From Alphaproteobacteria bacterium (GTDB lineage: Bacteria > Pseudomonadota > Alphaproteobacteria > Caulobacterales > Maricaulaceae): a DNA stretch of 64,000 nucleotides. A program made the translations under genes and the position numbers. Below are positions 1 through 64,000 of this stretch, in pieces; positions within the stretch are counted from its first letter, which is position 1; each line of letters opens with the position of its first letter. The stretch is from assembly GCA_016124675.1 (NCBI GenBank), contig WGNG01000006.1, positions 1 to 64,000 on the forward strand, written 5' to 3'. The notes under the pieces are model-generated. The model saw nothing but the letters and a program-made list of their open reading frames with translations. It was not told the DNA's origin and did not search any database.

Positions 1-120
1 AGCCGGAAGGAAGGATCGCGCCAGCCTATACCGGATCGCGCCCGCAAGGCGCAATCGGGGCGGACGGTTGCAGCGGCGTTCTGGCAGGCGGAATGCCCGA
101 TGCAAGGCGCGGCCATCCGC

Positions 121-145
121 CCTCCCCCGCTGCGCAGGGGAAGGG
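121..145. terminator. GC-rich inverted repeat downstream of lon
   Basis: CCTCCCC (121-127) pairs with GGGGAAGG (137-144) around a 9-base loop, with one bulged base. It lies about 16 bases beyond the lon stop on the minus strand. No clear T-run follows, so it could be a terminator or an extragenic palindrome. The rest of 1-160 shows no gene that I can support. Confidence 0.35.
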
Positions 146-160
146 CTCTGAGGACGGCGC

Positions 161-2560
<2,400 letters not shown>

Positions 2561-2813
2561 CAACTTGGTTCTCCACGCCCTGCACACACAGCGTGCGGGC
2601 GCCATCGGGTCAGGCGGGACAAGGGTCGCCCGCTTTGTGTCGGGAGACAAGTGGAGCCCCGCAGGCCCCCCTTCAAGACACACGCCGGGCGCAGGTGCAG
2701 CGGCGCGCATTCATCCCCTTGTCCGGCACCGATTGCGCAGGCGGGCGTGCCGGTCCCGTCCGTCCCGGGCCGGTCCCCTGCCGGCGCCGGCGCCGCACAG
2801 CCGTCAGGATGCC

Positions 2814-3365
2814 CTAGAAAATCCCGAGGAATTTCTTGCGGCGGGGCGCAGGCCGGACGTCGCCTGCAATATCGGCCGGGAACGGCGCGTCAGCCATCTC
2901 GGCATCCTCGGCGCCCGCCGCAGCGCCGGGGCCTTCGGCTTCCATGCCGGCATCGGCCATAACAGGTGCATCTGACAAAGCCGGCGGCGCGATCACCGCA
3001 GCGTCCCCGGTGATCACCTCAGCGGTGGCGGCAGCCTTGACCGGCGCAGAGCACGCAGCCGCGGCGGCCGGGCGCGGCGCGCACACGTCTGCGTCGCACA
3101 GCGGCGCGCTCATGGCGTGGGCGGCGAGGCGCGAGGGCCCTGTGGCCGGGCCGCGATAGTCGCCAAGGCCCAGCGACTGGCGCACCGTCTCGCGAAAGGC
3201 CGAGGCGCGCGCGTCTATGGCGCTGGAGCGCGCCTCCATCTCCTGAAGGCGCGACAGATCGGCCGGGCGCGGGGAGCGCACGGCGGCGGGGGCGACGCTG
3301 TCGCGCGCGCGGGCGAGCGCGGCGCGCGCCTGGTCGAGATCGAGCGGTCGTTGCGCGTCACTCAT
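2814..3365 (-). CDS. Hypothetical Ala/Pro-rich protein (183 aa)
   Basis: Not recognised. Residues 1-70 look helical and charged (an ARAALARARDS-like stretch). Residues 85-165 are low complexity, rich in Ala, Pro, Asp and Glu. The protein ends in a short basic-hydrophobic tail, RRKKFLGIF, which could be a docking or membrane-touching motif. No signal peptide or membrane segment is visible. It lies about 250 bp upstream of lon on the same strand and 30 bp downstream of the proteasome-like gene, so it may be cotranscribed with the latter. The reading frame is consistent with GC-rich coding DNA, but no function can be given. Confidence 0.6.
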   Translation of the reverse strand: MSDAQRPLDLDQARAALARARDSVAPAAVRSPRPADLSRLQEMEARSSAIDARASAFRETVRQSLGLGDYRGPATGPSRLAAHAMSAPLCDADVCAPRPAAAAACSAPVKAAATAEVITGDAAVIAPPALSDAPVMADAGMEAEGPGAAAGAEDAEMADAPFPADIAGDVRPAPRRKKFLGIF

Positions 3366-3395
3366 GTCAGCCTCCTCCGGCCAGCGCCGGTTGGT

Positions 3396-4634
3396 TCAGG
3401 ATTTGCGAGCATACCATTCCAGCCCGGCCGTGCGCGAGACCATGACCACGTCCACGTCTCCGCCAACCCCGGTCTGGGACATGTGCAGCTGGCTCTTTAG
3501 AATATTGAGCTCCACCAGGGATTTGGCCGTCTGGGCCAGCTGGCGCTTGCCCGATGCCGACACCACCTGGATGAAGGGGTTGATGAATTCCTGCTGGGAG
3601 ATGTCCTGTATCTCGCGCGCCACCGCCAGGGTCAGGCTGCCCAGCACGCCCTGGCGCATGTCATCGAGCACCTCTTCTGCGGCCTCGGCCTCAACCCCGG
3701 CCTGTTTCAGCGCCGTCTCGGCCGCCGCCTCATTGGTGATCCAGTTCAGCGACAACACCTCGTCGAACATCAACGGATGGATGCCGCGCAGGAAGGTATG
3801 GGTCATCTCCGCCTGCGCGAACGTGCGCAGGAAGGTGTTGGGCCCGTCATCGACCCCGACACGCATGGTCTCGTCCAGGGCCCGCTTCATCACCCCGTCG
3901 ACCAGGATCGACGCGTAATAATGGGTGTAGACCGGGAACACGTCGTCCTCGCCAAAGCCGGCGAACACCAGGCCCGCATAGGGCTCCAGAAAGGCCGGTC
4001 GGGTGGCGATCATGTACGCAAAGTCAAACAGCTTGTCGCGAATGTCGGCCTGCATGCCGAAAGCGCCAAGCGCCTCGGCGATCAGGGCGTCGAGCAGGGC
4101 GGCATAGCGCTCATGGAACCGGGCGCGATCAAGATCGGCCAGCACCTCCACGCAGGCGCGCTCGGCCCCGGTCTCGTCGCGGGCCAGGTGCTGGCGGTAC
4201 AAATCCAGCGCGGCCTCGAACGCCGCCCCGTCATCGTCATACCCGCCGCCGGGATATCGCCGCATCGCCCTGGCGTGGTTGAGCACGGTGATGAAGGCCG
4301 CGCGCATCAGATGCGCGAACTCCTCCATCTCCTCCGCTTCCGGGAACAGGGCGCGGTTGCGGTCCATGAACTGGAAGAAGGCGCGCGCGCAATCATCCAC
4401 CGAGGCAAAGTCTGTCTCGCCATGGCGCTTGGTGAAGGCGTGGGCGATCTGTGACCAGGACCGGCCCAGCACATCGCCGCGCGAATACACCATCATGGCC
4501 ATGCTCGGCCCCAGGCGCAGGATTTTCTCCGCCTCCAGCGTCACCACCGGATCGGGACCGCCGCCATAGGTGACCGCACTGTCGGCCGCCAGCACCACCG
4601 CCTGGCGGTTCATGATCATGACTTCAGACGTCAC
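3396..4634 (-). CDS. Proteasome/HslV-like Ntn-fold protein, function unknown (412 aa)
   Basis: Near the N-terminus NRQAVVLAADSAVTYG resembles the opening strands of proteasome-beta/HslV-type proteins, where a hydrophobic strand leads into AADS. It is followed by a K-I-L-R-L segment and a MMVYSRG segment, as in that fold. The remaining 300 or so residues are helical and have no motif I recognise. No N-terminal Thr nucleophile is apparent, so peptidase activity is doubtful. I chose the GTG at 4634 (a G-rich ribosome-binding stretch lies just upstream) because the 20 residues before it are Arg/Gly-rich and unlike a protein start; the ATGs at codons 6 and 8 of this reading are alternatives. Family resemblance is by eye only. 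Confidence 0.5.
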   Translation of the reverse strand: MTSEVMIMNRQAVVLAADSAVTYGGGPDPVVTLEAEKILRLGPSMAMMVYSRGDVLGRSWSQIAHAFTKRHGETDFASVDDCARAFFQFMDRNRALFPEAEEMEEFAHLMRAAFITVLNHARAMRRYPGGGYDDDGAAFEAALDLYRQHLARDETGAERACVEVLADLDRARFHERYAALLDALIAEALGAFGMQADIRDKLFDFAYMIATRPAFLEPYAGLVFAGFGEDDVFPVYTHYYASILVDGVMKRALDETMRVGVDDGPNTFLRTFAQAEMTHTFLRGIHPLMFDEVLSLNWITNEAAAETALKQAGVEAEAAEEVLDDMRQGVLGSLTLAVAREIQDISQQEFINPFIQVVSASGKRQLAQTAKSLVELNILKSQLHMSQTGVGGDVDVVMVSRTAGLEWYARKS

Positions 4635-4803
4635 AGCGCACCCCCCACCGAACCGCCGCCGCGCCCCCTCGGCGCCGCACCGGCTCTGCCACACATCTTG
4701 ACGAAACGTTAGCGCGTGCGCGCGCCCGTGTTAAGCCGGGGAAAAGCGATTAGGCAGGCAGGCGCGGCATTGGCGCCACGCTGCGGCCGGGCAGCGCCCG
4801 CTT

Positions 4804-5709
4804 TCAGTGCGCTGCGGCGCCCTGCGCGCCTGGCGCCGCGTCCACCGCCAGCGCCGGCTTGCTCACTTTCGGCACCAGCTTCATCTTGCGCGCGGCAAAG
4901 CCCAGCCCGGCGCGGGCGGCGAGGCCGAGGCCCCGGCTGCCCTCGATGGACGGCGACAGGCCCAGGCGGCGCCGGATCAGCCCGTTGAAAATCATGGCCT
5001 GATTGCGCACGCGCACGTCGCGGCAGGCATATTCTGTGGTCATGGAGACGTTGAGCCCATCGAGATTGACCACGCGGTGGGGCGTGTGGACGGGCCAGCA
5101 CAGCACGTCGCCGGGTTCGAGATCGAACACCTGCGCGCGTGCATCAAACGCCGGCTTGTAGGGCAGGTCATCGCTGAACGGGTGCATCAGCACCGCTTCG
5201 ATATCGGCCTCATGCAGGACGGGCGCGCTGCGCGGATAGACGAAGACCCGCTTCCTCCCGCGCAAGTGCCAAAGCATCGTGTCGGTGCGGTCGATATGAA
5301 ACGGCACGCGCGCGCCGGGCGAGGAGATGAGCAGGCCGCCCTTGATCACCTCGGGGCGGAAGCGCGGATGCAGCTCGCGCAGCTCGGCGAAGACGGCGCC
5401 CAGCAGGGCGCGGTATTCCGGGCGGATATTGAACACCTGGCGCAGATTCATCCACACCCGGCCCTCGCGCGCGCCGGCCAGCAGCTCGGCCCCCTTGCGC
5501 TCGCCCGGCGACAGATCGGTCCAGGAGCGGGCCGACCCCTCCTCGTCCATCATCGCAATGTCCAGAAGTTCGCGCGGATGGGTCTCAACGAGCTCCTCCA
5601 GAGCGGGATCACAGAACAGGCCGCTATCGGCCAGGCGATGGCGCGCACGCACAATGCCCGCCCGAAACCGCCCGCGATCTTCCTGAGTCCAGCGCTCGAT
5701 CCACCCCAT
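4804..5709 (-). CDS. JmjC/cupin-like Fe(II)/2-oxoglutarate-type oxygenase (301 aa)
   Basis: A double-stranded beta-helix oxygenase is suggested by PFHIDRTDTMLWHLRG (about 136-151), which supplies the HxD metal ligands, and by VHTPHRVVNLDG (about 206-217), which supplies the distal His. The LEPGDVLCWP segment before it is the typical cupin_8 turn. Substrate unknown: members of this superfamily hydroxylate proteins, small molecules or tRNA. No signal peptide is visible, so it is probably cytoplasmic. The C-terminal 60 residues are basic and Ala-rich, outside the fold. It stands alone between the proteasome-like gene and the toxin-antitoxin pair. Confidence 0.65.
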   Translation of the reverse strand: MGWIERWTQEDRGRFRAGIVRARHRLADSGLFCDPALEELVETHPRELLDIAMMDEEGSARSWTDLSPGERKGAELLAGAREGRVWMNLRQVFNIRPEYRALLGAVFAELRELHPRFRPEVIKGGLLISSPGARVPFHIDRTDTMLWHLRGRKRVFVYPRSAPVLHEADIEAVLMHPFSDDLPYKPAFDARAQVFDLEPGDVLCWPVHTPHRVVNLDGLNVSMTTEYACRDVRVRNQAMIFNGLIRRRLGLSPSIEGSRGLGLAARAGLGFAARKMKLVPKVSKPALAVDAAPGAQGAAAH

Positions 5710-5808
5710 CGCTCACCCTCCCGGCCGTTCCGTCCTGGCACAAGGGCCAGGCGGTTCGGGGTGAGCGGGGCAAGGACCGGGCCGGAGATGATACCTGAAT
5801 GCCCGGGA

Positions 5809-6156
5809 TCAGTCGCCTGGTAGATCACCACCAAGGGCCTTTTCGAGAGATGCGATCAGGCCGGGAAGATCGTCACGAACGGTCATCTCGACGATTGAGA
5901 TATTGATGCGGTTGTATCCGTGAATAAGGCGGTGACGCATGGCGATCGCCTGCGGGAAAGCGATGTCCGCAAACTGCACCTGCGTCTCGACTGGCACTGA
6001 ATTGGCCGCTTCGCCGATGATTTCGAGATACCGCTGCAGGGCGAGCATGCGAACGTCATCGCTTCGCTGCCAAGGGTGGGCTGGCTCGGCCGCTATCTCC
6101 ACCGCCCGGCGGGCATAATGGAGCATGTCCTTCAGCAGGGGCCGCGCCCGCTTCAT
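5809..6156 (-). CDS. hepT: HepT-like toxin, HEPN RNase (115 aa)
   Basis: All-helical HEPN protein of the DUF86/HepT family. The catalytic RX4HXY motif is R74-HRLI-H79-G-Y81. HepT toxins cleave RNA and are silenced when the partner MntA adds AMP to the motif tyrosine (established for type VII toxin-antitoxin systems). The start codon overlaps the stop of the upstream mntA by 4 bases (ATGA), which means translational coupling and a two-gene operon. Length is normal, and both genes look intact. Confidence 0.88.
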   Translation of the reverse strand: MKRARPLLKDMLHYARRAVEIAAEPAHPWQRSDDVRMLALQRYLEIIGEAANSVPVETQVQFADIAFPQAIAMRHRLIHGYNRINISIVEMTVRDDLPGLIASLEKALGGDLPGD

Positions 6157-6449
6157 ACCGTTACAAGTTCGCGCTCAATATCGTCCTTCATCCCCGGATG
6201 CAGACAGGTGCGCGGCACGGTGTCCACGCGAAGGCCCAGCCTGTCCGCCAGAAGCGCGTCCATATCAGCCAGCCGGAACAGGCTCGGTACAGTGTCAAAG
6301 TCCACCACAATATCCAGATCGCTGTCTGCCCTGTGGTCGCCGCGCACTCGCGAACCGAACACGGCCATCGCCGAAACGCCAAAGCGTTCGCGCAATTCGG
6401 GCTTCAAGGCCCGCAGACGATCCAGCAGTTCAGGGTCAAGCGCGCTCAT
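6153..6449 (-). CDS. mntA: MntA-like minimal nucleotidyltransferase antitoxin (98 aa)
   Basis: A minimal nucleotidyltransferase. The signature GSX10DXD is present as G32-S33 followed by D44-L-D46, with a third acidic residue (D50) in the next strand. In the characterised pair the enzyme AMPylates a HepT tyrosine to neutralise it. It is first in the operon, followed by hepT with an ATGA overlap, the usual order for this pair. The neighbours on both sides are unrelated chromosomal genes, so the pair is probably a mobile addition. Confidence 0.88.
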   Translation of the reverse strand: MSALDPELLDRLRALKPELRERFGVSAMAVFGSRVRGDHRADSDLDIVVDFDTVPSLFRLADMDALLADRLGLRVDTVPRTCLHPGMKDDIERELVTV

Positions 6450-6479
6450 GCGCCCAATATAGCACCGCCGGACGCGGCA

Positions 6480-8087
6480 TTACATCCTGAACACGCCAAA
6501 CCGCGTCGGCTCCACCGGGGCATTGAGCGCGGCTGAGAGAGCCAGCGCCAGTACGCGGCGGCTGTCGGCGGGGGCGATGACGCCGTCATCCCAGAGGCGG
6601 GCGGTGGAGTAGTAGGGCGAGCCTTCGGCTTCATAGGTCTCGCGGATCGGGGCCTTGAAGGCTTCCTCGTCTTCCTCGCTCCAGCTCTGGCCGCGCGCTT
6701 CCATGCCATCGCGCTTGACCGTGGCGAGCACGCTGGCGGCCTGGGCGCCGCCCATGACGGAGATGCGCGCATTGGGCCACATGAACAGGAAGCGCGGGCC
6801 GAAGGCGCGCCCGCACATGCCGTAATTGCCTGCCCCGTAGGAGCCGCCGATCACCAGTGTGATCTTGGGCACGCGCGCGCACGACACGGCGGTGACCAGC
6901 TTGGCGCCGTCCTTGGCGATGCCGCCGGCCTCATATTTGGAGCCGACCATGAAGCCGGTGATGTTCTGCAGGAACAGCAGCGGTATGCCGCGCTGGCAGC
7001 ACAGCTCGATGAAATGGGCGCCTTTGAGCGCGCTTTCACTGAACAGCACGCCATTATTGGCGATGATGCCCACCGGCATCCCGTGCAGGCGGGCAAAGCC
7101 GGTGACCAGCGTCTCGCCATAGAGCTTCTTGAACTCGTCAAACTCCGACCTGTCCACCAGACGCGCGATCACCTCGCGCACATCATAGGGCGTGCGCACG
7201 TCCGCCGGTATCACGCCCTCCAGCGTCGCCGGATCAAGCAGAGGCGGGCGCGGCTCGGTGATGTCCAGCGCGGGGCGCTTGGTGGTGTTGAGCCCCGCCA
7301 CGATGCGCCGGGCGATCTGCAGGGCGTGGTCATCATCGGCGGCGTAATGGTCCACCACGCCGGACTGGCGCGCATGCACGTCCGCGCCGCCGAGATCTTC
7401 CGCCGAGATCACCTCGCCGGTGGCGGCCTTCACCAGCGGCGGCCCGCCCAGGAAGATGGTGCCCTGATTGCGCACAATGATGGATTCGTCACTCATCGCC
7501 GGCACATAGGCGCCGCCTGCGGTGCACGAGCCCATCACCACGGCGATCTGGGGGATTCCTTCAGCCGACAGATTGGCCTGATTATAGAAAATGCGCCCGA
7601 AATGGTCGCGGTCGGGGAAAACCTCGGCCTGGTGGGGCAGGTTGGCGCCGCCGGAATCGACGAGATACACGCACGGCAGCCGGTTCTCGCGCGCGATCTC
7701 CTGCGCGCGCAAATGCTTCTTCACCGTCATGGGGTAATAGGTGCCGCCCTTCACCGTGGCGTCATTGCACACGATCATCACCTCGCGGCCCGACACCCGG
7801 CCAATGCCGGTGATCATGCCCGCCCCGTGAACATCGCCCTCATACAGGCCATGGGCCGCCAGCGGCGACAGCTCCAGAAACGCCGAACCCGGATCAAGCA
7901 GGCGCTGCACCCGGTCGCGCGACAAAAGCTTGCCGCGTTTGAGGTGCTTCTCGCGCGCGGCGTCCGATCCGCCCGGCGCGGCCTCAGCCATCTTGTCCCT
8001 CAGCTGCGCGACCAGCGCCCTCATCGCTGCGGCATTGGCCTCGAACACCGGCGCATTCGGATCAAGCTGTGTGGTCAGAACAGGCAT
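6480..8087 (-). CDS. mccB: Methylcrotonoyl-CoA carboxylase beta (carboxyltransferase) subunit (535 aa)
   Basis: Biotin-dependent carboxyltransferase that carboxylates 3-methylcrotonyl-CoA in leucine catabolism, working with the biotin-carrying MccA. The 535-residue length, the N-terminal [17 protein letters not shown] stretch, the glycine-rich oxyanion segments ([27 protein letters not shown]) and the C-terminal end RFGVFRM all match MccB rather than the propionyl-CoA enzyme. No mccA or isovaleryl-CoA dehydrogenase is on this strand within the window, so the rest of the pathway would lie elsewhere. ATG start with GGAGCC upstream. Confidence 0.92.
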
Positions 8088-8192
8088 GGCGGCTCCAGCG
8101 CATCTGGCCGTAAAGGGCGTGCGGTCTGATTAGCCCGCGCAAGGGACGCGGCGCAATGGCGCGGCGCGTTTGGCGGGGGAGGAGCCGCCAAG

Positions 8193-8879
8193 TCACTGGC
8201 GTTCCTGTGACTCCTCATTGGTCAGCACGATGAGGTCGTGGACGCCAAACCGGGGGTAATCCTCCGAATCCACAGTCCAGAAGAGCATCTCGCCGCCCTG
8301 AATGCGCTCGAGAATGTGCGGGGGCGGGCTTTTTACGATGTCGATATCCACGTTCAACCGGTCATAAAATTCGTAGAAGCGCAGGCTTTCGCGCAGCAGG
8401 CTACGCTCGGCCTCGGCGTCAAATTCACCGCTCGTCAGGCGCTCAAGCCGGACCGGCCCTCCATGCATCGCCACGATGGCACCTGGTGCAATGATTTTCG
8501 GGCTTCCCGCCATGAAGATGAATTGCGCGCAAGACGAAATGCACATCCCACCCGCGATGACCGCCACGCCAGCGTCTGCAATCGGTTCGGCGATGTCGAG
8601 GGCGACGCCAAGCGCGCCTCCCTCACTGATGATGTGAACAACCTCAACGCCGCTCAGCGGATCATCGCCCAGCGCCAGAAACGCCTCGCGCATACGCTCG
8701 TCTGTGCGTCCCGCCAAGCAGAGCACCTGTCCGTCCTTGACACGCTCCACCGGTCCGGGCCCCGCGTCTGCGCACGCGGCCTGAATCTCGAACACAAGGG
8801 TCTGGTCCCAGACAGTCTGGTCGCCTATCGCCGATACAGCGAGCGAGGTCAATAATGAAGCAATCGGCCACCAGATCAT
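8193..8879 (-). CDS. Periplasmic ClpP-fold protease-like protein, COG3904 type (228 aa)
   Basis: An N-terminal hydrophobic segment (about 1-18) looks like a signal peptide or anchor. The core follows the ClpP/crotonase pattern seen in COG3904-type periplasmic proteins: VHIISEGG (81-88), then GGMCISSCAQFIFMAG with candidate nucleophile Ser115/116, then MHGG with His139. ClpP itself aligns as AASMGS and HQP at these points. The gene starts 4 bases after the stop of a double-glycine-leader peptide gene with only a weak Shine-Dalgarno, so translation is probably coupled and it forms an operon with the two peptide genes. A role in maturing, degrading or giving immunity to those peptides is inference. 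A second member of this fold lies at 17177. Confidence 0.7.
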   Translation of the reverse strand: MIWWPIASLLTSLAVSAIGDQTVWDQTLVFEIQAACADAGPGPVERVKDGQVLCLAGRTDERMREAFLALGDDPLSGVEVVHIISEGGALGVALDIAEPIADAGVAVIAGGMCISSCAQFIFMAGSPKIIAPGAIVAMHGGPVRLERLTSGEFDAEAERSLLRESLRFYEFYDRLNVDIDIVKSPPPHILERIQGGEMLFWTVDSEDYPRFGVHDLIVLTNEESQERQ

Positions 8880-8883
8880 GCGG

Positions 8884-9066
8884 TTACTCGGGCGTACACC
8901 TGATTACGATTTCACCGAAATTATCCTCGTAATCAATGCTGTACCCTTCAGGACACGAACACTCCATCCAGGTTGTGCCATTCTCTGTTTTTGGAGTGCA
9001 GGTTGGCGCCGGGTTCGTGTCGCCGCCGCTCACCACGTCAATTTCAAATCCTGCCAGCTCTCGCAT
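8884..9066 (-). CDS. Double-glycine-leader secreted peptide with four cysteines (60 aa)
   Basis: The first 15 residues, MRELAGFEIDVVSGG, are a textbook bacteriocin-type double-glycine leader, expected to be cut after GG by a C39-type ABC exporter. The 45-residue core has four Cys: one near its start in PTCTPK, two in ECSCPEGY and one near the end in IRCTPE. The C-x-C-P-E-G-Y segment resembles an EGF-type turn, so two disulfides are likely. Strong ribosome-binding site GGAAGGAG, 6 bases from the ATG. It is second in a tandem pair with the gene at 9081 (14-base gap; the cores align as NPxPxCT..ENG..CxCP[DE]GY..C.P) and is followed by the ClpP-like gene. Confidence 0.75.
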   Translation of the reverse strand: MRELAGFEIDVVSGGDTNPAPTCTPKTENGTTWMECSCPEGYSIDYEDNFGEIVIRCTPE

Positions 9067-9080
9067 GGAATTCTCCTTCC

Positions 9081-9251
9081 TTAAACTGGGATGCATTGCA
9101 CGATCACGCGCCCGTCTCCGGTGGGGTAAGCGATCGGTACGTAACCGTCGGGACATGTGCAGGTTTGCTGCCCGTTCTCTTCGGTGCACTCAGGAGGTGG
9201 GTTCTCTCCACCAAACACCGAAGCAATCTCTGCATGAGTTAGCTGTCTAAT
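9081..9251 (-). CDS. Double-glycine-leader four-cysteine peptide, apparent ATT start (56 aa)
   Basis: The leader IRQLTHAEIASVFGG aligns without gaps to the 15-residue leaders MRELAGFEIDVVSGG and MRILSHGELKVVSGG elsewhere in this window. The 41-residue core carries four Cys in the same pattern as the next peptide (ECTEENG; TCTCPDGY; QCIPV). No ATG, GTG or TTG sits at the aligned start position: the codon there is ATT (9249-9251), preceded by an excellent Shine-Dalgarno GGAGGAG at proper spacing. A TTG four codons upstream overlaps that Shine-Dalgarno and is less likely. ATT initiation is known but rare (for example infC). A sequencing or mutational change from ATG is possible. First gene of the minus-strand cassette, about 120 bp after scpB. 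Confidence 0.6.
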   Translation of the reverse strand: MRQLTHAEIASVFGGENPPPECTEENGQQTCTCPDGYVPIAYPTGDGRVIVQCIPV

Positions 9252-9373
9252 TTGCTCCTCCAAAGAGTGTGGAGCACAACTTTGTGGCGCCAAATCGAGG
9301 CGGGCAAGCAGAAAACGATGCTCTGACCCGCATGAGATACAATTCGTACGCAAACGGCGTAGACTCCGCCCCG

Positions 9374-10153
9374 CTAATCCTCCTCCTCCACATCGAGGAA
9401 ATCGACATGGAAATCCGCGGCCTCCTCGTCGGAGAACAGGTCTTCCTCCTCGCCGGGCAGGATGCGGCCGGGTTCGGGGATCATGAAGTCCGGGGGCAGG
9501 CGGCTGGACAGGAGCCCGGCGGCTTTCAGGTCGCTGACGCCGGGCAGGTCGCTTAAGGACGCCAGGCCGAAATAGTCCAGGAACGCATCGGTCACGCCAT
9601 AGGTCACGGGCCGGCCCGGGCTGCGCCGGCGCCCGCGCAGGCGGATCCATTTCATTTCCAGAAGCTGGTCCAGCGTGCCGCGCGACACCGCCACGCCTCG
9701 AATATCCTCGATCTCGGCGCGGGTGACAGGCTGATGATAGGCGATGATGGACAGGGTTTCGAGCGCCGCTTGAGAGAGCTTGCGCGGCTCCTCGCGCTCG
9801 GTGCGCAGGAGGAAGGCGAGATCCGGCGCGGTCTGGAAGCGCCAGCGCCCGGCGACTTCCACAAGCTGGATGCCGGCCTGGGCGTATTTGGCCGTCAGCG
9901 CCGCGATCACCGCGCGCACATCGGCGCCGGCGGGCAGGCGGGCGGCCAGCGTCTCGATGTCCAGAGGCTCCACCGCTGCAAACAGCAGCGCCTCGGCCAT
10001 GCGCATCAGCTCAGCGTCATTATCCACGGCGAGGCGCACGCCCGGCGGGCCGGCATCGCCTCCGGCGCGTGTTTCGGCCTGGCTGCGCAGGGCGCGGATC
10101 GCCTCGGTGACCGGGTCGCGCTCAGGGCGCGCGCCGGTGGTGTCATCGCTCAT
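9374..10153 (-). CDS. scpB: Segregation and condensation protein B (259 aa)
   Basis: Kleisin-associated winged-helix subunit of the SMC-ScpAB condensin, which compacts and segregates the chromosome. Tandem winged-helix regions cover about residues 45-200, with the family hallmarks EALLFAA, LSIIAYHQPVTRAEIEDIRG and LEMKWIRLRGRRRSPGRPVTYG. The C-terminal 40 residues are acidic and disordered (EEEDLFSDEEAADFHVDF). The start overlaps the scpA stop by 4 bases. In related genomes tatABC commonly follows scpB; here the peptide cassette at 8193-9251 follows instead. Confidence 0.93.
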   Translation of the reverse strand: MSDDTTGARPERDPVTEAIRALRSQAETRAGGDAGPPGVRLAVDNDAELMRMAEALLFAAVEPLDIETLAARLPAGADVRAVIAALTAKYAQAGIQLVEVAGRWRFQTAPDLAFLLRTEREEPRKLSQAALETLSIIAYHQPVTRAEIEDIRGVAVSRGTLDQLLEMKWIRLRGRRRSPGRPVTYGVTDAFLDYFGLASLSDLPGVSDLKAAGLLSSRLPPDFMIPEPGRILPGEEEDLFSDEEAADFHVDFLDVEEED

Positions 10154-10980
10154 GCGCCCTCCTCGCGACGGGCGTCACGCTGGTCATCCCGGTGAGCCGG
10201 GCGCATCCAGAGCGGCGCGTAAACGCCGTCCTGGCGCAGGTGCGCCTCGCCGTCCTTGGTGATTTCCAGCGCCGCCAGCAGGCTCGACGCGGTGATGCTG
10301 GCGCCCGACGGCGCGTCCTCGCCCTGCCCGTCAGGCAGCAGGGCGTCAAACCGCTCCCAGCCGGTCAGCCGGCGGAGCACGCCGGTCAGCCGCTTGCGCG
10401 CCTGTTCCAGCGAGTACACGCGCGGCGCCTCGGGCTGATAGGTGGCGAAGGCGCCGCGCTCACGGCGCAGGGCGTAGGCTTTGAGAAGATCGTAGAGCTC
10501 GGCCTCATAGAGCGGCGTTCGGACGGAGCGCACGCCGGCAGGCTGACCACAAGGGAAGACATCGCGGCGCAAAAGCGCGCGGGCGTACAGGGCGCCGGAG
10601 GCAGCGCGCATCGCTTCGAGCCGGGCCAGGCGGAAGGCCAGCGCCGCCGCCAGCTCTTCAGGCTCCGGCCCGTCTTCTTCCGGGCGGGGTTTGGGCAACA
10701 GAAGGCGCGATTTGAGATAGGCGAGCCACGACGCCATCACCAGATATTCGGCCGCCAGGTCCAGCCGGCGCAGGCGCGCAGCGTTGACGAAGGCGAGATA
10801 CTGGTCGGCGAGTTCGAGGATGGAGATGGCGGTGAGGTCGATCTTGTTCTTGCGCGCCAGCGCCAGCAGCACGTGCAGCGGACCTTCCCAGCCACCGATA
10901 TCGAGCACCAGCGCCTCGCCCTCTCCGGCCTCGCGGGCGGCCTCGAAATCGTCCGCCATCTCGTCAAACAGCGAGGTCAT
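10150..10980 (-). CDS. scpA: Segregation and condensation protein A, kleisin (276 aa)
   Basis: Kleisin subunit bridging SMC heads. The N-terminal SMC-neck-binding region contains the family motif LDIGGWEGPLHVLLALARKN (about 26-45) and the segment KIDLTAISILELADQYLAF. A central helical part contains LVMASWLAYLKSRLLLP, and a C-terminal winged helix ends near residue 265. It overlaps both neighbours: the nagZ stop/scpA start share ATGA with the downstream gene order nagZ-scpA-scpB, so expression is coupled. Length is normal. Confidence 0.93.
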   Translation of the reverse strand: MTSLFDEMADDFEAAREAGEGEALVLDIGGWEGPLHVLLALARKNKIDLTAISILELADQYLAFVNAARLRRLDLAAEYLVMASWLAYLKSRLLLPKPRPEEDGPEPEELAAALAFRLARLEAMRAASGALYARALLRRDVFPCGQPAGVRSVRTPLYEAELYDLLKAYALRRERGAFATYQPEAPRVYSLEQARKRLTGVLRRLTGWERFDALLPDGQGEDAPSGASITASSLLAALEITKDGEAHLRQDGVYAPLWMRPAHRDDQRDARREEGA

Positions 10981-12005
10981 GGCGCCTGCAGCCCTGCCTC
11001 TTCAAACAGGCGCGCCAGCGCCTCCAGCCCGGCGCCCGGGTCAAAGCCCTGCGGTGACCGGCGCGCCGCCAGCGCCGCATCCGCGCGCCTGAGCGCGGCG
11101 TGATCGAGGCGCGGCGTGGCATTCGCGATCTCCACCATCTCGGCCATCACGCCGTTGCAGTGAATGACCATGTCACACCCTGCGCCCAGCGCACGCCGCG
11201 TGCGCGCGCGCAGCGAGCCCGACAGCGCCTTCATGGACAGATCATCGCTCATCAACAGGCCGTCAAAGCCGATATTGCCGCGGATGATGCGGGCGATCAC
11301 TTCGGACGAACACGTGGCGCAGTCATCGGCGTCGATCGCGCGGTAGACCACATGGGCGGTCATCGCCATCAGCGCGCCCTTGATGCCCCGGAAGGCGGCG
11401 AAGTCGGTCGCCGCCAGCGTTTCCTCGTCCGTATCCACTATCGGCAGGTCATGATGACTGTCAGCCTGCGCGCGGCCATGGCCGGGCAGATGCTTGATCA
11501 CGCCCAGCACGCCCTGATGCAGCAGGCCTTCCAGGGCCGCGCTCGCCATGGCCGCCACCGCCTGCGGATCGGCGTGAAACGCGCGGTCACCGATGACGTC
11601 ATGGGCGCCCTTGACCCGGATATCGGCGCACGGCGCGTAGTCGGCGTCGATGCCGACGGCGTAAAGCTCATGGGCGATGAGCTGGTGATTGATCCGCACC
11701 GCTTCCAGCGCCAGTTCCGGCGCCCGGTCCCACACCTGGCCGAAGCGCTCGGCTGGCGGCGCGTTGCGCCAGCTGGGCGCGCGCAGGCGCTGCACCCGGC
11801 CGCCCTCCTGGTCGACGAAGACCGGCACATCCCGGCCCATGCAGTCACGCAAGCTGTCGGTCAGCGCGCGCACCTGGCGGGGCTGGTCCACATTGCGCGC
11901 GAACAGGATGAAGCCCCAGGGATCGCAATCGCGAAAGAAGGCCTTCTCGTCCTTGCCGAGCGTCTCGCCCGCCAGGGCGAATGTCACCGCTGCCGCCCCG
12001 CTCAC
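10977..12005 (-). CDS. nagZ: Beta-N-acetylhexosaminidase, glycoside hydrolase family 3 (342 aa)
   Basis: Cytoplasmic enzyme of peptidoglycan recycling that removes GlcNAc from anhydro-muropeptides; its products can feed beta-lactamase induction in some bacteria. GH3 motifs: VDQEGGRVQRL (about 80-90), KHLPGHGRAQADSHHDLP (about 168-185, with the catalytic His-containing loop) and the nucleophile-bearing MSDDLSMKAL (about 243-252). I chose the GTG at 12005 because it forms a GTGA overlap with the stop of the SPOR gene and leaves the family-like start TFALAGETL. Extending upstream to 12053 would only add Ala/Pro-rich residues that overlap the SPOR gene. Confidence 0.92.
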   Translation of the reverse strand: MSGAAAVTFALAGETLGKDEKAFFRDCDPWGFILFARNVDQPRQVRALTDSLRDCMGRDVPVFVDQEGGRVQRLRAPSWRNAPPAERFGQVWDRAPELALEAVRINHQLIAHELYAVGIDADYAPCADIRVKGAHDVIGDRAFHADPQAVAAMASAALEGLLHQGVLGVIKHLPGHGRAQADSHHDLPIVDTDEETLAATDFAAFRGIKGALMAMTAHVVYRAIDADDCATCSSEVIARIIRGNIGFDGLLMSDDLSMKALSGSLRARTRRALGAGCDMVIHCNGVMAEMVEIANATPRLDHAALRRADAALAARRSPQGFDPGAGLEALARLFEEAGLQAP

Positions 12006-12826
12006 CGGCGCGCCACCAGGCAGGACTGGCCGCGCGCATCCAGCTGCGAGCAATAGGCCGCCGCATCCTCACGGGTCTCAAACCCGGCCACGCGCAGGCG
12101 GTGAAACACGCCGCGCTCGCCGAGATCGGCGCGCTGGATGTCCGGCGCCCGGCCCGAGGTGAGATCGCCATGGCGCGACACGAAGGCGAGCCAGCCCGCC
12201 TCGGCCTCCTCCAGCGCGCGATAGGCGCCGATCTGCACCACGAAAGCGCCCGATCCGGCCGCAGCGGGCGGCGGGGCGCGCAGCTCTGCTGGCGCGGCAG
12301 AGACGGCAGGCGTCTCGGCCGGCGGCGCAGGCCGGGTTTGCGGCAAGGCTTCGGGCTCGGGTTCCGGCTCGGGCTCACGCGCAGCGGGCGCGTCCAGGGC
12401 GTCGGTGTCGGCGGTCTCCACCTGCAGCGGCGGCATGCGCTCGGGCAGGGCCACAGGCTCTTCGGCGCCGGGACGGGCCGGCGCCGGCTCCGTCGCCGCC
12501 TCGTCCTCCGCCTCGCCGCGCTCGCCGTCGCGCGCGCGCAGATCAAAGGCGGTCAGGTCCTGATGCGGGGTCTGGAAGCCGCCGGGCTCCTCGGGCGCCA
12601 CGCGATAGGGCTGTGAATCAGCCTGTATGAGCGGGCTTTCATCGCGTTCGCGCATGCCCAGCTGGAAGGCGTTCCACACCACCGCCATGAACAGGGCGAA
12701 CACCACAGCGGCGGCCAGCAGCACCAGCCAGCCGCGCCGGTCCTGTTCGGCTTCGCGCGCGTCGAAGGTTTCAAATTCATCCGGCGGGGGCGCGTACGGC
12801 CCGCTTGCGGGTCTGTGTGGGCTCAT
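12002..12826 (-). CDS. SPOR-domain membrane protein (274 aa)
   Basis: Bitopic inner-membrane protein. A short cytoplasmic N-terminus is followed by a membrane segment (about 32-52, [20 protein letters not shown]), a long periplasmic Pro/Glu-rich linker (about 55-190) and a C-terminal SPOR domain (about 195-274, beginning FVVQIGAY). SPOR domains bind denuded glycan strands at the division septum. First gene of the operon SPOR-nagZ-scpA-scpB, which links cell-wall and chromosome functions. The low-complexity linker contains EPEPEPEPE-type runs. Confidence 0.88.
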
Positions 12827-12938
12827 GGGCGTCCCCGGGGCTGTGCCTTGGCGCGGGCGGCGCCTGATTCGCGCGCGCCGGCCGGCATCTCAGCATAACA
12901 AGACCGCACGGTGCGCGCGCCCCCCCAAGGGCGGCGCG

Positions 12939-13256
12939 TCAGCTGCGCAGCTGGGCGCGCGCCTCGTCGAGCAGCTGGTCCATCTTGGTGCGGATCACAT
13001 GCTCGGAATGGCTGACCCCCCGGGCGTCGAAGTCGGCGCGGATCTTGCGCATCACGTCGGCGTCGCCGGGCTCTGCCAGGTCAGCCTTCACCACCTCGGC
13101 GGCATAGGCGTCGGCGTCCGGCCCGCTCAGACCCATCTCGGCCGCCGCCCACAGACCCAGCAGCTTGTTGCGCCGCGCCTGCGCCCGGAACTCGGACGTC
13201 TGCTCATTGGCGAACCTGTTTTCAAAGCCTTTTTCGCGGTCGTCAAAGCTGGACAT
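12939..13256 (-). CDS. DUF1476 protein, F1-ATPase inhibitor zeta subunit (105 aa)
   Basis: All-helical protein of the DUF1476 family, known in Paracoccus and relatives as the zeta inhibitor of the F1Fo-ATP synthase. The N-terminus [15 protein letters not shown] is the conserved inhibitory segment. I chose the ATG at 13256 because a ribosome-binding site (GGAAGAGAG) precedes it and the family starts here. An upstream in-frame start at 13304 would add 16 unconserved residues. Divergent from purC. Confidence 0.88.
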
Positions 13257-13376
13257 CAAGCGCTCTCTTCCGGGTCTGGGCAGGTGCGGTACATCGCCCG
13301 TCATCGATATCGCGCCCCTGTGACGGAATCAATCGCGCGCGATGCGCAGGCCGATGCCCTCGCGCCCGCCCCCATC

Positions 13377-13406
13377 TTGCGGCGGCGCGTCATTCCAGAG
13401 TATGGT
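13377..13406 (+). promoter_or_regulatory. Possible purC promoter
   Basis: TTGCGG (13377-13382) and TATGGT (13401-13406) are separated by 18 bases, a weak sigma-70-like match. A transcript starting near 13412 would begin just before the hairpin at 13416-13442. Low confidence. Confidence 0.25.
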
Positions 13407-13415
13407 CCTCGTCTC

Positions 13416-13442
13416 AAACGGCCCGTGCATGACGGGCCGTTT
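13416..13442 (+). terminator. Terminator-like hairpin in the purC leader
   Basis: AAACGGCCCGT pairs perfectly with ACGGGCCGTTT around GCATG, followed by CTTGTTT. It has the shape of an intrinsic terminator on the plus strand, yet no gene ends upstream on that strand: the neighbour is the divergent DUF1476 gene. It lies about 75 bases before the purC ATG, so it may be an attenuator or a 5'-end stabilising hairpin. Confidence 0.5.
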
Positions 13443-13517
13443 CTTGTTTGCCGCAGGCAGGCCCGGCGTGTGCGCCCCGCCCCGCCTGCGACCCCCAGCG
13501 GAGTTGCGCTCTCACCC

Positions 13518-14273
13518 ATGTCCCGCCGCAAGAAACTCTACGAAGGCAAGGCCAAGATCCTCTATGAGGGGCCTGAACCCGGCACGCTGGTCCAGCACTT
13601 CAAGGACGACGCCACCGCGTTCAACAACAAGAAAAAGGCCGTGCTGGAGGGCAAGGGCGTCCTCAACAACCGGATCTCCGAGCACATCATGGAGAATCTC
13701 AACCGGATCGGCGTGCCCACCCATTTCATCCGCCGCCTGAACATGCGCGAACAGCTGGTGCGCGAGGTGGAGATCATTCCGCTGGAAGTCGTGGTGCGCA
13801 ATGTCGCCGCCGGTTCGATCTCCCAGCGCTTCGGCCTGCCCGAGGGCGAGCCTCTGCCGCGCACCATCGTGGAGTTCTATTTCAAGGACGATGCGCTGGG
13901 CGACCCGCTGGTGAGCGAGGAGCATATCGCCGCCTTCAACTGGGCGAGCCCCCAGGACATTGACGACATGATCGCGCTGGCCCTGCGGGTGAATGATTAC
14001 CTGTCCGGCCTGTTCACCGGCGCCCATATCCGCCTGGTGGACTTCAAGCTGGAGTTTGGCCGCGTCTATGACCAGAACGACATGGCGCGCATCATCCTGG
14101 CCGACGAGATCAGCCCGGACAGCTGCCGCCTGTGGGACATGGCCACGGGCGAGAAAATGGACAAGGACCGGTTCCGGCGCGATCTGGGCAATGTCACCGA
14201 GGCCTATGCCGAAGTGGCGCGCCGGCTCGGGATCATGAAGGAAAACACCAACGGCGACGAGGTCAATCCATGA
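13518..14273 (+). CDS. purC: Phosphoribosylaminoimidazole-succinocarboxamide synthase (251 aa)
   Basis: SAICAR synthetase: it joins CAIR and aspartate using ATP in de novo purine synthesis. Family motifs: [14 protein letters not shown] at the start, the [20 protein letters not shown] segment, [11 protein letters not shown] (about 93-103) and [10 protein letters not shown] (about 176-185). The N-terminus is standard from the ATG at 13518, although the frame is open far upstream. The last codon overlaps the purS start (ATGA), so the two are coupled. Confidence 0.95.
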
Positions 14274-14512
14274 AAGCGCGCGTGCACGTCTATCTCAAGC
14301 CCGGCGTTCTGGACCCCCAGGGTCAGGCGGTGGCCACGTCCCTGAAACATCTCGGCTTTGACGAGGTGGCGGCCGCCCGCCAGGGCAAGCTGATCGAGAT
14401 CGATCTCGACACCGCCGACGCCGAGGAAGCCCAGCGCCGCGTCGCCCAGATGTGCGACAAGCTCCTGGCCAACCCGGTCATCGAAACCTACGACATCGAG
14501 CTGAGCGCGTAA
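14270..14512 (+). CDS. purS: FGAM synthase subunit PurS (80 aa)
   Basis: Small subunit of the three-part formylglycinamide ribonucleotide amidotransferase (PurS-PurQ-PurL). Typical features: [18 protein letters not shown] at the start, a central [18 protein letters not shown] strand-helix and the end [11 protein letters not shown]. It overlaps purC by 4 bases. purQ and purL commonly follow directly in related genomes; here the next 696 bases carry no gene and the following gene is on the other strand. Confidence 0.93.
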
Positions 14513-14586
14513 GGGGGGGCGGGCCGCCACCGCCTCTCCTCATCCGGTGAGGGGCAGCCCGGCGAAGCCATACCTATCCCTGTTTT

Positions 14587-14614
14587 CCCGGAATGGGCGC
14601 AGCCCATATCCGGG
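14587..14614. repeat. Imperfect hairpin in the purS-downstream island
   Basis: CCCGGAATGGGC pairs with GCCCATATCCGGG around GCA, with a single bulged A. It is the first strong palindrome after purS (75 bases past the stop) and may terminate purCS transcription, although no T-run follows. Confidence 0.5.
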
Positions 14615-14764
14615 AGCCATCCCCATAAGACCCAACCGCCTCGACAGCGAAGAGGATCGGCAGATGGGTCCCGGGCCGGCTGCGCCGCCCGGGAAGGCAG
14701 GTGGGGTGTTTGATCCGGATACGTCCCCATCTCCCCGTCGCTCCTTGCTGGCCCATGTTCGCAA

Positions 14765-14851
14765 GCGTCGCAGCCTGTCAAGGACGACCGGGCGTCGCCC
14801 GGTCGCCGCATGCGGCGGGCCGAAGGGCCGTCCTTGACGGCCTGCGATCGC
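14765..14851. repeat. Cloverleaf-like branched palindrome
   Basis: A long outer stem (14765-14786 with 14829-14851, sharing GTCAAGGACG/CGTCCTTGAC plus GTCGCAG/CTGCGAT) encloses three adjacent hairpins: ACCGGGC-GTC-GCCCGGT (14787-14803), CGCCG-CATG-CGGCG (14804-14817) and GGCC-GAAG-GGCC (14818-14829). All junctions are nearly gapless. It is not a tRNA. It could be an RNA element or a transposase-mobilised extragenic palindrome. Confidence 0.55.
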
Positions 14852-15052
14852 CTTGCGTGATCCTCCAGCATGGAGCGATGGGGAGGATTGAGCCCCGGTG
14901 CTGTCGAGGCCGCAGCCCGCCACGGACACGGCCGAAACCAGACGCGATAGTCCTGTCCTCGCGCGGGAGTGGTGGCTAACGCGAAGCGTGAGAGCGAGTT
15001 GGGCCGCCCCCACACAGCCACTCAGGACCTGTCCGAAGCCTCCCCCCCCTCC

Positions 15053-15090
15053 GTCCGCTGCGCGGACACCTCCCCCGCAAGCGGGGGAGG
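15053..15090. repeat. Two adjacent hairpins, REP-like
   Basis: GTCCG-CTGCG-CGGAC (15053-15067) is followed at once by CCTCCCCCGC-AA-GCGGGGGAGG (15069-15090), a perfect 10-bp inverted repeat. The second shares its CCTCCCCCGC arm with the palindrome at 121-145 after lon. Confidence 0.55.
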
Positions 15091-15208
15091 ACAAGTGGGC
15101 ACAACCTCTCTTTCCAGCGAAGGAGCGGAGGTTGAGTGTCACCCCTGTCGGATCACTGGCAGTCGGCGCATTCCGAACAAGTTGAGACTTTCTTGCACCC
15201 CGCCCCCT

Positions 15209-16444
15209 TCATCCGCGCAATGGCTCAAGGAGCCACTGCACCAGGGACTGGCGCTCCAGGACGATTTCAGCGTCAAACGTCATCCCCGAGCGCAAGGCGT
15301 ATTCTGCGTCGAACGCTTCGACTTGCTGCGCGTCAAGCGTGACATATGCCCGGTAGGCCGCTTCCTGCAGCCCAAGCGGCGTGGGAATTTCCTCTGCGCG
15401 GTAGACCGTCGCCGAAACCGATTCGATTTCCCCTCTCGCCACCCCGTACCGGCGGTGCGGAAAGGCGCTGTAAAAGATGCGGACCTCCAATCCCGGTCGC
15501 ACCCGCGCCATGACACGCGAGGGTAGGTAGAGCTCACCCCGCAGTGCGCTTTCGTCTCCAACAAGAGTCAGGGCACGCTGTCCGGCCTGAATTGATCCTC
15601 CTTGGGTGACACCAAGCGCCGCGACCCGCCCGGCCTGGGGCGCGGTGACGAGCACTCCTCGGCGCGTTTGGATTTCGAGCAGATTGCGCTCCAGCTGCTC
15701 TCGGGTCTGGCGCGCTGCAAGCACGTTTTGTTCTGCATCCAGCGGCGCGTACCGCAGGCGCGCCGCGAACACTTCGCGGGCGCCTGCAAGATCAGCGACC
15801 TGGGCCTCCAGCGCATTGATGTGTTCCTGCTGGTCAAGCACAAGCAGTTGCCGCTCCTCCAGTCCACGCGCGGCGAGCCGGCCAGCTGCAGCAAGCGCTT
15901 GGCCGGCATCGTATTGGCGTCGCAACAGAAAGAGGCGCTCTCGGGCCGCCGCGCTGCGCCTTGTTATGGCTTCAATCTGTCGGTCGAGCGCATCGATCTG
16001 CGCGCGCATTTCACTGATCCGCTCTACAAGGGCGGCTTCCGCACTCCTAAGCCGGTCATCGATGAGCGCGATTTCGGTCGCAATCGATCCGCCATAAGCG
16101 ACTGAGAACTCCACCCCGTCCTCGGCACGCTGGTTGTTGAGTACAGTGAACAAGGGTTCGCCCGCCTCCACCCAAACCCCTTCTCTCACGGCCAAGCCGG
16201 ATACCACCCCTGATGACGTAGCGTGGACCGCAATCTCGCCAGATGTGAACTGCAGCCATCCATGCCCACGCTCTTTGCGCGCGTATTCAGTGAGCAGCAA
16301 AAACGCGCCACAGGCGCAAATAGCACTCATGATGAAAACGCAAAAGAGCGCCCAAGACACTGGGAGCCGTGCGATGGGCTCACCTGATACCTTCTGCTTA
16401 AACGCCTCGATCGCTTCTTGCCGGAACAGGGCTTCATCAAACAT
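15209..16444 (-). CDS. HlyD/CvaA-type membrane fusion protein (411 aa)
   Basis: Periplasmic adaptor of a type I secretion system. It has a short cytoplasmic N-terminus (LFRQEAIEAFKQKVSGEP, very like CvaA of the colicin V exporter), one membrane segment (about 28-50), a lipoyl-like half near 70-100 (SGVVSGLAVREGVWVEAGEPLF), a long coiled coil (about 120-255), a second lipoyl half (VLVTAPQAGRVAALGVTQGG, about 265-285) and a beta-barrel C-terminus. CvaA-type adaptors serve C39-peptidase ABC exporters that cut double-glycine leaders. No such ABC gene is next to it or in the window. It is divergent from the double-glycine protein gene at 16573, which supports a role in exporting that protein. Confidence 0.82.
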   Translation of the reverse strand: MFDEALFRQEAIEAFKQKVSGEPIARLPVSWALFCVFIMSAICACGAFLLLTEYARKERGHGWLQFTSGEIAVHATSSGVVSGLAVREGVWVEAGEPLFTVLNNQRAEDGVEFSVAYGGSIATEIALIDDRLRSAEAALVERISEMRAQIDALDRQIEAITRRSAAARERLFLLRRQYDAGQALAAAGRLAARGLEERQLLVLDQQEHINALEAQVADLAGAREVFAARLRYAPLDAEQNVLAARQTREQLERNLLEIQTRRGVLVTAPQAGRVAALGVTQGGSIQAGQRALTLVGDESALRGELYLPSRVMARVRPGLEVRIFYSAFPHRRYGVARGEIESVSATVYRAEEIPTPLGLQEAAYRAYVTLDAQQVEAFDAEYALRSGMTFDAEIVLERQSLVQWLLEPLRG

Positions 16445-16515
16445 GAATCGAACCGATCTTGCATGTCCTGATAAAGCTCTACCATCCCAGAACGCGAGTC
16501 AATAAAACTTTTAGT

Positions 16516-16545
16516 TTGACAGCGCGATGCGTCATACGGTGAAAT
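16516..16545 (+). promoter_or_regulatory. Possible promoter of the double-glycine protein gene
   Basis: TTGACA (16516-16521), a perfect -35 match, and TGAAAT (16540-16545) are spaced 18 bases apart, inside an AT-rich 128-bp gap between divergent genes. The start codon follows 27 bases after the -10. Confidence 0.4.
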
Positions 16546-16572
16546 GAAGCACCTCAAGATGGAGAGCTGGCA

Positions 16573-16995
16573 ATGAGAATTCTTTCACATGGTGAATTGA
16601 AGGTCGTTTCAGGTGGGACCCCGGACTGGCTTGATCAAATTGCGCAGGATCAGATGGCGGCAGATATGGCCGCCATTTTCGGACTGCCATCGTCCGGAAT
16701 TCCCGGCTTTGGCGGCGGCGGAAATCCATATGCAGAGGAAATGGCCGATGATCTAGCAGAAATTGATGACTATGATCAGCGAATGATGGACGCTATTGCT
16801 TGGTATCAAACAGAAGGCGCATGGTGGGATTACGACTCGCCAATCGGCAACAATGATGGAGACATTTACGATGAGGCTGCTTTTATATTTCGGAATGCAG
16901 CGGTCGCAATTGGCGTGATTCATCCTGTGCTTGGTATGTTCTACGATAAGCTTGCTGACGATATGGACAATTACGACCGCCTTTATGGCAACTGA
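16573..16995 (+). CDS. Double-glycine-leader secreted protein, acidic, cysteine-free (140 aa)
   Basis: The leader MRILSHGELKVVSGG (15 residues) matches the double-glycine consensus and the two peptide leaders at 8.9-9.3 kb. The mature part (about 125 residues) is strongly acidic, rich in Asp, Met, Trp and Tyr, and contains a Gly-rich segment, GIPGFGGGG (47-55), and a hydrophobic helix, NAAVAIGVIHPVLGMF (about 108-123). It has no Cys, unlike the other two peptides. It lies in a locally AT-richer stretch, with the CvaA-type adaptor on the other side and a ClpP-like lipoprotein downstream. Function unknown: a bacteriocin-like effector or signal are options. Confidence 0.7.
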   Translation: MRILSHGELKVVSGGTPDWLDQIAQDQMAADMAAIFGLPSSGIPGFGGGGNPYAEEMADDLAEIDDYDQRMMDAIAWYQTEGAWWDYDSPIGNNDGDIYDEAAFIFRNAAVAIGVIHPVLGMFYDKLADDMDNYDRLYGN

Positions 16996-17008
16996 TTTGT
17001 CTGTTGCG

Positions 17009-17033
17009 CCCCGCCGCGTTGTACGCGGCGGGG
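17009..17033 (+). terminator. Strong hairpin after the double-glycine protein gene
   Basis: CCCCGCCGCG pairs perfectly with CGCGGCGGGG around TTGTA, 13 bases past the stop codon. No T-run follows, so it may act as an mRNA 3'-end stabiliser that lets the peptide be expressed more than the downstream gene. Confidence 0.5.
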
Positions 17034-17176
17034 AAGACTGGACGCTTACCAACTTGCCGCATCGATTGTTCTTGGGTGGCGCCTCAGTGCTAATCTGTAC
17101 ACCTTGACCCTAAACTTTGCTTCCGTGAGTTGGATTGTCATACTGATTCCTTCCCCGCAAATGCATCGGAGACACT

Positions 17177-17926
17177 GTGAGGTCGCCATTTCTCCTGATC
17201 TGCGCCATCGCCCTTACCGGCGCCTGTTCGGCTGACACCGAATACCAAGTTCCCGAAGGGGCCGGCCTGGTCGAGGGCACGGTTGACCAGGCTTTCACCG
17301 ACCGCGTCTGGGAACTCGTAGAGGAGAACAAGGATTTAATAATTCGCTCACAAGGCGGCTTGAACAGTCGAAGCATCATTCTCGGCGAGATCCTGTCCAG
17401 GCTGTCAGTTGGCCTGAGCTTCCAGGACTACTGCCTGTCAGCCTGCGCCTCGTATCTGATCGCCACCCGGGCTGACACAGTGCTTGAACGCAATCTCCTG
17501 CTCGGTTTTCACGGCGACAGCCTCATGCACAGAGCCATCTTCGAGTCACTCAATACCGATGACAATCTGGCCCATTGCTATCAGCGGCTGGCCGACCGCC
17601 AGGCGGCGCTGTACGCCGCGAGTGGTCTGTCGACCGGGTTTTCTCAGGAAATGGCGCGGCGCCTCGGCGTCGTGGGGGCGCATCTGGTCGACCGCGAGGA
17701 CTGGCCGTGCCCGGAAGTGGTCTATGAGTTTGAGAACGACTGGTGGTTCCCCACCTCGCAACAGATCGAGGACCTCCTGAACAAACCACTCACCGAGCCG
17801 CTGTGCGCGGACGATCTCGCCTGCATGCGCCGCAAGCTGCGCAATCTGCGCCAGACCGGCCGCATCGTGATCGGCGATGATGTCTACTGGCTCGACAACG
17901 GTCGGCTGGCCGAAAGACTCGATTGA
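17177..17926 (+). CDS. ClpP-fold (COG3904-like) envelope protein, possible lipoprotein (249 aa)
   Basis: The N-terminus has a hydrophobic signal segment ending TGACSAD, a lipobox-like site with Cys17. The core keeps the ClpP/COG3904 order: LIIRSQGG (54-61), then DYCLSACASYLIA with candidate nucleophile Ser88 flanked by two Cys, then GFHGDS with His112. The region after residue 130 is specific to this protein. It is the same fold as the protein at 8193, and each sits directly downstream of double-glycine-leader peptide genes. Peptidase activity is unproven, and the triad acid cannot be placed by eye. Confidence 0.65.
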   Translation: MRSPFLLICAIALTGACSADTEYQVPEGAGLVEGTVDQAFTDRVWELVEENKDLIIRSQGGLNSRSIILGEILSRLSVGLSFQDYCLSACASYLIATRADTVLERNLLLGFHGDSLMHRAIFESLNTDDNLAHCYQRLADRQAALYAASGLSTGFSQEMARRLGVVGAHLVDREDWPCPEVVYEFENDWWFPTSQQIEDLLNKPLTEPLCADDLACMRRKLRNLRQTGRIVIGDDVYWLDNGRLAERLD

Positions 17927-17995
17927 TCCCGCGCCTGCCCCCCAACTCCCCCTCCCCCATCCCCTTTCCCGCCCCCATGCGCTATCTCTCACCCC

Positions 17996-20602
17996 ATGAG
18001 CGCCCTGCCCGCACGGTTTCAGACCTGGTTCGATGCGCGTGGCTGGGCGCCGCGGGCTCATCAGCTGGCCATGCTGGCGGCGGCGCAGGCGGGCGAGGAT
18101 GCGCTGCTGATCGCGCCCACCGGGGCGGGCAAGACGCTGGGCGGGTTTCTGGGCAGTCTCACCGAGCTGGCGGCTCTCACTGACGGCGCGGGCGCGGACC
18201 GGCCCCACCGCCTGCACACGCTCTATGTCTCGCCGCTCAAGGCGCTGTCCTATGATGTGGCGCGCAATCTCACCACGCCCGTGGCGCAGATGGGTCTGAA
18301 CCTGCGCATCGAGACGCGCACCGGCGATACGCCGCCATCGCGCCGCACCCGTCAGCGCGCCGCCCCGCCCGACATGCTGCTGACCACGCCCGAGCAGCTG
18401 GCCTTGTTCTGCGCGCAGGAAAACGGCGCGGCGTTTTTCGCTGATCTGAAGGCCGTGATCATTGACGAGGTGCATGCCCTTGCGCCCGGCAAGCGCGGCG
18501 ATCTTCTGGCGCTGGGGCTCGCCGCGCTCTCCACCTACGCGCCGCAAGCGCGCCGGGTGGGTCTGTCCGCCACAGTGATGGACGAGGCCGGCCATGCCCG
18601 CTGGCTGGCGCGGCAAAGCCCGGGCGGGAGCCGTCAGGCCCGCATCATCCGCGGCGCGCCGGGCGCCGCGCCCGTCGTGGAGATCATGACGCCGGACGCC
18701 GCACGCATCCCCTGGGCCGGCCATTCGGGCCGCCATGCCATTGACGATGTCTATGCGCGCATCCGCGACGCGCGCCTCACCCTGGTCTTCGTCAACACCC
18801 GCTCCCAGGCCGAGCTCGTGTTCCAGATGCTGTGGAGCGTCAACGAGGACGCCCTGCCCATCGCCCTGCATCACGGATCGCTGTCGGTGGAGCAGCGCCG
18901 CAAGGTGGAGGCGGCGATGGCGGCGGGGAAGCTGCGCGCGGTGGTGTGCACCTCCACCCTCGATCTCGGGATTGACTGGGGCGATGTGGACCTCGTCATC
19001 CAGATGGGCGCGCCCAAGGGCGCTGCGCGCCTGATGCAGCGCCTCGGCCGGGCCAATCACCGCCTCGATGCGCCCTCACGCGCGGTTCTTGTACCCACCA
19101 ACCGGTTTGAGCACCTCGAATGCGCCTGCGCGCGTGACGCGGTGGATGCCGGGGCGCTGGACGGCGAACCCTTGCGCGATGGCGCGCTGGACGTGCTGGC
19201 CCAGCATGTCATGGGCCGCGCCTGCGGCGATCCGTTCGCGGCCGATGCCCTTTTTGACGAGGTGCGCCGCGCCGCGCCCTATGCCGGCCTGACGCGCGAA
19301 ACCTTTGACCGGGTTCTGGAATTCGTCGCCACGGGCGGCTATGCGCTGGGCTCCTATGACCGGTTCCGGCGCATCGTGAAAGGGCGCGACGGGCTCTGGC
19401 GCGCGCGCAATCGCGACACCGCACAGCGCCACCGGCTCAATATCGGCGTCATCATCGAAAGCCCCATGCTGGACGTGCGCCTGGCCGCCGGACGCAAGGG
19501 CGCCAGCGCCGCCGCTCCGGCCCCTGCCCCACAGGCCGCCAGCCTCAGCCAGCGGGCCGCGCCCGCGCGCCTCACCGCCCCGCCGTCCTACGCCGCCGGC
19601 GCCCCCCTGCCCGCTGCGTCCGGCGCTGCCCGCACGCCTGCCCTGCGCGGCGGCGGCCCGCGCCTGGGTCAGGTGGAGGAATGGTTCGCCGACCAGCTCA
19701 CCCCCGGCGACACCTTCCTGTTCGCCGGCCAGATGTTGCGCTTTGAGGGCGTGAGCGGGACCGAGTGCCTGGTCACCCGCGCCAGCGGGACCGATCCGAA
19801 AATCCCCAGCTGGCAGGGCGGCAAGTTTCCCTACACCACCTTCCTCGCCGAGCGGGTGCGCGAGCTTGTCCACACGCCCGAAGCCTGGGACCGCCTGCCC
19901 GATCAGGTCCGCGACTGGCTGGCCCTGCAAAAAGAGCGCTCGCGCCTGCCTGAGCCCGACCGGCTCCTCGTCGAGACCTTCCCGCGCGGCGGCAAATTCT
20001 ATCTCGTCTGCTATCCGTTCGAGGGCCGCCTGGCGCACCAGACCCTGGGCATGTTGCTGACCCGGCGGCTGGAGCGGGCGAGGCTGCGGCCGCTGGGCTT
20101 TGTCGCCAATGAATACGCGCTGGCGGTCTGGGGCCTGTCCGACATGGCCGATTGCGACATGGCCGCCCTGTTCAGCGAGGACATGCTGGGCGATGATCTC
20201 GACGCGTGGCTCGCCGAGAGCGCGTTGATGCAGCGCACCTTCCGCAATTGCGCCCTGATCGCCGGCCTGATCGAGCGCCGCCTGCCCGGTCAGGAAAAGA
20301 CCGGCCGTCAGGTCACCTTCTCCGCCGACCTCATCTACAACGTGCTGCGCGAGCATGAGCCCGGCCATATCCTGCTCGAAGCCGCCTGGCAGGATGCCGC
20401 CTCGGGCCTCCTCGACATCCGCCGCCTCGCCGACCGGCTCGCCAATGTCGCCGGCCGGGTCGACCACATGGCCCTCAGCAAGATCTCGCCGCTGGCCGTG
20501 CCCGTCATGCTCGAGGTCGGACGCGAGGCGGTGTTCGGCGAGGCCGGCGACGCCATCCTGGAAGACGCCAGCGAGGCGCTCGCCAGCGAAGCCATGGGGT
20601 GA
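17996..20602 (+). CDS. lhr: Ligase-associated Lhr-type DEXH-box helicase (868 aa)
   Basis: Superfamily 2 helicase of the Lhr-core type, often encoded with an ATP-dependent DNA ligase, an exonuclease and a phosphoesterase in a repair cluster. Walker A APTGAGKT is at 40-47, DEVH at 157-160, and the helicase C-terminal part contains LMQRLGRANHR (about 345-355). The winged-helix and Lhr-core C-terminus follows (LGQVEEWFADQLTPGDTFLF, about 557-576). An Ala/Pro-rich low-complexity stretch of about 55 residues (about 500-555) is inserted just before that segment. None of the usual partner genes lies next to it here. Confidence 0.88.
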   Translation: MSALPARFQTWFDARGWAPRAHQLAMLAAAQAGEDALLIAPTGAGKTLGGFLGSLTELAALTDGAGADRPHRLHTLYVSPLKALSYDVARNLTTPVAQMGLNLRIETRTGDTPPSRRTRQRAAPPDMLLTTPEQLALFCAQENGAAFFADLKAVIIDEVHALAPGKRGDLLALGLAALSTYAPQARRVGLSATVMDEAGHARWLARQSPGGSRQARIIRGAPGAAPVVEIMTPDAARIPWAGHSGRHAIDDVYARIRDARLTLVFVNTRSQAELVFQMLWSVNEDALPIALHHGSLSVEQRRKVEAAMAAGKLRAVVCTSTLDLGIDWGDVDLVIQMGAPKGAARLMQRLGRANHRLDAPSRAVLVPTNRFEHLECACARDAVDAGALDGEPLRDGALDVLAQHVMGRACGDPFAADALFDEVRRAAPYAGLTRETFDRVLEFVATGGYALGSYDRFRRIVKGRDGLWRARNRDTAQRHRLNIGVIIESPMLDVRLAAGRKGASAAAPAPAPQAASLSQRAAPARLTAPPSYAAGAPLPAASGAARTPALRGGGPRLGQVEEWFADQLTPGDTFLFAGQMLRFEGVSGTECLVTRASGTDPKIPSWQGGKFPYTTFLAERVRELVHTPEAWDRLPDQVRDWLALQKERSRLPEPDRLLVETFPRGGKFYLVCYPFEGRLAHQTLGMLLTRRLERARLRPLGFVANEYALAVWGLSDMADCDMAALFSEDMLGDDLDAWLAESALMQRTFRNCALIAGLIERRLPGQEKTGRQVTFSADLIYNVLREHEPGHILLEAAWQDAASGLLDIRRLADRLANVAGRVDHMALSKISPLAVPVMLEVGREAVFGEAGDAILEDASEALASEAMG

Positions 20603-20629
20603 GGCCAGGGCGTTCGGGGCGCCTGAACC

Positions 20630-20668
20630 CGAAAACAGCCGCCTTGAACCCATGGCGGCCCGTTTTCG
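20630..20668. terminator. Hairpin between lhr and the GST gene
   Basis: CGAAAAC (20630-20636) pairs with GTTTTCG (20662-20668), with an internal GCCGCC/GGCGGC extension, between convergent genes. It could serve as a terminator in either direction. Confidence 0.4.
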
Positions 20669-20762
20669 ACACATGGAGGCCGGTCTTCAACTCCCAAACG
20701 CGCATCAGACGGCCCACCCGGGAGCGGATAAGTGAGGGCATGGGGCGGGGACAAGCCCGCCC

Positions 20763-21386
20763 TCAGTCCTGCGCCGTCACCTGGCGCATGGCCCGGTGGG
20801 CGGGGCGGGCGCGGGCGCGGGTCAGCCAGTCATGCACGGACGAACCCTCTGAAATCGCTCCGGCTTTCTGCGCGGCTTCCAGCTGGAATCCCATCATGCA
20901 ATCGGCAGCGCTGAACGCCTCGCCAGCGAACCAGCTATGGCGCTTCAGGTGGCTCTCCACATGGGCCAGAACCTTCGCGCGCTCCGCCGCCATATACTGG
21001 CCAAGCGGGCTGTCCATCAGGCCCGATGGCCTCAGATAGGCGTTCATCAGAAACGGCAGGAAGACCGCGCCCTCGCTGGCGTGCATCCATTCGAGAAACA
21101 CCGGCCAGGCGGGACTGCCCGGGACCGGATGAAGCCGGTTCGCCAGATCGAATTTATCCAGAAGATACTGTGCAATAGCGCCCGTCTCGGCGAGCGCGCG
21201 GCCATCCTCCAGCACCAGAACCGGCGCCTTGCGCAGCGGGTGGATATCCCCCAGCGCCTGTGGCGCAAGACGGGTCTGGGCGTCGCGGCTGTGGCGGACC
21301 AGCGCGTAAGGCGCGCCCAGCTCCTCCAGCAGCCAGATAATGCGTTCAGACCGCGACTGGCCGAGATGGTGCAGGGTGATGGTCAT
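20763..21386 (-). CDS. Glutathione S-transferase family protein (207 aa)
   Basis: Soluble GST. The thioredoxin-like N-terminal domain (1-80) has the family turn LRKAPVL (the cis-Pro motif region, 51-57) followed by LAETGAIAQYLL, which contacts glutathione. The C-terminal helical domain has the N-capping segment FSAADCMMGFQLE (about 159-171). The Ser in HHLGQSRSERIIW near the start is the likely glutathione-activating residue. Substrate unknown. Stand-alone gene on the minus strand, convergent with lhr. Confidence 0.85.
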   Translation of the reverse strand: MTITLHHLGQSRSERIIWLLEELGAPYALVRHSRDAQTRLAPQALGDIHPLRKAPVLVLEDGRALAETGAIAQYLLDKFDLANRLHPVPGSPAWPVFLEWMHASEGAVFLPFLMNAYLRPSGLMDSPLGQYMAAERAKVLAHVESHLKRHSWFAGEAFSAADCMMGFQLEAAQKAGAISEGSSVHDWLTRARARPAHRAMRQVTAQD

Positions 21387-21433
21387 GGGTTAACCCCTTG
21401 GTTCTTATAACACAATGGGCTGACGCCAGCGCG

Positions 21434-21715
21434 TCAGTCGCTCCCGCCACGATCGAACAGATGCTTGACCTTCTCCCAGACCCTGGGATGCCGGCGCAGA
21501 AAGCCCGTGATCGCCCGGTGGGCGGTCTTCGACGTCGCGGCCAACAGGATCAGGGCAAGGATCCCAAGCGGCAGGCCCAGGGGAATGGGCAGGAAAAACA
21601 ACGGAATGGCGATGGCCAACAAAAATAGTCCCAGAACGAGGCCGATAGCGCGCAGCACGGCCTGGACGATTTGCCCCACCCCGCTCTTCCCCCAGCCATT
21701 CGGTTGATCGTCCAT
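21434..21715 (-). CDS. Small membrane protein of unknown function (93 aa)
   Basis: A 45-residue hydrophobic stretch (about 18-65) with a Pro/Gly hinge (IPLFFLPIPLGLPLGILAL) forms two membrane segments or a hairpin, followed by a basic tail (RRHPRVWEKVKHLFDR). It resembles short PGPGW-type or YbaN/DUF454-like membrane proteins, but I cannot assign a family. I chose the ATG at 21715; a TTG three codons upstream is possible. Located about 165 bp after the gcv operon on the same strand. Confidence 0.6.
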   Translation of the reverse strand: MDDQPNGWGKSGVGQIVQAVLRAIGLVLGLFLLAIAIPLFFLPIPLGLPLGILALILLAATSKTAHRAITGFLRRHPRVWEKVKHLFDRGGSD

Positions 21716-21783
21716 CGCCACCAAATCATTAAACGGGCAGCCCGGCCGGTCACCGGCGCGCGCGGCGTCAATCTAGAGCGCTG

Positions 21784-21816
21784 AAACCAGCCCGACCAAG
21801 AGGGCCGGGCCGGTTT
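21784..21816 (-). terminator. Likely terminator of the gcv operon
   Basis: On the minus strand AAACCGGCCCGGCC pairs imperfectly with GGTCGGGCTGGTTT around CTCTT, about 65 bases past the gcvPB stop. The A/T ends of the stem fit an intrinsic terminator, although the trailing T-run is short. Confidence 0.5.
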
Positions 21817-21879
21817 ATGCAGTGAGTGACCGTCGTGCGAGGCGAATGTGTGGCGATGTCACACCTGCGCCGCGCCCGG

Positions 21880-23460
21880 CTACTCGGCGGCCTGCGGCGT
21901 ATGGGCCGGCGGCGACCAGCGCAGGACGGGGCTGCGCGCCGCCCGCGTTTCGTCCAGGCGTTTGGCGGGTGCGTGACGCGGCGCGGTGGTGAACCGCTGG
22001 GCATCGCCGCCCTGGGCAGCCAGGGCAAGCCCTTCCAGCGTATCGCAGAACCGGTCGAGCGAGGCCTTGCTCTCGGTCTCGGTCGGCTCGATCAGCATGG
22101 CGCCATGAACCACCAGCGGGAAGTACATGGTCATCGGGTGATAGCCCTCGTCGATCATCGCCTTGGCGAAGTCGAGCGTGGTCACCCCGGTGCCTTTCAG
22201 GAAGCGGTCGTCGAACAGGGCCTCGTGCATGCACGTCCCGTCAAAGGCCGGCGTCATGACATGCTTGAGGCGCGCCAGGATGTAGTTGGCGTTCAGCACC
22301 GCGTCCTCGGCGGCCTGGCGCAGCCCGTCCGAGCCATGGCTCATCATGTAGCTGAGCGCGCGGGTGAACATGCCCATATTGCCATGGAAGGCGACCATGC
22401 GCCCGAAGGGCTGCCCGCCATCGGCCTGTGCGTCGGCCTCGTGCTCCACCAGCACCCAGCCCTCGCCATCGCGCTTCACATAGGGCACCGGCGCAAACGG
22501 CGCGAGCGCGTCGGAGAACACGGTCGGGCCCGAGCCCGGCCCGCCGCCGCCATGGGGGGTGGAGAAGGTCTTGTGCAGGTTGATGTGCATCGCGTCGATG
22601 CCGAGATCGCCCGGCCGCACGCGGCCCACGATGGCGTTGAAGTTCGCGCCGTCGCAGTAGAAATAGCCGCCTGCCTCATGGATCAGGTCGGCGATCTCCT
22701 TGATATCGCGCTCGAACAGGCCGCACGTATTGGGGTTGGTCAGCATGATGGCCGCCACGTCCGGCCCCAGCTTGGCCTTGAAAGCCGTCATGTCCACGCG
22801 GCCCGTGGCGTCAGCCGGGATCTCGTCGCAGAAGAAGCCGCACTGCACCGCCGTGGCCGGATTGGTGCCATGGGCGCTTTCGGGCACCAGTACGCGCCGG
22901 CGGCCGGTTTCGCCGCGCGCGTCCAGCGCCGCACGGATCGCCATCATGCCGCACAGCTCGCCATGGGCGCCGGCCTTCGGGCTCATCGCCACGCAGGGTG
23001 TGTTGGTCAGCACCATGAGCCAGCGCGCCAGCTCGCCGATCAGCGCCAGCGCGCCCTGCACGGTGGACTGGGGCTGCAGCGGATGTATGTCGCCAAAGCC
23101 CGGCAGGCGCGCCATTTTCTCATTGAGGCGCGGGTTGTGCTTCATGGTGCACGAACCCAGCGGATAAAGCCCCAGATCGATGGCGTAATTCTTCCGGCTC
23201 AGGCGCACGTAATGGCGCATGGTTTCAGGCTCGGCGAGGCCCGGCAGGCCAATTTCCGCCGTGCGCTCCAGCCCGCCAATGCGCAAGGGCGCGCCGGTGG
23301 TTTCAGGAAAGTCGACGCCGGTGACGTCGACGCGCCCGCGTTCAAAGATCAGCGGCTCGGCCTGGTCGAGCCCGCGCGAGCCGGAGAACGTGTCCTGATA
23401 CGCGCCCGCATCATGGGCATGCAGCGGACGGGAGGGACGGCCCTGGGTGTTCATGGTCAT
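21880..23460 (-). CDS. gcvPB: Glycine dehydrogenase (decarboxylating) subunit 2, P2 protein (526 aa)
   Basis: PLP-binding half of the split glycine decarboxylase (P protein) of the glycine cleavage system. The PLP lysine lies in MHINLHKTFSTPHGGGGPG (about 226-244). The opening GSRGLDQAEPL and the GSCTMKHNPRLNE segment (about 90-102) are typical of P2. Last gene of the operon. The ATG at 23460 overlaps the gcvPA stop by one base (TGATG); a GTG one codon earlier or an ATG two codons later would also work. Confidence 0.95.
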   Translation of the reverse strand: MTMNTQGRPSRPLHAHDAGAYQDTFSGSRGLDQAEPLIFERGRVDVTGVDFPETTGAPLRIGGLERTAEIGLPGLAEPETMRHYVRLSRKNYAIDLGLYPLGSCTMKHNPRLNEKMARLPGFGDIHPLQPQSTVQGALALIGELARWLMVLTNTPCVAMSPKAGAHGELCGMMAIRAALDARGETGRRRVLVPESAHGTNPATAVQCGFFCDEIPADATGRVDMTAFKAKLGPDVAAIMLTNPNTCGLFERDIKEIADLIHEAGGYFYCDGANFNAIVGRVRPGDLGIDAMHINLHKTFSTPHGGGGPGSGPTVFSDALAPFAPVPYVKRDGEGWVLVEHEADAQADGGQPFGRMVAFHGNMGMFTRALSYMMSHGSDGLRQAAEDAVLNANYILARLKHVMTPAFDGTCMHEALFDDRFLKGTGVTTLDFAKAMIDEGYHPMTMYFPLVVHGAMLIEPTETESKASLDRFCDTLEGLALAAQGGDAQRFTTAPRHAPAKRLDETRAARSPVLRWSPPAHTPQAAE

Positions 23461-24806
23461 CACAGCACCTCTTTCAAACCGGCTTCGAGCGCGTCTAGAT
23501 CGGCATGGGTATTGGTTTCAGTGGCGGCCAGGATCAGGAGGTCGTCGAGGCCTGCGCCGGGGAAGAGACGGCTCGCCGGCACGCCTGCCAGGATCCCCTT
23601 GGCGGCCAGCTCCTCCACCACACCCGCAGCGGGTTTGGGCAGGCGCACCGTGATCTCATTGAAGAAGGCGCTGTTGAGCACCTGCACGCCCGGCAGGGCG
23701 GCGAGGCGGTCGGCGAGCTCACACGCCCGCTCATGATTGAGGCGCGCCAGCGTGCGCAGGCCCTTTTCGCCAAGCAGCGTCATGTGGATGGTGAAGGCCA
23801 GCGCCATCAGCCCGGAATTGGTGCAGATATTGGAGGTCGCCTTGTCTCGCCGGATATGCTGCTCGCGCGTCGACAGGGTCAGCACGAAGCCGCGCCGCCC
23901 GTCCGCGTCGACCGTCTCGCCCGCGAGGCGTCCAGGCAGGTTGCGGATGAAATTGCGGTCTTCGCGGCAGGCGAACAGGCCGACATACGGCCCGCCAAAC
24001 TGCAGGCCGACGCCCAGCGACTGGCCCTCGCCCACCACAATGTCGGCGCCCATGGCGCCCGGGCTTTCGATGAGGCCCAGCGACACCACTTCGGTGAATA
24101 CCGCGATCAGCAGCACGCCCTTGGCGTGGGCCGCTTGCGCCAGTGGGCGCAGATCATGGACCTGGCCGAATACATCGGGGTTCTGCACCACCAGGCAGGC
24201 GACGTCGTCTTTGATCGCCGCGTCCAGCGCGTCCAGACCGCCGGCAACCGGGGCGGCCGCCTCGATCTCGATATCCATGTATTTGGCCAGCGTGCGGGTC
24301 GCCTCGGCATAGTGGGGATGCAGATTGCCGCTGAGCACCGCGCGCTGGCGCTTGGTCACGCGGCAAGCCATCAACACCGCCTCGGCGCAGGCGGTGGAGC
24401 CGTCATACATCGAGGCGTTGGCCACATCAGTTCCGGTGAGCAGCGCCACCTGGGTCTGGAACTCGAACAGGGTCTGCAGCGTGCCCTGGCTGATTTCAGG
24501 CTGGTAGGGCGTGTAGCTGGTCAGAAACTCCGAGCGCTGGATCAGATGATCCACGGTGGCGGGCACATGGTGCTTGTAGGCGCCGGCGCCCACGAAGAAC
24601 GGCGCCGCGGAGGCGCTGAGGTTTCGCGAAGCGAGCGCCGACAGGGCGCGCTCCACCTCCAGCTCGGTCGCCCGCCGGGGCAGATTGACTGGCCCGTCAA
24701 GGCGGGCCGCGTCCGGCACATCGGCGAACAGCGCATCAATACTCGGCACGCCAACGGCGCCCAGCATCGCACTGCGGTCTTCAGGGGTCAGCGGCAGATA
24801 GCGCAT
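23460..24806 (-). CDS. gcvPA: Glycine dehydrogenase (decarboxylating) subunit 1, P1 protein (448 aa)
   Basis: Partner half of the split P protein. It has a PLP-dependent aminotransferase-like fold without the PLP lysine. Family segments: [15 protein letters not shown] at the start, [18 protein letters not shown] (about 71-88), [16 protein letters not shown] (about 95-110) and [14 protein letters not shown] (about 130-143). One-base TGATG overlap with the preceding PaiB-like gene and with gcvPB, so the three are translated as a coupled set. Confidence 0.95.
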
Positions 24807-25450
24807 CAGCCTCGCTCCAATTGCTTCATCAGCGCCGCCGTCTGGCGAGCGCCCGGTTCAGGCTCGGCGTCCAGGAACGCCATCACCCCGTCAAAATCCT
24901 CGCCCGCCTTGTTCTGGCTGAGCTTTTTCACCGCGTGGACCGCGCTCACCGTGAGACGCAGACCCACAATCCCCCGCATCAGCGCGCTGACATAGTCCGC
25001 CGGCGCGTCTTCGACAGACCAGGGATGCGCCCGGCCCGCTTCAAATCGCCGCGTCAGCGCCTCGAGCAGGGCGTGAAGCTGCGTTTCGTCCTCGAACACC
25101 GACGCCACGCCATGGGCTTCGGCGGCGACATAGTTCCAGGTCGGCACCGCCCGCCCGTGCACCGCCTTGGACGGATAGGCCGACGCGCTGACATAGCCGT
25201 GCGGGCCCGAGAACAGGGCCAGCGCCGGCGCCCCGCTCCCGATGGCGCGCCACACCGGATTGGCCCGCGAAACATGCCCGGTCAGGGCATCCAGCCCGCC
25301 ATCGGCGCCATGCTCCAGCGCCACCGGCGTGCGCGCCGCCATCAGCCCGTCCGGTCCGTTCACCACGATGGTCGCGAACGGCCAGGCCGCAATGACCGCC
25401 GCCGCCTCGGCCCGGTCAGTCACAGCAAAGGCGCGCGGCGGCCAGGTCAT
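24806..25450 (-). CDS. PaiB-like FMN-binding protein inside the gcv operon (214 aa)
   Basis: Split-barrel FMN-binding fold of the PaiB/pyridoxamine-oxidase-like group. Markers are [15 protein letters not shown] (about 79-93), [13 protein letters not shown] (about 102-114) and the C-terminal [16 protein letters not shown] (about 171-186), close to the PaiB pattern. PaiB of Bacillus is described as a transcriptional regulator of protease and sporulation genes; the role here is unknown. It sits between gcvH and gcvPA with a one-base overlap to gcvPA, an unusual insertion that suggests a link to glycine or one-carbon metabolism, perhaps flavin-dependent. Confidence 0.8.
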
Positions 25451-25465
25451 GGCGGACGGAAACCT

Positions 25466-25831
25466 CTAGCTCGTGTGAACCTTGTAGGCGGCCTCGTCCA
25501 TCATGGCCTCAAGCTGGGCCGGGTCGGACAGTTTCATTTTAACAAACCAGCCCTCGCCGTCCGGGGCCTCGTTGACCATGGCGGGCGTGCCTTCGAGCGC
25601 GTCATTGACCGCCACGATCTCGCCCGAGGCCGGGGCGTAAACCTCCGACGCCGCCTTGACGCTCTCGACCACGGCCATCTCATCGCCCTGGGACAGGGTC
25701 TTGCCGATCTGGGGCAGCTCGACGAACACCACGTCGCCCAGCTGTTCAGCGGCATAGGCGGTGATCCCGACGACGGCGACATCGCCATCGATGCGGATCC
25801 ATTCATGGTCCTTGGTATAGCGGGTGGTCAT
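25466..25831 (-). CDS. gcvH: Glycine cleavage system H protein (121 aa)
   Basis: Lipoyl carrier that shuttles the aminomethyl group between the P, T and L proteins. The lipoylated Lys lies in [20 protein letters not shown] (the Lys of SVKAAS, about residue 60). It starts with the usual [10 protein letters not shown] segment. It follows gcvT by 27 bases in the operon controlled by the glycine riboswitch. Confidence 0.96.
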
Positions 25832-25858
25832 GGGTTCATCTCCTCGATAAAAATCAGT

Positions 25859-26959
25859 TCAGCCGCGATGGAAACGGTGCGGCGCAAACGGCAGTCTGGC
25901 GATCTCGGCCGGGCGGGCCTTGCCGCGCACCATCAGCTCGACGCGCTGGCCCGGACTGGCGAGATCAGCGCGTACATAGCCCATGGCGACAGGCGCGTTC
26001 ACAGTGGGCCCGAACCCGCCCGAGGTGACCACTCCTACGGTTTGCCCGTCCACGACGATCTCGGCGCCTTCGCGGGCCGGGGCGCGGTCCTGGGGCAGGA
26101 TGCCGACCCGCTTCTTTTGCGGCACCGCGGCGAGCTGGGCAAGAATGCGCGCGGCGCCGGGAAAATCCGCCCGTTCGCGGCGCGCCTTGGCCAGCGCCCA
26201 GGCAAGGCTCGCCTCCACCGGCGTGATGGTTTCGTCCATGTCATGGCCATAGAGGCACAGGCCGGCTTCGAGGCGCAGCGAGTCGCGCGCGCCGAGGCCG
26301 ATGGGTTTCACCCGCTCATCACTGAGCAGCCGGCGCGCCAGCGCGTCAGCAACGCTCGCGCGCACTGAAATCTCAAACCCGTCCTCGCCGGTATAGCCCG
26401 AGCGGGAGATGAGCACGTCAAAGCCCGCCAGGCTGAACGCGCCCGCCTGCATGAAGACCAGCTTGGCCGCGTCAGGGCAGAGATCGGCCATCACCGCGCC
26501 CGCCTGCGGCCCCTGCAGCGCCAGCAGCGCGCGGTCACCCAGCTCATGCAGCTGAGCGCGCGAACCGAAGCGCGCGCGCATATGGGCGAAGTCGCTGTCC
26601 TTGCACGCGGCGTTGACCACCATGAACAGATCGCCATCGTCCGGCCGGGAGATCATCAGATCGTCCATGATCCCGCCCTCATCATTGATCAGGAGCGTGT
26701 ATTTCTGCTCGCCCGCGCCCAGCGCGCCGAGATCGGCAGTGATCAGCGCCTCGAAGGCGGCCTCATCACCCGACACCCGCGCCTGGCCCATATGGGACAC
26801 GTCGAACAGGCCGGCGGCGGCGCGAGTGTGATTGTGTTCGGCCATCACGCCTTCGTACTGGACGGGCATGGCGTAGCCCGCGAACGGCACCATGCGCGCG
26901 CCGAGCTCCACATGGAGATCATAAAGCGGGGTTTTCAGAAGGCTTGCCTCGTCGGCCAT
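25859..26959 (-). CDS. gcvT: Glycine cleavage system T protein, aminomethyltransferase (366 aa)
   Basis: Transfers the methylene group from aminomethyl-lipoyl-H protein to tetrahydrofolate, releasing ammonia. The N-terminal LKTPLYDLHVELGARMVPFAGY and the folate-site VSHMGQARV (about 55-63) are conserved, as is SRSGYTGEDGFEIS (about 183-196). The start at 26959 (MADEASLL) was chosen because upstream codons run into the riboswitch. First gene of gcvT-gcvH-paiB-gcvPA-gcvPB. Confidence 0.95.
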   Translation of the reverse strand: MADEASLLKTPLYDLHVELGARMVPFAGYAMPVQYEGVMAEHNHTRAAAGLFDVSHMGQARVSGDEAAFEALITADLGALGAGEQKYTLLINDEGGIMDDLMISRPDDGDLFMVVNAACKDSDFAHMRARFGSRAQLHELGDRALLALQGPQAGAVMADLCPDAAKLVFMQAGAFSLAGFDVLISRSGYTGEDGFEISVRASVADALARRLLSDERVKPIGLGARDSLRLEAGLCLYGHDMDETITPVEASLAWALAKARRERADFPGAARILAQLAAVPQKKRVGILPQDRAPAREGAEIVVDGQTVGVVTSGGFGPTVNAPVAMGYVRADLASPGQRVELMVRGKARPAEIARLPFAPHRFHRG

Positions 26960-27019
26960 CTCGTCAGAATCCTCAAGCGCGGGTTGGCGGCTACGATCCG
27001 GACCAATCCGGAACCGTAT

Positions 27020-27228
27020 GCGCCCCCGCTGTCCCGAGACCTGAGAGATTCCCGCGCCCGCAGACCTTTGGCCTGCGGCGCATTGCTCCTTCGGTGGGGC
27101 GGCGAATGCCACGCATCCGCGCCCGCTTTCCAGCGTCGGCCATCATCCTGCGGTCCTGTCGCCTGAGCGTTTCCGGGGCGGTTGCGCCTTCGGCGCCGGC
27201 GTCTTTGGCCGGTCTCTCCCGCAGGGGG
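27020..27228 (-). ncRNA. Tandem glycine riboswitch upstream of gcvT
   Basis: On the minus strand two glycine-aptamer copies can be read. The first (about 27228-27149) runs from GCGGGAGAGACC through CGCCGAAGGCGCAACCGCC to ACGCTCAGGCGACAGGACCG. The second (about 27135-27020) runs from the GGAAAGCGGG region through CACCGAAGGAGCAA to GGAATCTCTCAGG and CGGGACAGCGGGGG. The pairs CGAAGG-GCAA and CTCAGG-ACAG are the hallmark of this class. About 60 bases separate it from the gcvT start, so glycine is expected to switch on the operon. Confidence 0.93.
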
Positions 27229-27386
27229 CCTTCATGCATGCCCGATCCCGTCCGCCTCCCGGCGCTCGCAACCGACGCGCCAAACTAGCCAGACACAGAG
27301 TCGAGTCAATCTCGGATGCGGGCCTGACCTGCAGGCGCGGGGCCGCTGCAGCAGGGCAGCCCTGCCGCCCCGCTTCATCCTTCAGT

Positions 27387-29150
27387 CTACATCCGCTCGG
27401 GCACATCCAGGCCGATCAGGCCCAGCACCGTGCGCAACTGGGTCAGCGTGGTGCGGGCGAGCGTCAGGCGGGCGGCGCGGATCGGCTCGTCCTTCTCCGG
27501 CAGGATCGGGCATTGGGTGTAGAAGGCGGAGAAGGCCTGGGCGAGGTTGAAGGCGTGCTCGCACAGGATATGCGGCGCGCGGCCGCTCTCGGCGCGCTGC
27601 ACCGCCGCTTCGAAACCGTCGAGCCGGCGCACCAGCGCGGCCTCGGCGTCATGGCTGATCTGCACCGGGCCGTCCTTCAGCCCTTCGCCTTCAGCCTTGC
27701 GCAAGAGCGAGCCGATGCGCACGGCCTGATACAACAGGTACGGCCCGGTCTTTCCCTCGAAGCAGACAAACCGGTCCAGGTCGAACACGTAATTGGTCGT
27801 GCGCACGTTTTGCAGGTCGGAGAACTTGATCGCCGCATTGGCGACCTTGCGCGCCACGTCTTCAAAGGCTTCGGGCGACAGCTCGGCGCCCAGACCGGCT
27901 TCAGTCAGGCGGGCGCGGGCGCGCTCGCGCGCCTGTTCGATCAGGTCAGCCAGGCGGAACGTGCCGCCATCGCGCGTGCGCAGGCGCTTGCCGTCCGGCC
28001 CGTTCACCGTGCCGAACTTCACGTGCTCCAGCCCGCCGTCTTCTGCGAGGCCGGCTTTGATCGCCGCGCGGAAGACCTGCTCGAAATGGTCAGACTGGCC
28101 CAGATCGACCACGTAAAGGATCAGGTCTGGATCCAGCTCGCGGCGGCGCTCCAGAATGGTGGCCAGATCGGTTGTGGCGTAAAGCGCCGAGCCTTGCGAG
28201 CTGACGAGGATGAGCGGCGCAAGTTCCTTCTTGTCGTCCTCGCGCGCCACCCGGATGACCAGCGCGCCCGCGCTTTCCTCGGTGATGGCCCGTTTGCGCA
28301 GGTCCGCGACCATGTCCGCGATGAGGTCATTGACGTCGCTTTCGCCCTTCCACAGGTCGAAATGGACGCCAAGATCGTCGAAATCCACCTTGAGGGCGGC
28401 GATGGAGACCAAGATGAAGTGGCGTAGCAGCGCCCGGTATCCCGGCCGTCCGGCCTGAAGCTCGGCCGTAGCCTTGCGCGAGCGTTCCTGGCGTTCGGGG
28501 TCGGCCTTGCCCTTGGCGCTGGCCTGCGGATACAGGCGGGCCAGATCGTCAATGCTCACAGGCGCTTCGTCCGGGTAAGGCCCCGTGAAGCCAGCGTCGA
28601 AATAGGGCAGGCCGGGCTGCTCGTCCTGCAGCTCGGTGATCAGCTGGCCCATCTGCAGGCCCCAGTCGCCCAGATGGATGTCGCTGGTCACGTCATGGCC
28701 AAGGAAGCGGAACAGGCGCTGAAGGCTGTCGCCGATGACGCTGGAGCGCAGATGGCCCACATGCATGGGCTTGGCGACATTGGGCCCGCCAAAATCGATC
28801 ATCACACGCAACGGATCGGAGGCCAGGCGCGCGCCGGTGCGAGGATCGGCGGCCAGCGCGTCAGCCCGCTGCGCATACATCGATGGCAGCGGAATGAGAT
28901 TGAGAAAACCCGGCCCCGCGATCTCCACGCCGAGATCAGGCCGCGCGGCCTTGAGATGATCCGCGACAGCTCCCGCCAGCGCACGCGGATTGGCCTTGGC
29001 GGCTTTCGCCGCCGCCAGCGCGCCATTGCATTGATAGGGGGCGAGATCGGGGCGGTCGCTCTCGATCACCCCGCCCAGCTCGCGCGGCAGGCCCGCCGCC
29101 GCGAACGCGGCCGAGACCGCGCCCGTCAACTCTTCGACCAGAGACGTCAT
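27387..29150 (-). CDS. argS: Arginyl-tRNA synthetase (587 aa)
   Basis: Class I synthetase that charges tRNA-Arg. The N-terminal Add-1 domain spans about 1-95, the HIGH-type motif KPMHVGHLRSSVIGD is at about 121-135, and the KMSKS-loop equivalent is GKRLRTRDGGTFRL (about 386-399), the form common in bacterial ArgS. The C-terminal DALR anticodon-binding domain ends RTVLGLIGLDVPERM. Length is normal. It starts 9 bases after the lipoprotein stop region on the opposite end of a compact minus-strand pair. Confidence 0.96.
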   Translation of the reverse strand: MTSLVEELTGAVSAAFAAAGLPRELGGVIESDRPDLAPYQCNGALAAAKAAKANPRALAGAVADHLKAARPDLGVEIAGPGFLNLIPLPSMYAQRADALAADPRTGARLASDPLRVMIDFGGPNVAKPMHVGHLRSSVIGDSLQRLFRFLGHDVTSDIHLGDWGLQMGQLITELQDEQPGLPYFDAGFTGPYPDEAPVSIDDLARLYPQASAKGKADPERQERSRKATAELQAGRPGYRALLRHFILVSIAALKVDFDDLGVHFDLWKGESDVNDLIADMVADLRKRAITEESAGALVIRVAREDDKKELAPLILVSSQGSALYATTDLATILERRRELDPDLILYVVDLGQSDHFEQVFRAAIKAGLAEDGGLEHVKFGTVNGPDGKRLRTRDGGTFRLADLIEQARERARARLTEAGLGAELSPEAFEDVARKVANAAIKFSDLQNVRTTNYVFDLDRFVCFEGKTGPYLLYQAVRIGSLLRKAEGEGLKDGPVQISHDAEAALVRRLDGFEAAVQRAESGRAPHILCEHAFNLAQAFSAFYTQCPILPEKDEPIRAARLTLARTTLTQLRTVLGLIGLDVPERM

Positions 29151-29159
29151 GGGCGCGCC

Positions 29160-29750
29160 CTAGCCGTCCTGGCCGGCGGTGACGCGGAAGCGCATGCCTG
29201 ACCGGTTGAATTCCAGCTGCTCATCAGTGAGCTCGAAACCCACCAGCACTTCAAAATTGGCGCCCGACGTATCGGGTTCGGCGCGCGGAATGCGGATGGA
29301 GGAGAATTCCTCAACGATTTCAATCCGGTCCGCTCCGGCCGGAAAATTGGCCGTAACCTCGAAATTCTCACGGTGGATCACGCCCAGGAAATTGCGCTGC
29401 GGGTCGAGGCGAACCACGGTGATGAACAGCTGATAGGTGTGGCTGTCGCCCACCGCCGCAGGGCCGCGGCCAAAGCCCAGGCGCATGCCCATCTCCATAT
29501 CGATGGGCGTCGCCGACCGGTCGGTATAGGTGCAGCTGCCCGCCACGTTGAGAATTTCGCCGGTAAAGCCCACATTGCCGTAGACAATCTCGGGACCAGA
29601 AAAGTTGACGATGCGGTGGGCGTCATAGAGCGACAGGGCGTTCGGGCATGGCCCCGGGTTGGGCTCCGGCCCGCTCAGCGTATTGCGCACGCCCTGGCAG
29701 CCAGCGAGCGTCAAAGTAGCGGCGGCGAGGCTGATAACGGCGAAGCGCAT
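29160..29750 (-). CDS. Hypothetical lipoprotein (196 aa)
   Basis: The N-terminal signal MRFAVISLAAATLTLAGC has a clear lipobox (LAGC, lipidated Cys18). The mature part is predicted beta-rich, with alternating hydrophobic and charged residues. I see no named domain. It starts at the ATG at 29750; the longer open frame upstream overlaps the divergent ispH promoter region. It ends 9 bases before argS on the same strand and so is probably cotranscribed with it. Confidence 0.75.
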   Translation of the reverse strand: MRFAVISLAAATLTLAGCQGVRNTLSGPEPNPGPCPNALSLYDAHRIVNFSGPEIVYGNVGFTGEILNVAGSCTYTDRSATPIDMEMGMRLGFGRGPAAVGDSHTYQLFITVVRLDPQRNFLGVIHRENFEVTANFPAGADRIEIVEEFSSIRIPRAEPDTSGANFEVLVGFELTDEQLEFNRSGMRFRVTAGQDG

Positions 29751-29903
29751 GACGAAAGTCCCGGACCTGAGAGCGCGGCGCCGGGCGGCGCCGCCGGTGA
29801 CATCCTCCGGCGCGCCTTTGCGGGTCGTGCCGGGTCTGGTAGACGTCTCTACGACGCGCGCGCGCCAAGGGCAACGCCCGCCCGCGCCTGACAGAGGACT
29901 GCG

Positions 29904-30848
29904 ATGACAGCCAAACCCGCCCTCACCGTCCTGCTCGCGGCGCCGCGCGGTTTTTGCGCCGGCGTGGACCGCGCCATCCAGATCGTCGAAAAGGCGCTGG
30001 AGCGGTATGGCGCGCCGGTCTATGTGCGCCACGAAATCGTGCACAACAAGCACGTGGTCAACCGGCTCAAGGCCATGGGCGCGGTCTTCGTCAAGGAATT
30101 GCACGAGTGCCCGGACGACCGGCCGGTGGTGTTCTCAGCCCATGGCGTGCCCAAGCGCGTGCCCGCCGAGGCCTCGCGGCGCAATCTGCTCTATGTGGAC
30201 GCGACCTGCCCTCTGGTCTCCAAGGTGCATGTCGAGGCCGAGCGTCATCACAAGGCCAGGAGGGAAATCCTGCTGATCGGCCATGCGGGCCACCCCGAGG
30301 TGGTCGGCACGCTGGGACAGCTGCCCGAGGGCGCCATCCACCTGATCGAGACCGTGGCCGATGCGCAGGCCTTCAGCCCGCGCGATCCCGGCAATTTGGC
30401 CTTCGTCACCCAGACGACCCTGTCGGTGGACGACACTGCCGAGATCGTGGCTGCCCTGCAGGCGCGCTTCCCCACCATGGCGTCGCCGCACAAGGAAGAT
30501 ATCTGCTACGCCACCACCAACCGCCAGGCGGCGGTGAAAGCCATCGGCGCGGATGCAGACCTGGTGCTGGTGGTGGGCGCGCCCAACTCCTCCAATTCGG
30601 TGCGCCTGGTGGAAGTGGCGCTCAGAGCCGGCGCCCGCGCCGCGCACCTGGTCCCGAGCGCAGATGACATCGACTGGTCCTGGCTTGACGGCGTGACGAC
30701 GCTGGGCGTTTCGGCTGGAGCCAGCGCGCCCGAGGACCTGGTGGAGGATCTGCTGGCGGCGGTGGCCGAGCGCTACGCGGTGACCATTCGCGAAGTGACC
30801 GTGGCGCGCGAGGACGTGGTGTTCAAGCTGCCAAGGGAAGTGGCTTGA
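29904..30848 (+). CDS. ispH: 4-hydroxy-3-methylbut-2-enyl diphosphate reductase (314 aa)
   Basis: Last step of the MEP isoprenoid pathway: reduces HMBPP to IPP and DMAPP using a [4Fe-4S] cluster. Cluster cysteines are C18 ([10 protein letters not shown]), C102 (VDATCPLV) and C201 ([11 protein letters not shown]). The conserved ETVADAQ-like and GAPNSSNS segments are present. The stop overlaps the start of the DUF1801 gene by one base (TGATG), with rnhA also coupled downstream, giving an ispH-DUF1801-rnhA operon. Confidence 0.96.
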
Positions 30849-31276
30849 TGAGCGGTGCCAAGACACAGCCCACCGGCCAGACCGTCGACGCCTTCCTCTC
30901 CAATGTCGAGCCTGAGCGCAAACGGGAAGAGGCGCGCGCGATTGACGCTCTGTTCCGGCGGGTCACGGGCTGGACGCCGGTGATGTGGGGGCCGTCCATC
31001 ATTGGCTATGGCCGGTATCATTTCCGCTATGACAGCGGCCGTGAAGGCGATTTCCTCGCTAATGGGTTTTCGCCGCGCAAGGCCAAGCACTCGATCTATA
31101 TTTTGCCTGGCTACACAGATTATGGTGCGATCCTGTCGCGCATCGGCAAGCACGCCACCGGCAAGTCCTGCCTCTACATCAACAAGCTCGCTGACATCGA
31201 TCTGGACGTACTGGCCGAACTGATTGAAGCGGGTGTGAAGGACCTTTCGGCGAAGTACGAGGTCATGGCGCGTTGA
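30848..31276 (+). CDS. DUF1801 family protein (142 aa)
   Basis: Matches the DUF1801/YdhG-like pattern by eye: [18 protein letters not shown] near the start, [19 protein letters not shown] (about 42-60), [14 protein letters not shown] (about 69-82) and [18 protein letters not shown] (about 103-120). Family function is unknown; a small alpha/beta fold is expected. It is the middle gene of the operon, overlapping ispH by one base and rnhA by four (TTGA). Confidence 0.85.
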
Positions 31277-31734
31277 GCCGGACCGTGACCATCCACACCG
31301 ACGGCGCCTGCTCTGGCAATCCCGGGCCGGGCGGCTGGGGGGCGCTTCTGGAGTTTGGCGGCAAGGAGCGCGAGCTGTCCGGGGCGGAGGCAGACACCAC
31401 CAATAACCGCATGGAGCTGATGGCCGCGATCGTGGCGCTGGAAACGCTCAAGCGGCCCTGCCGGGTGCGGCTGGTCACCGATTCCACCTATGTGCGCGAC
31501 GGGGTGCTGCGCTGGATGCGCGCCTGGAAAACCAATGGCTGGAAGACGTCAGCGAAGAAGCCGGTGAAGAACGAGGATTTGTGGAAGCGCCTCGACGCCG
31601 CAGCCGCCCGCCACGAGATTGTCTGGGAATGGGTCAAGGGCCATGCCGGCCATCCCGAAAACGAGCGCGCAGACGCGCTGGCGCGCGCCGCGATTCGCAG
31701 CGTCGCCGGGTCCGGGGCCCCGTCACAGGCCTGA
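31273..31734 (+). CDS. rnhA: Ribonuclease HI (153 aa)
   Basis: Cleaves the RNA strand of RNA-DNA hybrids. Catalytic residues: D10 ([14 protein letters not shown]), E48 (NNRMELMA), D70 (VTDSTYV) and D134 (ERADALA), with His124 in the VKGHAGH loop. It uses a TTG start that overlaps the upstream stop (TTGA), which is consistent with coupled translation. Length is standard, with a short C-terminal Ser/Ala tail. Confidence 0.95.
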
Positions 31735-31738
31735 CGCA

Positions 31739-32881
31739 TCAGGCGTCGGGCGCCGCGAACCGCCCCGCCACGCCGCTCACCACCGCCTCGCCCGCCGCAT
31801 CGGCCGACAGGGCGTGCGCGAAGCGGAAACCCTGGGCCTGATCACAGCCCAGCTCCTGGCAGAGGTCCGCATCGGCTTCAGTCTCCACCCCTTCAGCCAC
31901 CACCCCCATGCCATAGCTGTGGGCGATGCGCACCACCGAGGTGATGATCGCGCGCGCCGAAGCGTCGGCGCCGGCGGCGCGCACGAAATAGCGGTCAATT
32001 TTCACCGTGTCGAAGGGGAAGCGGTCAAGGCGCGCCAGCGAGGAATACCCGGTTCCAAAATCATCAAGCGCCAGCGAGACGCCTGCTGCCTTGAGCGCCT
32101 GCATGGCCCGCTCGGCGGCGTCGGGATCGCGCATGATCTCGGTCTCGGTGATCTCCAGCTTGAAGGCGCGGGCAGGCAGAGCCGCCGCCTCCACCGTGGC
32201 GATGAGTCCGTCGGCAAAGCCGGGATCGCAAATCTCGCCCGCCGTGGCGTTCGCGGCGACGAACAGGGAGCCGGCGTCCGGCGCCAGCGCCCGCCAGGCC
32301 GCCGCATCGGCCGCCGCCGCCGCCCTCACCGCCATTCCAACGCGCCCCGCCACACCAAGCTCCATCGCCAGCGGCATGAAGTCGTCGGCCCGCATCACGC
32401 TGGCGTCAGGGCGCACCCAGCGCGCCAGCGCCTCGAACCCGGCGAGGCGCCGGTCCGCCAGCGCCACGATGGGCTGATAATGCGCGGTCATCGCGCCCGC
32501 CTCCAGGCCAGCGCGCAATTCCGCTTCGAGGTCGAGCCGTTCGAGACCATCCTCCGGGGTGAGGCCTGCTGGCAAGATGAGCCCGCGCCAGACGCCCGCC
32601 TCGCTGCGACCGATGAGGCGGATGAGGCGCAAGCGCCGGTCCTCGCCGATCAGGCGCAGGCGCACGTCCAGCTCGCGCCCCGCGCTCAGCGCCTCCAGCG
32701 CACCCCGGTCGCCCGGCGCCAGGCGTTCGCCCAGCGCGTCGAGACGGCCGGCCTCGGCGGCGATCGCCAGACCCATGGCGCCCGCGTCGCCGGTCAGGGT
32801 GAGCACGCCGGAGGATGCCTCCCATTCCAGCGCCAGCGCGCCCGCGGCCCGGGCCGCGGTGCTGAAGACAGCCTCGCTCAT
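31739..32881 (-). CDS. EAL-domain cyclic-di-GMP phosphodiesterase (380 aa)
   Basis: An N-terminal region of about 115 residues looks like a degenerate sensor/PAS-like fold. It is followed by an EAL domain (about 118-365). Catalytic and metal positions are kept: FEALARW (E150-A-L), the N in AANATAGE, KLEITETE, ALDDFGTGYSSL, VKIDRYFV and VVAEGVETE, so hydrolysis of c-di-GMP is expected. No membrane segment is present. The start overlaps the GNAT gene stop (ATGA). It is convergent with rnhA, with only 4 bases between the stops. Confidence 0.88.
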   Translation of the reverse strand: MSEAVFSTAARAAGALALEWEASSGVLTLTGDAGAMGLAIAAEAGRLDALGERLAPGDRGALEALSAGRELDVRLRLIGEDRRLRLIRLIGRSEAGVWRGLILPAGLTPEDGLERLDLEAELRAGLEAGAMTAHYQPIVALADRRLAGFEALARWVRPDASVMRADDFMPLAMELGVAGRVGMAVRAAAAADAAAWRALAPDAGSLFVAANATAGEICDPGFADGLIATVEAAALPARAFKLEITETEIMRDPDAAERAMQALKAAGVSLALDDFGTGYSSLARLDRFPFDTVKIDRYFVRAAGADASARAIITSVVRIAHSYGMGVVAEGVETEADADLCQELGCDQAQGFRFAHALSADAAGEAVVSGVAGRFAAPDA

Positions 32882-33456
32882 CGGATCGGATCGCTCGACA
32901 GGATCGCGAACCGGTCATGGTCCCGCCATTCGCCGTGGATTTTCAGGAACTCGCGCGAGCGCCCTTCGCGCGTGAAGCCGAGCGATTCCAGGAGGGCGCG
33001 CGAGGCCTCGTTCTCCAGCCGCGTGGCAGCCTCGACGCGGTGCAGGCGCAAGGTTTCGAACGCATGGTGCAGCACCCGTCGCACCGCCGCGCGGGCATGG
33101 CCGCGGCGCACATAGGGCGCGCCGATCCAGTAGCCCAGATCCGCCGTCTGCAGCACGCCGCGCCGGACATTGTTGAGATTGCAGGCGCCTACAAGCACAT
33201 CGTCATCTTTGCGAAAAACGAAGAAGGGATAGCCCGTCCCGTTGTCGAGATCGGTCTGGTAGCGGCGCAGCCGTCGCCTGTAGGCCGACCGCGAGAGCTC
33301 ATCCTCGCTCCAGGCCGGCTCCCAGCGTTCGGTGTGGCGGCGGCTGGCATAGCGCAGCTTGGCCCACGCCTCGTAATCATCCGCATGGGGCGGACGCAGG
33401 CGCACGCCCTCGCCCCAAAGCACCAGCTCCTGATTATCGTCGCGCCACAGGGCCAT
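32878..33456 (-). CDS. GNAT N-acetyltransferase, RimJ/RimL type (192 aa)
   Basis: GNAT fold with the acetyl-CoA loop YVRRGHARAAVRRVL (about 114-128) and the C-terminal VEAATRLENEASRALLESLGF (about 140-160) typical of RimJ-like ribosomal-protein acetyltransferases. Its opening, LWGEGVRLRPPHADDYEAWAKLR, also fits. I chose the ATG at 33456; a TTG six codons upstream is possible. It is coupled to the downstream EAL gene by a 4-base overlap. Confidence 0.85.
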   Translation of the reverse strand: MALWRDDNQELVLWGEGVRLRPPHADDYEAWAKLRYASRRHTERWEPAWSEDELSRSAYRRRLRRYQTDLDNGTGYPFFVFRKDDDVLVGACNLNNVRRGVLQTADLGYWIGAPYVRRGHARAAVRRVLHHAFETLRLHRVEAATRLENEASRALLESLGFTREGRSREFLKIHGEWRDHDRFAILSSDPIR

Positions 33457-33545
33457 GAGGGGTCGTCCAGGCAAGTGTTTTCGCTACCCCCAATAGACGC
33501 CGGGCCGCCCCTCAGGGCAAGGCGCGGGCGCCGCCGGACGGCGAT

Positions 33546-33561
33546 TGTAGCGGATGCTACA
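33546..33561. promoter_or_regulatory. Perfect inverted repeat, possible TetR operator
   Basis: TGTAGC-GGAT-GCTACA, 16 bases, lies 41 bases before the ATG of the membrane protein gene at 33602. A TetR-type regulator gene is convergent just beyond that gene, so this could be its operator. Confidence 0.5.
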
Positions 33562-33601
33562 TTGCGCTAGCTTGAGCCAGATCAAGCTGGAGGGACCATC
33601 A

Positions 33602-34015
33602 ATGCAGACCCAGTCCGTAAGAACCGGACGCTTGCCGCTTTCAACCGGGCAGCTGATCCGGCTGGCCGCCCTGGGCGTGGCGCTCTGGCTGACCGCAGCG
33701 CTGCTGCTGCGCTGGCTCGGCCCGCTGGGCGTGTATGACGGCGCCGCCCGCATCCTCCTGTACGCGCTTATCATTCCAGGCACCGCGCCCTTCATCTGGT
33801 TGATTGCCAAGATTGGCAGACTTGCCCGCAGCGATCTGGCGCTGGGGGTCAGCGTCGTGGTTGCGGCGGCGGTGCTGCTGGACGGGCTGGCGCTCGCCTG
33901 GGCTCCCTGGCTCTACGGGTCCGCGCTGGCGCTGCAGGCCGGCGCCGGCGCGGTGATCCTGTGGGGCGCGGGCGTGGCGCTGGTTCTGGGCTTTGTCTTC
34001 AACCGCGCCGGTTAG
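33602..34015 (+). CDS. Four-helix membrane protein of unknown function (137 aa)
   Basis: Four hydrophobic segments (about 20-42, 48-68, 80-104 and 110-133) separated by short loops. The size and layout match small DUF5367-like membrane proteins, but the family is not certain. Start at 33602, supported by GGAGGGA 7 bases upstream. A 16-bp palindrome precedes it, and the TetR-type gene ends 6 bases beyond its stop on the other strand, which suggests regulated expression in response to a small molecule or membrane stress. Confidence 0.7.
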   Translation: MQTQSVRTGRLPLSTGQLIRLAALGVALWLTAALLLRWLGPLGVYDGAARILLYALIIPGTAPFIWLIAKIGRLARSDLALGVSVVVAAAVLLDGLALAWAPWLYGSALALQAGAGAVILWGAGVALVLGFVFNRAG

Positions 34016-34021
34016 CGGGCT

Positions 34022-34567
34022 TCACCCCAGCGCCGCGTGACACGCTGCGTCGAGCCCCGCTGCCTTGAGCACCACAAGGCCCTCGACCTGCGCAAACAGG
34101 CGCGCCGCCTCGGCGGCATGGCGATCGGCGGGCGCCTCAAGCTGCCGGGTGATCCAGTCCAGAAAGCCCGAAGCGATCGCCCGCGCCGCATCGCGATACG
34201 TGGCTTCCCCGGCCGCCGAGCGCGCCGCGATTTCGAGCCACAGGCGCATATAGGGCCAGAACGCCTCATCCATCACCTGATGACCCACGCGCACAAAGAG
34301 GATGTCAGAGGGCGCGCGTGATGGCGCCGCTGCTGCATTCAGCGCTGTCTCCAGCCGGTCGGCGAGATGCACCAGGGCGGCGGTCATCAGCGCTTCCTTG
34401 GTAGGAAAATAATACAGCAGCATCCGGTCGCTGGTGCCAGACGCCTTCGCCAGCGAGCGCAGGCTGGCCGCCGCCAGGCCATCAGCCAGCAACGTGTCAG
34501 CAAGCCGGCCGACCAGTTCGGCCCGGCGGACATCCGTTTTTGCGCCGGCAGCGATGTCCCGGCTCAT
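34022..34567 (-). CDS. TetR/AcrR family transcriptional regulator (181 aa)
   Basis: The N-terminal helix-turn-helix (about 15-62) shows the TetR pattern: ADTLLADGLAAASLRSLAKASGTSDRMLLYYFPTKEAL read in pieces (GLAAASLRSLAKASG; LYYFPTKEALM). The C-terminal ligand-binding helices follow. It is convergent with the small membrane protein gene (6-base gap), whose upstream palindrome is a plausible target. Its stop/start overlap (ATGA) with gluQ places it in an operon with that gene. Confidence 0.85.
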   Translation of the reverse strand: MSRDIAAGAKTDVRRAELVGRLADTLLADGLAAASLRSLAKASGTSDRMLLYYFPTKEALMTAALVHLADRLETALNAAAAPSRAPSDILFVRVGHQVMDEAFWPYMRLWLEIAARSAAGEATYRDAARAIASGFLDWITRQLEAPADRHAAEAARLFAQVEGLVVLKAAGLDAACHAALG

Positions 34568-35439
34568 GACACCCCCACCCGCGCCCGGATATCGCCCGGC
34601 GTTGCGCCCGCCTCCCGCATCGCCTGCAGGGTCAGCGACCGGTCACGCTTGGCAAAGCGGCGGCCTGTATCGTCTGTGAGCAGGCGGTGGTGGCGCCAGA
34701 CCGGAACCGGCAGGCCGAGCAAAGCCTGCAAGAGGCGGTGCAGATGGGTGGCGAAGAACAGGTCCTGCCCGCGGATCACATGGCTGACGCCCTGCAGCGC
34801 ATCATCATGGATGCAAGCCAGGTGATAGCTCGTGCCCACATCCTTGCGCGCCAGAATCACATCGCCCAGCAGGTCCGGCTGCGAGGCGATCCGGCCGTGC
34901 TCGCCCTCAGGCCCCTCGCCCTCCTCGATAAAGCTCAGCGCGTCATAGCGCGCGCCCAGCCTCTCACGGCAGGCGTTCAGCGACAGACGCCAGGCAAAGG
35001 CCTCGCCGCGCGCCAGGCGGTCGGCTTCTTCCGCTTCGCTCATGGGCTCGGCCGGACCGGGATAGATCAGTCCTTCCGGCCCCTCGCCGGGATGATGGGG
35101 CGCGCGGGCGATCTCGTCAGCGATCTCCTTGTGGGTCTTGAAGCAGCGATAGACCAGACCGGCGCGCGCCAGCCGCTCCAGCGCGCGGGCATAGTCAGGA
35201 AAATGATCGCTCTGCCGGCGCACCGGGCGCGGCCAGTCCAGCCCCAGCCAGGCGAGATCCTGGTAAATCCCGGCCTCGAAGTCCGGCGTGCAGCGGGTCT
35301 GGTCTATGTCCTCGATGCGCAGAAGGCACACGCCCCCCGCCACGCGCGCCGCCTCAAACGCGCTGAGCGCCGAAAACGCGTGGCCGAGATGCAAGCGCCC
35401 GGTGGGCGATGGCGCGAAACGGGTGGTGAAGCCGGTCAT
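34564..35439 (-). CDS. gluQ: Glutamyl-Q tRNA(Asp) synthetase (291 aa)
   Basis: Truncated GluRS paralog that attaches glutamate to queuosine in tRNA-Asp. The N-terminal FAPSPTGRLHLGHAFSAL holds the HIGH-type motif, LLRIEDIDQTR follows, and FAKRDRS (about 264-270) replaces KMSKS. No anticodon-binding domain is present, as expected at about 290 residues. The zinc-site cysteines of the E. coli enzyme are largely absent (only YRCFKT remains), as in some relatives. ATGA overlap with tetR. Confidence 0.9.
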   Translation of the reverse strand: MTGFTTRFAPSPTGRLHLGHAFSALSAFEAARVAGGVCLLRIEDIDQTRCTPDFEAGIYQDLAWLGLDWPRPVRRQSDHFPDYARALERLARAGLVYRCFKTHKEIADEIARAPHHPGEGPEGLIYPGPAEPMSEAEEADRLARGEAFAWRLSLNACRERLGARYDALSFIEEGEGPEGEHGRIASQPDLLGDVILARKDVGTSYHLACIHDDALQGVSHVIRGQDLFFATHLHRLLQALLGLPVPVWRHHRLLTDDTGRRFAKRDRSLTLQAMREAGATPGDIRARVGVS

Positions 35440-35574
35440 GCCCTTTTCCTAGCGCAACAGCACGCCGGTGTCGCGCGACGGCGCGGCCGGGCGCAGCCGC
35501 GGGGTTCGCAGCGCCCGCGGGCGCGGTATGATCTGCGCATTGGACCTTCCAGCTTACAGGGGCCTTCTGCTTCC

Positions 35575-36234
35575 ATGATCCTCATCGACGGACCGCGCAT
35601 TCCGCCCCGCGGCGGCAAGGCGAAGAAACTGGTCGTACTGTTTCACGGCTATGGCTCCAATGGCGCCGATCTCGCCGGTCTGGCCCAAGCCTGGGCGCCC
35701 GACTTCCCGGATGTAGCCTGGGCCAGCCCCAACGCGCCCGAACCCGTGCCCGGCTATCCCGGCGGATATCAATGGTTTCCCATCAGCCGGCTGGATCCGG
35801 TCGCGATGGAAGCTGGCGTGCGCAGCGCCCACGCCAGCGCCGAGCAATTCCTGAAATCAGAACTGAACCGCTGGGAGCTGCAACCATCCGATCTGGCGAT
35901 CATCGGCTTCAGCCAGGGCACGATGATGGCCCTGCACGCCGGGCTGCGGCGCGAGACCGCACCGGCGGCGATCCTGGGCTATTCGGGCGCGCTGGCCGGG
36001 CCGGAGCGTCTTGCCCGGGAGATGACATGCAAGCCGCCCATATTGCTGATCCACGGCGATCAGGACGAGGTCCTGCCCGTGGGCATGACGCTGATGGCGG
36101 CGCAGGGCCTGGCGGCGGCCGGGCACGGGGCAGAGTTTCACATTTCCGGCGGCGTGCCGCATTCCATCGGACCCGATGGTCTCGATCTGGGCGGGCGCTT
36201 CCTGAAGGCGGCCTTCGCCGGCAAGCTGGTTTAG
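35575..36234 (+). CDS. Phospholipase/carboxylesterase-type alpha/beta hydrolase (219 aa)
   Basis: Esterase of the carboxylesterase/phospholipase family (YpfH-like). The oxyanion-site LFHGYGSNGADL is at about 22-33, the nucleophile elbow GFSQGTMM has Ser near 115, and the acid in LIHGDQDEVLP and the His in GVPHSIG complete the triad. No signal peptide, so cytoplasmic. The start at 35575 was chosen at the first ATG after the divergent gluQ region; the open frame extends much further upstream but overlaps gluQ. Confidence 0.88.
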   Translation: MILIDGPRIPPRGGKAKKLVVLFHGYGSNGADLAGLAQAWAPDFPDVAWASPNAPEPVPGYPGGYQWFPISRLDPVAMEAGVRSAHASAEQFLKSELNRWELQPSDLAIIGFSQGTMMALHAGLRRETAPAAILGYSGALAGPERLAREMTCKPPILLIHGDQDEVLPVGMTLMAAQGLAAAGHGAEFHISGGVPHSIGPDGLDLGGRFLKAAFAGKLV

Positions 36235-36467
36235 GGCGCGCCTCCTGCCCCGATCATCGCTGAGCTGTCGCGGCGATGTCATAGGCCTGTAACATCGCTT
36301 GGGCTAGAGTGCGTGCGACCAAAGGATCGCGCTGGTGATTCGTCCAACGATTACCGGCGTCTGCTGTGAGGGAGACGCGTCTTCAGGACGCCTTTGGCAT
36401 CATACGGGGCCACTGGCCCGATCCGACTCGCGGACACCCCGCGCGATGCGTCCGGCGGGAGGGCGTG

Positions 36468-37034
36468 ATGAGGGTGTTCCGAACCGCGCCTGAAGACCTG
36501 CGCTGCCTGGTCCTGAACGCCGATTACCAGCCGCTCTCCTATTATCCCCTGTCCACCTGGCCCTGGCAGGAAGCGATCAAGGCGGTGTTCCTGGAGCGCG
36601 TCGATATCGTGTCGGAGTATGACACGCTGATCCGCTCGCCGAGCATCTCGCTGCCGGCGCCGTCCGTGGTGGCGCTGCGCGACTATATCAGCCAGGACCG
36701 GCCGCCGGCCTTCACGCGCTTCAACCTGTTCCTGCGCGATGGTTTCCGCTGCCAGTATTGCGGCACGGACAAGCTGGACCTCTTGACCTTCGACCATGTG
36801 GTCCCGCGCGCCTATGGCGGGCGCACGACGTGGGAGAATATCGTCACGGCCTGTGCCCCGTGCAATCTGAAAAAGGGCGGGCGCACGCCGCGCGAAGCCA
36901 AGATGCCGCTGCACAGGCCGGTGGAGCGTCCCAACATGCATCAGCTGCAGGCGCAGGGACGCCGTTTCCCGCCCAAATACCTGCATGAGAGCTGGCTCGA
37001 TTATCTCTACTGGGATGTCGAACTGGAAAGCTGA
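36468..37034 (+). CDS. HNH endonuclease domain protein (188 aa)
   Basis: A short N-terminal region (LVLNADYQPLSYYPLSTW) is typical of a widespread chromosomal HNH family. The HNH core is at about 93-140: zinc pairs C95-x2-C98 and C129-x2-C132, D109-H110 in TFDHVVPRAYGG, and N124 in TWENIV. The C-terminal PPKYLHESWLDYLYWD is conserved in that family. Probably a housekeeping nuclease of unknown role rather than a restriction enzyme. The ATG at 36468 follows GGGAGGG. Confidence 0.85.
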   Translation: MRVFRTAPEDLRCLVLNADYQPLSYYPLSTWPWQEAIKAVFLERVDIVSEYDTLIRSPSISLPAPSVVALRDYISQDRPPAFTRFNLFLRDGFRCQYCGTDKLDLLTFDHVVPRAYGGRTTWENIVTACAPCNLKKGGRTPREAKMPLHRPVERPNMHQLQAQGRRFPPKYLHESWLDYLYWDVELES

Positions 37035-37040
37035 GGGGCG

Positions 37041-37886
37041 TCAGCCATTCGGAGTGGGGAACCGCCGGTACAGGATCGTGCAGCCTTCAGGCAGGTCGAA
37101 AGCCTCTGCGTTCAATCGGTAATAAACGTTCGGATCCTGGGCGCCGAAAAAAACGCCTGTGAAAACCAGGTTGTCCTGGTCCTGCACACGCACCTGCCCC
37201 TCCTGGGGCCCGCCCCCGGGGGGGAAGTGTTCCCCGCCAGCCGCGTTGAACGAAAAGGCGCCGCTTTCGGCGTCCAGCGTATAGCTGACGTGATAGTCCC
37301 ACCAGGATTCAAAGAGCTGCCAGGCCGCTGACATGTGCCCACTGGTGCTGAAGCGCAGCTGGCGCGGCGGGGCGGGCATGGCGCCGCAGCCGCTCTGACC
37401 GGCCGGGGTCCAGATGCCCGCGATATCCAGGGCTTCGCGTGAGATGACCGGGATTTGCGCCGACGCCGTTCGCTCGCCGGTCCGCACGCTCACCACAATG
37501 ACGGATCCAGGCTCCGCATCAGGCGCGATCTCCAGCGTGCGCCGGTCCTGCGCAAGCGTGGCAGCCCAAGGAGGCGTCACAGTCCACTGATCGGTGCAAC
37601 GCACCTCGATCAGATCGAACCCCGCAGGGGCACGGTCAGCCAGATGGTGAAGGGCGACCTCGCTCCCCGGGCGGGCCTGCACCGGCAGCGCCTGCAGCGT
37701 GTGTCTGAAATACCCTGCTTCCTCGCAATCACTCAGCCGGGCGTAGGGATAGCGCGGCGCCAGGGAATCTCGGGCGAAGGTGAGGCTCCTGTCCGGACCG
37801 TACACGCCTGATGGTTCGGCCCCGCTGGACGCGCAACCCTGCGCCAGCACCAGGCACGCAGCCGGCAGACCAAGGATGTGTTTCAT
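37041..37886 (-). CDS. Hypothetical lipoprotein (281 aa)
   Basis: The N-terminus MKHILGLPAACLVLAQGC reads as a lipoprotein-like signal; the lipobox is imperfect (AQGC). The mature protein has six further cysteines spread over its length. The second half (about 160-281), with IWTPAGQSGCG and repeated beta-rich segments, may be a lipocalin- or META-like beta domain, but I cannot name it. It directly follows clpX on the same strand (91 bp), the place where lon is found in many relatives. Confidence 0.65.
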   Translation of the reverse strand: MKHILGLPAACLVLAQGCASSGAEPSGVYGPDRSLTFARDSLAPRYPYARLSDCEEAGYFRHTLQALPVQARPGSEVALHHLADRAPAGFDLIEVRCTDQWTVTPPWAATLAQDRRTLEIAPDAEPGSVIVVSVRTGERTASAQIPVISREALDIAGIWTPAGQSGCGAMPAPPRQLRFSTSGHMSAAWQLFESWWDYHVSYTLDAESGAFSFNAAGGEHFPPGGGPQEGQVRVQDQDNLVFTGVFFGAQDPNVYYRLNAEAFDLPEGCTILYRRFPTPNG

Positions 37887-37977
37887 GTATAGCGTCTCCC
37901 CCGCTTCACCAGCAGCAGGAGAAACCAGATTGGGCGGACCGCCAATCGAAATTGGCTGTAGGCGCAGGCAGCGCGCG

Positions 37978-39252
37978 TCAGGCGCCCTTTTGCGCCGCCA
38001 GCTGGGCCTGGTGCTTCTTGGAATAGATGTGCAGCGGCGTGGCGGCGCCCGTCACCACCTCGGCGTTGACCACCACTTCCTCGACCCCGTCAAGGCCCGG
38101 CAGGTCGAACATGGTGTCCAGCAGAATGCCTTCCATGATCGAGCGCAGCCCCCGCGCGCCGGTCTTGCGCGAAATGGCGCGCGACGCGATCGCCGCCAGC
38201 GCGTCCTCGGTGAAGGACAGGCCGACGCCCTCCATCTCGAACAGGCGCTGGTATTGCTTGACGAGCGCGTTCTTGGGTTCGGTCAGGATCTGGATCAGCG
38301 CCGGCTCGTCGAGATCTTCCAGCGTGGCGATCACCGGCAGGCGGCCAACGAATTCCGGGATCAGGCCGAAGCGCTGCAAATCGTCTGGCTCAACCTCTTT
38401 CAGGACCTCGCCCTGGCGGCGCGCATCCGGATCGCGCACATCGGCGCCGAACCCGACCGCAGATCCCTTGCCGCGCAGCGCAATGATCTTTTCCAGCCCG
38501 GCGAAGGCGCCGCCGACGATGAACAGGATGTTGGTGGTGTCCACCTGCAGGAATTCCTGCTGCGGATGCTTGCGGCCGCCCTGGGGCGGCACGGAGGCGA
38601 CCGTGCCCTCCATGATCTTCAGAAGCGCCTGCTGCACGCCCTCGCCCGACACGTCGCGGGTGATGGATGGATTGTCGGACTTGCGCGAAATCTTGTCGAT
38701 CTCATCAATATAGACGATGCCGCGCTGGGCCCGCTCGACATTGTAATCGGCCGCCTGCAGCAGCTTCAGGACGATGTTCTCGACATCCTCGCCGACATAG
38801 CCCGCTTCGGTGAGCGTCGTGGCGTCGGCCATGGTGAAGGGCACATCCAGGATGCGCGCCAGCGTCTGGGCCAGCAGCGTCTTGCCGCAGCCCGTGGGGC
38901 CGACGAGCAGGATGTTCGACTTCGACAGCTCGACATCGCCGTTCTGGCCGGCGTGATTGAGGCGCTTGTAGTGATTGTGCACCGCCACGGACAGCACGCG
39001 CTTGGCGTGGCGCTGGCCGATCACATAATCCTCGAGCACCTGATAGATTTCCTGCGGGGAGGGAACGCCCTCCTTGGACTTCACCAGCGAGGTTTTGTTC
39101 TCCTCACGGATGATATCCATGCACAGCTCGACGCACTCATCACAGATGAACACCGTCGGCCCGGCGATCAGCTTGCGGACCTCGTGCTGGCTCTTGCCGC
39201 AGAACGAGCAATACAGCGTGCTCTTTCCGTCGCCTGTTGTCGCCTTGGTCAT
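37978..39252 (-). CDS. clpX: ClpX, ATP-binding subunit of the ClpXP protease (424 aa)
   Basis: AAA+ unfoldase that feeds substrates to ClpP and, in Caulobacter relatives, clears cell-cycle regulators. The N-terminal zinc domain has C15, C18, C37 and C40 ([15 protein letters not shown]). Walker [13 protein letters not shown] and Walker [10 protein letters not shown] follow. The ClpP-docking loop includes the IGF-type signature region. Length is standard. I chose the ATG at 39252; the longer frame upstream runs into non-conserved residues. Order in transcription: tig, clpP, clpX. Confidence 0.97.
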
Positions 39253-39505
39253 GCCTGCTCCAGTCGGTCCGGTCTCGCCGCGTGGATGGGTCGATCCACA
39301 TGCAGCCCTCTGCGCGACGCGCGCCAGGCCCGGTCCGGGCCGGCCTGAGTCGCGCATGGCGTCTCAAGCAAGATCAGGGCCGGACCTTAGCGAAACGTTT
39401 CCATTCCCATACGAACACACGCCCGCGCCTGCGATCAAGCACACAGAACGGCGCGGCAGCGCTTTTGCGCAGCACGCAGCGGCGGTCCCGGGACCGGCTG
39501 GCGCC

Positions 39506-40135
39506 TTACGATTCGGCCCCGTCAGCACCGCCACGCTTCTCATAAACGTGGTCGATGAGGCCGAATTTCATCGCTTCCTCGGCGTCCATGAAGGTGTCGC
39601 GGTCAAGCGTTCTTTCCACCACATCGAGCGTCTGGCCGGTGTGCTTGACGTAAATGCCGTTCATCCGGCGCTTGATTCTCAGAATGTCTTCGCCGTGGCG
39701 CTCGATGTCGGCGGTATTGCCGCGGAAGCCGCCCGAAGGCTGGTGCAGCATGATGCGCGCGTTCGGCGTGGCGAAGCGCATGCTCTTTTCGCCGGCGCCC
39801 AGCAGCAGCGAGCCCATGGATGCAGCCATGCCGACGCAAGCCGTCGCCACCGGGCAGCGGATATATTGCATAGTGTCATAGATCGCCAACCCCGCGCTCA
39901 CCGACCCGCCGGGCGAGTTGATGTACATGGCGATTTCCTTTTTAGGATTTTCCGACTCCAGGAACAGGAGCTGGGCGACCATCAGCGAGGCCATGTGGTC
40001 CTCGACCACGCCGGTGACGAAGACGATGCGTTCCTTCAGCAGCCGCGAATAGATGTCATAGGCCCGCTCGCCCCGCGCGGTCTGTTCGACCACCATGGGG
40101 ACCAGGTTCATCATCACGTCCTGCGGGTCACGCAT
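39506..40135 (-). CDS. clpP: ClpP protease subunit (209 aa)
   Basis: Serine peptidase that forms the ClpXP/ClpAP chamber. The catalytic triad is Ser106 (MAASMGS), His131 (MLHQPSGG) and Asp180 (DRDTFM), each shifted by nine from the E. coli numbering, so the active site is intact. The start at 40135 is chosen because the frame upstream has no family similarity; later Met codons at 8 and 9 ([11 protein letters not shown]) are also plausible starts. Confidence 0.97.
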
Positions 40136-40233
40136 GTTCGGCTCCGTGCATTCAGATTGGCGCTGCGAACCGGCTGGTCCGCTGCGCCAGTCTAGGCGGC
40201 GTGCGCCGCACCGCAAACCGGTGATGGCAGCCG

Positions 40234-41730
40234 CTAGTCCTCTTTCGCGGCGGCCTTCTTGGCGGGAGCCTTCTTCTTGGCCGGCGCCGGCTTGGCGTCA
40301 TCCTCGCCACCGGAGTCCGCCTGGCCGGCTGACTTTTTGGCAGCCGCTTTCTTGGCAGGCGCCTTGGCCTTGGCGGGGGCCTCAGACGGTGCGGTCTCGT
40401 CGTCGGAGAACAGCGCCTCGCGGCTGATTTCCACCTCGGTCACCTGGGCAAGCTCGAGGATGTAGTCGACAACTTTTTCCTCATAGATCGGCGCGCGCAG
40501 GGCCTGCAGGGCGCCGGGGTTCTTCTGGTAGAATTCCACGACCTGGCGTTCCTGGCCCGGATAGCGGCCGGCTTCCTGGTTGACCGCGCGGGCGATCTCC
40601 TCCTGGGTCACGTCGATGCGCGCCTTGCGGCCGATCTCGGCCAGCACCAGGCCCAGACGCACGCGGCGCTCGGCGATCTTGCGGTAATCGGCTTTCAGCT
40701 CGCTCTCGGACTTGGCCTTGTCCTCTTCGTCAAGCTCGCCCGACTTGATGGCCTGCTCGACTTCGCGCCAGATCGATTCGAACTCCTGCTCCACCATGCG
40801 GCCGGGCAGATCGATGCCGGCATGCGCCTCGTCGAGCTGGTCGAGAAGCGCGCGCTTGACCTTCATGCGCGAGGCCTGGGCGTGCTCGGTCTCGAACCGG
40901 CGCACCAGCAGCTCCTTGAGCGACTGCAGGCTCTCAAGGCCCAGACGCGCCGCCAGCGAGTCATCAATGGCGGTTTCGGCCGGCGCCTGAATCTCTTTCA
41001 CTGTCGTGGCGAACACCGCCGCCTTGCCGGCGAGATGGGCTGCCTGATAGTCCTCGGGGAAGGTCACCTTGACGTCCACCGCGTCGCCCGCCCTGGCGCC
41101 GATCAACTGGTCTTCAAAGCCCGGAATGAACTGGCCCGAACCGATCACCAGCTCGGCGTCCTGGGCCGAGCCGCCGTCAAACGCCTCGCCGTCCAGCGTG
41201 CCGACGAAATCAATCACCAGCTTGTCGCCTTCAGCGGCCTTGGCGGTTTTCGCCTTGGGTTCGTAGGCTTGGGACTGGCGGGCCAGCTCGCCCAGCGCCT
41301 CGTCCACCTGATCGTCGCCCACCGGCGCCGAGGGACGGGTCACGGACAGGGTCTTGGGATCGACCGGATCAAATTCCGGCATCACCTCGACCGCGATCTG
41401 GAAGGCGAAATCAGCGCCCTTTTTCAGGACGTCGTCAGCGTCGGACTTCACTTCGATGCTGGGCTGCGAAGCCGGGCGCAGCTTGCGCTCGTCCAGGGTT
41501 TTCTGGGTCGCCTCGGGCACGATCTCCTGAAGGATGTCGCCCATGATCGAGGCGCCGAACATTTTGCGGATATGGCCCGCGGGGACCTTGCCGGGGCGGA
41601 AGCCCTTCAGGCGCACCTCGGGACGGATCTCCTCGATCTTGGCGGCCAGTTTCGCGTTGAGCTCGGCAGCGGGCACGACGACTTCAAACGTGCGCGAGAG
41701 CCCTTCGGAAGATTTTTCAACTACGTTCAT
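40234..41730 (-). CDS. tig: Trigger factor with a Lys/Ala-rich C-terminal tail (498 aa)
   Basis: Ribosome-bound chaperone and prolyl isomerase. The N-terminal ribosome-binding domain has the signature [17 protein letters not shown] (about 44-60). The FKBP-like domain is at about 155-245 ([20 protein letters not shown]), and the C-terminal chaperone arms run to about 440. The last 50 or so residues are an extra tail of [12 protein letters not shown]-like repeats, similar to histone H1-like tails and beyond the usual 430-450 residues. First gene of tig-clpP-clpX. Confidence 0.95.
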
Positions 41731-41886
41731 TGTGGCAAGGCCTTGTCATGGATACATCGGCGCCCGGACATGCATGCGTTACCACACACATGACACGCGC
41801 ACGCCCGGGGGCGCCGGGAGCGAGGGCGCGTTATGTCACGCGGCTTTCTGCGACGCAACGGGCGTAAGGCGGTTAAGGTGAAGCCG

Positions 41887-43716
41887 TCAGGCACCCGCCT
41901 GATCGCTGTTATAGAAGCCAGCCTGCGCCTGAAACAGCCGGGCATAGTCGCCGCCTGCGCCGATCAGGTCTGCATGGGCGCCGCTCTCCACCACCCGCCC
42001 CTTCTGAAGGACGATGATTCGCTGCGCCGCGCGCAGGTTTGACAAACGATGGCTGATCAGCACCACCGTCTTGCCTGCCGCTGACACCGTGTCGATCAGC
42101 GCGGCCTCCGCCTCCGGGTCGAGCGCCGAGGTCGGCTCGTCCAGGATGAAGGTGTCGGCGCCGGTGCGCAGCATGGCGCGCGCCAGCGCCAGACGCTGCC
42201 ATTGCCCGCCCGACAGCTCCACGCCCTCCAGGTTCTGGCGCGACAGCTCGGTATCGAGCCCCGACGGCAAATCATCAATCACATCCCGGGCGAGGCCTGC
42301 ATTGATCGCCGCGTTGATCTCATCGTCCTCCACCGGGCGCAGCCCCTGGCCCATCGCGATATTGTCGCGTGCGGTGAAGGCGTAGCGCTGGAAGGGCTGG
42401 AACAAGAGCGCCGTGCGGCTCGCCAGCGCATCCGGCGACCAGTCGCTGAGCGGCGCGCCGTCCAGCAGCACGCGGCCGGATGTGGGCCTATAGAGCCCCG
42501 CCATCAGCTTCACGAGCGTCGACTTGCCCGACCCGTTCGCGCCGACAATCCCCAGCCTCTGGCCCGGCGGAATATGCAAGGTCACATCGCACACGGCATC
42601 GCGCGACGCGCCGGGATAGCGATAGCTCACCGCCTCAAGGCGATAGCCGTCACCCGGGGCCGGGCCGCTTCGCAGCGCCCCCTCCCCGCCCGGCGTGGGC
42701 CGGTCCAGGAGGGCGAACAGGTTGGACGCATAGAGCACGTCCTCATAGGCGCCGCTGAACGCCGCGAGCAGGGTGGTGACGGTGTTCTGACCCTGCTTGA
42801 GCGCAGCGATCAGAAGCGTCATCTGCCCCAGAGAGATCAAACCGCCGACCGCCTGAAGCACGGCGTAGAGCTTGCCGGCGATGAAGATCACGCTGGATCC
42901 CCCGATCAGCGCGGCGCCGCCCCAGCTGCGCCGGCCCTGCACGGCGCGGTCCTCGGTGAACAGCGAGCGGTAGAGCGTGCGCTGGCGGCCCGCGATGGCG
43001 TCGCTGGCTCCGGCGTGCAACCGCTCCGGCGCCGCGCCGGGCGAGACCATCAGGCCTTCCAGGTAGCTGCGCCGGCGCACATGCGGGGTGCGGCCCGTAT
43101 AATACCGGAAACCCGTCCCGGAAAACTGCAGCTCGCCCAGAAACAGCGGCAGGCCGCCCGCAAGCACCAGCAGAATCAGCCATGGCGAATAGGCGGCCAG
43201 AAGCGCGGCGAAGCTGATCAGGGTGACGGCGTTCTGGGCGGCGTCGAATGTCCGCTGGACCAGCGAGAAAGGCCGGGCCACGGCGTTCTGGCGCGCCAGC
43301 GTGATCTGTTGCTGGATGTCGGCGCGTTCCAGCGTCTCAAGATCCATTCTGGCGGTCTTGGCGAAGATCCGGTTGCCGATGTCGTAACCCAGCTCTGCAC
43401 GCAGCAGATTGAGGTAAAAGCCGGTAATGCGCCGCAGGGCCACCAGCGCTCCAATCACAGCCGCTTCGCCGGCGGCGTAGGCCAGAGCCAGATCGCGGTC
43501 CGCCGCCTCGCCGGTTTCGATCGCCAGCAGCACCGCATCAATCATCAGCTTGGCGAGATACACCGCCAGCGCCGGCGCCAGCGCGGCGGCGAGCGTGAGC
43601 CCGCCAATGACCGCCACGAGGCGCGGGGCGGCGGCCCAGGCAAGGGCAAGCGTTCTCCAGGCAAGGCCGACCGACTGGTCGGCTGGCGGCATCGCGATCG
43701 CTGCCTGTTCGCTCAC
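41887..43716 (-). CDS. ABC transporter, fused permease and ATPase (609 aa)
   Basis: Half-size exporter. The transmembrane domain covers about 20-330, and the nucleotide-binding domain about 355-600 has Walker A GANGSGKST, signature VELSGGQWQRLALARAM, Walker B FILDEPTSALD and switch His in VLISHRLSN. There is no N-terminal C39 peptidase domain, so it is not a double-glycine-cleaving exporter. Substrate unknown. It starts with GTG at 43716, 1 base after the stop of the glycosyl/sulfotransferase gene. The operon suggests export of a sulfated or glycosylated product. Confidence 0.88.
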   Translation of the reverse strand: MSEQAAIAMPPADQSVGLAWRTLALAWAAAPRLVAVIGGLTLAAALAPALAVYLAKLMIDAVLLAIETGEAADRDLALAYAAGEAAVIGALVALRRITGFYLNLLRAELGYDIGNRIFAKTARMDLETLERADIQQQITLARQNAVARPFSLVQRTFDAAQNAVTLISFAALLAAYSPWLILLVLAGGLPLFLGELQFSGTGFRYYTGRTPHVRRRSYLEGLMVSPGAAPERLHAGASDAIAGRQRTLYRSLFTEDRAVQGRRSWGGAALIGGSSVIFIAGKLYAVLQAVGGLISLGQMTLLIAALKQGQNTVTTLLAAFSGAYEDVLYASNLFALLDRPTPGGEGALRSGPAPGDGYRLEAVSYRYPGASRDAVCDVTLHIPPGQRLGIVGANGSGKSTLVKLMAGLYRPTSGRVLLDGAPLSDWSPDALASRTALLFQPFQRYAFTARDNIAMGQGLRPVEDDEINAAINAGLARDVIDDLPSGLDTELSRQNLEGVELSGGQWQRLALARAMLRTGADTFILDEPTSALDPEAEAALIDTVSAAGKTVVLISHRLSNLRAAQRIIVLQKGRVVESGAHADLIGAGGDYARLFQAQAGFYNSDQAGA

Positions 43717-43717
43717 C

Positions 43718-45145
43718 TTATTCCGCCGCCACCGCTCCAGCGCGAGCCTGCTCCACGCGCCGCGTCAGCAGCGCTCCCTTGTGGGGGAAAGGCTCGGACG
43801 GAATGGCGGCGCCGAGAAACGGCGCCAGCTTTTCAAACCCATCACCCGCACAGATGTCGATGACCAGAAGGTCGTCCGGACGGTCCTTGAAATAGGCGGT
43901 CACCTCTGCGACGTGCCGGTCATACACCCACGAAAACCGGTCCGGCACAAAAGTGTAGCATCCATAGACGGCGGCGCGCAAAAGCTGGCGCACCAGGAAA
44001 TGCACTTCCTGGTCCGGATCTTCGGCCTCTCCGAACGCCGGACGGTTGAACCAGTGATTCCGGCAGGAGTTCAGCCAGCTGTCCTTGTCACGGACAGTCA
44101 GAACGAATTTGGAGCCGGGATACTGCTTGTCGAACTGCTGGTAATACGGCACGCAGGTAATGTCGGTCAGGCCGTCATGATGCTTCAGCAGGGTCAGATC
44201 GTACTGGCCATTGGACAGCTCGGTATAGGTGTCCTCGTCGGTGGGATAATGGCTGCAATCCCAGCCCAGCATCTGCAGGGCGTGGGTGAGCGACCGGGTG
44301 CCGGTTCGTGACAGACCCAGGCCGAACACCTTCGGCCGGTCTCCCGACGACCCGTAGGCGGCGCGGCGGTCATTCTTTTCCAGCCAGGCCTCGAGATCCT
44401 CCATCGTCATGTCCGGCTTTTCAACGATCCCCATCTCCGCCAGCGCCATGTCGGCGTGGCGGGGCAGATCGGCGATGAAGGCGTGCACTTCGGCGGCGCC
44501 GGCCTTCTTCGAAACGTGCCGGCGGGCGTAGTCAACCGCCAGCGCAGCCACCTTGAAGTCCATGTCCGCCTCGGCATCCTCGTTCCAGCGCGACATGGCC
44601 GAGCTCAGCCGCTTGAACTGTACCCGGGTGCGGCTGCGCAGTTCCCGCAGCGCATATTTCTGGAAGACGTGGCGGTAGAACTGAAAATGGTCGTGCAGGA
44701 TATCGAAATTCCGGAACTGCTTGGACAGGCGCAGCGGCTTCATCGCCAGGTTCCGCAGGCGCGATTCCGGCCGCAGGGCGTATTTCAGGTCATCAACGGG
44801 CGCCTCCACGCGCGCCATTGCCCGCACAAGGTCAATGCGCGTGACATGGACGCCGCAATGAATGCGGCCGCGGAACCGGTCCGAGACATAGGCGTCCACA
44901 TAGGCCGCGTCACAGTCCTCGATGAAGCTGCGCATGTCCTCCAGGATAAGGCAGTCAGCATCCAGGTAGACCACATAATCGCAGTCATGGTCGATTTTCA
45001 GCATTTCCTGCACGCAGCGCGTGAAGGGCCGCACATCGTCCATGATATAGATATTGTCCGGCCGGATGTGCCGCTTGGCCAGTTCGAGAGAAATATCTGC
45101 CGTCCGCTCATCAATGCGGCGGAAAACCAAATCAATTTTAGCCAC
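43718..45145 (-). CDS. Fused GT-A glycosyltransferase-like and sulfotransferase protein (475 aa)
   Basis: Two domains. Residues about 1-170 look like a GT-A nucleotide-sugar transferase core, with YVVYLDADCLIL giving a DxD (62-64). Residues about 272-465 are a PAPS-type sulfotransferase: P-loop-like VFGLGLSRTGTRSL (273-286) and KFVLTVRDKDSWLNS, which holds the 3'-phosphate-binding Arg and Ser. No signal or membrane segment. GTG start at 45145, immediately after the TAA of the upstream sulfotransferase gene. It may decorate a saccharide or lipid with sugar and sulfate in one polypeptide; the substrate is unknown. Confidence 0.7.
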   Translation of the reverse strand: MAKIDLVFRRIDERTADISLELAKRHIRPDNIYIMDDVRPFTRCVQEMLKIDHDCDYVVYLDADCLILEDMRSFIEDCDAAYVDAYVSDRFRGRIHCGVHVTRIDLVRAMARVEAPVDDLKYALRPESRLRNLAMKPLRLSKQFRNFDILHDHFQFYRHVFQKYALRELRSRTRVQFKRLSSAMSRWNEDAEADMDFKVAALAVDYARRHVSKKAGAAEVHAFIADLPRHADMALAEMGIVEKPDMTMEDLEAWLEKNDRRAAYGSSGDRPKVFGLGLSRTGTRSLTHALQMLGWDCSHYPTDEDTYTELSNGQYDLTLLKHHDGLTDITCVPYYQQFDKQYPGSKFVLTVRDKDSWLNSCRNHWFNRPAFGEAEDPDQEVHFLVRQLLRAAVYGCYTFVPDRFSWVYDRHVAEVTAYFKDRPDDLLVIDICAGDGFEKLAPFLGAAIPSEPFPHKGALLTRRVEQARAGAVAAE

Positions 45146-45976
45146 TTACTGTCCCCATTTCATTGACTGGTTTAAAGCGCCGGCCATGTCCTCGAACAGG
45201 GCGGCGTGTTCGGGTGCAAACTCGTCTTTCCACCGCAGATCGAGGCGGATCTCGTCAGGGTGAGCGCGGTAATACGCCGCCGAACGCGCGCCGGGCTCAA
45301 GGCCGGCGCTGCCGGGGCGCCCGCGCGTGGCGATGAACTGAGTGCCGTTATTGCCGCCCAGCGGATGATGCTCGCGCCTGGAAAAGGCCAGCATCGACGG
45401 GTCGTAGTGCGCGCCCACAAAGTCCGCGAGCCGCCGGGCGGTTTGCTCAGGGGCGGTCGCCAGCGTTTCATAGGCAAGGTGCAACACAGCGCCCGGAAAC
45501 ACGCCGGCGAGCGCGTGGGCCGCCTCAATTTGCTCCATCCACTCGGCGATCTGCCCGGCCGGCTCACGGCCCGGGTATTTGCGCAGGCGCGAATTGACCA
45601 CCGCCCGGCCATCACGAGTAAGAATGATCAGCCGGGCCTCGTGCCCGCCGGAGCGCAACTCTTCGGCCCGCGCCGCTATCCAGTCCGGCTTCTTGGACGA
45701 GTCTACAAGAATGCGGGCGCCCGAATGGGCCGCAATCTGTTCGTACAGCCCGTGCGAGGGATCCCAGCGAAACCCGCTCCAGAACGCGCAATCATCACCG
45801 CAAATCTTGCAGGCCCGCTTGACGAGCGGCTTCGACATATCGCCCAGATAGCGCACCTTGGCGCCCTCGCCGATGTAAACAGCGCCCTCAAGACCAGAGA
45901 GAATCATCCCCAAGAGCGTCGACCCGGAATGGCCAGCGCCACCGATCATTACCCCGGTCAGGGCCGCACTGCCCAT
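45146..45976 (-). CDS. Sulfotransferase family protein (276 aa)
   Basis: PAPS-dependent sulfotransferase fold. The 5'-phosphosulfate loop is VMIGGAGHSGSTLLGM near the start, and LIILTRDGRAVVNSRLRKYPG supplies the 3'-phosphate Arg/Ser. The CKICGDDCAFW stretch adds a possible metal or disulfide cluster. The frame extends to 46126, but its first residues are encoded by a 52-bp intergenic repeat, so the ATG at 45976 (with a G-rich stretch upstream) is preferred; an ATG at 46039 is another option. First gene of the operon with the fused glycosyl/sulfotransferase and the ABC exporter. Confidence 0.75.
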   Translation of the reverse strand: MGSAALTGVMIGGAGHSGSTLLGMILSGLEGAVYIGEGAKVRYLGDMSKPLVKRACKICGDDCAFWSGFRWDPSHGLYEQIAAHSGARILVDSSKKPDWIAARAEELRSGGHEARLIILTRDGRAVVNSRLRKYPGREPAGQIAEWMEQIEAAHALAGVFPGAVLHLAYETLATAPEQTARRLADFVGAHYDPSMLAFSRREHHPLGGNNGTQFIATRGRPGSAGLEPGARSAAYYRAHPDEIRLDLRWKDEFAPEHAALFEDMAGALNQSMKWGQ

Positions 45977-46090
45977 GTGTTTGAACGCCCCCCGCCGGGA
46001 AGACCACAATGCCGCCCGTCGAGCCGATATCAGCCCCATTTGTCCGCATTTGCGCAAGAGGATTTTTGCAGGGCCAGATTGGAAAACACG

Positions 46091-46142
46091 CGCCCGCAGC
46101 TTTAGCGAAGACGCGAACGCCCGCACGGGCGTGAGCCCTGGA
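46091..46142. repeat. 52-bp direct repeat, copy 1
   Basis: It begins CGCCCGCAGCTTTAGCGAAG and matches 46222-46273 at 48 of 52 positions. It lies between the sulfotransferase gene and tRNA-Leu. Confidence 0.8.
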
Positions 46143-46148
46143 GGATCC

Positions 46149-46191
46149 CGAACCCGTCAGGGTTCGCACCCGGCTTCGCCGGAGCGAAGCC
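46149..46191. repeat. Pair of perfect hairpins between the 52-bp repeats
   Basis: CGAACCC-GTCA-GGGTTCG (46149-46166) and GGCTTCGC-CGGA-GCGAAGCC (46172-46191). They lie 3' of tRNA-Leu on its strand and might terminate or process its transcript. Confidence 0.6.
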
Positions 46192-46221
46192 CCGGCTTCG
46201 CCGAGGCGAGAGGGCAAAGCC

Positions 46222-46273
46222 CGCCCGCAGCTTTGGCGAGGACGCGAACGCCCGGACGGGCGTGAGCACTGGA
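46222..46273. repeat. 52-bp direct repeat, copy 2
   Basis: It begins CGCCCGCAGCTTTGGCGAGG; four mismatches to copy 1 at 46091-46142. It ends 4 bases from the tRNA-Leu 3' end. Confidence 0.8.
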
Positions 46274-46277
46274 AGAA

Positions 46278-46362
46278 TGGTGCGGGTGAGAGGACTCGAA
46301 CCTCCACGGGTCGCCCCACTGGAACCTAAATCCAGCGCGTCTACCAGTTCCGCCACACCCGC
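46278..46362 (-). tRNA. tRNA-Leu (anticodon TAG)
   Basis: Read on the minus strand: acceptor GCGGGTG pairs with CACCCGC, followed by an A discriminator and an encoded CCA. The anticodon arm CTGGA-TTTAGGT-TCCAG shows the anticodon TAG. A long variable arm and the T-loop GTTCGAGTC are present, as expected for a class II leucine tRNA. 85 bases including CCA. It reads CUN leucine codons. Confidence 0.95.
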
Positions 46363-46410
46363 AGCGCCAGCCGATGTACGGCGCGCGCTGCGAGCTGGCA
46401 AGACCGCCCT

Positions 46411-46424
46411 CCCCTGAACAGGGG
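46411..46424. repeat. 14-bp palindrome CCCCTGAACAGGGG (copy 1)
   Basis: First of ten copies in 46.4-61.9 kb. It lies about 50 bp upstream of tRNA-Leu on that gene's strand (minus) and beyond the 3' end of the membrane protein gene at 46604. Confidence 0.75.
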
Positions 46425-46603
46425 GCGCCCGGCGCGTCCGGGGACAGGTAGTGTCAAAAGCGCAGGCCCTGGGGGGGACTGCACCTGAGACAGGCTTCAC
46501 GGCGGCGTGGGGGACGGCCGCCGTGAAGCCTGCGCCTCGCCGGCCCGTCCCCGGGCCGCTGCATCCGGCATTCCAGCTGCCTGAGCGGCGCCTCGGTCCC
46601 GCC

Positions 46604-47104
46604 TCAGGCGGCTGACGCTCCGGCGCGCTTGAAGATCGCCCGCGCGGCGGCCCAGCAGACCAGCGCCGCAACTGCGTGCGCGGTGATGAGCGCGGTGCGC
46701 CAGAATATCGCCCCATGCTCCGAGGCGACCTGTTGTCCGGTGGCATAGGCCGACACGACGCCGATGATGACTGCTGGCGCAAGCGCGGCCCACAGGAATA
46801 TCCGGCCCGACCGCAGGTCCCAGCCCGCCACCACCGCACCGGTCATCAGGGCCGGGACAAGGCCCAGCATGTATCCCAGCGGAATGGCGAACAGCAGCGT
46901 GAGCAGCGTCCCTCCCGCAAACAGGCGCGCGGCCTCGGCCAGATCGCCCGATGCGAAAGCGGTCTGGGCGGCAATCCCGCCAAAGCCCAGGCAAATGACA
47001 ACGGCCCCGGTCAGGGGTCCGAGCCCGGCGAAGACAGCCAGAATGCCGGCAGCCCGCAGAGTGGGGTTGCGGGGCGGCGAAGGGGTGGGGTCAGGATGTG
47101 TCAT
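46604..47104 (-). CDS. Four-helix membrane protein (166 aa)
   Basis: After a Pro-rich start (HPDPTPSPPRN), four hydrophobic segments appear at about 17-40, 55-82, 90-115 and 130-158, with no motif I recognise. I chose the ATG at 47104; the longer open frame upstream covers the palindrome at 47141 and the divergent gene's leader. Divergent from the exported protein gene at 47224. Confidence 0.6.
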   Translation of the reverse strand: MTHPDPTPSPPRNPTLRAAGILAVFAGLGPLTGAVVICLGFGGIAAQTAFASGDLAEAARLFAGGTLLTLLFAIPLGYMLGLVPALMTGAVVAGWDLRSGRIFLWAALAPAVIIGVVSAYATGQQVASEHGAIFWRTALITAHAVAALVCWAAARAIFKRAGASAA

Positions 47105-47140
47105 GGCGCGATGATCGCACGGTCCGGCGCGGCGCGCCCT

Positions 47141-47154
47141 CCCCTGAACAGGGG
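47141..47154. repeat. 14-bp palindrome CCCCTGAACAGGGG (copy 2)
   Basis: Lies in the gap between divergent genes, 36 bp from the ATG at 47104 and 70 bp before the ATG at 47224. Confidence 0.75.
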
Positions 47155-47223
47155 AGAGACGGCAGATCAGCGCCCGGCCAGACTCCTGGGCAAACCCGGT
47201 TTCATTCACCCTGGGAGGTTCAC

Positions 47224-47703
47224 ATGAAAAACACTGTTTGCACCGTCGCCCTGAGTCTGGCGCTTGGCGCCGCCGCGCCGGCGATGGCCGGGATTCCCGA
47301 GGATGGAGAAGGCCTCACCGGCCTCTATGGCGGCAGTTATCTGTGCGCGGATGGCGAGCATGGTTTGATCCTCGACATCGCCACGCTGACGCCGCGCGGC
47401 GCGCCAGGCGTGAACGAGGGCTTTGAGGTCCAAGGCGAGCTCGGCTTCTTTCCGGTGCTGGGCGGAGCCGGCGGCGCGTTCGCGGATGTTGCGGGCCGCT
47501 TTGACGTGTCTGGCGTGCTCTATACCGATGGCCGCCTTATCCTGCGGCCCGGCGCGTGGAGCATCCGACCGGACGGGTATGGCGCAGCTGGCGTGAACGG
47601 CACGCTCAGCCAGCGCGCGGACGGGCTGTGGCAGATCACCGGAAGCCCGGCTGCCGGCGCCGGTCAGTGCTCAGACCTCATCGCCACGCGGGTGGCGCCC
47701 TGA
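47224..47703 (+). CDS. Exported protein of unknown function (159 aa)
   Basis: A signal peptide of about 22 residues (KNTVCTVALSLALGAAAPAMA) is followed by a Gly-rich, predicted beta-stranded mature part with one Cys pair (YLCADGE; GQCSDLI), which may form a disulfide. No family recognised. Start supported by GGGAGG 6 bases before the ATG. The next gene begins 2 bases after its stop, so the two are cotranscribed. Confidence 0.65.
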   Translation: MKNTVCTVALSLALGAAAPAMAGIPEDGEGLTGLYGGSYLCADGEHGLILDIATLTPRGAPGVNEGFEVQGELGFFPVLGGAGGAFADVAGRFDVSGVLYTDGRLILRPGAWSIRPDGYGAAGVNGTLSQRADGLWQITGSPAAGAGQCSDLIATRVAP

Positions 47704-47704
47704 C

Positions 47705-48271
47705 ATGGCGGTCCACGCATTCCAGCCCGGCCCGCTGTCCGCCAGCCGCCGCTATGAGCTTGACGGCGATGGTCTGGCCTGGCGGATCGGGCGGCGCTCC
47801 GGCCGCGTCGCGTTCAGCGACATCACATCGCTGCGCCTGCACGTCGCCCCGGCCGCCAGCCAGTTTCATTCCGCCTGCGTGGTGACCGACCGCTCGGGCC
47901 GGCGCTACACCATCTCGGAGGCGTTCAAGCCGAAATTCTTCGCCGACGCGACCAAGCGCACCGAAAGCTTCATGGTCTTCACCCGCGCTTTGCTCACCGC
48001 CCTGCCCGCCGCCAACCCGGCAGCGGTGCTCACCCTTGGTCCCAGCCGCAGCGACTGGATCACGGCGATCATCGTGCTGATCGTCGTTGGCGCGATGAGC
48101 CTGGGCGGGATCGCGATCATGATCATCCAGGGCCAGATCGCGTGGGCGGGCCTTGCCTTTATCGGCGTCCTTCTGGCCCTGGCGCCCGGCTTCTGGCCGG
48201 TGGCGCGATCAGGCGGGCCGAAACCACTTGATGCGCAGGCCTGGCTCGCCAGCCAGCAGACGCCCGTCTGA
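47705..48271 (+). CDS. Membrane protein with an N-terminal PH-like beta region (188 aa)
   Basis: Residues about 10-100 look beta-rich with a terminal helix, like a bacterial PH-type domain (RYELDGDGLAWRIGRR; GRVAFSDITSLRLHV). Two membrane segments follow (about 117-138 and 143-163). The gene at 50992 on the opposite strand has the same layout (beta region with LADILHVRH, then two membrane helices) and is probably a diverged paralog. Likely inner membrane; role unknown. Confidence 0.6.
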   Translation: MAVHAFQPGPLSASRRYELDGDGLAWRIGRRSGRVAFSDITSLRLHVAPAASQFHSACVVTDRSGRRYTISEAFKPKFFADATKRTESFMVFTRALLTALPAANPAAVLTLGPSRSDWITAIIVLIVVGAMSLGGIAIMIIQGQIAWAGLAFIGVLLALAPGFWPVARSGGPKPLDAQAWLASQQTPV

Positions 48272-48288
48272 CCATCAAGGAGACCGTC

Positions 48289-48603
48289 ATGCCCAATCTC
48301 ATTCTCACCTACACCCTCAAGCCCGGCGTCACGCGCGAGCATTTCGAAGCCTGGGTGCGCGGCGCCGACTATCCCGCCATGCGGGGCCTCAAGCGGGTAA
48401 GCGCCTTCACCACCTATCGCGCCGAGGCGCTGCTGGTCGGCGAGGGCAAGCCGCCCGTCGATTATGTGGAGCTGTTCACCATCGAGGACATGGACGGCTT
48501 CACCCGCGAAGACATGCCCGGCGAGACCGTCCAGCGCATCATGGGCGAATTCTTCGCCCACGTAGACAATCCCGCCTTCATGATCGTGTCGGAAGTGAAG
48601 TGA
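48289..48603 (+). CDS. REDY-like HapK/EthD-type dimeric barrel protein (104 aa)
   Basis: Small ferredoxin-like fold protein. The ILTYTLKPGVTREHFEAWVR opening, YPAMRGLKRVSAFTTYR (about 29-45) and PVDYVELFTIEDMDGF (about 57-72) resemble the HapK group. HapK itself takes part in prodigiosin synthesis in Hahella; most homologs are of unknown role, and nothing around it suggests a pigment pathway. Ribosome-binding site AAGGAG, 6 bases upstream. Confidence 0.7.
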   Translation: MPNLILTYTLKPGVTREHFEAWVRGADYPAMRGLKRVSAFTTYRAEALLVGEGKPPVDYVELFTIEDMDGFTREDMPGETVQRIMGEFFAHVDNPAFMIVSEVK

Positions 48604-48686
48604 CGGCCGGCGGGCATGCGCCCGCGGCGCTGCGCCCGAACGAAGTTGAACTCCCGACCAACTGTTTGCCCGGAAAGATGTCGCCG

Positions 48687-50414
48687 ATGAACCCCCTGAT
48701 GAACACCTCCATCGCCGCCCTGGCCGGCCTGGCGTTCGCCGCGAGCCTCGCCGCCTCGTCCGAGGCCCAGCGCCGCCCGTCAGCGCCCCCGCCTCTGGAG
48801 GCGGTTTTCACCCCGGTGGAAACCCGTGTGGAGGTCAATGGCGACAGGACGACCGTCACCTTCGGCGACCGCACCTACCGGCTTGAGCCGCTTCGTGACC
48901 CGCGCAGCCCGGAGCGGGGCGCGCAGATGATGTTGCAAGGCGAAGGAGCGTGGCCAAACTTTGAGGGCACGGGTTTCGATCGTGGCCGCTTCCAAAGCTA
49001 TTTCGGACGCTCCGGACCGAATGAGTTCTGGCTTTTGCCAGGGTTCGGGCTGGTCGCCGCCTCCGACTATGTCGACAGGCGCAGCGGAAACAGACATGTC
49101 CGGCGCGACCTGATCAGGGGCAGGGATGGAACCCTGGAGCCTGCGCTGCCTGGAAGGCCAGCATTCTGGGAGCCCCATTTCGTAACACGCTCAGGCGTTC
49201 AGGCGAACGGCCTCATTGCCGAGCGAACCTTGGTCATCACGGGCTCACTCACAGCCTATCAGCCAAGCGGAGCCGGTCCTTCAGCGATATTGCATCCGCT
49301 CGATTCCACCGTCTCCTTTGCGTGGCTGTTTGATGAGCAAGGCGTCATTCGGCAATGGTCGCCCCTCGCCGACCTCTCCGGGAACTCCGGCAGTACAGCC
49401 GCGTCGACCAATGCTTTCGCCTACCACAGGCAATCGGATCAGGGCCACGTGACATTCGCCACCCGAGACGAGAACGGGGCTCTGGAGGTGCACGTCGTGT
49501 CGCCGGGTCTCCAGACGATTATCACGCACAGCGGCGTCCTGCGCCTCAAGCAGCGGCGCGAAGACCCGTCGCGCATCGCCACGACGACGAGCGCCATCGG
49601 CGGCATGGTCCGGGAACGCAGAGAGCAGAATCTCGATGCCAACGGCACGCTGCTCCTTGCGCCCATGCCCGGTTATGAGGGTTGGTATGGCGTGCTTGAG
49701 GCTGACGGCAGCCTGACCGTGCCCGGTGATGGCCTTGGTCTGATCCCGATCAGCCGGACTATCAGCAGCGGCGCGTTCTATCAGGGCATGCTTGCGATCG
49801 ACTATCAGGTGGCGAGCGGGTTCGTGATCGCCTTCCAGACCGGGTCCGGCATCCGTTACGGCTGGGCGAGCTCAGAGCTTTCCACCCATACCGGCCCAAT
49901 CTGGCGCGATGTCAGGCTGCAGAACAGCCCGCGCCTTGCCGATGCAGCGCCGGAACTGAACCCGCAATTGCTGCTGGCCCAGTTCGAGGAAGGCTATTGG
50001 CGCGCCTATGTGGAGCCCGAGGTGCATATTCCCACCTCCACCTGGCAGGCCCCAAACACATTCTCGGGCTTCGTCCCGCCTGCCGCAAGCTCAGAACAGG
50101 CCTTCGCGTTCGCCGAGAGCGTCCTGATCCAGATGACGCAGGACATCAATCGCGCAGACTGGGAGACCTACAGAAGGACGCTGGCCTACATGCAGGCGGA
50201 ACGCCGCGCGGACGCGCAGGAACGTGCGCGGCGCAGCGCCGAGCGCCAGGCCTTCTGGAGCGCCGCGATCGGCGCGGCGCTCACCGGAATGGCGCAGGCC
50301 GAGCCGATGGAGAGGCCGCAAGGCCGCCGCCCCAGCGCCCTCGGCCCCGACTTCTACTGGGGGGGCGACGCCCTCTACTACAGCGGCGCGGGGCGCAGGG
50401 TGAGGGTGGACTGA
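48687..50414 (+). CDS. Large exported protein of unknown function (575 aa)
   Basis: Signal peptide (about 1-30, ending AASSEAQ). The mature protein is mostly beta with aromatic, Gly and Ser-rich segments and no recognisable domain. A charged helical region (about 490-530, AERRADAQERARRSAERQ) precedes a Gly/Tyr-rich end. The ATG at 48687 is used; an ATG three codons upstream is equally possible. The open frame continues about 180 codons further upstream, but that part overlaps the HapK-like gene in another frame and is not real. Last of a run of small plus-strand genes. Confidence 0.6.
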   Translation: MNPLMNTSIAALAGLAFAASLAASSEAQRRPSAPPPLEAVFTPVETRVEVNGDRTTVTFGDRTYRLEPLRDPRSPERGAQMMLQGEGAWPNFEGTGFDRGRFQSYFGRSGPNEFWLLPGFGLVAASDYVDRRSGNRHVRRDLIRGRDGTLEPALPGRPAFWEPHFVTRSGVQANGLIAERTLVITGSLTAYQPSGAGPSAILHPLDSTVSFAWLFDEQGVIRQWSPLADLSGNSGSTAASTNAFAYHRQSDQGHVTFATRDENGALEVHVVSPGLQTIITHSGVLRLKQRREDPSRIATTTSAIGGMVRERREQNLDANGTLLLAPMPGYEGWYGVLEADGSLTVPGDGLGLIPISRTISSGAFYQGMLAIDYQVASGFVIAFQTGSGIRYGWASSELSTHTGPIWRDVRLQNSPRLADAAPELNPQLLLAQFEEGYWRAYVEPEVHIPTSTWQAPNTFSGFVPPAASSEQAFAFAESVLIQMTQDINRADWETYRRTLAYMQAERRADAQERARRSAERQAFWSAAIGAALTGMAQAEPMERPQGRRPSALGPDFYWGGDALYYSGAGRRVRVD

Positions 50415-50453
50415 GCGAGCGCCGGCTGTTCCACGCCCAAAGACAGGATTGAG

Positions 50454-50609
50454 ATGCCCATGCACACGAAGACACGCCTGAGCCACGCCGCCCTGATCGC
50501 CGCCGCGGCGCTTTTGCTCGCGGTGGCGGTGGTCAGCGGCTACGGGTATTACAACACGCACATGGTTACCGATTGCGGGCCGGAATGCGGGGCGCCGCCT
50601 GCGCCGTGA
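50454..50609 (+). CDS. 51-residue exported or membrane micropeptide
   Basis: Starts at the ATG after AGGA. Residues 9-29 are a hydrophobic helix (SHAALIAAAALLLAVAVVSG), either a signal peptide or a single membrane anchor. It is followed by a short tail with two Cys, DCGPECGAPPAP. It lies 39 bases after the 575-residue exported protein gene, probably in the same transcript. Only length, a ribosome-binding site and composition support it. Confidence 0.45.
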   Translation: MPMHTKTRLSHAALIAAAALLLAVAVVSGYGYYNTHMVTDCGPECGAPPAP

Positions 50610-50688
50610 AGACGCGCCATGCGGCATAGACAAGTCTCGGGGCTGATGAGCCATCAAGCTTCGCGCGCTGAACGCAAGGATTCTTCGC

Positions 50689-50976
50689 ATGAAGATCAGG
50701 GTGATGGCGGATTACGGGTGCTGGCCCCTCTGGTGGGACGGGGATGGCCGGACCGGCAATATCGCACCCTCGGATCTGGGCTTGAGCGACGCGCTGTGCG
50801 CTGACTTGCGCGCATGGTCATCCGCGTATGACGCAACGCTCGTGGATCACGATCCCGCATCGTCAGGCTTCGCCACCCCCGCCGAGCAGCACCGCTTTCA
50901 TGAGTGGGGGGAGCGGTTAGCCGACCGCGTGGGGCAAGAGATGGGTAGCGGCGCAACCGTCCGCTATCAGCGCTGA
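50689..50976 (+). CDS. Hypothetical protein with an ADYGCWPLW motif (95 aa)
   Basis: The opening KIRVMADYGCWPLWW and the central WSSAYDATLVDHDPASSGF belong to a family of about 100-residue proteins of unknown function that I also recall from actinobacteria. No signal peptide, so cytoplasmic. Supported by AAGGA upstream and compact coding. Given its position among secreted proteins, an immunity-like role is conceivable but not supported by any motif. Confidence 0.6.
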   Translation: MKIRVMADYGCWPLWWDGDGRTGNIAPSDLGLSDALCADLRAWSSAYDATLVDHDPASSGFATPAEQHRFHEWGERLADRVGQEMGSGATVRYQR

Positions 50977-50991
50977 TCAGGGTTCCTCGGG

Positions 50992-51573
50992 TCAGGTCGC
51001 GGCGCACTGCAGCGCCGCCTGCGCCGTGAGCGCGCGCCATGTCGCCATGGGGATGGTGCGTTCAGGCCGCCAGGGCCGGCTCGACCAGGCGAGAAAGGCC
51101 CCGAACAGGGCCATGCCCCCCATCACGACAAGCGGCCCGGCGGCCCGGTCCATATCGACACCGTCATGGATCGCAAACCCGGCGACCCCGGCGCCGGACA
51201 GCGCCGTGACGAGCCCCATGCCGAAACAGACCCGGCGCCAGAGCATCGAGTCCTCCAGGCAGACCGTCAGCTCAGGCTGGCGTTCGGCCAGCGCCGAGGC
51301 GAGCGCGGCGGTGAGGGTGATGAAAGCCGCGCTGTCCTCAAACCCGCCCCAGCGCCCGGCAGGGCCTGAACACGCGATGCGCAGGCGCGCGCCCGCCCGG
51401 TCGGTGAGGTCCACATAATCGGATCGCACCCTGCGAAAGAGGCGGCTGGAGTGGCGCACATGGAGGATATCCGCCAGCGCCAGGCTCACGGCGCCGTCGC
51501 TGATCGTGTCCTCGGTCAACGTAATCGTGACCGGCGCACTGACGGGTGCAGGGCGGAGTGTGACCGTGGTCAT
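50992..51573 (-). CDS. Membrane protein with an N-terminal PH-like beta region (193 aa)
   Basis: Same layout as the protein at 47705: a beta-rich region (about 1-110, with ALADILHVRHSSRLF and SDYVDLTDRAGARLRIAC) and two membrane helices (about 115-137 and 142-162). Opposite strand, convergent with the gene at 50689. Probably an anchored intracellular or periplasmic lipid/protein-binding domain; unknown role. Confidence 0.55.
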   Translation of the reverse strand: MTTVTLRPAPVSAPVTITLTEDTISDGAVSLALADILHVRHSSRLFRRVRSDYVDLTDRAGARLRIACSGPAGRWGGFEDSAAFITLTAALASALAERQPELTVCLEDSMLWRRVCFGMGLVTALSGAGVAGFAIHDGVDMDRAAGPLVVMGGMALFGAFLAWSSRPWRPERTIPMATWRALTAQAALQCAAT

Positions 51574-51594
51574 GGCGGGCGCCCCTTTCGCGCC

Positions 51595-52273
51595 TTACTC
51601 TTGGGCCGCCGCCTGCTCGGCGCGGTAGCGGGCCAGACAGGCATTGGCGTCCGCATTCAGGCCCTCGGTGCGTTCCCAGCCGGACTGAACACGGGCGATG
51701 CGCGCTTCGACATCCTGATTGGCCTGCTCAAGCGTCCGATCCGGGTCCACGGCGTCGCCGCGCCCGGTGGCGGCGGCGAGGTGCCTTTGCAGAGCGTAGG
51801 TCGCCAGCCGGGTGTATTGCTCGGCCTGGTCCGGCTCATAGCGCGCAAAGATGGCGAAGGTGACGGCGCAGGTGTATTCCGCGATCAGATCTTCGCGCCG
51901 GCCCAGCGTCGCCACCGGGGTAAAGCCGTGCTCCCGGTCGCAGGCGGCGATGTTTTCAACGGCCCGCTGGTCGAACTCAGGCGTGTTGCTGTTCAGCAAG
52001 AAATCGCCTTCCATGATCTGATCGAAAAACATGAAGCTGGTCAAAAGGGCATGGCGCCCCCCTCAGTGTTTCATGCCTTCTTTGAGCAACTATTTCATCA
52101 GCGGCAATAACAACTTCGCCAAATCGCCAAGTGAAAATTAAAGTCTCATAAAGCGAGGCGCAAGTCATTGGCGTGACATCGATGAAGCGCTCTTCGTCTT
52201 CAGCGGCGAGCGCCCTGGGCGACGCCGCAGACGCCAACGTCATCAGCGCAGCGATTGAAAGAATGCGGATCAT
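51595..52273 (-). pseudogene. Exported C-x3-FGF-family protein, frameshifted at a G6 run
   Basis: Two frames make one protein. Codons from 52273 give a signal peptide (IRILSIAALMTLASA) and a domain start, VTPMTCASLYETL. From 52044 down to 51595 a second frame gives FMFFDQIMEGDFLLNSN, then NIAACDREHGFTPVA and a helical tail. The frames meet at six G (minus strand; 52057-52062): removing one G joins them as ETLRG-RHALLTSF. The joined domain resembles the one at the C-terminus of the protein at 61956 (CHAAYTAIV to CDRANGFAPV). It could be a real pseudogene, a phase-variable switch or a sequencing error. Confidence 0.65.
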
Positions 52274-52303
52274 GGCTTCAGGCCCTTCCTGTCAAAACAC
52301 GCC

Positions 52304-53170
52304 TCACGGCTGCGCCAGCAGCGCTTCGAGCGCCGCGCGGTGGTCCTGGTTCGCCGGGTCAAGTTCGACCGCAGTGCGATAATCCGCAATCGCGCCCTCG
52401 ACATTTCCGAGCTCGCAGCGCACCGCCGCCCGCTGGGCATGGAAGCCGGCGCGTTGCGTGTCGGCCAACTCCTGCGGTTCAGCATCGGCGCCGGTGTCCA
52501 GCACATGATCGAGATCGGCCAGCGCCTCCTCATGACGGCCCAGCGCGGACAGGGTGCGTGCGCGCTCCGCACGGGCGTTCAGATGATCGGGATTGAGGGT
52601 GAGCGCCCTTTCAAACGGGTCGAGCGCCAACTCCAGCCGATCTTCAAGCGACAAGCTCGGCCGTTCCTCATTGATCAAGCTCAAACCATAGGCATGGGCG
52701 GCCTCGGCCATGCGTATGCGGCTATCGGGGGACGGCTCCAGCCCGAACTCCAGGGCCATTGAGTACTCAAAGTCCGCCCACTCCAGATCGCCTTGCGCAA
52801 ATGCGACATCGCCACGCGCTTCAATCACTCTGGCGATGCTGAAGATGCGATCGCTCTCCAGTATCGAGCGGGCCTCTTCAAATTCGCCACGGTCTGTCAG
52901 GATGCGCGCCGCTTCAATGGCCGAAGCCGCCTTGTCTTCGTCCGTGCCGTAGCCGTGCATGGTCGCATGCATGCGGCAGTAATGCAGGCGGTCGTCCGGG
53001 TCGGTCGCTTCAAGGCAGTCCGACAGAAAAAAGCCGAGTTGCGCCGCCGCCGGCGCGGCCGCGGCGAGCATCAGCCCAAGGCTCGCGAACACGCCGCCGA
53101 GCCACGCGCCCACGCGCGTCAATCGGCCAGATCGCCCGGTTTGGCCTTGCCCCGAATTCTCCTCCATCAT
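52304..53170 (-). CDS. Exported tetratricopeptide-repeat protein (288 aa)
   Basis: The N-terminal hydrophobic segment (about 22-43, GVFASLGLMLAAAAPAAAQ) is a signal peptide. The mature protein is helical, with TPR-like units at about 88-115, 117-150, 185-225 (DPFERALTLNPDHLNARAERA) and 245-280 (GAIADYRTAVELDPANQDH). A Cys pair (DCLEATDPDDRLHYC) near residue 52 is followed by a helical stretch. Start at 53170, or the next Met. Divergent from the Sel1-like cluster, with the palindrome at 53227 in the shared upstream region. Confidence 0.75.
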   Translation of the reverse strand: MMEENSGQGQTGRSGRLTRVGAWLGGVFASLGLMLAAAAPAAAQLGFFLSDCLEATDPDDRLHYCRMHATMHGYGTDEDKAASAIEAARILTDRGEFEEARSILESDRIFSIARVIEARGDVAFAQGDLEWADFEYSMALEFGLEPSPDSRIRMAEAAHAYGLSLINEERPSLSLEDRLELALDPFERALTLNPDHLNARAERARTLSALGRHEEALADLDHVLDTGADAEPQELADTQRAGFHAQRAAVRCELGNVEGAIADYRTAVELDPANQDHRAALEALLAQP

Positions 53171-53226
53171 CGCACAGCCTCCTTGTTCGAAACTGAAACC
53201 TCCCAGCTATGACGACAGCCGCAAAC

Positions 53227-53240
53227 CCCCTGAACAGGGG
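53227..53240. repeat. 14-bp palindrome CCCCTGAACAGGGG (copy 3)
   Basis: Between divergent genes: 57 bp before the TPR gene (minus) and 78 bp before the ATG at 53318 (plus). Followed by GATATCGG on the plus strand. Confidence 0.8.
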
Positions 53241-53317
53241 ATATCGGATCCGAACCGGTGCGGGGACGATGTCCCCGCGCCGCCTTGTCCCCACAGCCGC
53301 TGAAGGAGTTTCGAAAC

Positions 53318-54025
53318 ATGCCACCTAGCAATGGAAGCCATGCCCGGGTGACCGCTCTCACCCCGCGATTCGCCGCACTCACCGGCCTTGCGCTGGCGCT
53401 ATGCACCCTCATCCCCGCCGCCCCAGCCAGCGCCCTGGGCGCCGCCGCCTCGCCCGCGCCCGGCGAGCTCTACCGCCAGGGCATCATCGCCCATGTGAGC
53501 GGCGATCATGAGGCGGCGCGCCGGGCCTTCGCGACCGATTGCCAGGCGGGCTCCGCCGCAAGCTGCCTCCAGCTCGCCATGATGCTGGCCGACGGCGAAG
53601 GCGGCCCGGCCGAACCTGAACGGGCGCGCACCATGCTGTCGCAGGCCTGCACCGCGGGCGGACCCGGCGTCGGCGCCTGCCACCGGGTGGGCCTGATGCG
53701 GCTCAACGGCGAGGGCGGCGCGGCGGACCTGCCCGGCGCGCGCGCCGCCTTCAACGCCGCGTGCGAGGCGGACGAGCCGCATGCCTGCTACGACTACGCC
53801 GCCATGATGATCCGCGGCCAGGGCGGCGCGCGCGATCCTGTGGATGCGCTGGTTCCGCTGCAGAAAGCCTGCGACTGGGACCATCCTGCGGGGTGCTACA
53901 TGCTCGGCCTTGTGACGCGGGAGTCCTACGGCTCCTTGCGCATTGACGTCATCCGCACCGCCTTCCAGCGCGCCTGCGCGCTGGGCGATGCACGCGGCTG
54001 CGACGCGCCGCTGACGAGCCAGTAA
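53318..54025 (+). CDS. Exported Hcp-type Sel1-like repeat protein (235 aa)
   Basis: Signal peptide (about 1-42, ending ASALG). Five Sel1-like units then run with paired cysteines about eight apart (DCQAGSAASC; ACTAGGPGVGAC; ACEADEPHAC; ACDWDHPAGC; ACALGDARGC) separated by the helical loop motif LA.MLADGEGG or LMRLNGEGG. This is the Helicobacter Hcp pattern, where each pair forms a disulfide between helices. Start supported by GAAGGAG. First of a run of plus-strand paralogs; the next begins 12 bases after its stop. Confidence 0.82.
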   Translation: MPPSNGSHARVTALTPRFAALTGLALALCTLIPAAPASALGAAASPAPGELYRQGIIAHVSGDHEAARRAFATDCQAGSAASCLQLAMMLADGEGGPAEPERARTMLSQACTAGGPGVGACHRVGLMRLNGEGGAADLPGARAAFNAACEADEPHACYDYAAMMIRGQGGARDPVDALVPLQKACDWDHPAGCYMLGLVTRESYGSLRIDVIRTAFQRACALGDARGCDAPLTSQ

Positions 54026-54037
54026 GGGGCAAGTGAG

Positions 54038-55057
54038 ATGGCCGCGAAGATGAACGCGCTTGTGATGACAATCCTGAAGACCCGGGCAGCGATGGGCGCC
54101 GCCTTCGCCGCCCTGGCCCTGCTTGCGGAAGCGCCCGCCTCTGCCGGTTCCCCCGCGCCCGCGCCGGACGCCGGCTTCTGGGAGGCGCTGCGCGCGGCGT
54201 CTTCCGGTGACCGGGTTGCGGCTCTGGCCGAGATGCGCACCGCGTGCGCCGGCGGGATGGGCTATGCCTGCTTCATGGCAGGCGAGATGCTGCTTGAAGA
54301 AAGCGCCAGCGCCGCGAATGCGCAGGCAGCGCGTGACGCATACCTGCAGGCCTGCCGCATCGGCGGCGCGCCGGAAGGCTGCACCGAGTATGGACGGCTT
54401 CTTTGGCGCGGCGTCGGCGGCGGCGCCGACCCGCACGGCGCCCGCGCCGCGTTTGCGAACGGGTGCGCGGCAGGCGACTCGCTTGGCTGCTTCCATCAGG
54501 GCGTCCTGCTTGAAGCCGGGATTGGCGGACCGGCTGACGCCGCTGCGGCGCGCGCACTGCACCATGCCAGTTGCCACCGGGGCCACATCGCCAGCTGCGC
54601 GCGCCTGGGCGTGATGCTGGCGCAGGGGGCAGGCGGCGAGCCGGACCCGGCACAGGCGCGCATGGTGCTCTCGCGCGCCTGCGAAAGCCGGGGCTCTCCG
54701 GAGGCGTGCGGAAACTTCGGCGCCATGCTGGCCGCCGGCCTTGGCGGACCGGTCGAACCGGCGCGCGCAAGGTCGCATCTTGTGGGCGCCTGCAGCCATG
54801 GATACGCACCGGCGTGCAGCAATCTCGACACCCTCGCAGCGGCCCGCCCGTCCGGCGGCGCGGCGCCTGCGCTCATCCCCGTGCTGCTCCCTGAGACGGA
54901 AGAGTCCGGTTGCGCAGCGGGCGAGGCCGCCGCCTGCCACGTCACCGCACTGGTGCTGCACGGCGCCCCGGGCTCGCGCAACGAAGAGGCGGCGCGGCGG
55001 GCGCTGGCCTGCGTGCTGGGATCGCAGCGCGACTGCCAGGGCGAAGAGGAGCGCTGA
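54038..55057 (+). CDS. Exported Hcp-type Sel1-like repeat protein (339 aa)
   Basis: Signal peptide (about 1-36, ending PASAG). About eight Sel1-like units follow, each with a close Cys pair (ACAGGMGYAC; ACRIGGAPEGC; GCAAGDSLGC; SCHRGHIASC; ACESRGSPEAC; ACSHGYAPAC; GCAAGEAAAC; ACVLGSQRDC). A low-complexity linker at about 270-285 breaks the array before the last two. Likely a disulfide-stabilised periplasmic or secreted solenoid for protein binding. It follows the previous gene by 12 bases, so the two are one transcript. Confidence 0.82.
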   Translation: MAAKMNALVMTILKTRAAMGAAFAALALLAEAPASAGSPAPAPDAGFWEALRAASSGDRVAALAEMRTACAGGMGYACFMAGEMLLEESASAANAQAARDAYLQACRIGGAPEGCTEYGRLLWRGVGGGADPHGARAAFANGCAAGDSLGCFHQGVLLEAGIGGPADAAAARALHHASCHRGHIASCARLGVMLAQGAGGEPDPAQARMVLSRACESRGSPEACGNFGAMLAAGLGGPVEPARARSHLVGACSHGYAPACSNLDTLAAARPSGGAAPALIPVLLPETEESGCAAGEAAACHVTALVLHGAPGSRNEEAARRALACVLGSQRDCQGEEER

Positions 55058-55065
55058 ACGCTCAC

Positions 55066-55079
55066 CCCCTGATCAGGGG
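55066..55079. repeat. 14-bp perfect palindrome CCCCTGATCAGGGG (copy 4)
   Basis: Fully self-complementary over all 14 bases. It begins 9 bases after the stop at 55057 and 65 bp before the ATG at 55144. Followed by ATGCCGC. Confidence 0.8.
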
Positions 55080-55143
55080 ATGCCGCTCGCGGCGCGGCTT
55101 TGGCACCCTCTGCCTTCGGACTGTCCCTTGAGGAGGCATCGCG

Positions 55144-55677
55144 ATGCCCGGCTTCGCCAACACCCTTGCCTGCGTTCTGGCCGTCGCCCTCGCCGCCGCC
55201 GCCGCAGCGCCCGCCACCGCCCACACGACCGATTTCGAGCCCTGGCGCGGGCCCGGCGAGGCGGCGGTCAACGCCCGGCTCGCCTCGCTGGCGCAAGAAT
55301 GCCGAGCCGATATGAACCGCGCGCTCGTCTACGACCCGCAGGACATGATCGTTGCCGCCGACTTCAATCTCGACGGCATCGTGGATCCGGTTCTGGACCA
55401 GTCGAAAGTCTATTGCGGCGACTCGCTGGCGCTCTGGTCCGGCACGGGCGGATCGCCAGTGCGGATTTTCGTGTCCGACGGCGAGGGCGGCTGGAGCGAG
55501 CACACCACGGGCGGTTTCGCCGGCCGGGTCGAACTGATCGGCCATGTCCCGGTCTGGCTCTCCCTGGTGCACGGCTCGGCCTGCGACGGTTATGGCGCGC
55601 TGCCCTGCGCTGAAGTGCTCATCTGGGGCGACGGGGCGTTCCGGTCCGTCGCGGACGGCAAGCGGAGCGAGCCGTGA
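55144..55677 (+). CDS. Exported protein with a VCBS/FG-GAP-like segment (177 aa)
   Basis: Signal peptide (about 1-27, ending ATAHT). The mature part holds IVAADFNLDGIVDPVLD (about 69-85), the calcium-loop-like D-x-N-x-D-G motif of FG-GAP/VCBS proteins, and four Cys, including a pair in SACDGYGALPCAE. Good ribosome-binding site (GAGGAG). It is the only member of this run without Sel1-like or FGF-type modules, but it shares the leader palindrome and export signal. Confidence 0.65.
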   Translation: MPGFANTLACVLAVALAAAAAAPATAHTTDFEPWRGPGEAAVNARLASLAQECRADMNRALVYDPQDMIVAADFNLDGIVDPVLDQSKVYCGDSLALWSGTGGSPVRIFVSDGEGGWSEHTTGGFAGRVELIGHVPVWLSLVHGSACDGYGALPCAEVLIWGDGAFRSVADGKRSEP

Positions 55678-55681
55678 GCAT

Positions 55682-55695
55682 GCCCTGTTCGGGGG
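55682..55695. repeat. Palindrome variant GCCCTGTTCGGGGG (copy 5)
   Basis: Two differences from the consensus. It begins 5 bases after the stop at 55677, is followed by ATGGCGG like several other copies, and lies 76 bp before the ATG at 55771. Confidence 0.65.
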
Positions 55696-55770
55696 ATGGC
55701 GGGGGCGAAATCCAAAAGGCACGGTGGACCGTGCGGACTGAAGTCCATCGAACCGCAGGAGGCATGGCTC

Positions 55771-56613
55771 ATGAAACTTTCGCTCATCATCGCTGCAGCC
55801 ATGGTCGCAGGACTGCTCGCCAGCGCGCCGGGCACAGCCGCGACGCCGCAATCGGCCCGGGACGCGGATGAGGCGGGCATTGCGGCCCATAATGCAGGCG
55901 ATTTCACGGCCGCCCGCGGACACTTCCAACGCGCATGCGACGGCGAAAACCCGAACGGCTGCAGAAATCTGGGAGCCATGCTCGCCAATGGCCGGGGCGG
56001 CCCCGCTGATCCGGCAGGCGCGCGCGACGCCTATCGCCGGTCGTGTGGTGGCGATGACGCTGCAGGGTGCGTCTTCTGGGGTCAGATGCTCGACCAGGGC
56101 CAAGGCGGAGCGGTCGATCTCGTCAGCGCGAGAGCCGCCTACGCGCGCGCCTGCGAGCTCTCCCACCCGATGGGCTGTTACAATTTCGCAAGCATGCTGC
56201 GAAACGGCGAAGGCGGCCCCCAGGATCGCGCACTCGAACGCGACGCTTTTCGCAGAGCCTGTGACGGCGATATCGCCCAGGGCTGCGCGAATTACGCCGG
56301 CATGCTGGCAAGCGGGGCCGGCGGGGCGCAAGACCGGGTCACCGCGCGCAGCGCCTTTCAACGCGCGTGCGCGCTGAACGATCAGGCAAGCTGCGTCCAG
56401 CTTGGACTGATGATGCTTCTGGGCTTTGGCGGGGCCGCCGATATTGCGGGCGGGTCGGCCACGCTTCGCGCCGCCTGCACCGCGAACTTTGCGCGCGCCT
56501 GCCTGACCCTGTCACAAGTCTTCACCGATCCCGCATACGGAACGCCTGATCCTTCCGCCGCGCAGGCCCTGCGCGCGCGTGCGTGCTCGCTCGGCGAGCA
56601 GAGCGCTTGCTAG
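55771..56613 (+). CDS. Exported Hcp-type Sel1-like repeat protein, 7 units (280 aa)
   Basis: Signal peptide (about 1-23, ending GTAATP). Seven clean 36-residue units, each C-x7-C-x27: pairs CDGENPNGC, CGGDDAAGC, CELSHPMGC, CDGDIAQGC, CALNDQASC, CTANFARAC and CSLGEQSAC. Loops carry the Sel1 signature G-x-G-G-x-x-D (GRGGPADP; GQGGAVDL; GEGGPQDR; GAGGAQDR). This is the most regular member of the family and a good reference for the others. The ATG at 55771 has AGGAGG upstream; an ATG seven bases earlier is out of frame. Confidence 0.87.
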   Translation: MKLSLIIAAAMVAGLLASAPGTAATPQSARDADEAGIAAHNAGDFTAARGHFQRACDGENPNGCRNLGAMLANGRGGPADPAGARDAYRRSCGGDDAAGCVFWGQMLDQGQGGAVDLVSARAAYARACELSHPMGCYNFASMLRNGEGGPQDRALERDAFRRACDGDIAQGCANYAGMLASGAGGAQDRVTARSAFQRACALNDQASCVQLGLMMLLGFGGAADIAGGSATLRAACTANFARACLTLSQVFTDPAYGTPDPSAAQALRARACSLGEQSAC

Positions 56614-56657
56614 CGGCGCTCCAACACTGCGTCGCCTTCTCCGGGGACGCTTCACCG

Positions 56658-57902
56658 ATGCTGAAATCCGATCAGAACCAAGCCGGCATCACCGCCCGTG
56701 CGCCTGTGATCGCCACGCTCGCCGCCTTCATGCTGGCGCTGAGCGCTGCGGCGGCGTCCGCAGCTCAGACGAGCGACGATGCGACCGGGCAGGACAGGCT
56801 TTATGAAGAAGTCATGGCGCTAAGATCGAGCGGCAACCTGGCTGAGGCCCGCGAACTGCTGACGCAGGCTTGCGAACTCGGGGATGATCTGTGGGCCTGC
56901 ACCCAAGCCGCCCCCATGTAGTCGCTTGGAGAGGGCGGGCGGGCGGACCCGGCCATCGCCAAACACCAGTACGATGGCATCTGCGCGCTTGGTAACAGGG
57001 CCGGTTGCCTGGCGGCCGAGCTGACCCAAACCCATCGCTCCGCCTCACCGTCCGCCATAGCTGCCGCCATCGGCCAGGGCCTCTACGCCGAAGGTCAACG
57101 GCTCACCGACCAAGAGGATACTGAGGGCCTGAACTTCCTTGGACTGGCCTGCAAACTGAACCATGCGCCAGCGTGCTTGGTGTATGGCCGCAGCCTCCCC
57201 CCGATCTCGGTCTTTGACTCCGAGGGCTTCGAGGCCGCATGCCGGGGCGCCATAATCTGCACGGTCCAGCCCTCTCAATTTTATTCCGTACGGAGCGACC
57301 CGGATGCTGGCTGGGCGTTTACACGCGCCTGCGACCTCGGCTCTGGCGAGGCCTGCCTTGAACTTGGCGATGCCCTGAACCCCACAGGCCTGTTCGGCGC
57401 CCCGTCCACGCCGGAGAACTGGCGCGGCGCGATCTCGGCCTTTCAGCGCGCCTGCGACGAGCATCAGCTGGCGGATGGCTGCGAGCGCTATCGCCGCCTG
57501 ATGGAGAACCGGCGCAATCCCGAGACGGCGGCTGTCCTTGCCTATCGCGAAACCCGCTGCGCCGAAGGCGACCAGCCATCGTGCGAGATCGTGGCGGCGG
57601 CACAAAACAGTACGAGTTCCGCTGCACAGGGCGCCCCCACCCTCGCCCCGCTGGACTGCGCCGCGGCGCTCTATCTGGTCTCCACCGACGGCCCCGAGCA
57701 CGTCGCGCGCGCCACCGCCGAGGCCCGCGCCGCCGTGCAGGCCCATATTGCGGTCCATGGCGGCGATCAGCTGCAGCTAGAAAACCAGGTCGTCGCGGCG
57801 GCGCGGACCCGTCTGCAGGCCCTTCAGTCCGGCGCCCAGACGCCCGACGCCGTGCGCCGGGACGTCCAGGCCTGCCGCCGCCAGTTCGGCTTCCAGCCCT
57901 GA
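56658..57902 (+). pseudogene. Exported Sel1/TPENW/FGF-domain protein with an in-frame TAG (414 codons)
   Basis: Signal peptide (about 9-37), then a Sel1-like start (ELLTQACELGDDLWACTQ). A single TAG at 56919-56921 (codon 88) interrupts it, and the same frame then runs without another stop to 57902: SLGEGGRADPAIAK directly continues the Sel1 pattern. Downstream come further Cys units, the module APSTPENWRGAISAFQRACDEH and a C-terminal domain from LDCAAALYL to ACRRQFGFQP. The closest paralog is at 59043. Options are a recent nonsense mutation, stop readthrough, or re-initiation downstream; no good start lies just after the TAG. Confidence 0.75.
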
Positions 57903-57907
57903 AGCCT

Positions 57908-57921
57908 CCCCTGTTCAGGGG
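57908..57921. repeat. 14-bp palindrome CCCCTGTTCAGGGG (copy 6)
   Basis: Begins 5 bases after the stop at 57902, followed by ATGGCGGCG; 71 bp before the ATG at 57993. Confidence 0.8.
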
Positions 57922-57992
57922 ATGGCGGCGCGGGCGATAGAGCCTTGATATGTCTCACGCAGCGCCGGTCCGCGCCGGTTTACAGGAGCGCC

Positions 57993-58781
57993 ATGATGAG
58001 CCTGAAATCCGTGATATCCCCGATCCTCGCCGCCGCCGTGCTGGCGCTCGGGCCCGCAACGCCCTCCAAGGCTACAGCCGACGAGGCCGGGCCGAGCCTT
58101 GGGAGCTGCGCCGCGCTTTACTACGCGGTCAATCATGAGCGCAGGGCGACCCCGGGGATTCCCTCACCCGCCGAGATCCTCGGCATGGACAATATTGACT
58201 GGCTCGGCGCCGACATGTTCGGCGGGTCGTTCTGGGTGTTCAGCAACGCCACCGTGATTGACTGGGACCAGCGCTACCGGGCGCTGGAAGCACGCTCGGG
58301 ACAGTCGGATGTCGCGTTCATGCTCCAGGTGATGTCCATCCAGGGCGGGCCGCTGGAGACCATGCCGCGCAATGCCGATCCCGCCTTCCCGCTCGCCGAG
58401 CAGGCTCCGCTCTCCTTCAGCGCGACCCTGCCGTCGCGCGAGGATACGCCGCCCTATGGACGCCGGCTCGCCCGGTGCGATGAGGCCTTCGGCTTCGCCC
58501 CGAGCTTCTGGTTCGGCACGCCCGAGCCCCTTGCCTGTGCTGCGGCGCTATACTTGGCCTCGACCGACGGCCCCGAATATGCAGCGCGCGCCATCGCCGA
58601 AGCCCGCAACGCCGTGCAGGCCCATATCGCCGCCCATGGAGGCGATCAGCTTGAACTGGAGAACCGTGTCGTGGCTCAGGCCCAGGCCCGGCTCCTGCGA
58701 CTCCAGAGCGGGACCGAACCGGTGGATGGGGCGCGGTTTGACATCCAGATCTGCCGCCGGGAGTTCGGGGTCCAGCCTTGA
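57993..58781 (+). CDS. Exported protein with two FGF-type helical domains (262 aa)
   Basis: Signal peptide (about 1-30, ending SKATA). Two copies of the same module follow: the first from GSCAALYYAV (about 37) to RCDEAFGFAP (about 165), and the second from LACAAALYLASTDGPEY (about 180) to ICRREFGVQP at the C-terminus. Each has one Cys near its start and one before the FGF motif, suggesting an internal disulfide. The second copy is very close to the C-terminal domain of the broken gene at 56658. It has no Sel1-like units. Two adjacent ATGs (57993 and 57996) follow AGGAG. Confidence 0.75.
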   Translation: MMSLKSVISPILAAAVLALGPATPSKATADEAGPSLGSCAALYYAVNHERRATPGIPSPAEILGMDNIDWLGADMFGGSFWVFSNATVIDWDQRYRALEARSGQSDVAFMLQVMSIQGGPLETMPRNADPAFPLAEQAPLSFSATLPSREDTPPYGRRLARCDEAFGFAPSFWFGTPEPLACAAALYLASTDGPEYAARAIAEARNAVQAHIAAHGGDQLELENRVVAQAQARLLRLQSGTEPVDGARFDIQICRREFGVQP

Positions 58782-58787
58782 GCATCT

Positions 58788-58801
58788 CCCCTGTTCGGGG
58801 G
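58788..58801. repeat. Palindrome variant CCCCTGTTCGGGGG (copy 7)
   Basis: One base off the consensus. It begins 6 bases after the stop at 58781, followed by ATGGCGGCGG. A second copy at 58951 is nearer to the next gene. Confidence 0.7.
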
Positions 58802-58950
58802 ATGGCGGCGGCGGGTCCAAGGCGCGAGCGTGGCGTCAGATTGCGGCGCTGGCGCCGCGCCCGGCCTAGAGTGCCCGCATGAGGCCGGTCGCCTGCCCTT
58901 TTGCCGGCGTTCATTCGCCGGCGGCGGATTGGATGGGTCACGCCTCGCCT

Positions 58951-58964
58951 ACCCTGTTCAGGGG
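58951..58964. repeat. Palindrome variant ACCCTGTTCAGGGG (copy 8)
   Basis: One base off the consensus. 78 bp before the ATG at 59043, followed by ATATAGCG. The 150 bp between copies 7 and 8 contain no gene that I can see. Confidence 0.75.
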
Positions 58965-59042
58965 ATATAGCGCCTGATCCGGCTCTGCGAAGCTGACTCC
59001 CGCGTCGATTGTCCATGCTGCCTTCTTCAGGAGCTGCCACCC

Positions 59043-60467
59043 ATGCCCACACCCACCGAAAACCGCGCCCGGCCCGCCGTCTTGGCGCATTGTTTCGCTC
59101 TGCTCGCTAGCGTTGTCCTGGCGTCGGCGCTCGCCGCGCCGGTTCACGCGCAAACCGATGAAGAGCGTGTCTCCGAGGCCTGGGCCGAGGGTCTGCGCTG
59201 GCAGGCGGATGCCAGGCCGCAGCAAGATTCGTCCGGCCGGCCCCAGTGTTCCCTGTTTCTGTCGGACCGCGGGGCGAACGGGGTCCTCGTGATCGTCGAT
59301 GAAGGCTGGCGCGAACACCCTGAACGGCAGGTCGTCTCGATCATCAGTCCGCAGATCGCCGGCCTTGCTGCGCCGGTGAGCGGATCAGTCGGTTCAGACT
59401 TCCCACGCGTGCCGGTGGCGGAATTCCGTCTGCGTACAACGAACAATCTGTCCGCCGCCACCGCTATCTTGAGCGACACGGACTTTGACACGCTGATGAA
59501 CGCTTTCGTCTTCGGCGACATGCTGACGGTGGAGCTTGGGGGCCTCACCCTTACCTATCATCTCAACAGCGCGGCCGGTTCGGCGTCTGCGCTGATGGAG
59601 TGCCGGAGAACCCTGTTTGTCTCCGCCGCGACGGCCGGCGCGCAAACCGACGAAGAGCGTGTGGCTCGGGCCGAAGCGCTTCTTGCGGAGGCCGAGGGGC
59701 TCGAGCGCCAGTCCGCTGAACAGACGGACAACAAAAGCGCGGCGATCCGCCTGGCAACCCCGGCCTGCGATCGAAACCATGCGCCGGCCTGTGTCACTTT
59801 GGGCAGGGCGCACCTGGTTGGCGCGGGGTCGGCCATGTTTGGCGGCGTCCAAGTCCCAGAAGCCGTCGCCGCCTTCACCCGCGCCTGCGATCTCGGCTCA
59901 GGCGAGGGCTGCTTTGAACTGGGCGATTACCACGATCCCACGGGCCTGTTCGGCAATACCAATACTCTGGAGAACTGGCGCGGCGCAGCCTCGGGCTTCC
60001 GGCGCGCCTGCGAAGACCATCAAATGGCTGAAGGCTGCGAGCGCTATCGCCGCGTGATGGAGGCGTCAAGCAATAGAGATACAGCCGCGGTCCTCGCCTA
60101 TCGTCAGGCCCGCTGCGCAGACGGCGATCAGCCCTCGTGCGAGATCGCGGACGTCGAAGGTATTCGGTTCAGCGCAGCCAGACAGATCGGCACGCAACGC
60201 CCCGCCATGGATTGCGCGGCGGCCCTGGGCACGGTGGTCCTGATCAATCCTCAAGAGAGCAGTACAGCCCGTGGATATGTGAGGACCCTGATCAATGCCC
60301 ACATCAACGCGAATAGCGCCGATTTTCAGGTGCCCGCCTACCAGGTGCTTGAAAACCAGGCGGCCGGAGCGGCGCGACAACGCCTGCAAGCCGTCCAATC
60401 CGGCCAGGAGACGATTGAGGCCATCAACCAGGACATCGCCGCCTGCATCGAAACCTTCGGGCTTTAG
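59043..60467 (+). CDS. Exported mosaic Sel1/TPENW-like/FGF-domain protein (474 aa)
   Basis: Signal peptide (about 1-36, ending VHAQ). An N-terminal beta-rich domain (about 37-195) has Cys in PQCSLFLSD and MECRRTLF. Sel1-like units (about 205-370) follow, with CDRNHAPAC, CDLGSGEGC, CEDHQMAEGC and CADGDQPSC and the module TLENWRGAASGFRRAC. The C-terminal FGF-type domain runs from MDCAAALG to CIETFGL. The DEERV segment occurs twice (at the start of the mature protein and again near 203, each after an Ala-Gln), as if a second exported protein had been fused on. Closest paralog: the TAG-interrupted gene at 56658. Confidence 0.78.
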   Translation: MPTPTENRARPAVLAHCFALLASVVLASALAAPVHAQTDEERVSEAWAEGLRWQADARPQQDSSGRPQCSLFLSDRGANGVLVIVDEGWREHPERQVVSIISPQIAGLAAPVSGSVGSDFPRVPVAEFRLRTTNNLSAATAILSDTDFDTLMNAFVFGDMLTVELGGLTLTYHLNSAAGSASALMECRRTLFVSAATAGAQTDEERVARAEALLAEAEGLERQSAEQTDNKSAAIRLATPACDRNHAPACVTLGRAHLVGAGSAMFGGVQVPEAVAAFTRACDLGSGEGCFELGDYHDPTGLFGNTNTLENWRGAASGFRRACEDHQMAEGCERYRRVMEASSNRDTAAVLAYRQARCADGDQPSCEIADVEGIRFSAARQIGTQRPAMDCAAALGTVVLINPQESSTARGYVRTLINAHINANSADFQVPAYQVLENQAAGAARQRLQAVQSGQETIEAINQDIAACIETFGL

Positions 60468-60550
60468 GCTCAATTCCGCCCCGAGCTGCAGATACCAAGA
60501 TGAGCCGGTTCGGCAAGCCCGCAAACGCCACAGGGGTAGCGCGCGCCCAT

Positions 60551-60564
60551 ACCCTGTTCAGGGG
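60551..60564. repeat. Palindrome variant ACCCTGTTCAGGGG (copy 9)
   Basis: One base off the consensus, followed by ATGGCGGAGG; 106 bp before the ATG at 60671, the longest spacing of the set. Confidence 0.75.
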
Positions 60565-60670
60565 ATGGCGGAGGGGTTTGGGAGGGCGAAATCATGGCGG
60601 TTGGAGGTGGCGGATCGCCGTCGCGGCGTCGCCGTAACAACTCTTCCGGCGCCCTGAAGGAGCTGATGCT

Positions 60671-61291
60671 ATGTTGAAAATCCTTCTCGAGCAGATCGCA
60701 GCGCGCGCCGGCGCCCTCGCCGCAGCGTTGTCGGCGGGCGTGCTCATCGCCGCGCCAGCATTCAGCCAGGATGCCGAAGTGCTTTTCGCGCAGGGTGAGC
60801 GGTTGTTAGCCGAGGCGAATGAGTTGTCTTCGGCCCGCTCGGACGCCGACAAAGCGCGACGGGATCAGCTTCGCGGTGAAGCCCAGACAGTGTTGCGACA
60901 AGCCTGCGAGCTTGAGCATATCGAAGCGTGCAAATCCTACGGCCGCAGCCTGGGCGTCGCCTCCTTTTTTGATGAAGACGTCTATCCTGAGAGGCTCTGG
61001 GCTTTAGGCCGCGCCTGTGAACGGGATGATGGCGAAGGGTGCCTGATGCTCGGGCGGGCGCAGGCACCGATCGGCATGTTCGGGGCGCCGAAAACGCCGG
61101 AGAACTGGGCCGGCGCGACGGCGGCGCTTACGCGCGCCTGTGATGGGCACGAGATCGCTGAAGCCTGCGCCCGGCTCAGCCAGGTGCTTGGCGCAGGCGA
61201 CAATCCGAACCGCGATTCTCAAGGGTCGCTCGCCTATCGCACCCGCGCGTGCGCGCTCGGCTATCTCGGCACTGTGGTCCAATGTCAGTGA
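60671..61291 (+). CDS. Exported Sel1-like protein with the TPENW module (206 aa)
   Basis: Signal peptide (about 1-33, ending APAFSQ). The mature part starts DAEVLFAQGERLLAEANEL, then Cys pairs CELEHIEAC, CERDDGEGC, CDGHEIAEAC and CALGYLGTVVQC, with the signature PIGMFGAPKTPENWAGA (about 136-152). Ribosome-binding site GAAGGAG. Its stop overlaps the next ATG by one base (TGATG), so the broken paralog that follows would have been translated with it. Confidence 0.8.
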   Translation: MLKILLEQIAARAGALAAALSAGVLIAAPAFSQDAEVLFAQGERLLAEANELSSARSDADKARRDQLRGEAQTVLRQACELEHIEACKSYGRSLGVASFFDEDVYPERLWALGRACERDDGEGCLMLGRAQAPIGMFGAPKTPENWAGATAALTRACDGHEIAEACARLSQVLGAGDNPNRDSQGSLAYRTRACALGYLGTVVQCQ

Positions 61292-61863
61292 TGCCTGTCG
61301 CCGGTTTGACCCGGATCAAGCCGCAAGACGCTGTTCTCGTCGCCGCGTTCGCCGGCGTTCTCGTCGCGGTCCCAGCACGCGCCCAGGACGCCGAGGCGTT
61401 CTTTTCCAGAGGCCAGCTCCTTCTCGAAACCGGCTTTCAGGACAGCGGGCGCGCCGCTCTGCGCAGAGCGTGTGAGCTTGATCACGCACAGGCATGAAAG
61501 GCCTTCGGCGATGACCTGATCACGGAGGCTGTCTTCTCGCCCGATCCTGACTTCCTGCAGGAGCGCGAATGGGCCTATGGCCGCGCCTGCGACCTTGGCG
61601 ATGGCGAGGGGTGTCTCCAACTTGGCGAGGCGCACGCGCCGATCGGCCTGCTTGGGGGCCAGCCCACGCCGGAGAACTGGGCGAAGGGCGAGGCGGCGCT
61701 GCGGCGCGCCTGCGATGAGCACGAGATCGCCGAGGCGTGCGACCTGCTTGGACAGGTGCTCCTTCAACCTGAAAACCCACACCAGGATGGTCCCGCTGGC
61801 GGATCCTATCGCCAGCGCGCCTGTGAGCTGGGCCGTGAGAGCGCCTGCCGCGACACCCCCTGA
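61291..61863 (+). pseudogene. Exported Sel1/TPENW protein with TGA at a conserved Cys codon (190 codons)
   Basis: Signal peptide (about 1-30, ending VPARAQ), then DAEAFFSRGQLLLE and RRACELDHAQA, followed by TGA at 61495-61497. The frame continues without another stop to 61863: KAFGDDLITEAVF, then ACDLGDGEGC, PIGLLGGQPTPENWAKG, ACDEHEIAEAC and ACELGRESAC. Aligning with the paralogs at 60671 (CELEHIEACKSYG) and 63239 (CELDHIEACKVYG) puts the TGA exactly on the second Cys (TGC to TGA, one base). The simplest reading is a nonsense mutation; selenocysteine insertion is the alternative. TGATG overlap with the upstream gene; an ATG at 61282 is possible. Confidence 0.75.
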
Positions 61864-61870
61864 ACAGGGG
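61857..61870. repeat. 14-bp palindrome CCCCTGAACAGGGG (copy 10)
   Basis: Contains the stop codon of the preceding frame (TGA at 61861). Followed by ATGGCGGG; 85 bp before the ATG at 61956. Confidence 0.8.
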
Positions 61871-61955
61871 ATGGCGGGAGCGCTTGAAGCGCGGGAGCTT
61901 AGCCATTGGCGCCGGCCCGTCGCTGCGGGCGTCTGATTGATGAAGGAGATACGGG

Positions 61956-63155
61956 ATGTCACGGACACTGTTTAGCCGGACCACGGCGCTCGCAGGTCTT
62001 GCCGCCGCCGGATTGACTTTTGGTCTCGCCGCCGGAACGGCCTCCGCCCAGTCCATTTCGGTCGGACAGTCAATCAATGGCGAACTGACAGGTTCGGACC
62101 CCCGGCTCAGCGATGGCAGCCACTTTGACTGCTACAATCTCCAGACCCGCACCGGCGAACGACTGCAGATCGACCAGACCTCCGGCCTGTTCGATAGCTT
62201 CCTGATGGTCAGGCGCGGTGGATGCAGCATTCCGGGCGATCTCATCGCCCATGACGACGACGGCGGCCCCGGCCTCGATTCCCGCTTGGTCCTGCAGGGA
62301 GACGGTTCTGTCTGGGCCATCATCGCGAACAGCGTCGCGGCCAACGCGACCGGCGCCTATCAGCTGCAGGTGACCGCCGCCGGATCCGGGCAGACACAGG
62401 GTGCGGCGACACCACGCACCGCCTACACCTCCATAGCCGCAGGCCAGTCGGTCAACGGCGAACTGACAGGTTCGGACCCACGGCTCAGCGATGGCAGCCA
62501 CTTTGACTGCTACAATCTCCAGACCCGCGCCGGTGAGGCCCTGCAAATCGACCAGACCTCCGGCCTGTTCGATAGCTATCTGATCGTCAGGCAAGGCGGA
62601 TGCGATAATCCGGGCGCCGTGATCGCCGAAGATGATGACGGGGGCGGCGCCCTGAATTCGCGCATCGTGCAGCAGGGCGACGGCGCCCTGTGGGCCGTCA
62701 TTGTCAACAGCCTCTCGGCGAACGAGACGGGCCCCTATCAGCTGCGCGTGTCCGCTGCAGGGTCCGGGCAGGCGCAGTCCATCCCGGCGCAGACTGCCGC
62801 CGCCGCGCAGCTGCCGCGCGTGGAAACCGAATGGGGCACTCAGCCCGAAGTCTGTCATGCAGCCTACACAGCCATTGTGCAGCTGCGCGCCGCCGGAACC
62901 GCGCCTGAGGAATACGGAAATTTGCGGGGGATGGACTACGCCGCACGGGCGTCCCGCACAGGGGCCGGGCTCACCTCCGACAATCGTCAATTGGCGGAGA
63001 CTTATACGATGAACTTTCGGATGATGGCCCTCGTCGGCGCGCTCGGCTTCGCGCCAAACGGGACGCCGAACGGTCATCGCCCATTGGCTGAATACCTGAC
63101 AGTCCTGGGCAATTGCGACCGCGCCAACGGTTTCGCGCCAGTCACCGCCTACTGA
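61956..63155 (+). CDS. Exported protein with tandem PPC-like domains and an FGF-type domain (399 aa)
   Basis: Signal peptide (about 1-31, ending GTASAQ). Two PPC-like beta domains (about 33-145 and 159-272) share VNGELTGSDPRLSDGSHFDC and the order LQIDQTSGLFDS, then HDDDGG or EDDDGG, then GAYQL or GPYQL. Such domains often flank secreted peptidases. The C-terminal region (about 300-399) runs from EVCHAAYTAIV to CDRANGFAPV, the Cys-bracketed FGF-type layout of the neighbours. The two beta domains are nearly identical at the DNA level over 72 bases, so the duplication is recent. Ribosome-binding site GAAGGAG. Confidence 0.78.
   Translation: MSRTLFSRTTALAGLAAAGLTFGLAAGTASAQSISVGQSINGELTGSDPRLSDGSHFDCYNLQTRTGERLQIDQTSGLFDSFLMVRRGGCSIPGDLIAHDDDGGPGLDSRLVLQGDGSVWAIIANSVAANATGAYQLQVTAAGSGQTQGAATPRTAYTSIAAGQSVNGELTGSDPRLSDGSHFDCYNLQTRAGEALQIDQTSGLFDSYLIVRQGGCDNPGAVIAEDDDGGGALNSRIVQQGDGALWAVIVNSLSANETGPYQLRVSAAGSGQAQSIPAQTAAAAQLPRVETEWGTQPEVCHAAYTAIVQLRAAGTAPEEYGNLRGMDYAARASRTGAGLTSDNRQLAETYTMNFRMMALVGALGFAPNGTPNGHRPLAEYLTVLGNCDRANGFAPVTAY
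62079..62150 (+). repeat. 72-bp intragenic direct repeat, copy 1
   Basis: Encodes the GELTGSDPRLSDGSHFDC segment of the first PPC-like domain; matches 62457-62528 at 71 of 72 bases. The offset is 378 bases (126 codons). Confidence 0.85.
62457..62528 (+). repeat. 72-bp intragenic direct repeat, copy 2
   Basis: Second copy, within the second PPC-like domain; a single C-to-A difference from 62079-62150. Confidence 0.85.
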
Positions 63156-63238
63156 CCTGAAGCGCCGCTGTTCTCACGCCCGACACCCTTGTAATGAAAA
63201 AGGCGGCGTGTCCGGCCCCGTAGTCTGGAGACCCAGCT

Positions 63239-64000
63239 ATGTATCGCGCCACCTTAGCCGCCATGTCAGCCTTCGCGCTGACCGCCGCGCCCGCCCTCGC
63301 CGAGGACGCCGACGCGCTGTTTGCGCAGGGGCAGCGGTTGCTTGAAGAAGCGAATGCGCTGTTTGCGCAGTCCGAGCTTTCGCAAAGCAACTGGACAGGC
63401 GGAGAGGCGCGAACGGCGCTGCGCGCGGCCTGTGAGCTCGATCATATCGAGGCTTGCAAAGTGTACGGCCAAAGCATGCGGGGGGCCGCCTTTCTCGGTG
63501 ATCAAAGGTCCATGAACGAGCAATACTGGGGCTATGGCCACGCCTGCGATCTCGGCGATGGACAGGCGTGTCTGGAACTGGGGGATGCGCGCGCCCCGAT
63601 CGGCATGTTCCCCGCCCGGAGCACCCCGGAGAACTGGACGGCGGCCGAGGCGGCCTATCGGCGCGCGTGTGATGAGCATCAGATCGCTGAAGGGTGCGAA
63701 CGGCTCGCCGAGGTGCTTTCGCATGAATCCAACCCGAACCACGCCGCGCAAGCGGCGCCCTCCCCGGCCAGCGCCCTCACCTGGGACGAAGCCGACCGGC
63801 CGGGAACGATGCGCCGCCTGTTCGATGCAAGCCTGCGCTCGCCGGAGCTGGAACCGCAGGCGCGGGGCCTGATCGCCGAAGAAGTCGCCCGGCTCGCCGC
63901 CGCCTCGACGGTGGAAAACGGCTACGGGCCGCTGCGCGGGTTCATCACCGAGTCCATGGGCTTGGTGAACAGCTATGAGGGCGACGAGAACGACGCCGCG
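63239..64000 (+). CDS. Exported Sel1-like protein with the TPENW module, cut by the window end (at least 254 aa)
   Basis: Signal peptide (about 1-21, ending APALAE), then DADALFAQGQRLLEEANALF and Cys pairs CELDHIEAC, CDLGDGQAC and CDEHQIAEGC with PIGMFPARSTPENWTAA (about 120-136). After about residue 170 it changes to a helical Ala/Glu-rich region without Cys. The frame is still open at base 64000. It is the best intact comparison for the TGA-bearing gene at 61291, keeping Cys where that gene has TGA. No 14-bp palindrome precedes it: the 84-bp gap to the previous stop lacks one. Confidence 0.8.
   Translation, partial: MYRATLAAMSAFALTAAPALAEDADALFAQGQRLLEEANALFAQSELSQSNWTGGEARTALRAACELDHIEACKVYGQSMRGAAFLGDQRSMNEQYWGYGHACDLGDGQACLELGDARAPIGMFPARSTPENWTAAEAAYRRACDEHQIAEGCERLAEVLSHESNPNHAAQAAPSPASALTWDEADRPGTMRRLFDASLRSPELEPQARGLIAEEVARLAAASTVENGYGPLRGFITESMGLVNSYEGDENDAA

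Follow-up and report, generated by a model that had tools for sequence, protein, structure and literature searches.

Double-glycine-leader peptide genes adjoin genes for exported-looking ClpP-like proteins in an alphaproteobacterium and its bacterial family

Two loci in a 64,000 nt stretch of alphaproteobacterial DNA (the window) pair ORFs carrying a double-glycine (GG) leader with genes for exported-looking ClpP-like proteins. An initial annotation had described this pairing, and gene order and shuffling of the leaders bore it out, with corrections. The link between ClpP-like and leader genes is real, but was seen in this bacterial family only. Our tentative reading, put at somewhat less than probable, is that the loci are microcin-like cassettes in which the immunity slot is held by an exported Ser-His hydrolase that would destroy re-entering peptide.

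Gene content of the two loci

The first locus, cassette 1 (positions 8168–9366, ∼1.2 kb), contains P2, P1 and CLP-A. P1 (8884–9066, minus strand) starts at an ATG with AAGGAG upstream and encodes a 15-residue leader (MRELAGFEIDVVSGG) followed by a 45-residue core with four Cys. P2 (9081–9251, minus strand) probably starts at a rare ATT (9251), with GGAGGAG just upstream, which gives a 15-residue leader and a 41-residue core, likewise with four Cys. If starts are restricted to ATG, GTG or TTG, P2 would begin at TTG 9263 and have a 19-residue leader. CLP-A (8193–8879, minus strand), separated from P1 by 4 nt, encodes a protein with a hydrophobic N-terminus that was recognized as ClpP-like in alignments (S-x-GG, CISSCA and H139).

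Cassette 1 is present or absent as one unit. Its flanks, which we take to be scpB and a carboxyltransferase gene, align at 84.7–93.5% identity in two genomes that lack the interval (G094 and G090), and the aligned flank ends overlap there by 3 bp, a clean absence. Other DNA occupies this site in three more genomes (∼2.1 kb in G093, ∼0.7 kb in G085 and ∼0.6 kb in G089). The GC content of the cassette is 0.581, versus 0.666 for the window.

At the second locus, P3 (16573–16995, plus strand; ATG start, GGAG upstream) encodes a 15-residue leader (MRILSHGELKVVSGG) and a 125-residue core. It is followed after 181 nt by CLP-B (17177–17926, plus strand), whose product has a hydrophobic N-terminus with a lipobox-like TGAC, a CLSACA motif containing S88, and H112. 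Divergent from P3 lies a gene for a HlyD-type membrane fusion protein, an export adaptor (15209–16444, minus strand; PF13437, E 2.7e-17), which the initial annotation did not mention. Homologues of this adaptor adjoin leader loci in other genomes as well as the C39 transporter locus of this genome (C9, L187). That transporter (PF03412 at G000:C9:176341, E 1.4e-33) is encoded on another contig, outside the loci of the window. The 1-kb step with the lowest GC content in the window (0.515) starts at ∼16250.

According to a figure legend in a review (PMC10885120), C39 leaders have hydrophobic residues at positions -4, -7 and -12. The P1 and P3 leaders have them too and, as in microcins, end in GG; the same holds for P2 if read from the ATT. 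Against 500 shuffles, leader similarity gave z values of 7.6 for P1/P3 and 7.0 for P2/P3 (0/500 as high in each case), and of 4.7 for P1/P2 (2/500 as high). Leader model A5 matched P1 (E 1.6e-4), P3 (E 2.6e-4) and P2 (E 0.001; G000:C4:9207-9251), all three being in its training set. Since ClpP-linked leaders made up part of the A5 training set, the search was rerun with a second model, trained on other loci, among which relatives of ClpP-linked leaders still occur; P1 then scored 16.1 bits, P3 15.3 bits and P2 just 10.3 bits. The earlier claim of three 15-residue GG leaders thus stands for P1 and P3, and for P2 depends on the ATT start. The cores had been called unrelated, which agrees with the lack of a match between P3 and P1 (z -0.2) but not with the homology of the P1 and P2 cores (z 12.6; 0/500 shuffles as high). 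The idea of a TonB box at the core starts was dropped; 4 of 28 typed starts match a loose motif (raw count).

Features of the ClpP-like proteins

In a local alignment of CLP-A with CLP-B (z 6.8; 0/500 shuffles as high), the similarity centres on S-x-GG, C-x-S-x-CA and HG. Eight residues of CLP-A (S85, G87, G88, C113, S115, C117, A118 and H139) are invariant across the 14 sequences of alignment A2, as are S88 and H112 of CLP-B across the eight sequences of alignment A1. Judged by these alignments, the putative catalytic Ser and His of ClpP (S14) are present in both CLP-A (S115/H139) and CLP-B (S88/H112), and S-x-GG, Ser and His follow one another in what we take to be the ClpP order. No acid residue is invariant in the 14-sequence A2, while D212 of CLP-B is invariant in the eight-sequence A1. 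The structure model of CLP-B (pLDDT 81.4) predicts a ClpP fold: the 50 PDB matches listed were all ClpP entries (best E 2.4e-5), with TM-scores of 0.30–0.41 by query and 0.39–0.57 by target. The CLP-A model (pLDDT 58.7) was too weak to use. Neither protein matched Pfam at E 1 or better; NCBIfam gave a weak match for CLP-A alone (ClpP-related head maturation protease, E 0.088), and a PDB sequence search with A2 gave one match at chance level (E 0.23).

Unlike ClpP, these proteins have an export-like N-terminus, a Ser framed by two Cys and an extra C-terminal region, and no gene for a Clp ATPase was seen next to the ClpP-like gene. Most of the ClpP-like members listed have export-signal-like N-termini, and the leader-linked ORFs are mostly 228–335 aa long, reaching 411 aa where starts are uncertain. 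That CLP-A and CLP-B are recent copies of each other was rejected, as they share 17% identity (one alignment) and are widely separated on a tree of poor resolution. The term COG3904, applied to CLP-A in the initial annotation, turns up in one paper on Vibrio vulnificus genomes.

Recurrence in the family and neighbours of the leader ORFs

A GG-leader ORF was found within 3 kb at 12 of 38 ClpP-like loci of the family; these 38 include two doubtful loci (L013 and L015), partial genes and a tandem in G092 (C26) counted twice, and do not cover a further ClpP-like gene at G092 C30 or a G065 gene found later. A thirteenth locus was detected starting from its leader. After removal of duplicates, L002, L013 and L015, the model trained on other loci gave 13 leader matches at 11 of 35 family loci (111 kb), versus none in 203 kb of background (examined regions at least 4 kb from marked features). 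The enrichment of leader neighbours in other genomes, which the initial annotation had proposed as a test, was observed within the family. In 137 genomes, 17 of 94 leaders (A5 matches down to E ∼0.07, our own cut) lay within 5 kb of the 38 loci, where a rough random-placement estimate gives 0.1 (genomes of ∼3 Mb). At three loci (G014, G110 and G128) the ClpP-like gene stands ∼1.5–2 kb from a C39 exporter match. The model trained on other loci found no leader at the 29 class-level ClpP-like loci examined (of 50 class-level places), and a class-wide link was rejected, with the caveat that leader models made from the family may miss other leaders. A functional link with peptide export is thus supported in this family, but not for ClpP-like proteins generally.

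At 26 of the 38 family loci no leader was found within 3 kb, so that the ClpP-like gene does in part, as the initial annotation had allowed might count against it, stand beside unrelated genes in relatives. Leader-free relatives of CLP-B include G095 C214, G126, G059, G112 C32 and G018; in G126 and G018, searches up to E 0.001 for C39 and up to E 5 for leaders came up empty. One leader-free subgroup (L008, L011, L017, L019, L021 and L044) is well supported. Thirteen lone loci were scanned loosely for a hidden leader, an idea that was abandoned: by eye, L024 alone has a leader-like ORF (MKTINKDIPELSLEDMRQVTGG...), which overlaps the ClpP start, falls below the model threshold and was left out of the counts. 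Leader linkage required 10 changes on the tree of 34 family rows versus 10.6 in shuffles (130/300 as low), and 10 versus 11.5 over all 46 rows (56/300 as low). An apparent clustering (4 changes versus 8.6) arose only against class-level rows and was gone over all rows. Leaders were present in 10 of 13 genomes of the leader-rich half of the tree and in 48 of the remaining 124 (Fisher p 0.009), that half being weakly supported and its G065 having been found through its leader. The fractions were 4/9 (p 0.58) for other ClpP-like types and 6/9 (p 0.12) for the leader-free subgroup; co-occurrence by genome is weak.

What follows the leader was recorded for 71 distinct leader ORFs, which are the distinct peptides of the examined loci rather than all 94 leaders and are enriched for ClpP-like loci. 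A histidine kinase gene followed 26 of them, a ClpP-like gene 14, a small membrane protein gene 6, and a gene for an aspartyl protease with a PDZ domain 3 (at two loci). Classes were assigned in the order histidine kinase, ClpP-like, aspartyl protease, small membrane protein, adaptor. Fifty leaders lie near C39 only, and 20 regions were hand-picked from these. The 14 ORFs before a ClpP-like gene, at 11 loci, are on the same strand as that gene, often with an overlap or short gap. The small membrane proteins were called by a hydropathy rule for a hydrophobic stretch; those at ClpP loci were left uncounted, and the class includes a G129 leader (L186) that lies downstream of a partial ClpP-like gene. 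In G014 and G095 the ClpP-like gene has a small hydrophobic ORF next to it, and G092 has tandem ClpP-like copies. No small inner-membrane immunity gene was found next to the peptides of the window, the neighbour being in each case a gene for a ClpP-like product (228 or 249 aa); the system is for this reason filed as microcin-like only. Among ORFs of 40–200 aa around both loci, just two have a hydrophobic 19-residue stretch (7930–8133, plus strand; 16753–17052, minus strand), both antisense over other genes.

Proteolytic immunity and its alternatives

According to the accessible text of PMC10233263, class II microcin immunity genes typically adjoin the pre-microcin gene, often with overlapping ORFs, and immunity to MccC is conferred by a peptidase. 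In the mechanism proposed here, P1, P2 and P3 would be cut after GG and exported by the genome's C39-peptidase ABC transporter, whose gene lies outside these loci, with the HlyD-type adaptor, one copy of which lies beside P3, helping export. In Gram-negatives, a peptide that leaves through a type I channel does not normally enter the periplasm, so an enzyme located there would encounter it chiefly when it re-enters. The next gene downstream, in the microcin immunity position, would encode an exported ClpP-fold Ser-His hydrolase that cleaves its own peptide upon return and so protects the producer, each cassette bringing its own hydrolase.

The initial annotation had left the role among completion of cleavage, clearance of immature peptide and self-protection; gene position and the lone copies lean towards the last. 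Proteolytic immunity also draws on the recurrence with its controls, on the 14 of 71 leaders before a ClpP-like gene, on the usual immunity-type small protein or an aspartyl protease in the same slot elsewhere, on the export-like N-termini, on the variation of cassette 1 as a block, and on the tandem in G092. The lone CLP-B relatives of G126 and G018 are as orphan immunity genes would be, and the scatter of leader linkage over the tree fits exchanged cassettes plus orphan copies. A more specific version is more tentative still: self-immunity would come from an exported hydrolase that each cassette carries, of ClpP fold or, in sister loci, of the aspartyl protease type with a PDZ domain; peptide and hydrolase modules would be swapped, and lone hydrolases would give resistance to non-producers. 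Against immunity, the leader-free majority of loci and the lack of clustering leave room for a broader function of the ClpP-like protein, the weak co-occurrence by genome gives little backing, and in G014 and G095 immunity could belong to the small hydrophobic ORF. Neither the missing invariant acid nor the size is in its favour, since known class II immunity proteins are smaller, predicted membrane proteins of 51–216 aa (PMC10233263).

The likeness to class II microcins of the MccV type lies in the GG leader with C39 motif spacing, the C39 ABC transporter and HlyD-type adaptor in the genome, and the partner gene directly after the peptide gene. The cassettes differ in that the partner has a ClpP fold and is not a small membrane protein, the exporter lies outside the loci of the window, the host is an alphaproteobacterium, and their antibacterial activity is putative. 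S41 and ClpP folds are related; the S41 protein NSR confers resistance and is not known to be linked to a peptide gene of its own, while the hydrolase gene here is inside the peptide cassette, and Pfam gave no S41 match. NSR is nonetheless a precedent, being a membrane-associated serine protease that degrades nisin with a Ser-His dyad (PMC4698656).

The main rival to immunity, itself doubtful, is maturation, in which the exported ClpP-like hydrolase would make a second cut after the C39 step, removing for example a short N-terminal stretch, and so activate the peptide. By eye, a short acidic stretch can be seen at the start of some cores, and a second protease class occupies the same slot. Proteases of the CylA/LicP type have a subtilase fold, and the cytolysin and lichenicidin systems differ further in their modified lanthipeptides and Gram-positive hosts, no modifying enzyme having been noticed beside the peptides here. 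They show, all the same, that removal of a GG-type leader by a PCAT can be followed by a cut by a secreted serine protease (CylB/CylA and LicT/LicP; PMC10885120). Maturation fits poorly with the CLP-B relatives that persist in G126 and G018, with the many leader ORFs that no such protease follows, and with an export route that skips the periplasm.

We regard as unlikely a general envelope role, in which the ClpP-like protein would have no dedicated peptide partner and would simply often lie near peptide genes, its task being to clear export intermediates that have misfolded or jammed, or other proteins of the periplasm. Lone copies, the well-supported leader-free subgroup and the unclustered linkage agree with it; co-directional neighbours at divergent loci, and the joint gain or loss of leader and ClpP-like genes in cassette 1, do not. 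More improbable again is immunity or chaperoning by a ClpP fold that binds the peptide or its target without cutting: gene order fits this equally well and the enzyme evidence, with no invariant acid, is the fold only, but an invariant Ser, His and S-x-GG in 14 highly diverged sequences would be unexpected had catalysis been lost, and unrelated aspartyl proteases take the same slot. Coincidental neighbourhood, consistent with the empty class-level loci, is hardly credible given the 13 matches against an empty background and the 17 leaders where about 0.1 was expected, and chance pairing was effectively refuted by the model trained on other loci.

A search of titles and abstract openings, with subscription literature mostly outside its coverage, returned no description of a ClpP-like partner of GG peptides. 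In the accessible part of one review the number of microcins is put at only 15, each of them from Enterobacteriaceae, and immunity genes are described as not locatable by conserved sequence features (PMC10233263). With a recognizable hydrolase gene beside GG-leader genes as a guide, Alphaproteobacteria could be searched for such systems. The cassettes would also provide a directly testable enzyme–substrate pair, and would place a ClpP-fold hydrolase among the means by which secreted peptides are known to be matured or neutralized.

Leader and ClpP-like genes at two variable loci

Two loci of the window combine ORFs for double-glycine (GG) leader peptides or proteins with a gene for a ClpP-like protein. 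At locus 1, on the minus strand, P2 (9081-9251) and P1 (8884-9066) precede CLP-A (8193-8879); at locus 2, on the plus strand, P3 (16573-16995) precedes CLP-B (17177-17926), and an HlyD-type adaptor gene (15209-16444) is divergent from P3. Both P1 and P3 have an ATG start and a Shine-Dalgarno-like sequence. P2 is best read as starting at a rare codon, apparently ATT at 9251, with a strong Shine-Dalgarno sequence (GGAGGAG) directly upstream; the alternative start is TTG at 9263. The initial annotation described the three leaders as aligning without gaps and their cores as unrelated. The gap-free alignment holds, with similarity above that of shuffled sequences, and P3 gave no match to P1; the cores of P1 and P2, however, are homologous.

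GC content within the 64-kb window is lowest at these two loci: all ten of its lowest-GC 1-kb steps begin within 8000-8750 or 15750-17000. The segment containing P2, P1 and CLP-A (8168-9366) is missing in two genomes of the family, G094 and G090, whose flanks align to both ends, and other DNA lies at this site in G093, G085 and G089. At locus 2, the alignments of these five relatives stop at 14513-14523, just past a gene we take to be purS, and the adaptor/P3/CLP-B region is therefore likewise variable. In G092, a leader and two ClpP-like genes lie between the presumed purS and purQ. The stretch 5788-6480, with a two-gene unit (5809-6156 and 6153-6449) that we take to resemble an MNT/HEPN toxin-antitoxin unit, is also cleanly missing from G094, making the region a collector of small cassettes.

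Recurrence of the pairing

A search of 137 family genomes found matches to CLP-A in 25 and to CLP-B in 21. In the same genomes, a 15-position leader model (A5), counted down to about E 0.07, identified 94 leaders. A C39 peptidase match lay within 5 kb of 56 of them and a ClpP-like gene within 5 kb of 17 (six also close to C39), while 27 had neither close by. Seen from the ClpP-like side, 12 of 38 family loci had a leader no more than 3 kb away, the remaining 26 none. One of the 27 leaders (G065, locus L169) has an adaptor-like ORF close by and, directly downstream, a ClpP-like gene undetected by the initial CLP-A and CLP-B searches; it is a pairing of the predicted kind, reached from the leader side.

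Since the training of A5 included ClpP-linked leaders, a second model was built from 22 leaders taken from other loci. In the window its scores exceeded 12 bits for P1 and P3; P2 ranked third at 10.3 bits. In the 111 kb covering 35 ClpP-like loci of the family it gave 13 matches, at 11 of the loci, against none in 203 kb of background DNA; the predicted enrichment of GG-leader neighbours is thus present in the family. At class level no enrichment was seen: the second model had no match in 29 ClpP-like loci (96 kb; from 50 places in 385 sampled genomes), where leaders unlike those of the family could escape detection.

Gene neighbourhoods of the leaders

In a census enriched for ClpP-like loci, with partner classes assigned in fixed priority order, the next co-directional partner of 71 distinct leader ORFs was a histidine kinase (26), a ClpP-like protein (14, at 11 loci), a short ORF encoding a hydrophobic stretch (6), an aspartyl protease (3, at two loci) or an adaptor (1); 17 were other genes and four were cut off. 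The kinases were identified by Pfam domains at four loci, and elsewhere by similarity to two of those. A separate class of GG-leader ORFs, with a histidine kinase gene immediately downstream, encodes tiny peptides such as MRELTLEEIEVVTGG followed by MPIIIDF; the cores are mostly 5-9 residues long, and the class occurs at L226-L244 (19 of the 20 C39-linked leader loci L226-L245), L154, L155, L157, L158, L160, L161, L165 and L174; some precursors contain 3-5 tandem unit copies (e.g. the RGVVLAE repeats in L174). This combination looks like a Gram-negative peptide-pheromone/quorum-sensing system.

A full set in G014 (L184) reads adaptor, 95-aa hydrophobic ORF, ClpP-like, leader, leader, divergent C39 transporter. 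Locus L087, from Robiginitomaculum NORP227 (order Maricaulales), has a C39-type transporter, two leaders, ClpP-like and a third leader, then an alpha/beta hydrolase, two further leaders, an aspartyl protease with PDZ and an adaptor; L152 (G112) has a leader, another such protease and an adaptor. These proteases (PF13650, PF13180/PF17820) directly follow a leader at L152:8283-9575 and L087:10030-11310, in the slot of the ClpP-like gene elsewhere; another lies between two leader ORFs (L176:2113-3420). G092 has tandem ClpP-like genes at two loci. A small ORF at L087:8167-8478 joins a GG-leader-like start to a part resembling the ClpP-like C-terminus (E 5.5e-4), as if by loss of the intervening stretch.

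The C39 transporter of the window's own genome lies on contig C9, with an adaptor and two more leader matches (E 0.02 and 0.04), so P1-P3 would be exported in trans. At this locus (L187, C9:165000-184999), the segment 9580-11205 includes an additional, short repeat of the beginning of the C39 domain (9983-10228), together with two GG-leader ORFs whose cores are glycine- and alanine-rich and bacteriocin-like.

The ClpP-like partner and its possible role

Neither CLP-A nor CLP-B matched any Pfam model. Among 14 aligned relatives, S-x-GG, C-x-S-x-CA and H are invariant, suggesting an oxyanion-like motif, a nucleophile-like Ser flanked by two Cys, and a His; S-x-GG, Ser, His is the order of ClpP. 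The predicted CLP-B structure (from six sequences; mean pLDDT 81.4) had only ClpP entries among the 50 PDB matches listed (best E 2.4e-5), with query TM-scores among these of 0.30-0.41 and target TM-scores of 0.39-0.57; the CLP-A prediction was weak (pLDDT 58.7). Hydrophobic N-terminal stretches, and lipobox-like motifs in several members, point to export. We infer that these proteins are catalytic, and that the peptides are their substrates.

A tree of 46 ClpP-like domains had long deep branches and poor resolution. Leader-linked rows were not clustered, either among all 46 (10 changes versus 11.5 shuffled; 56 of 300 as low) or among the 34 family rows (10 versus 10.6; 130 of 300 as low). This fits cassette exchange plus orphan copies and, equally, a ClpP-like protein of wider use, at times kept near peptide genes. 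Two genomes with ClpP-like relatives of CLP-B, G126 and G018, gave neither a C39 nor a leader match.

The peptides themselves are of the GG-leader/C39 export type. Type I exported peptides bypass the periplasm, so a periplasmic hydrolase would most naturally meet its own peptide upon re-entry. Proteolytic self-protection is favoured because of this logic, because small hydrophobic proteins occupy the immunity-type slot at some sister loci within the family, because lone hydrolase genes in leader-free genomes look like orphan immunity, and because the gene order resembles that of class II microcin operons, in which, according to PMC10233263, the immunity gene typically adjoins the peptide gene and often overlaps it. 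NSR, a membrane-associated Ser-His protease, can neutralise a bacteriocin (PMC4698656). Against self-protection, G014 and G095 have a small hydrophobic ORF next to their ClpP-like gene, lone ClpP-like copies are numerous and genome-level co-occurrence is weak. The ClpP-like protein might instead make a second maturation cut, for which secreted serine proteases known to do so offer a good precedent (PMC10885120).

Class II microcin immunity proteins are small inner-membrane proteins, which the ClpP-like partner is not; the whole is therefore called microcin-like. In the parts of the literature available to our search, no description of a ClpP-like partner paired with GG-leader peptides was found. 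The peptides would be exported and antimicrobial. Four of 28 core starts (L036/L087, L071, L152) bear a loose likeness to a TonB box and the beginning of a receptor plug behind it, as in TEDEIVVTATR immediately after GG in L071, which could mean cell entry via TonB-dependent receptors.
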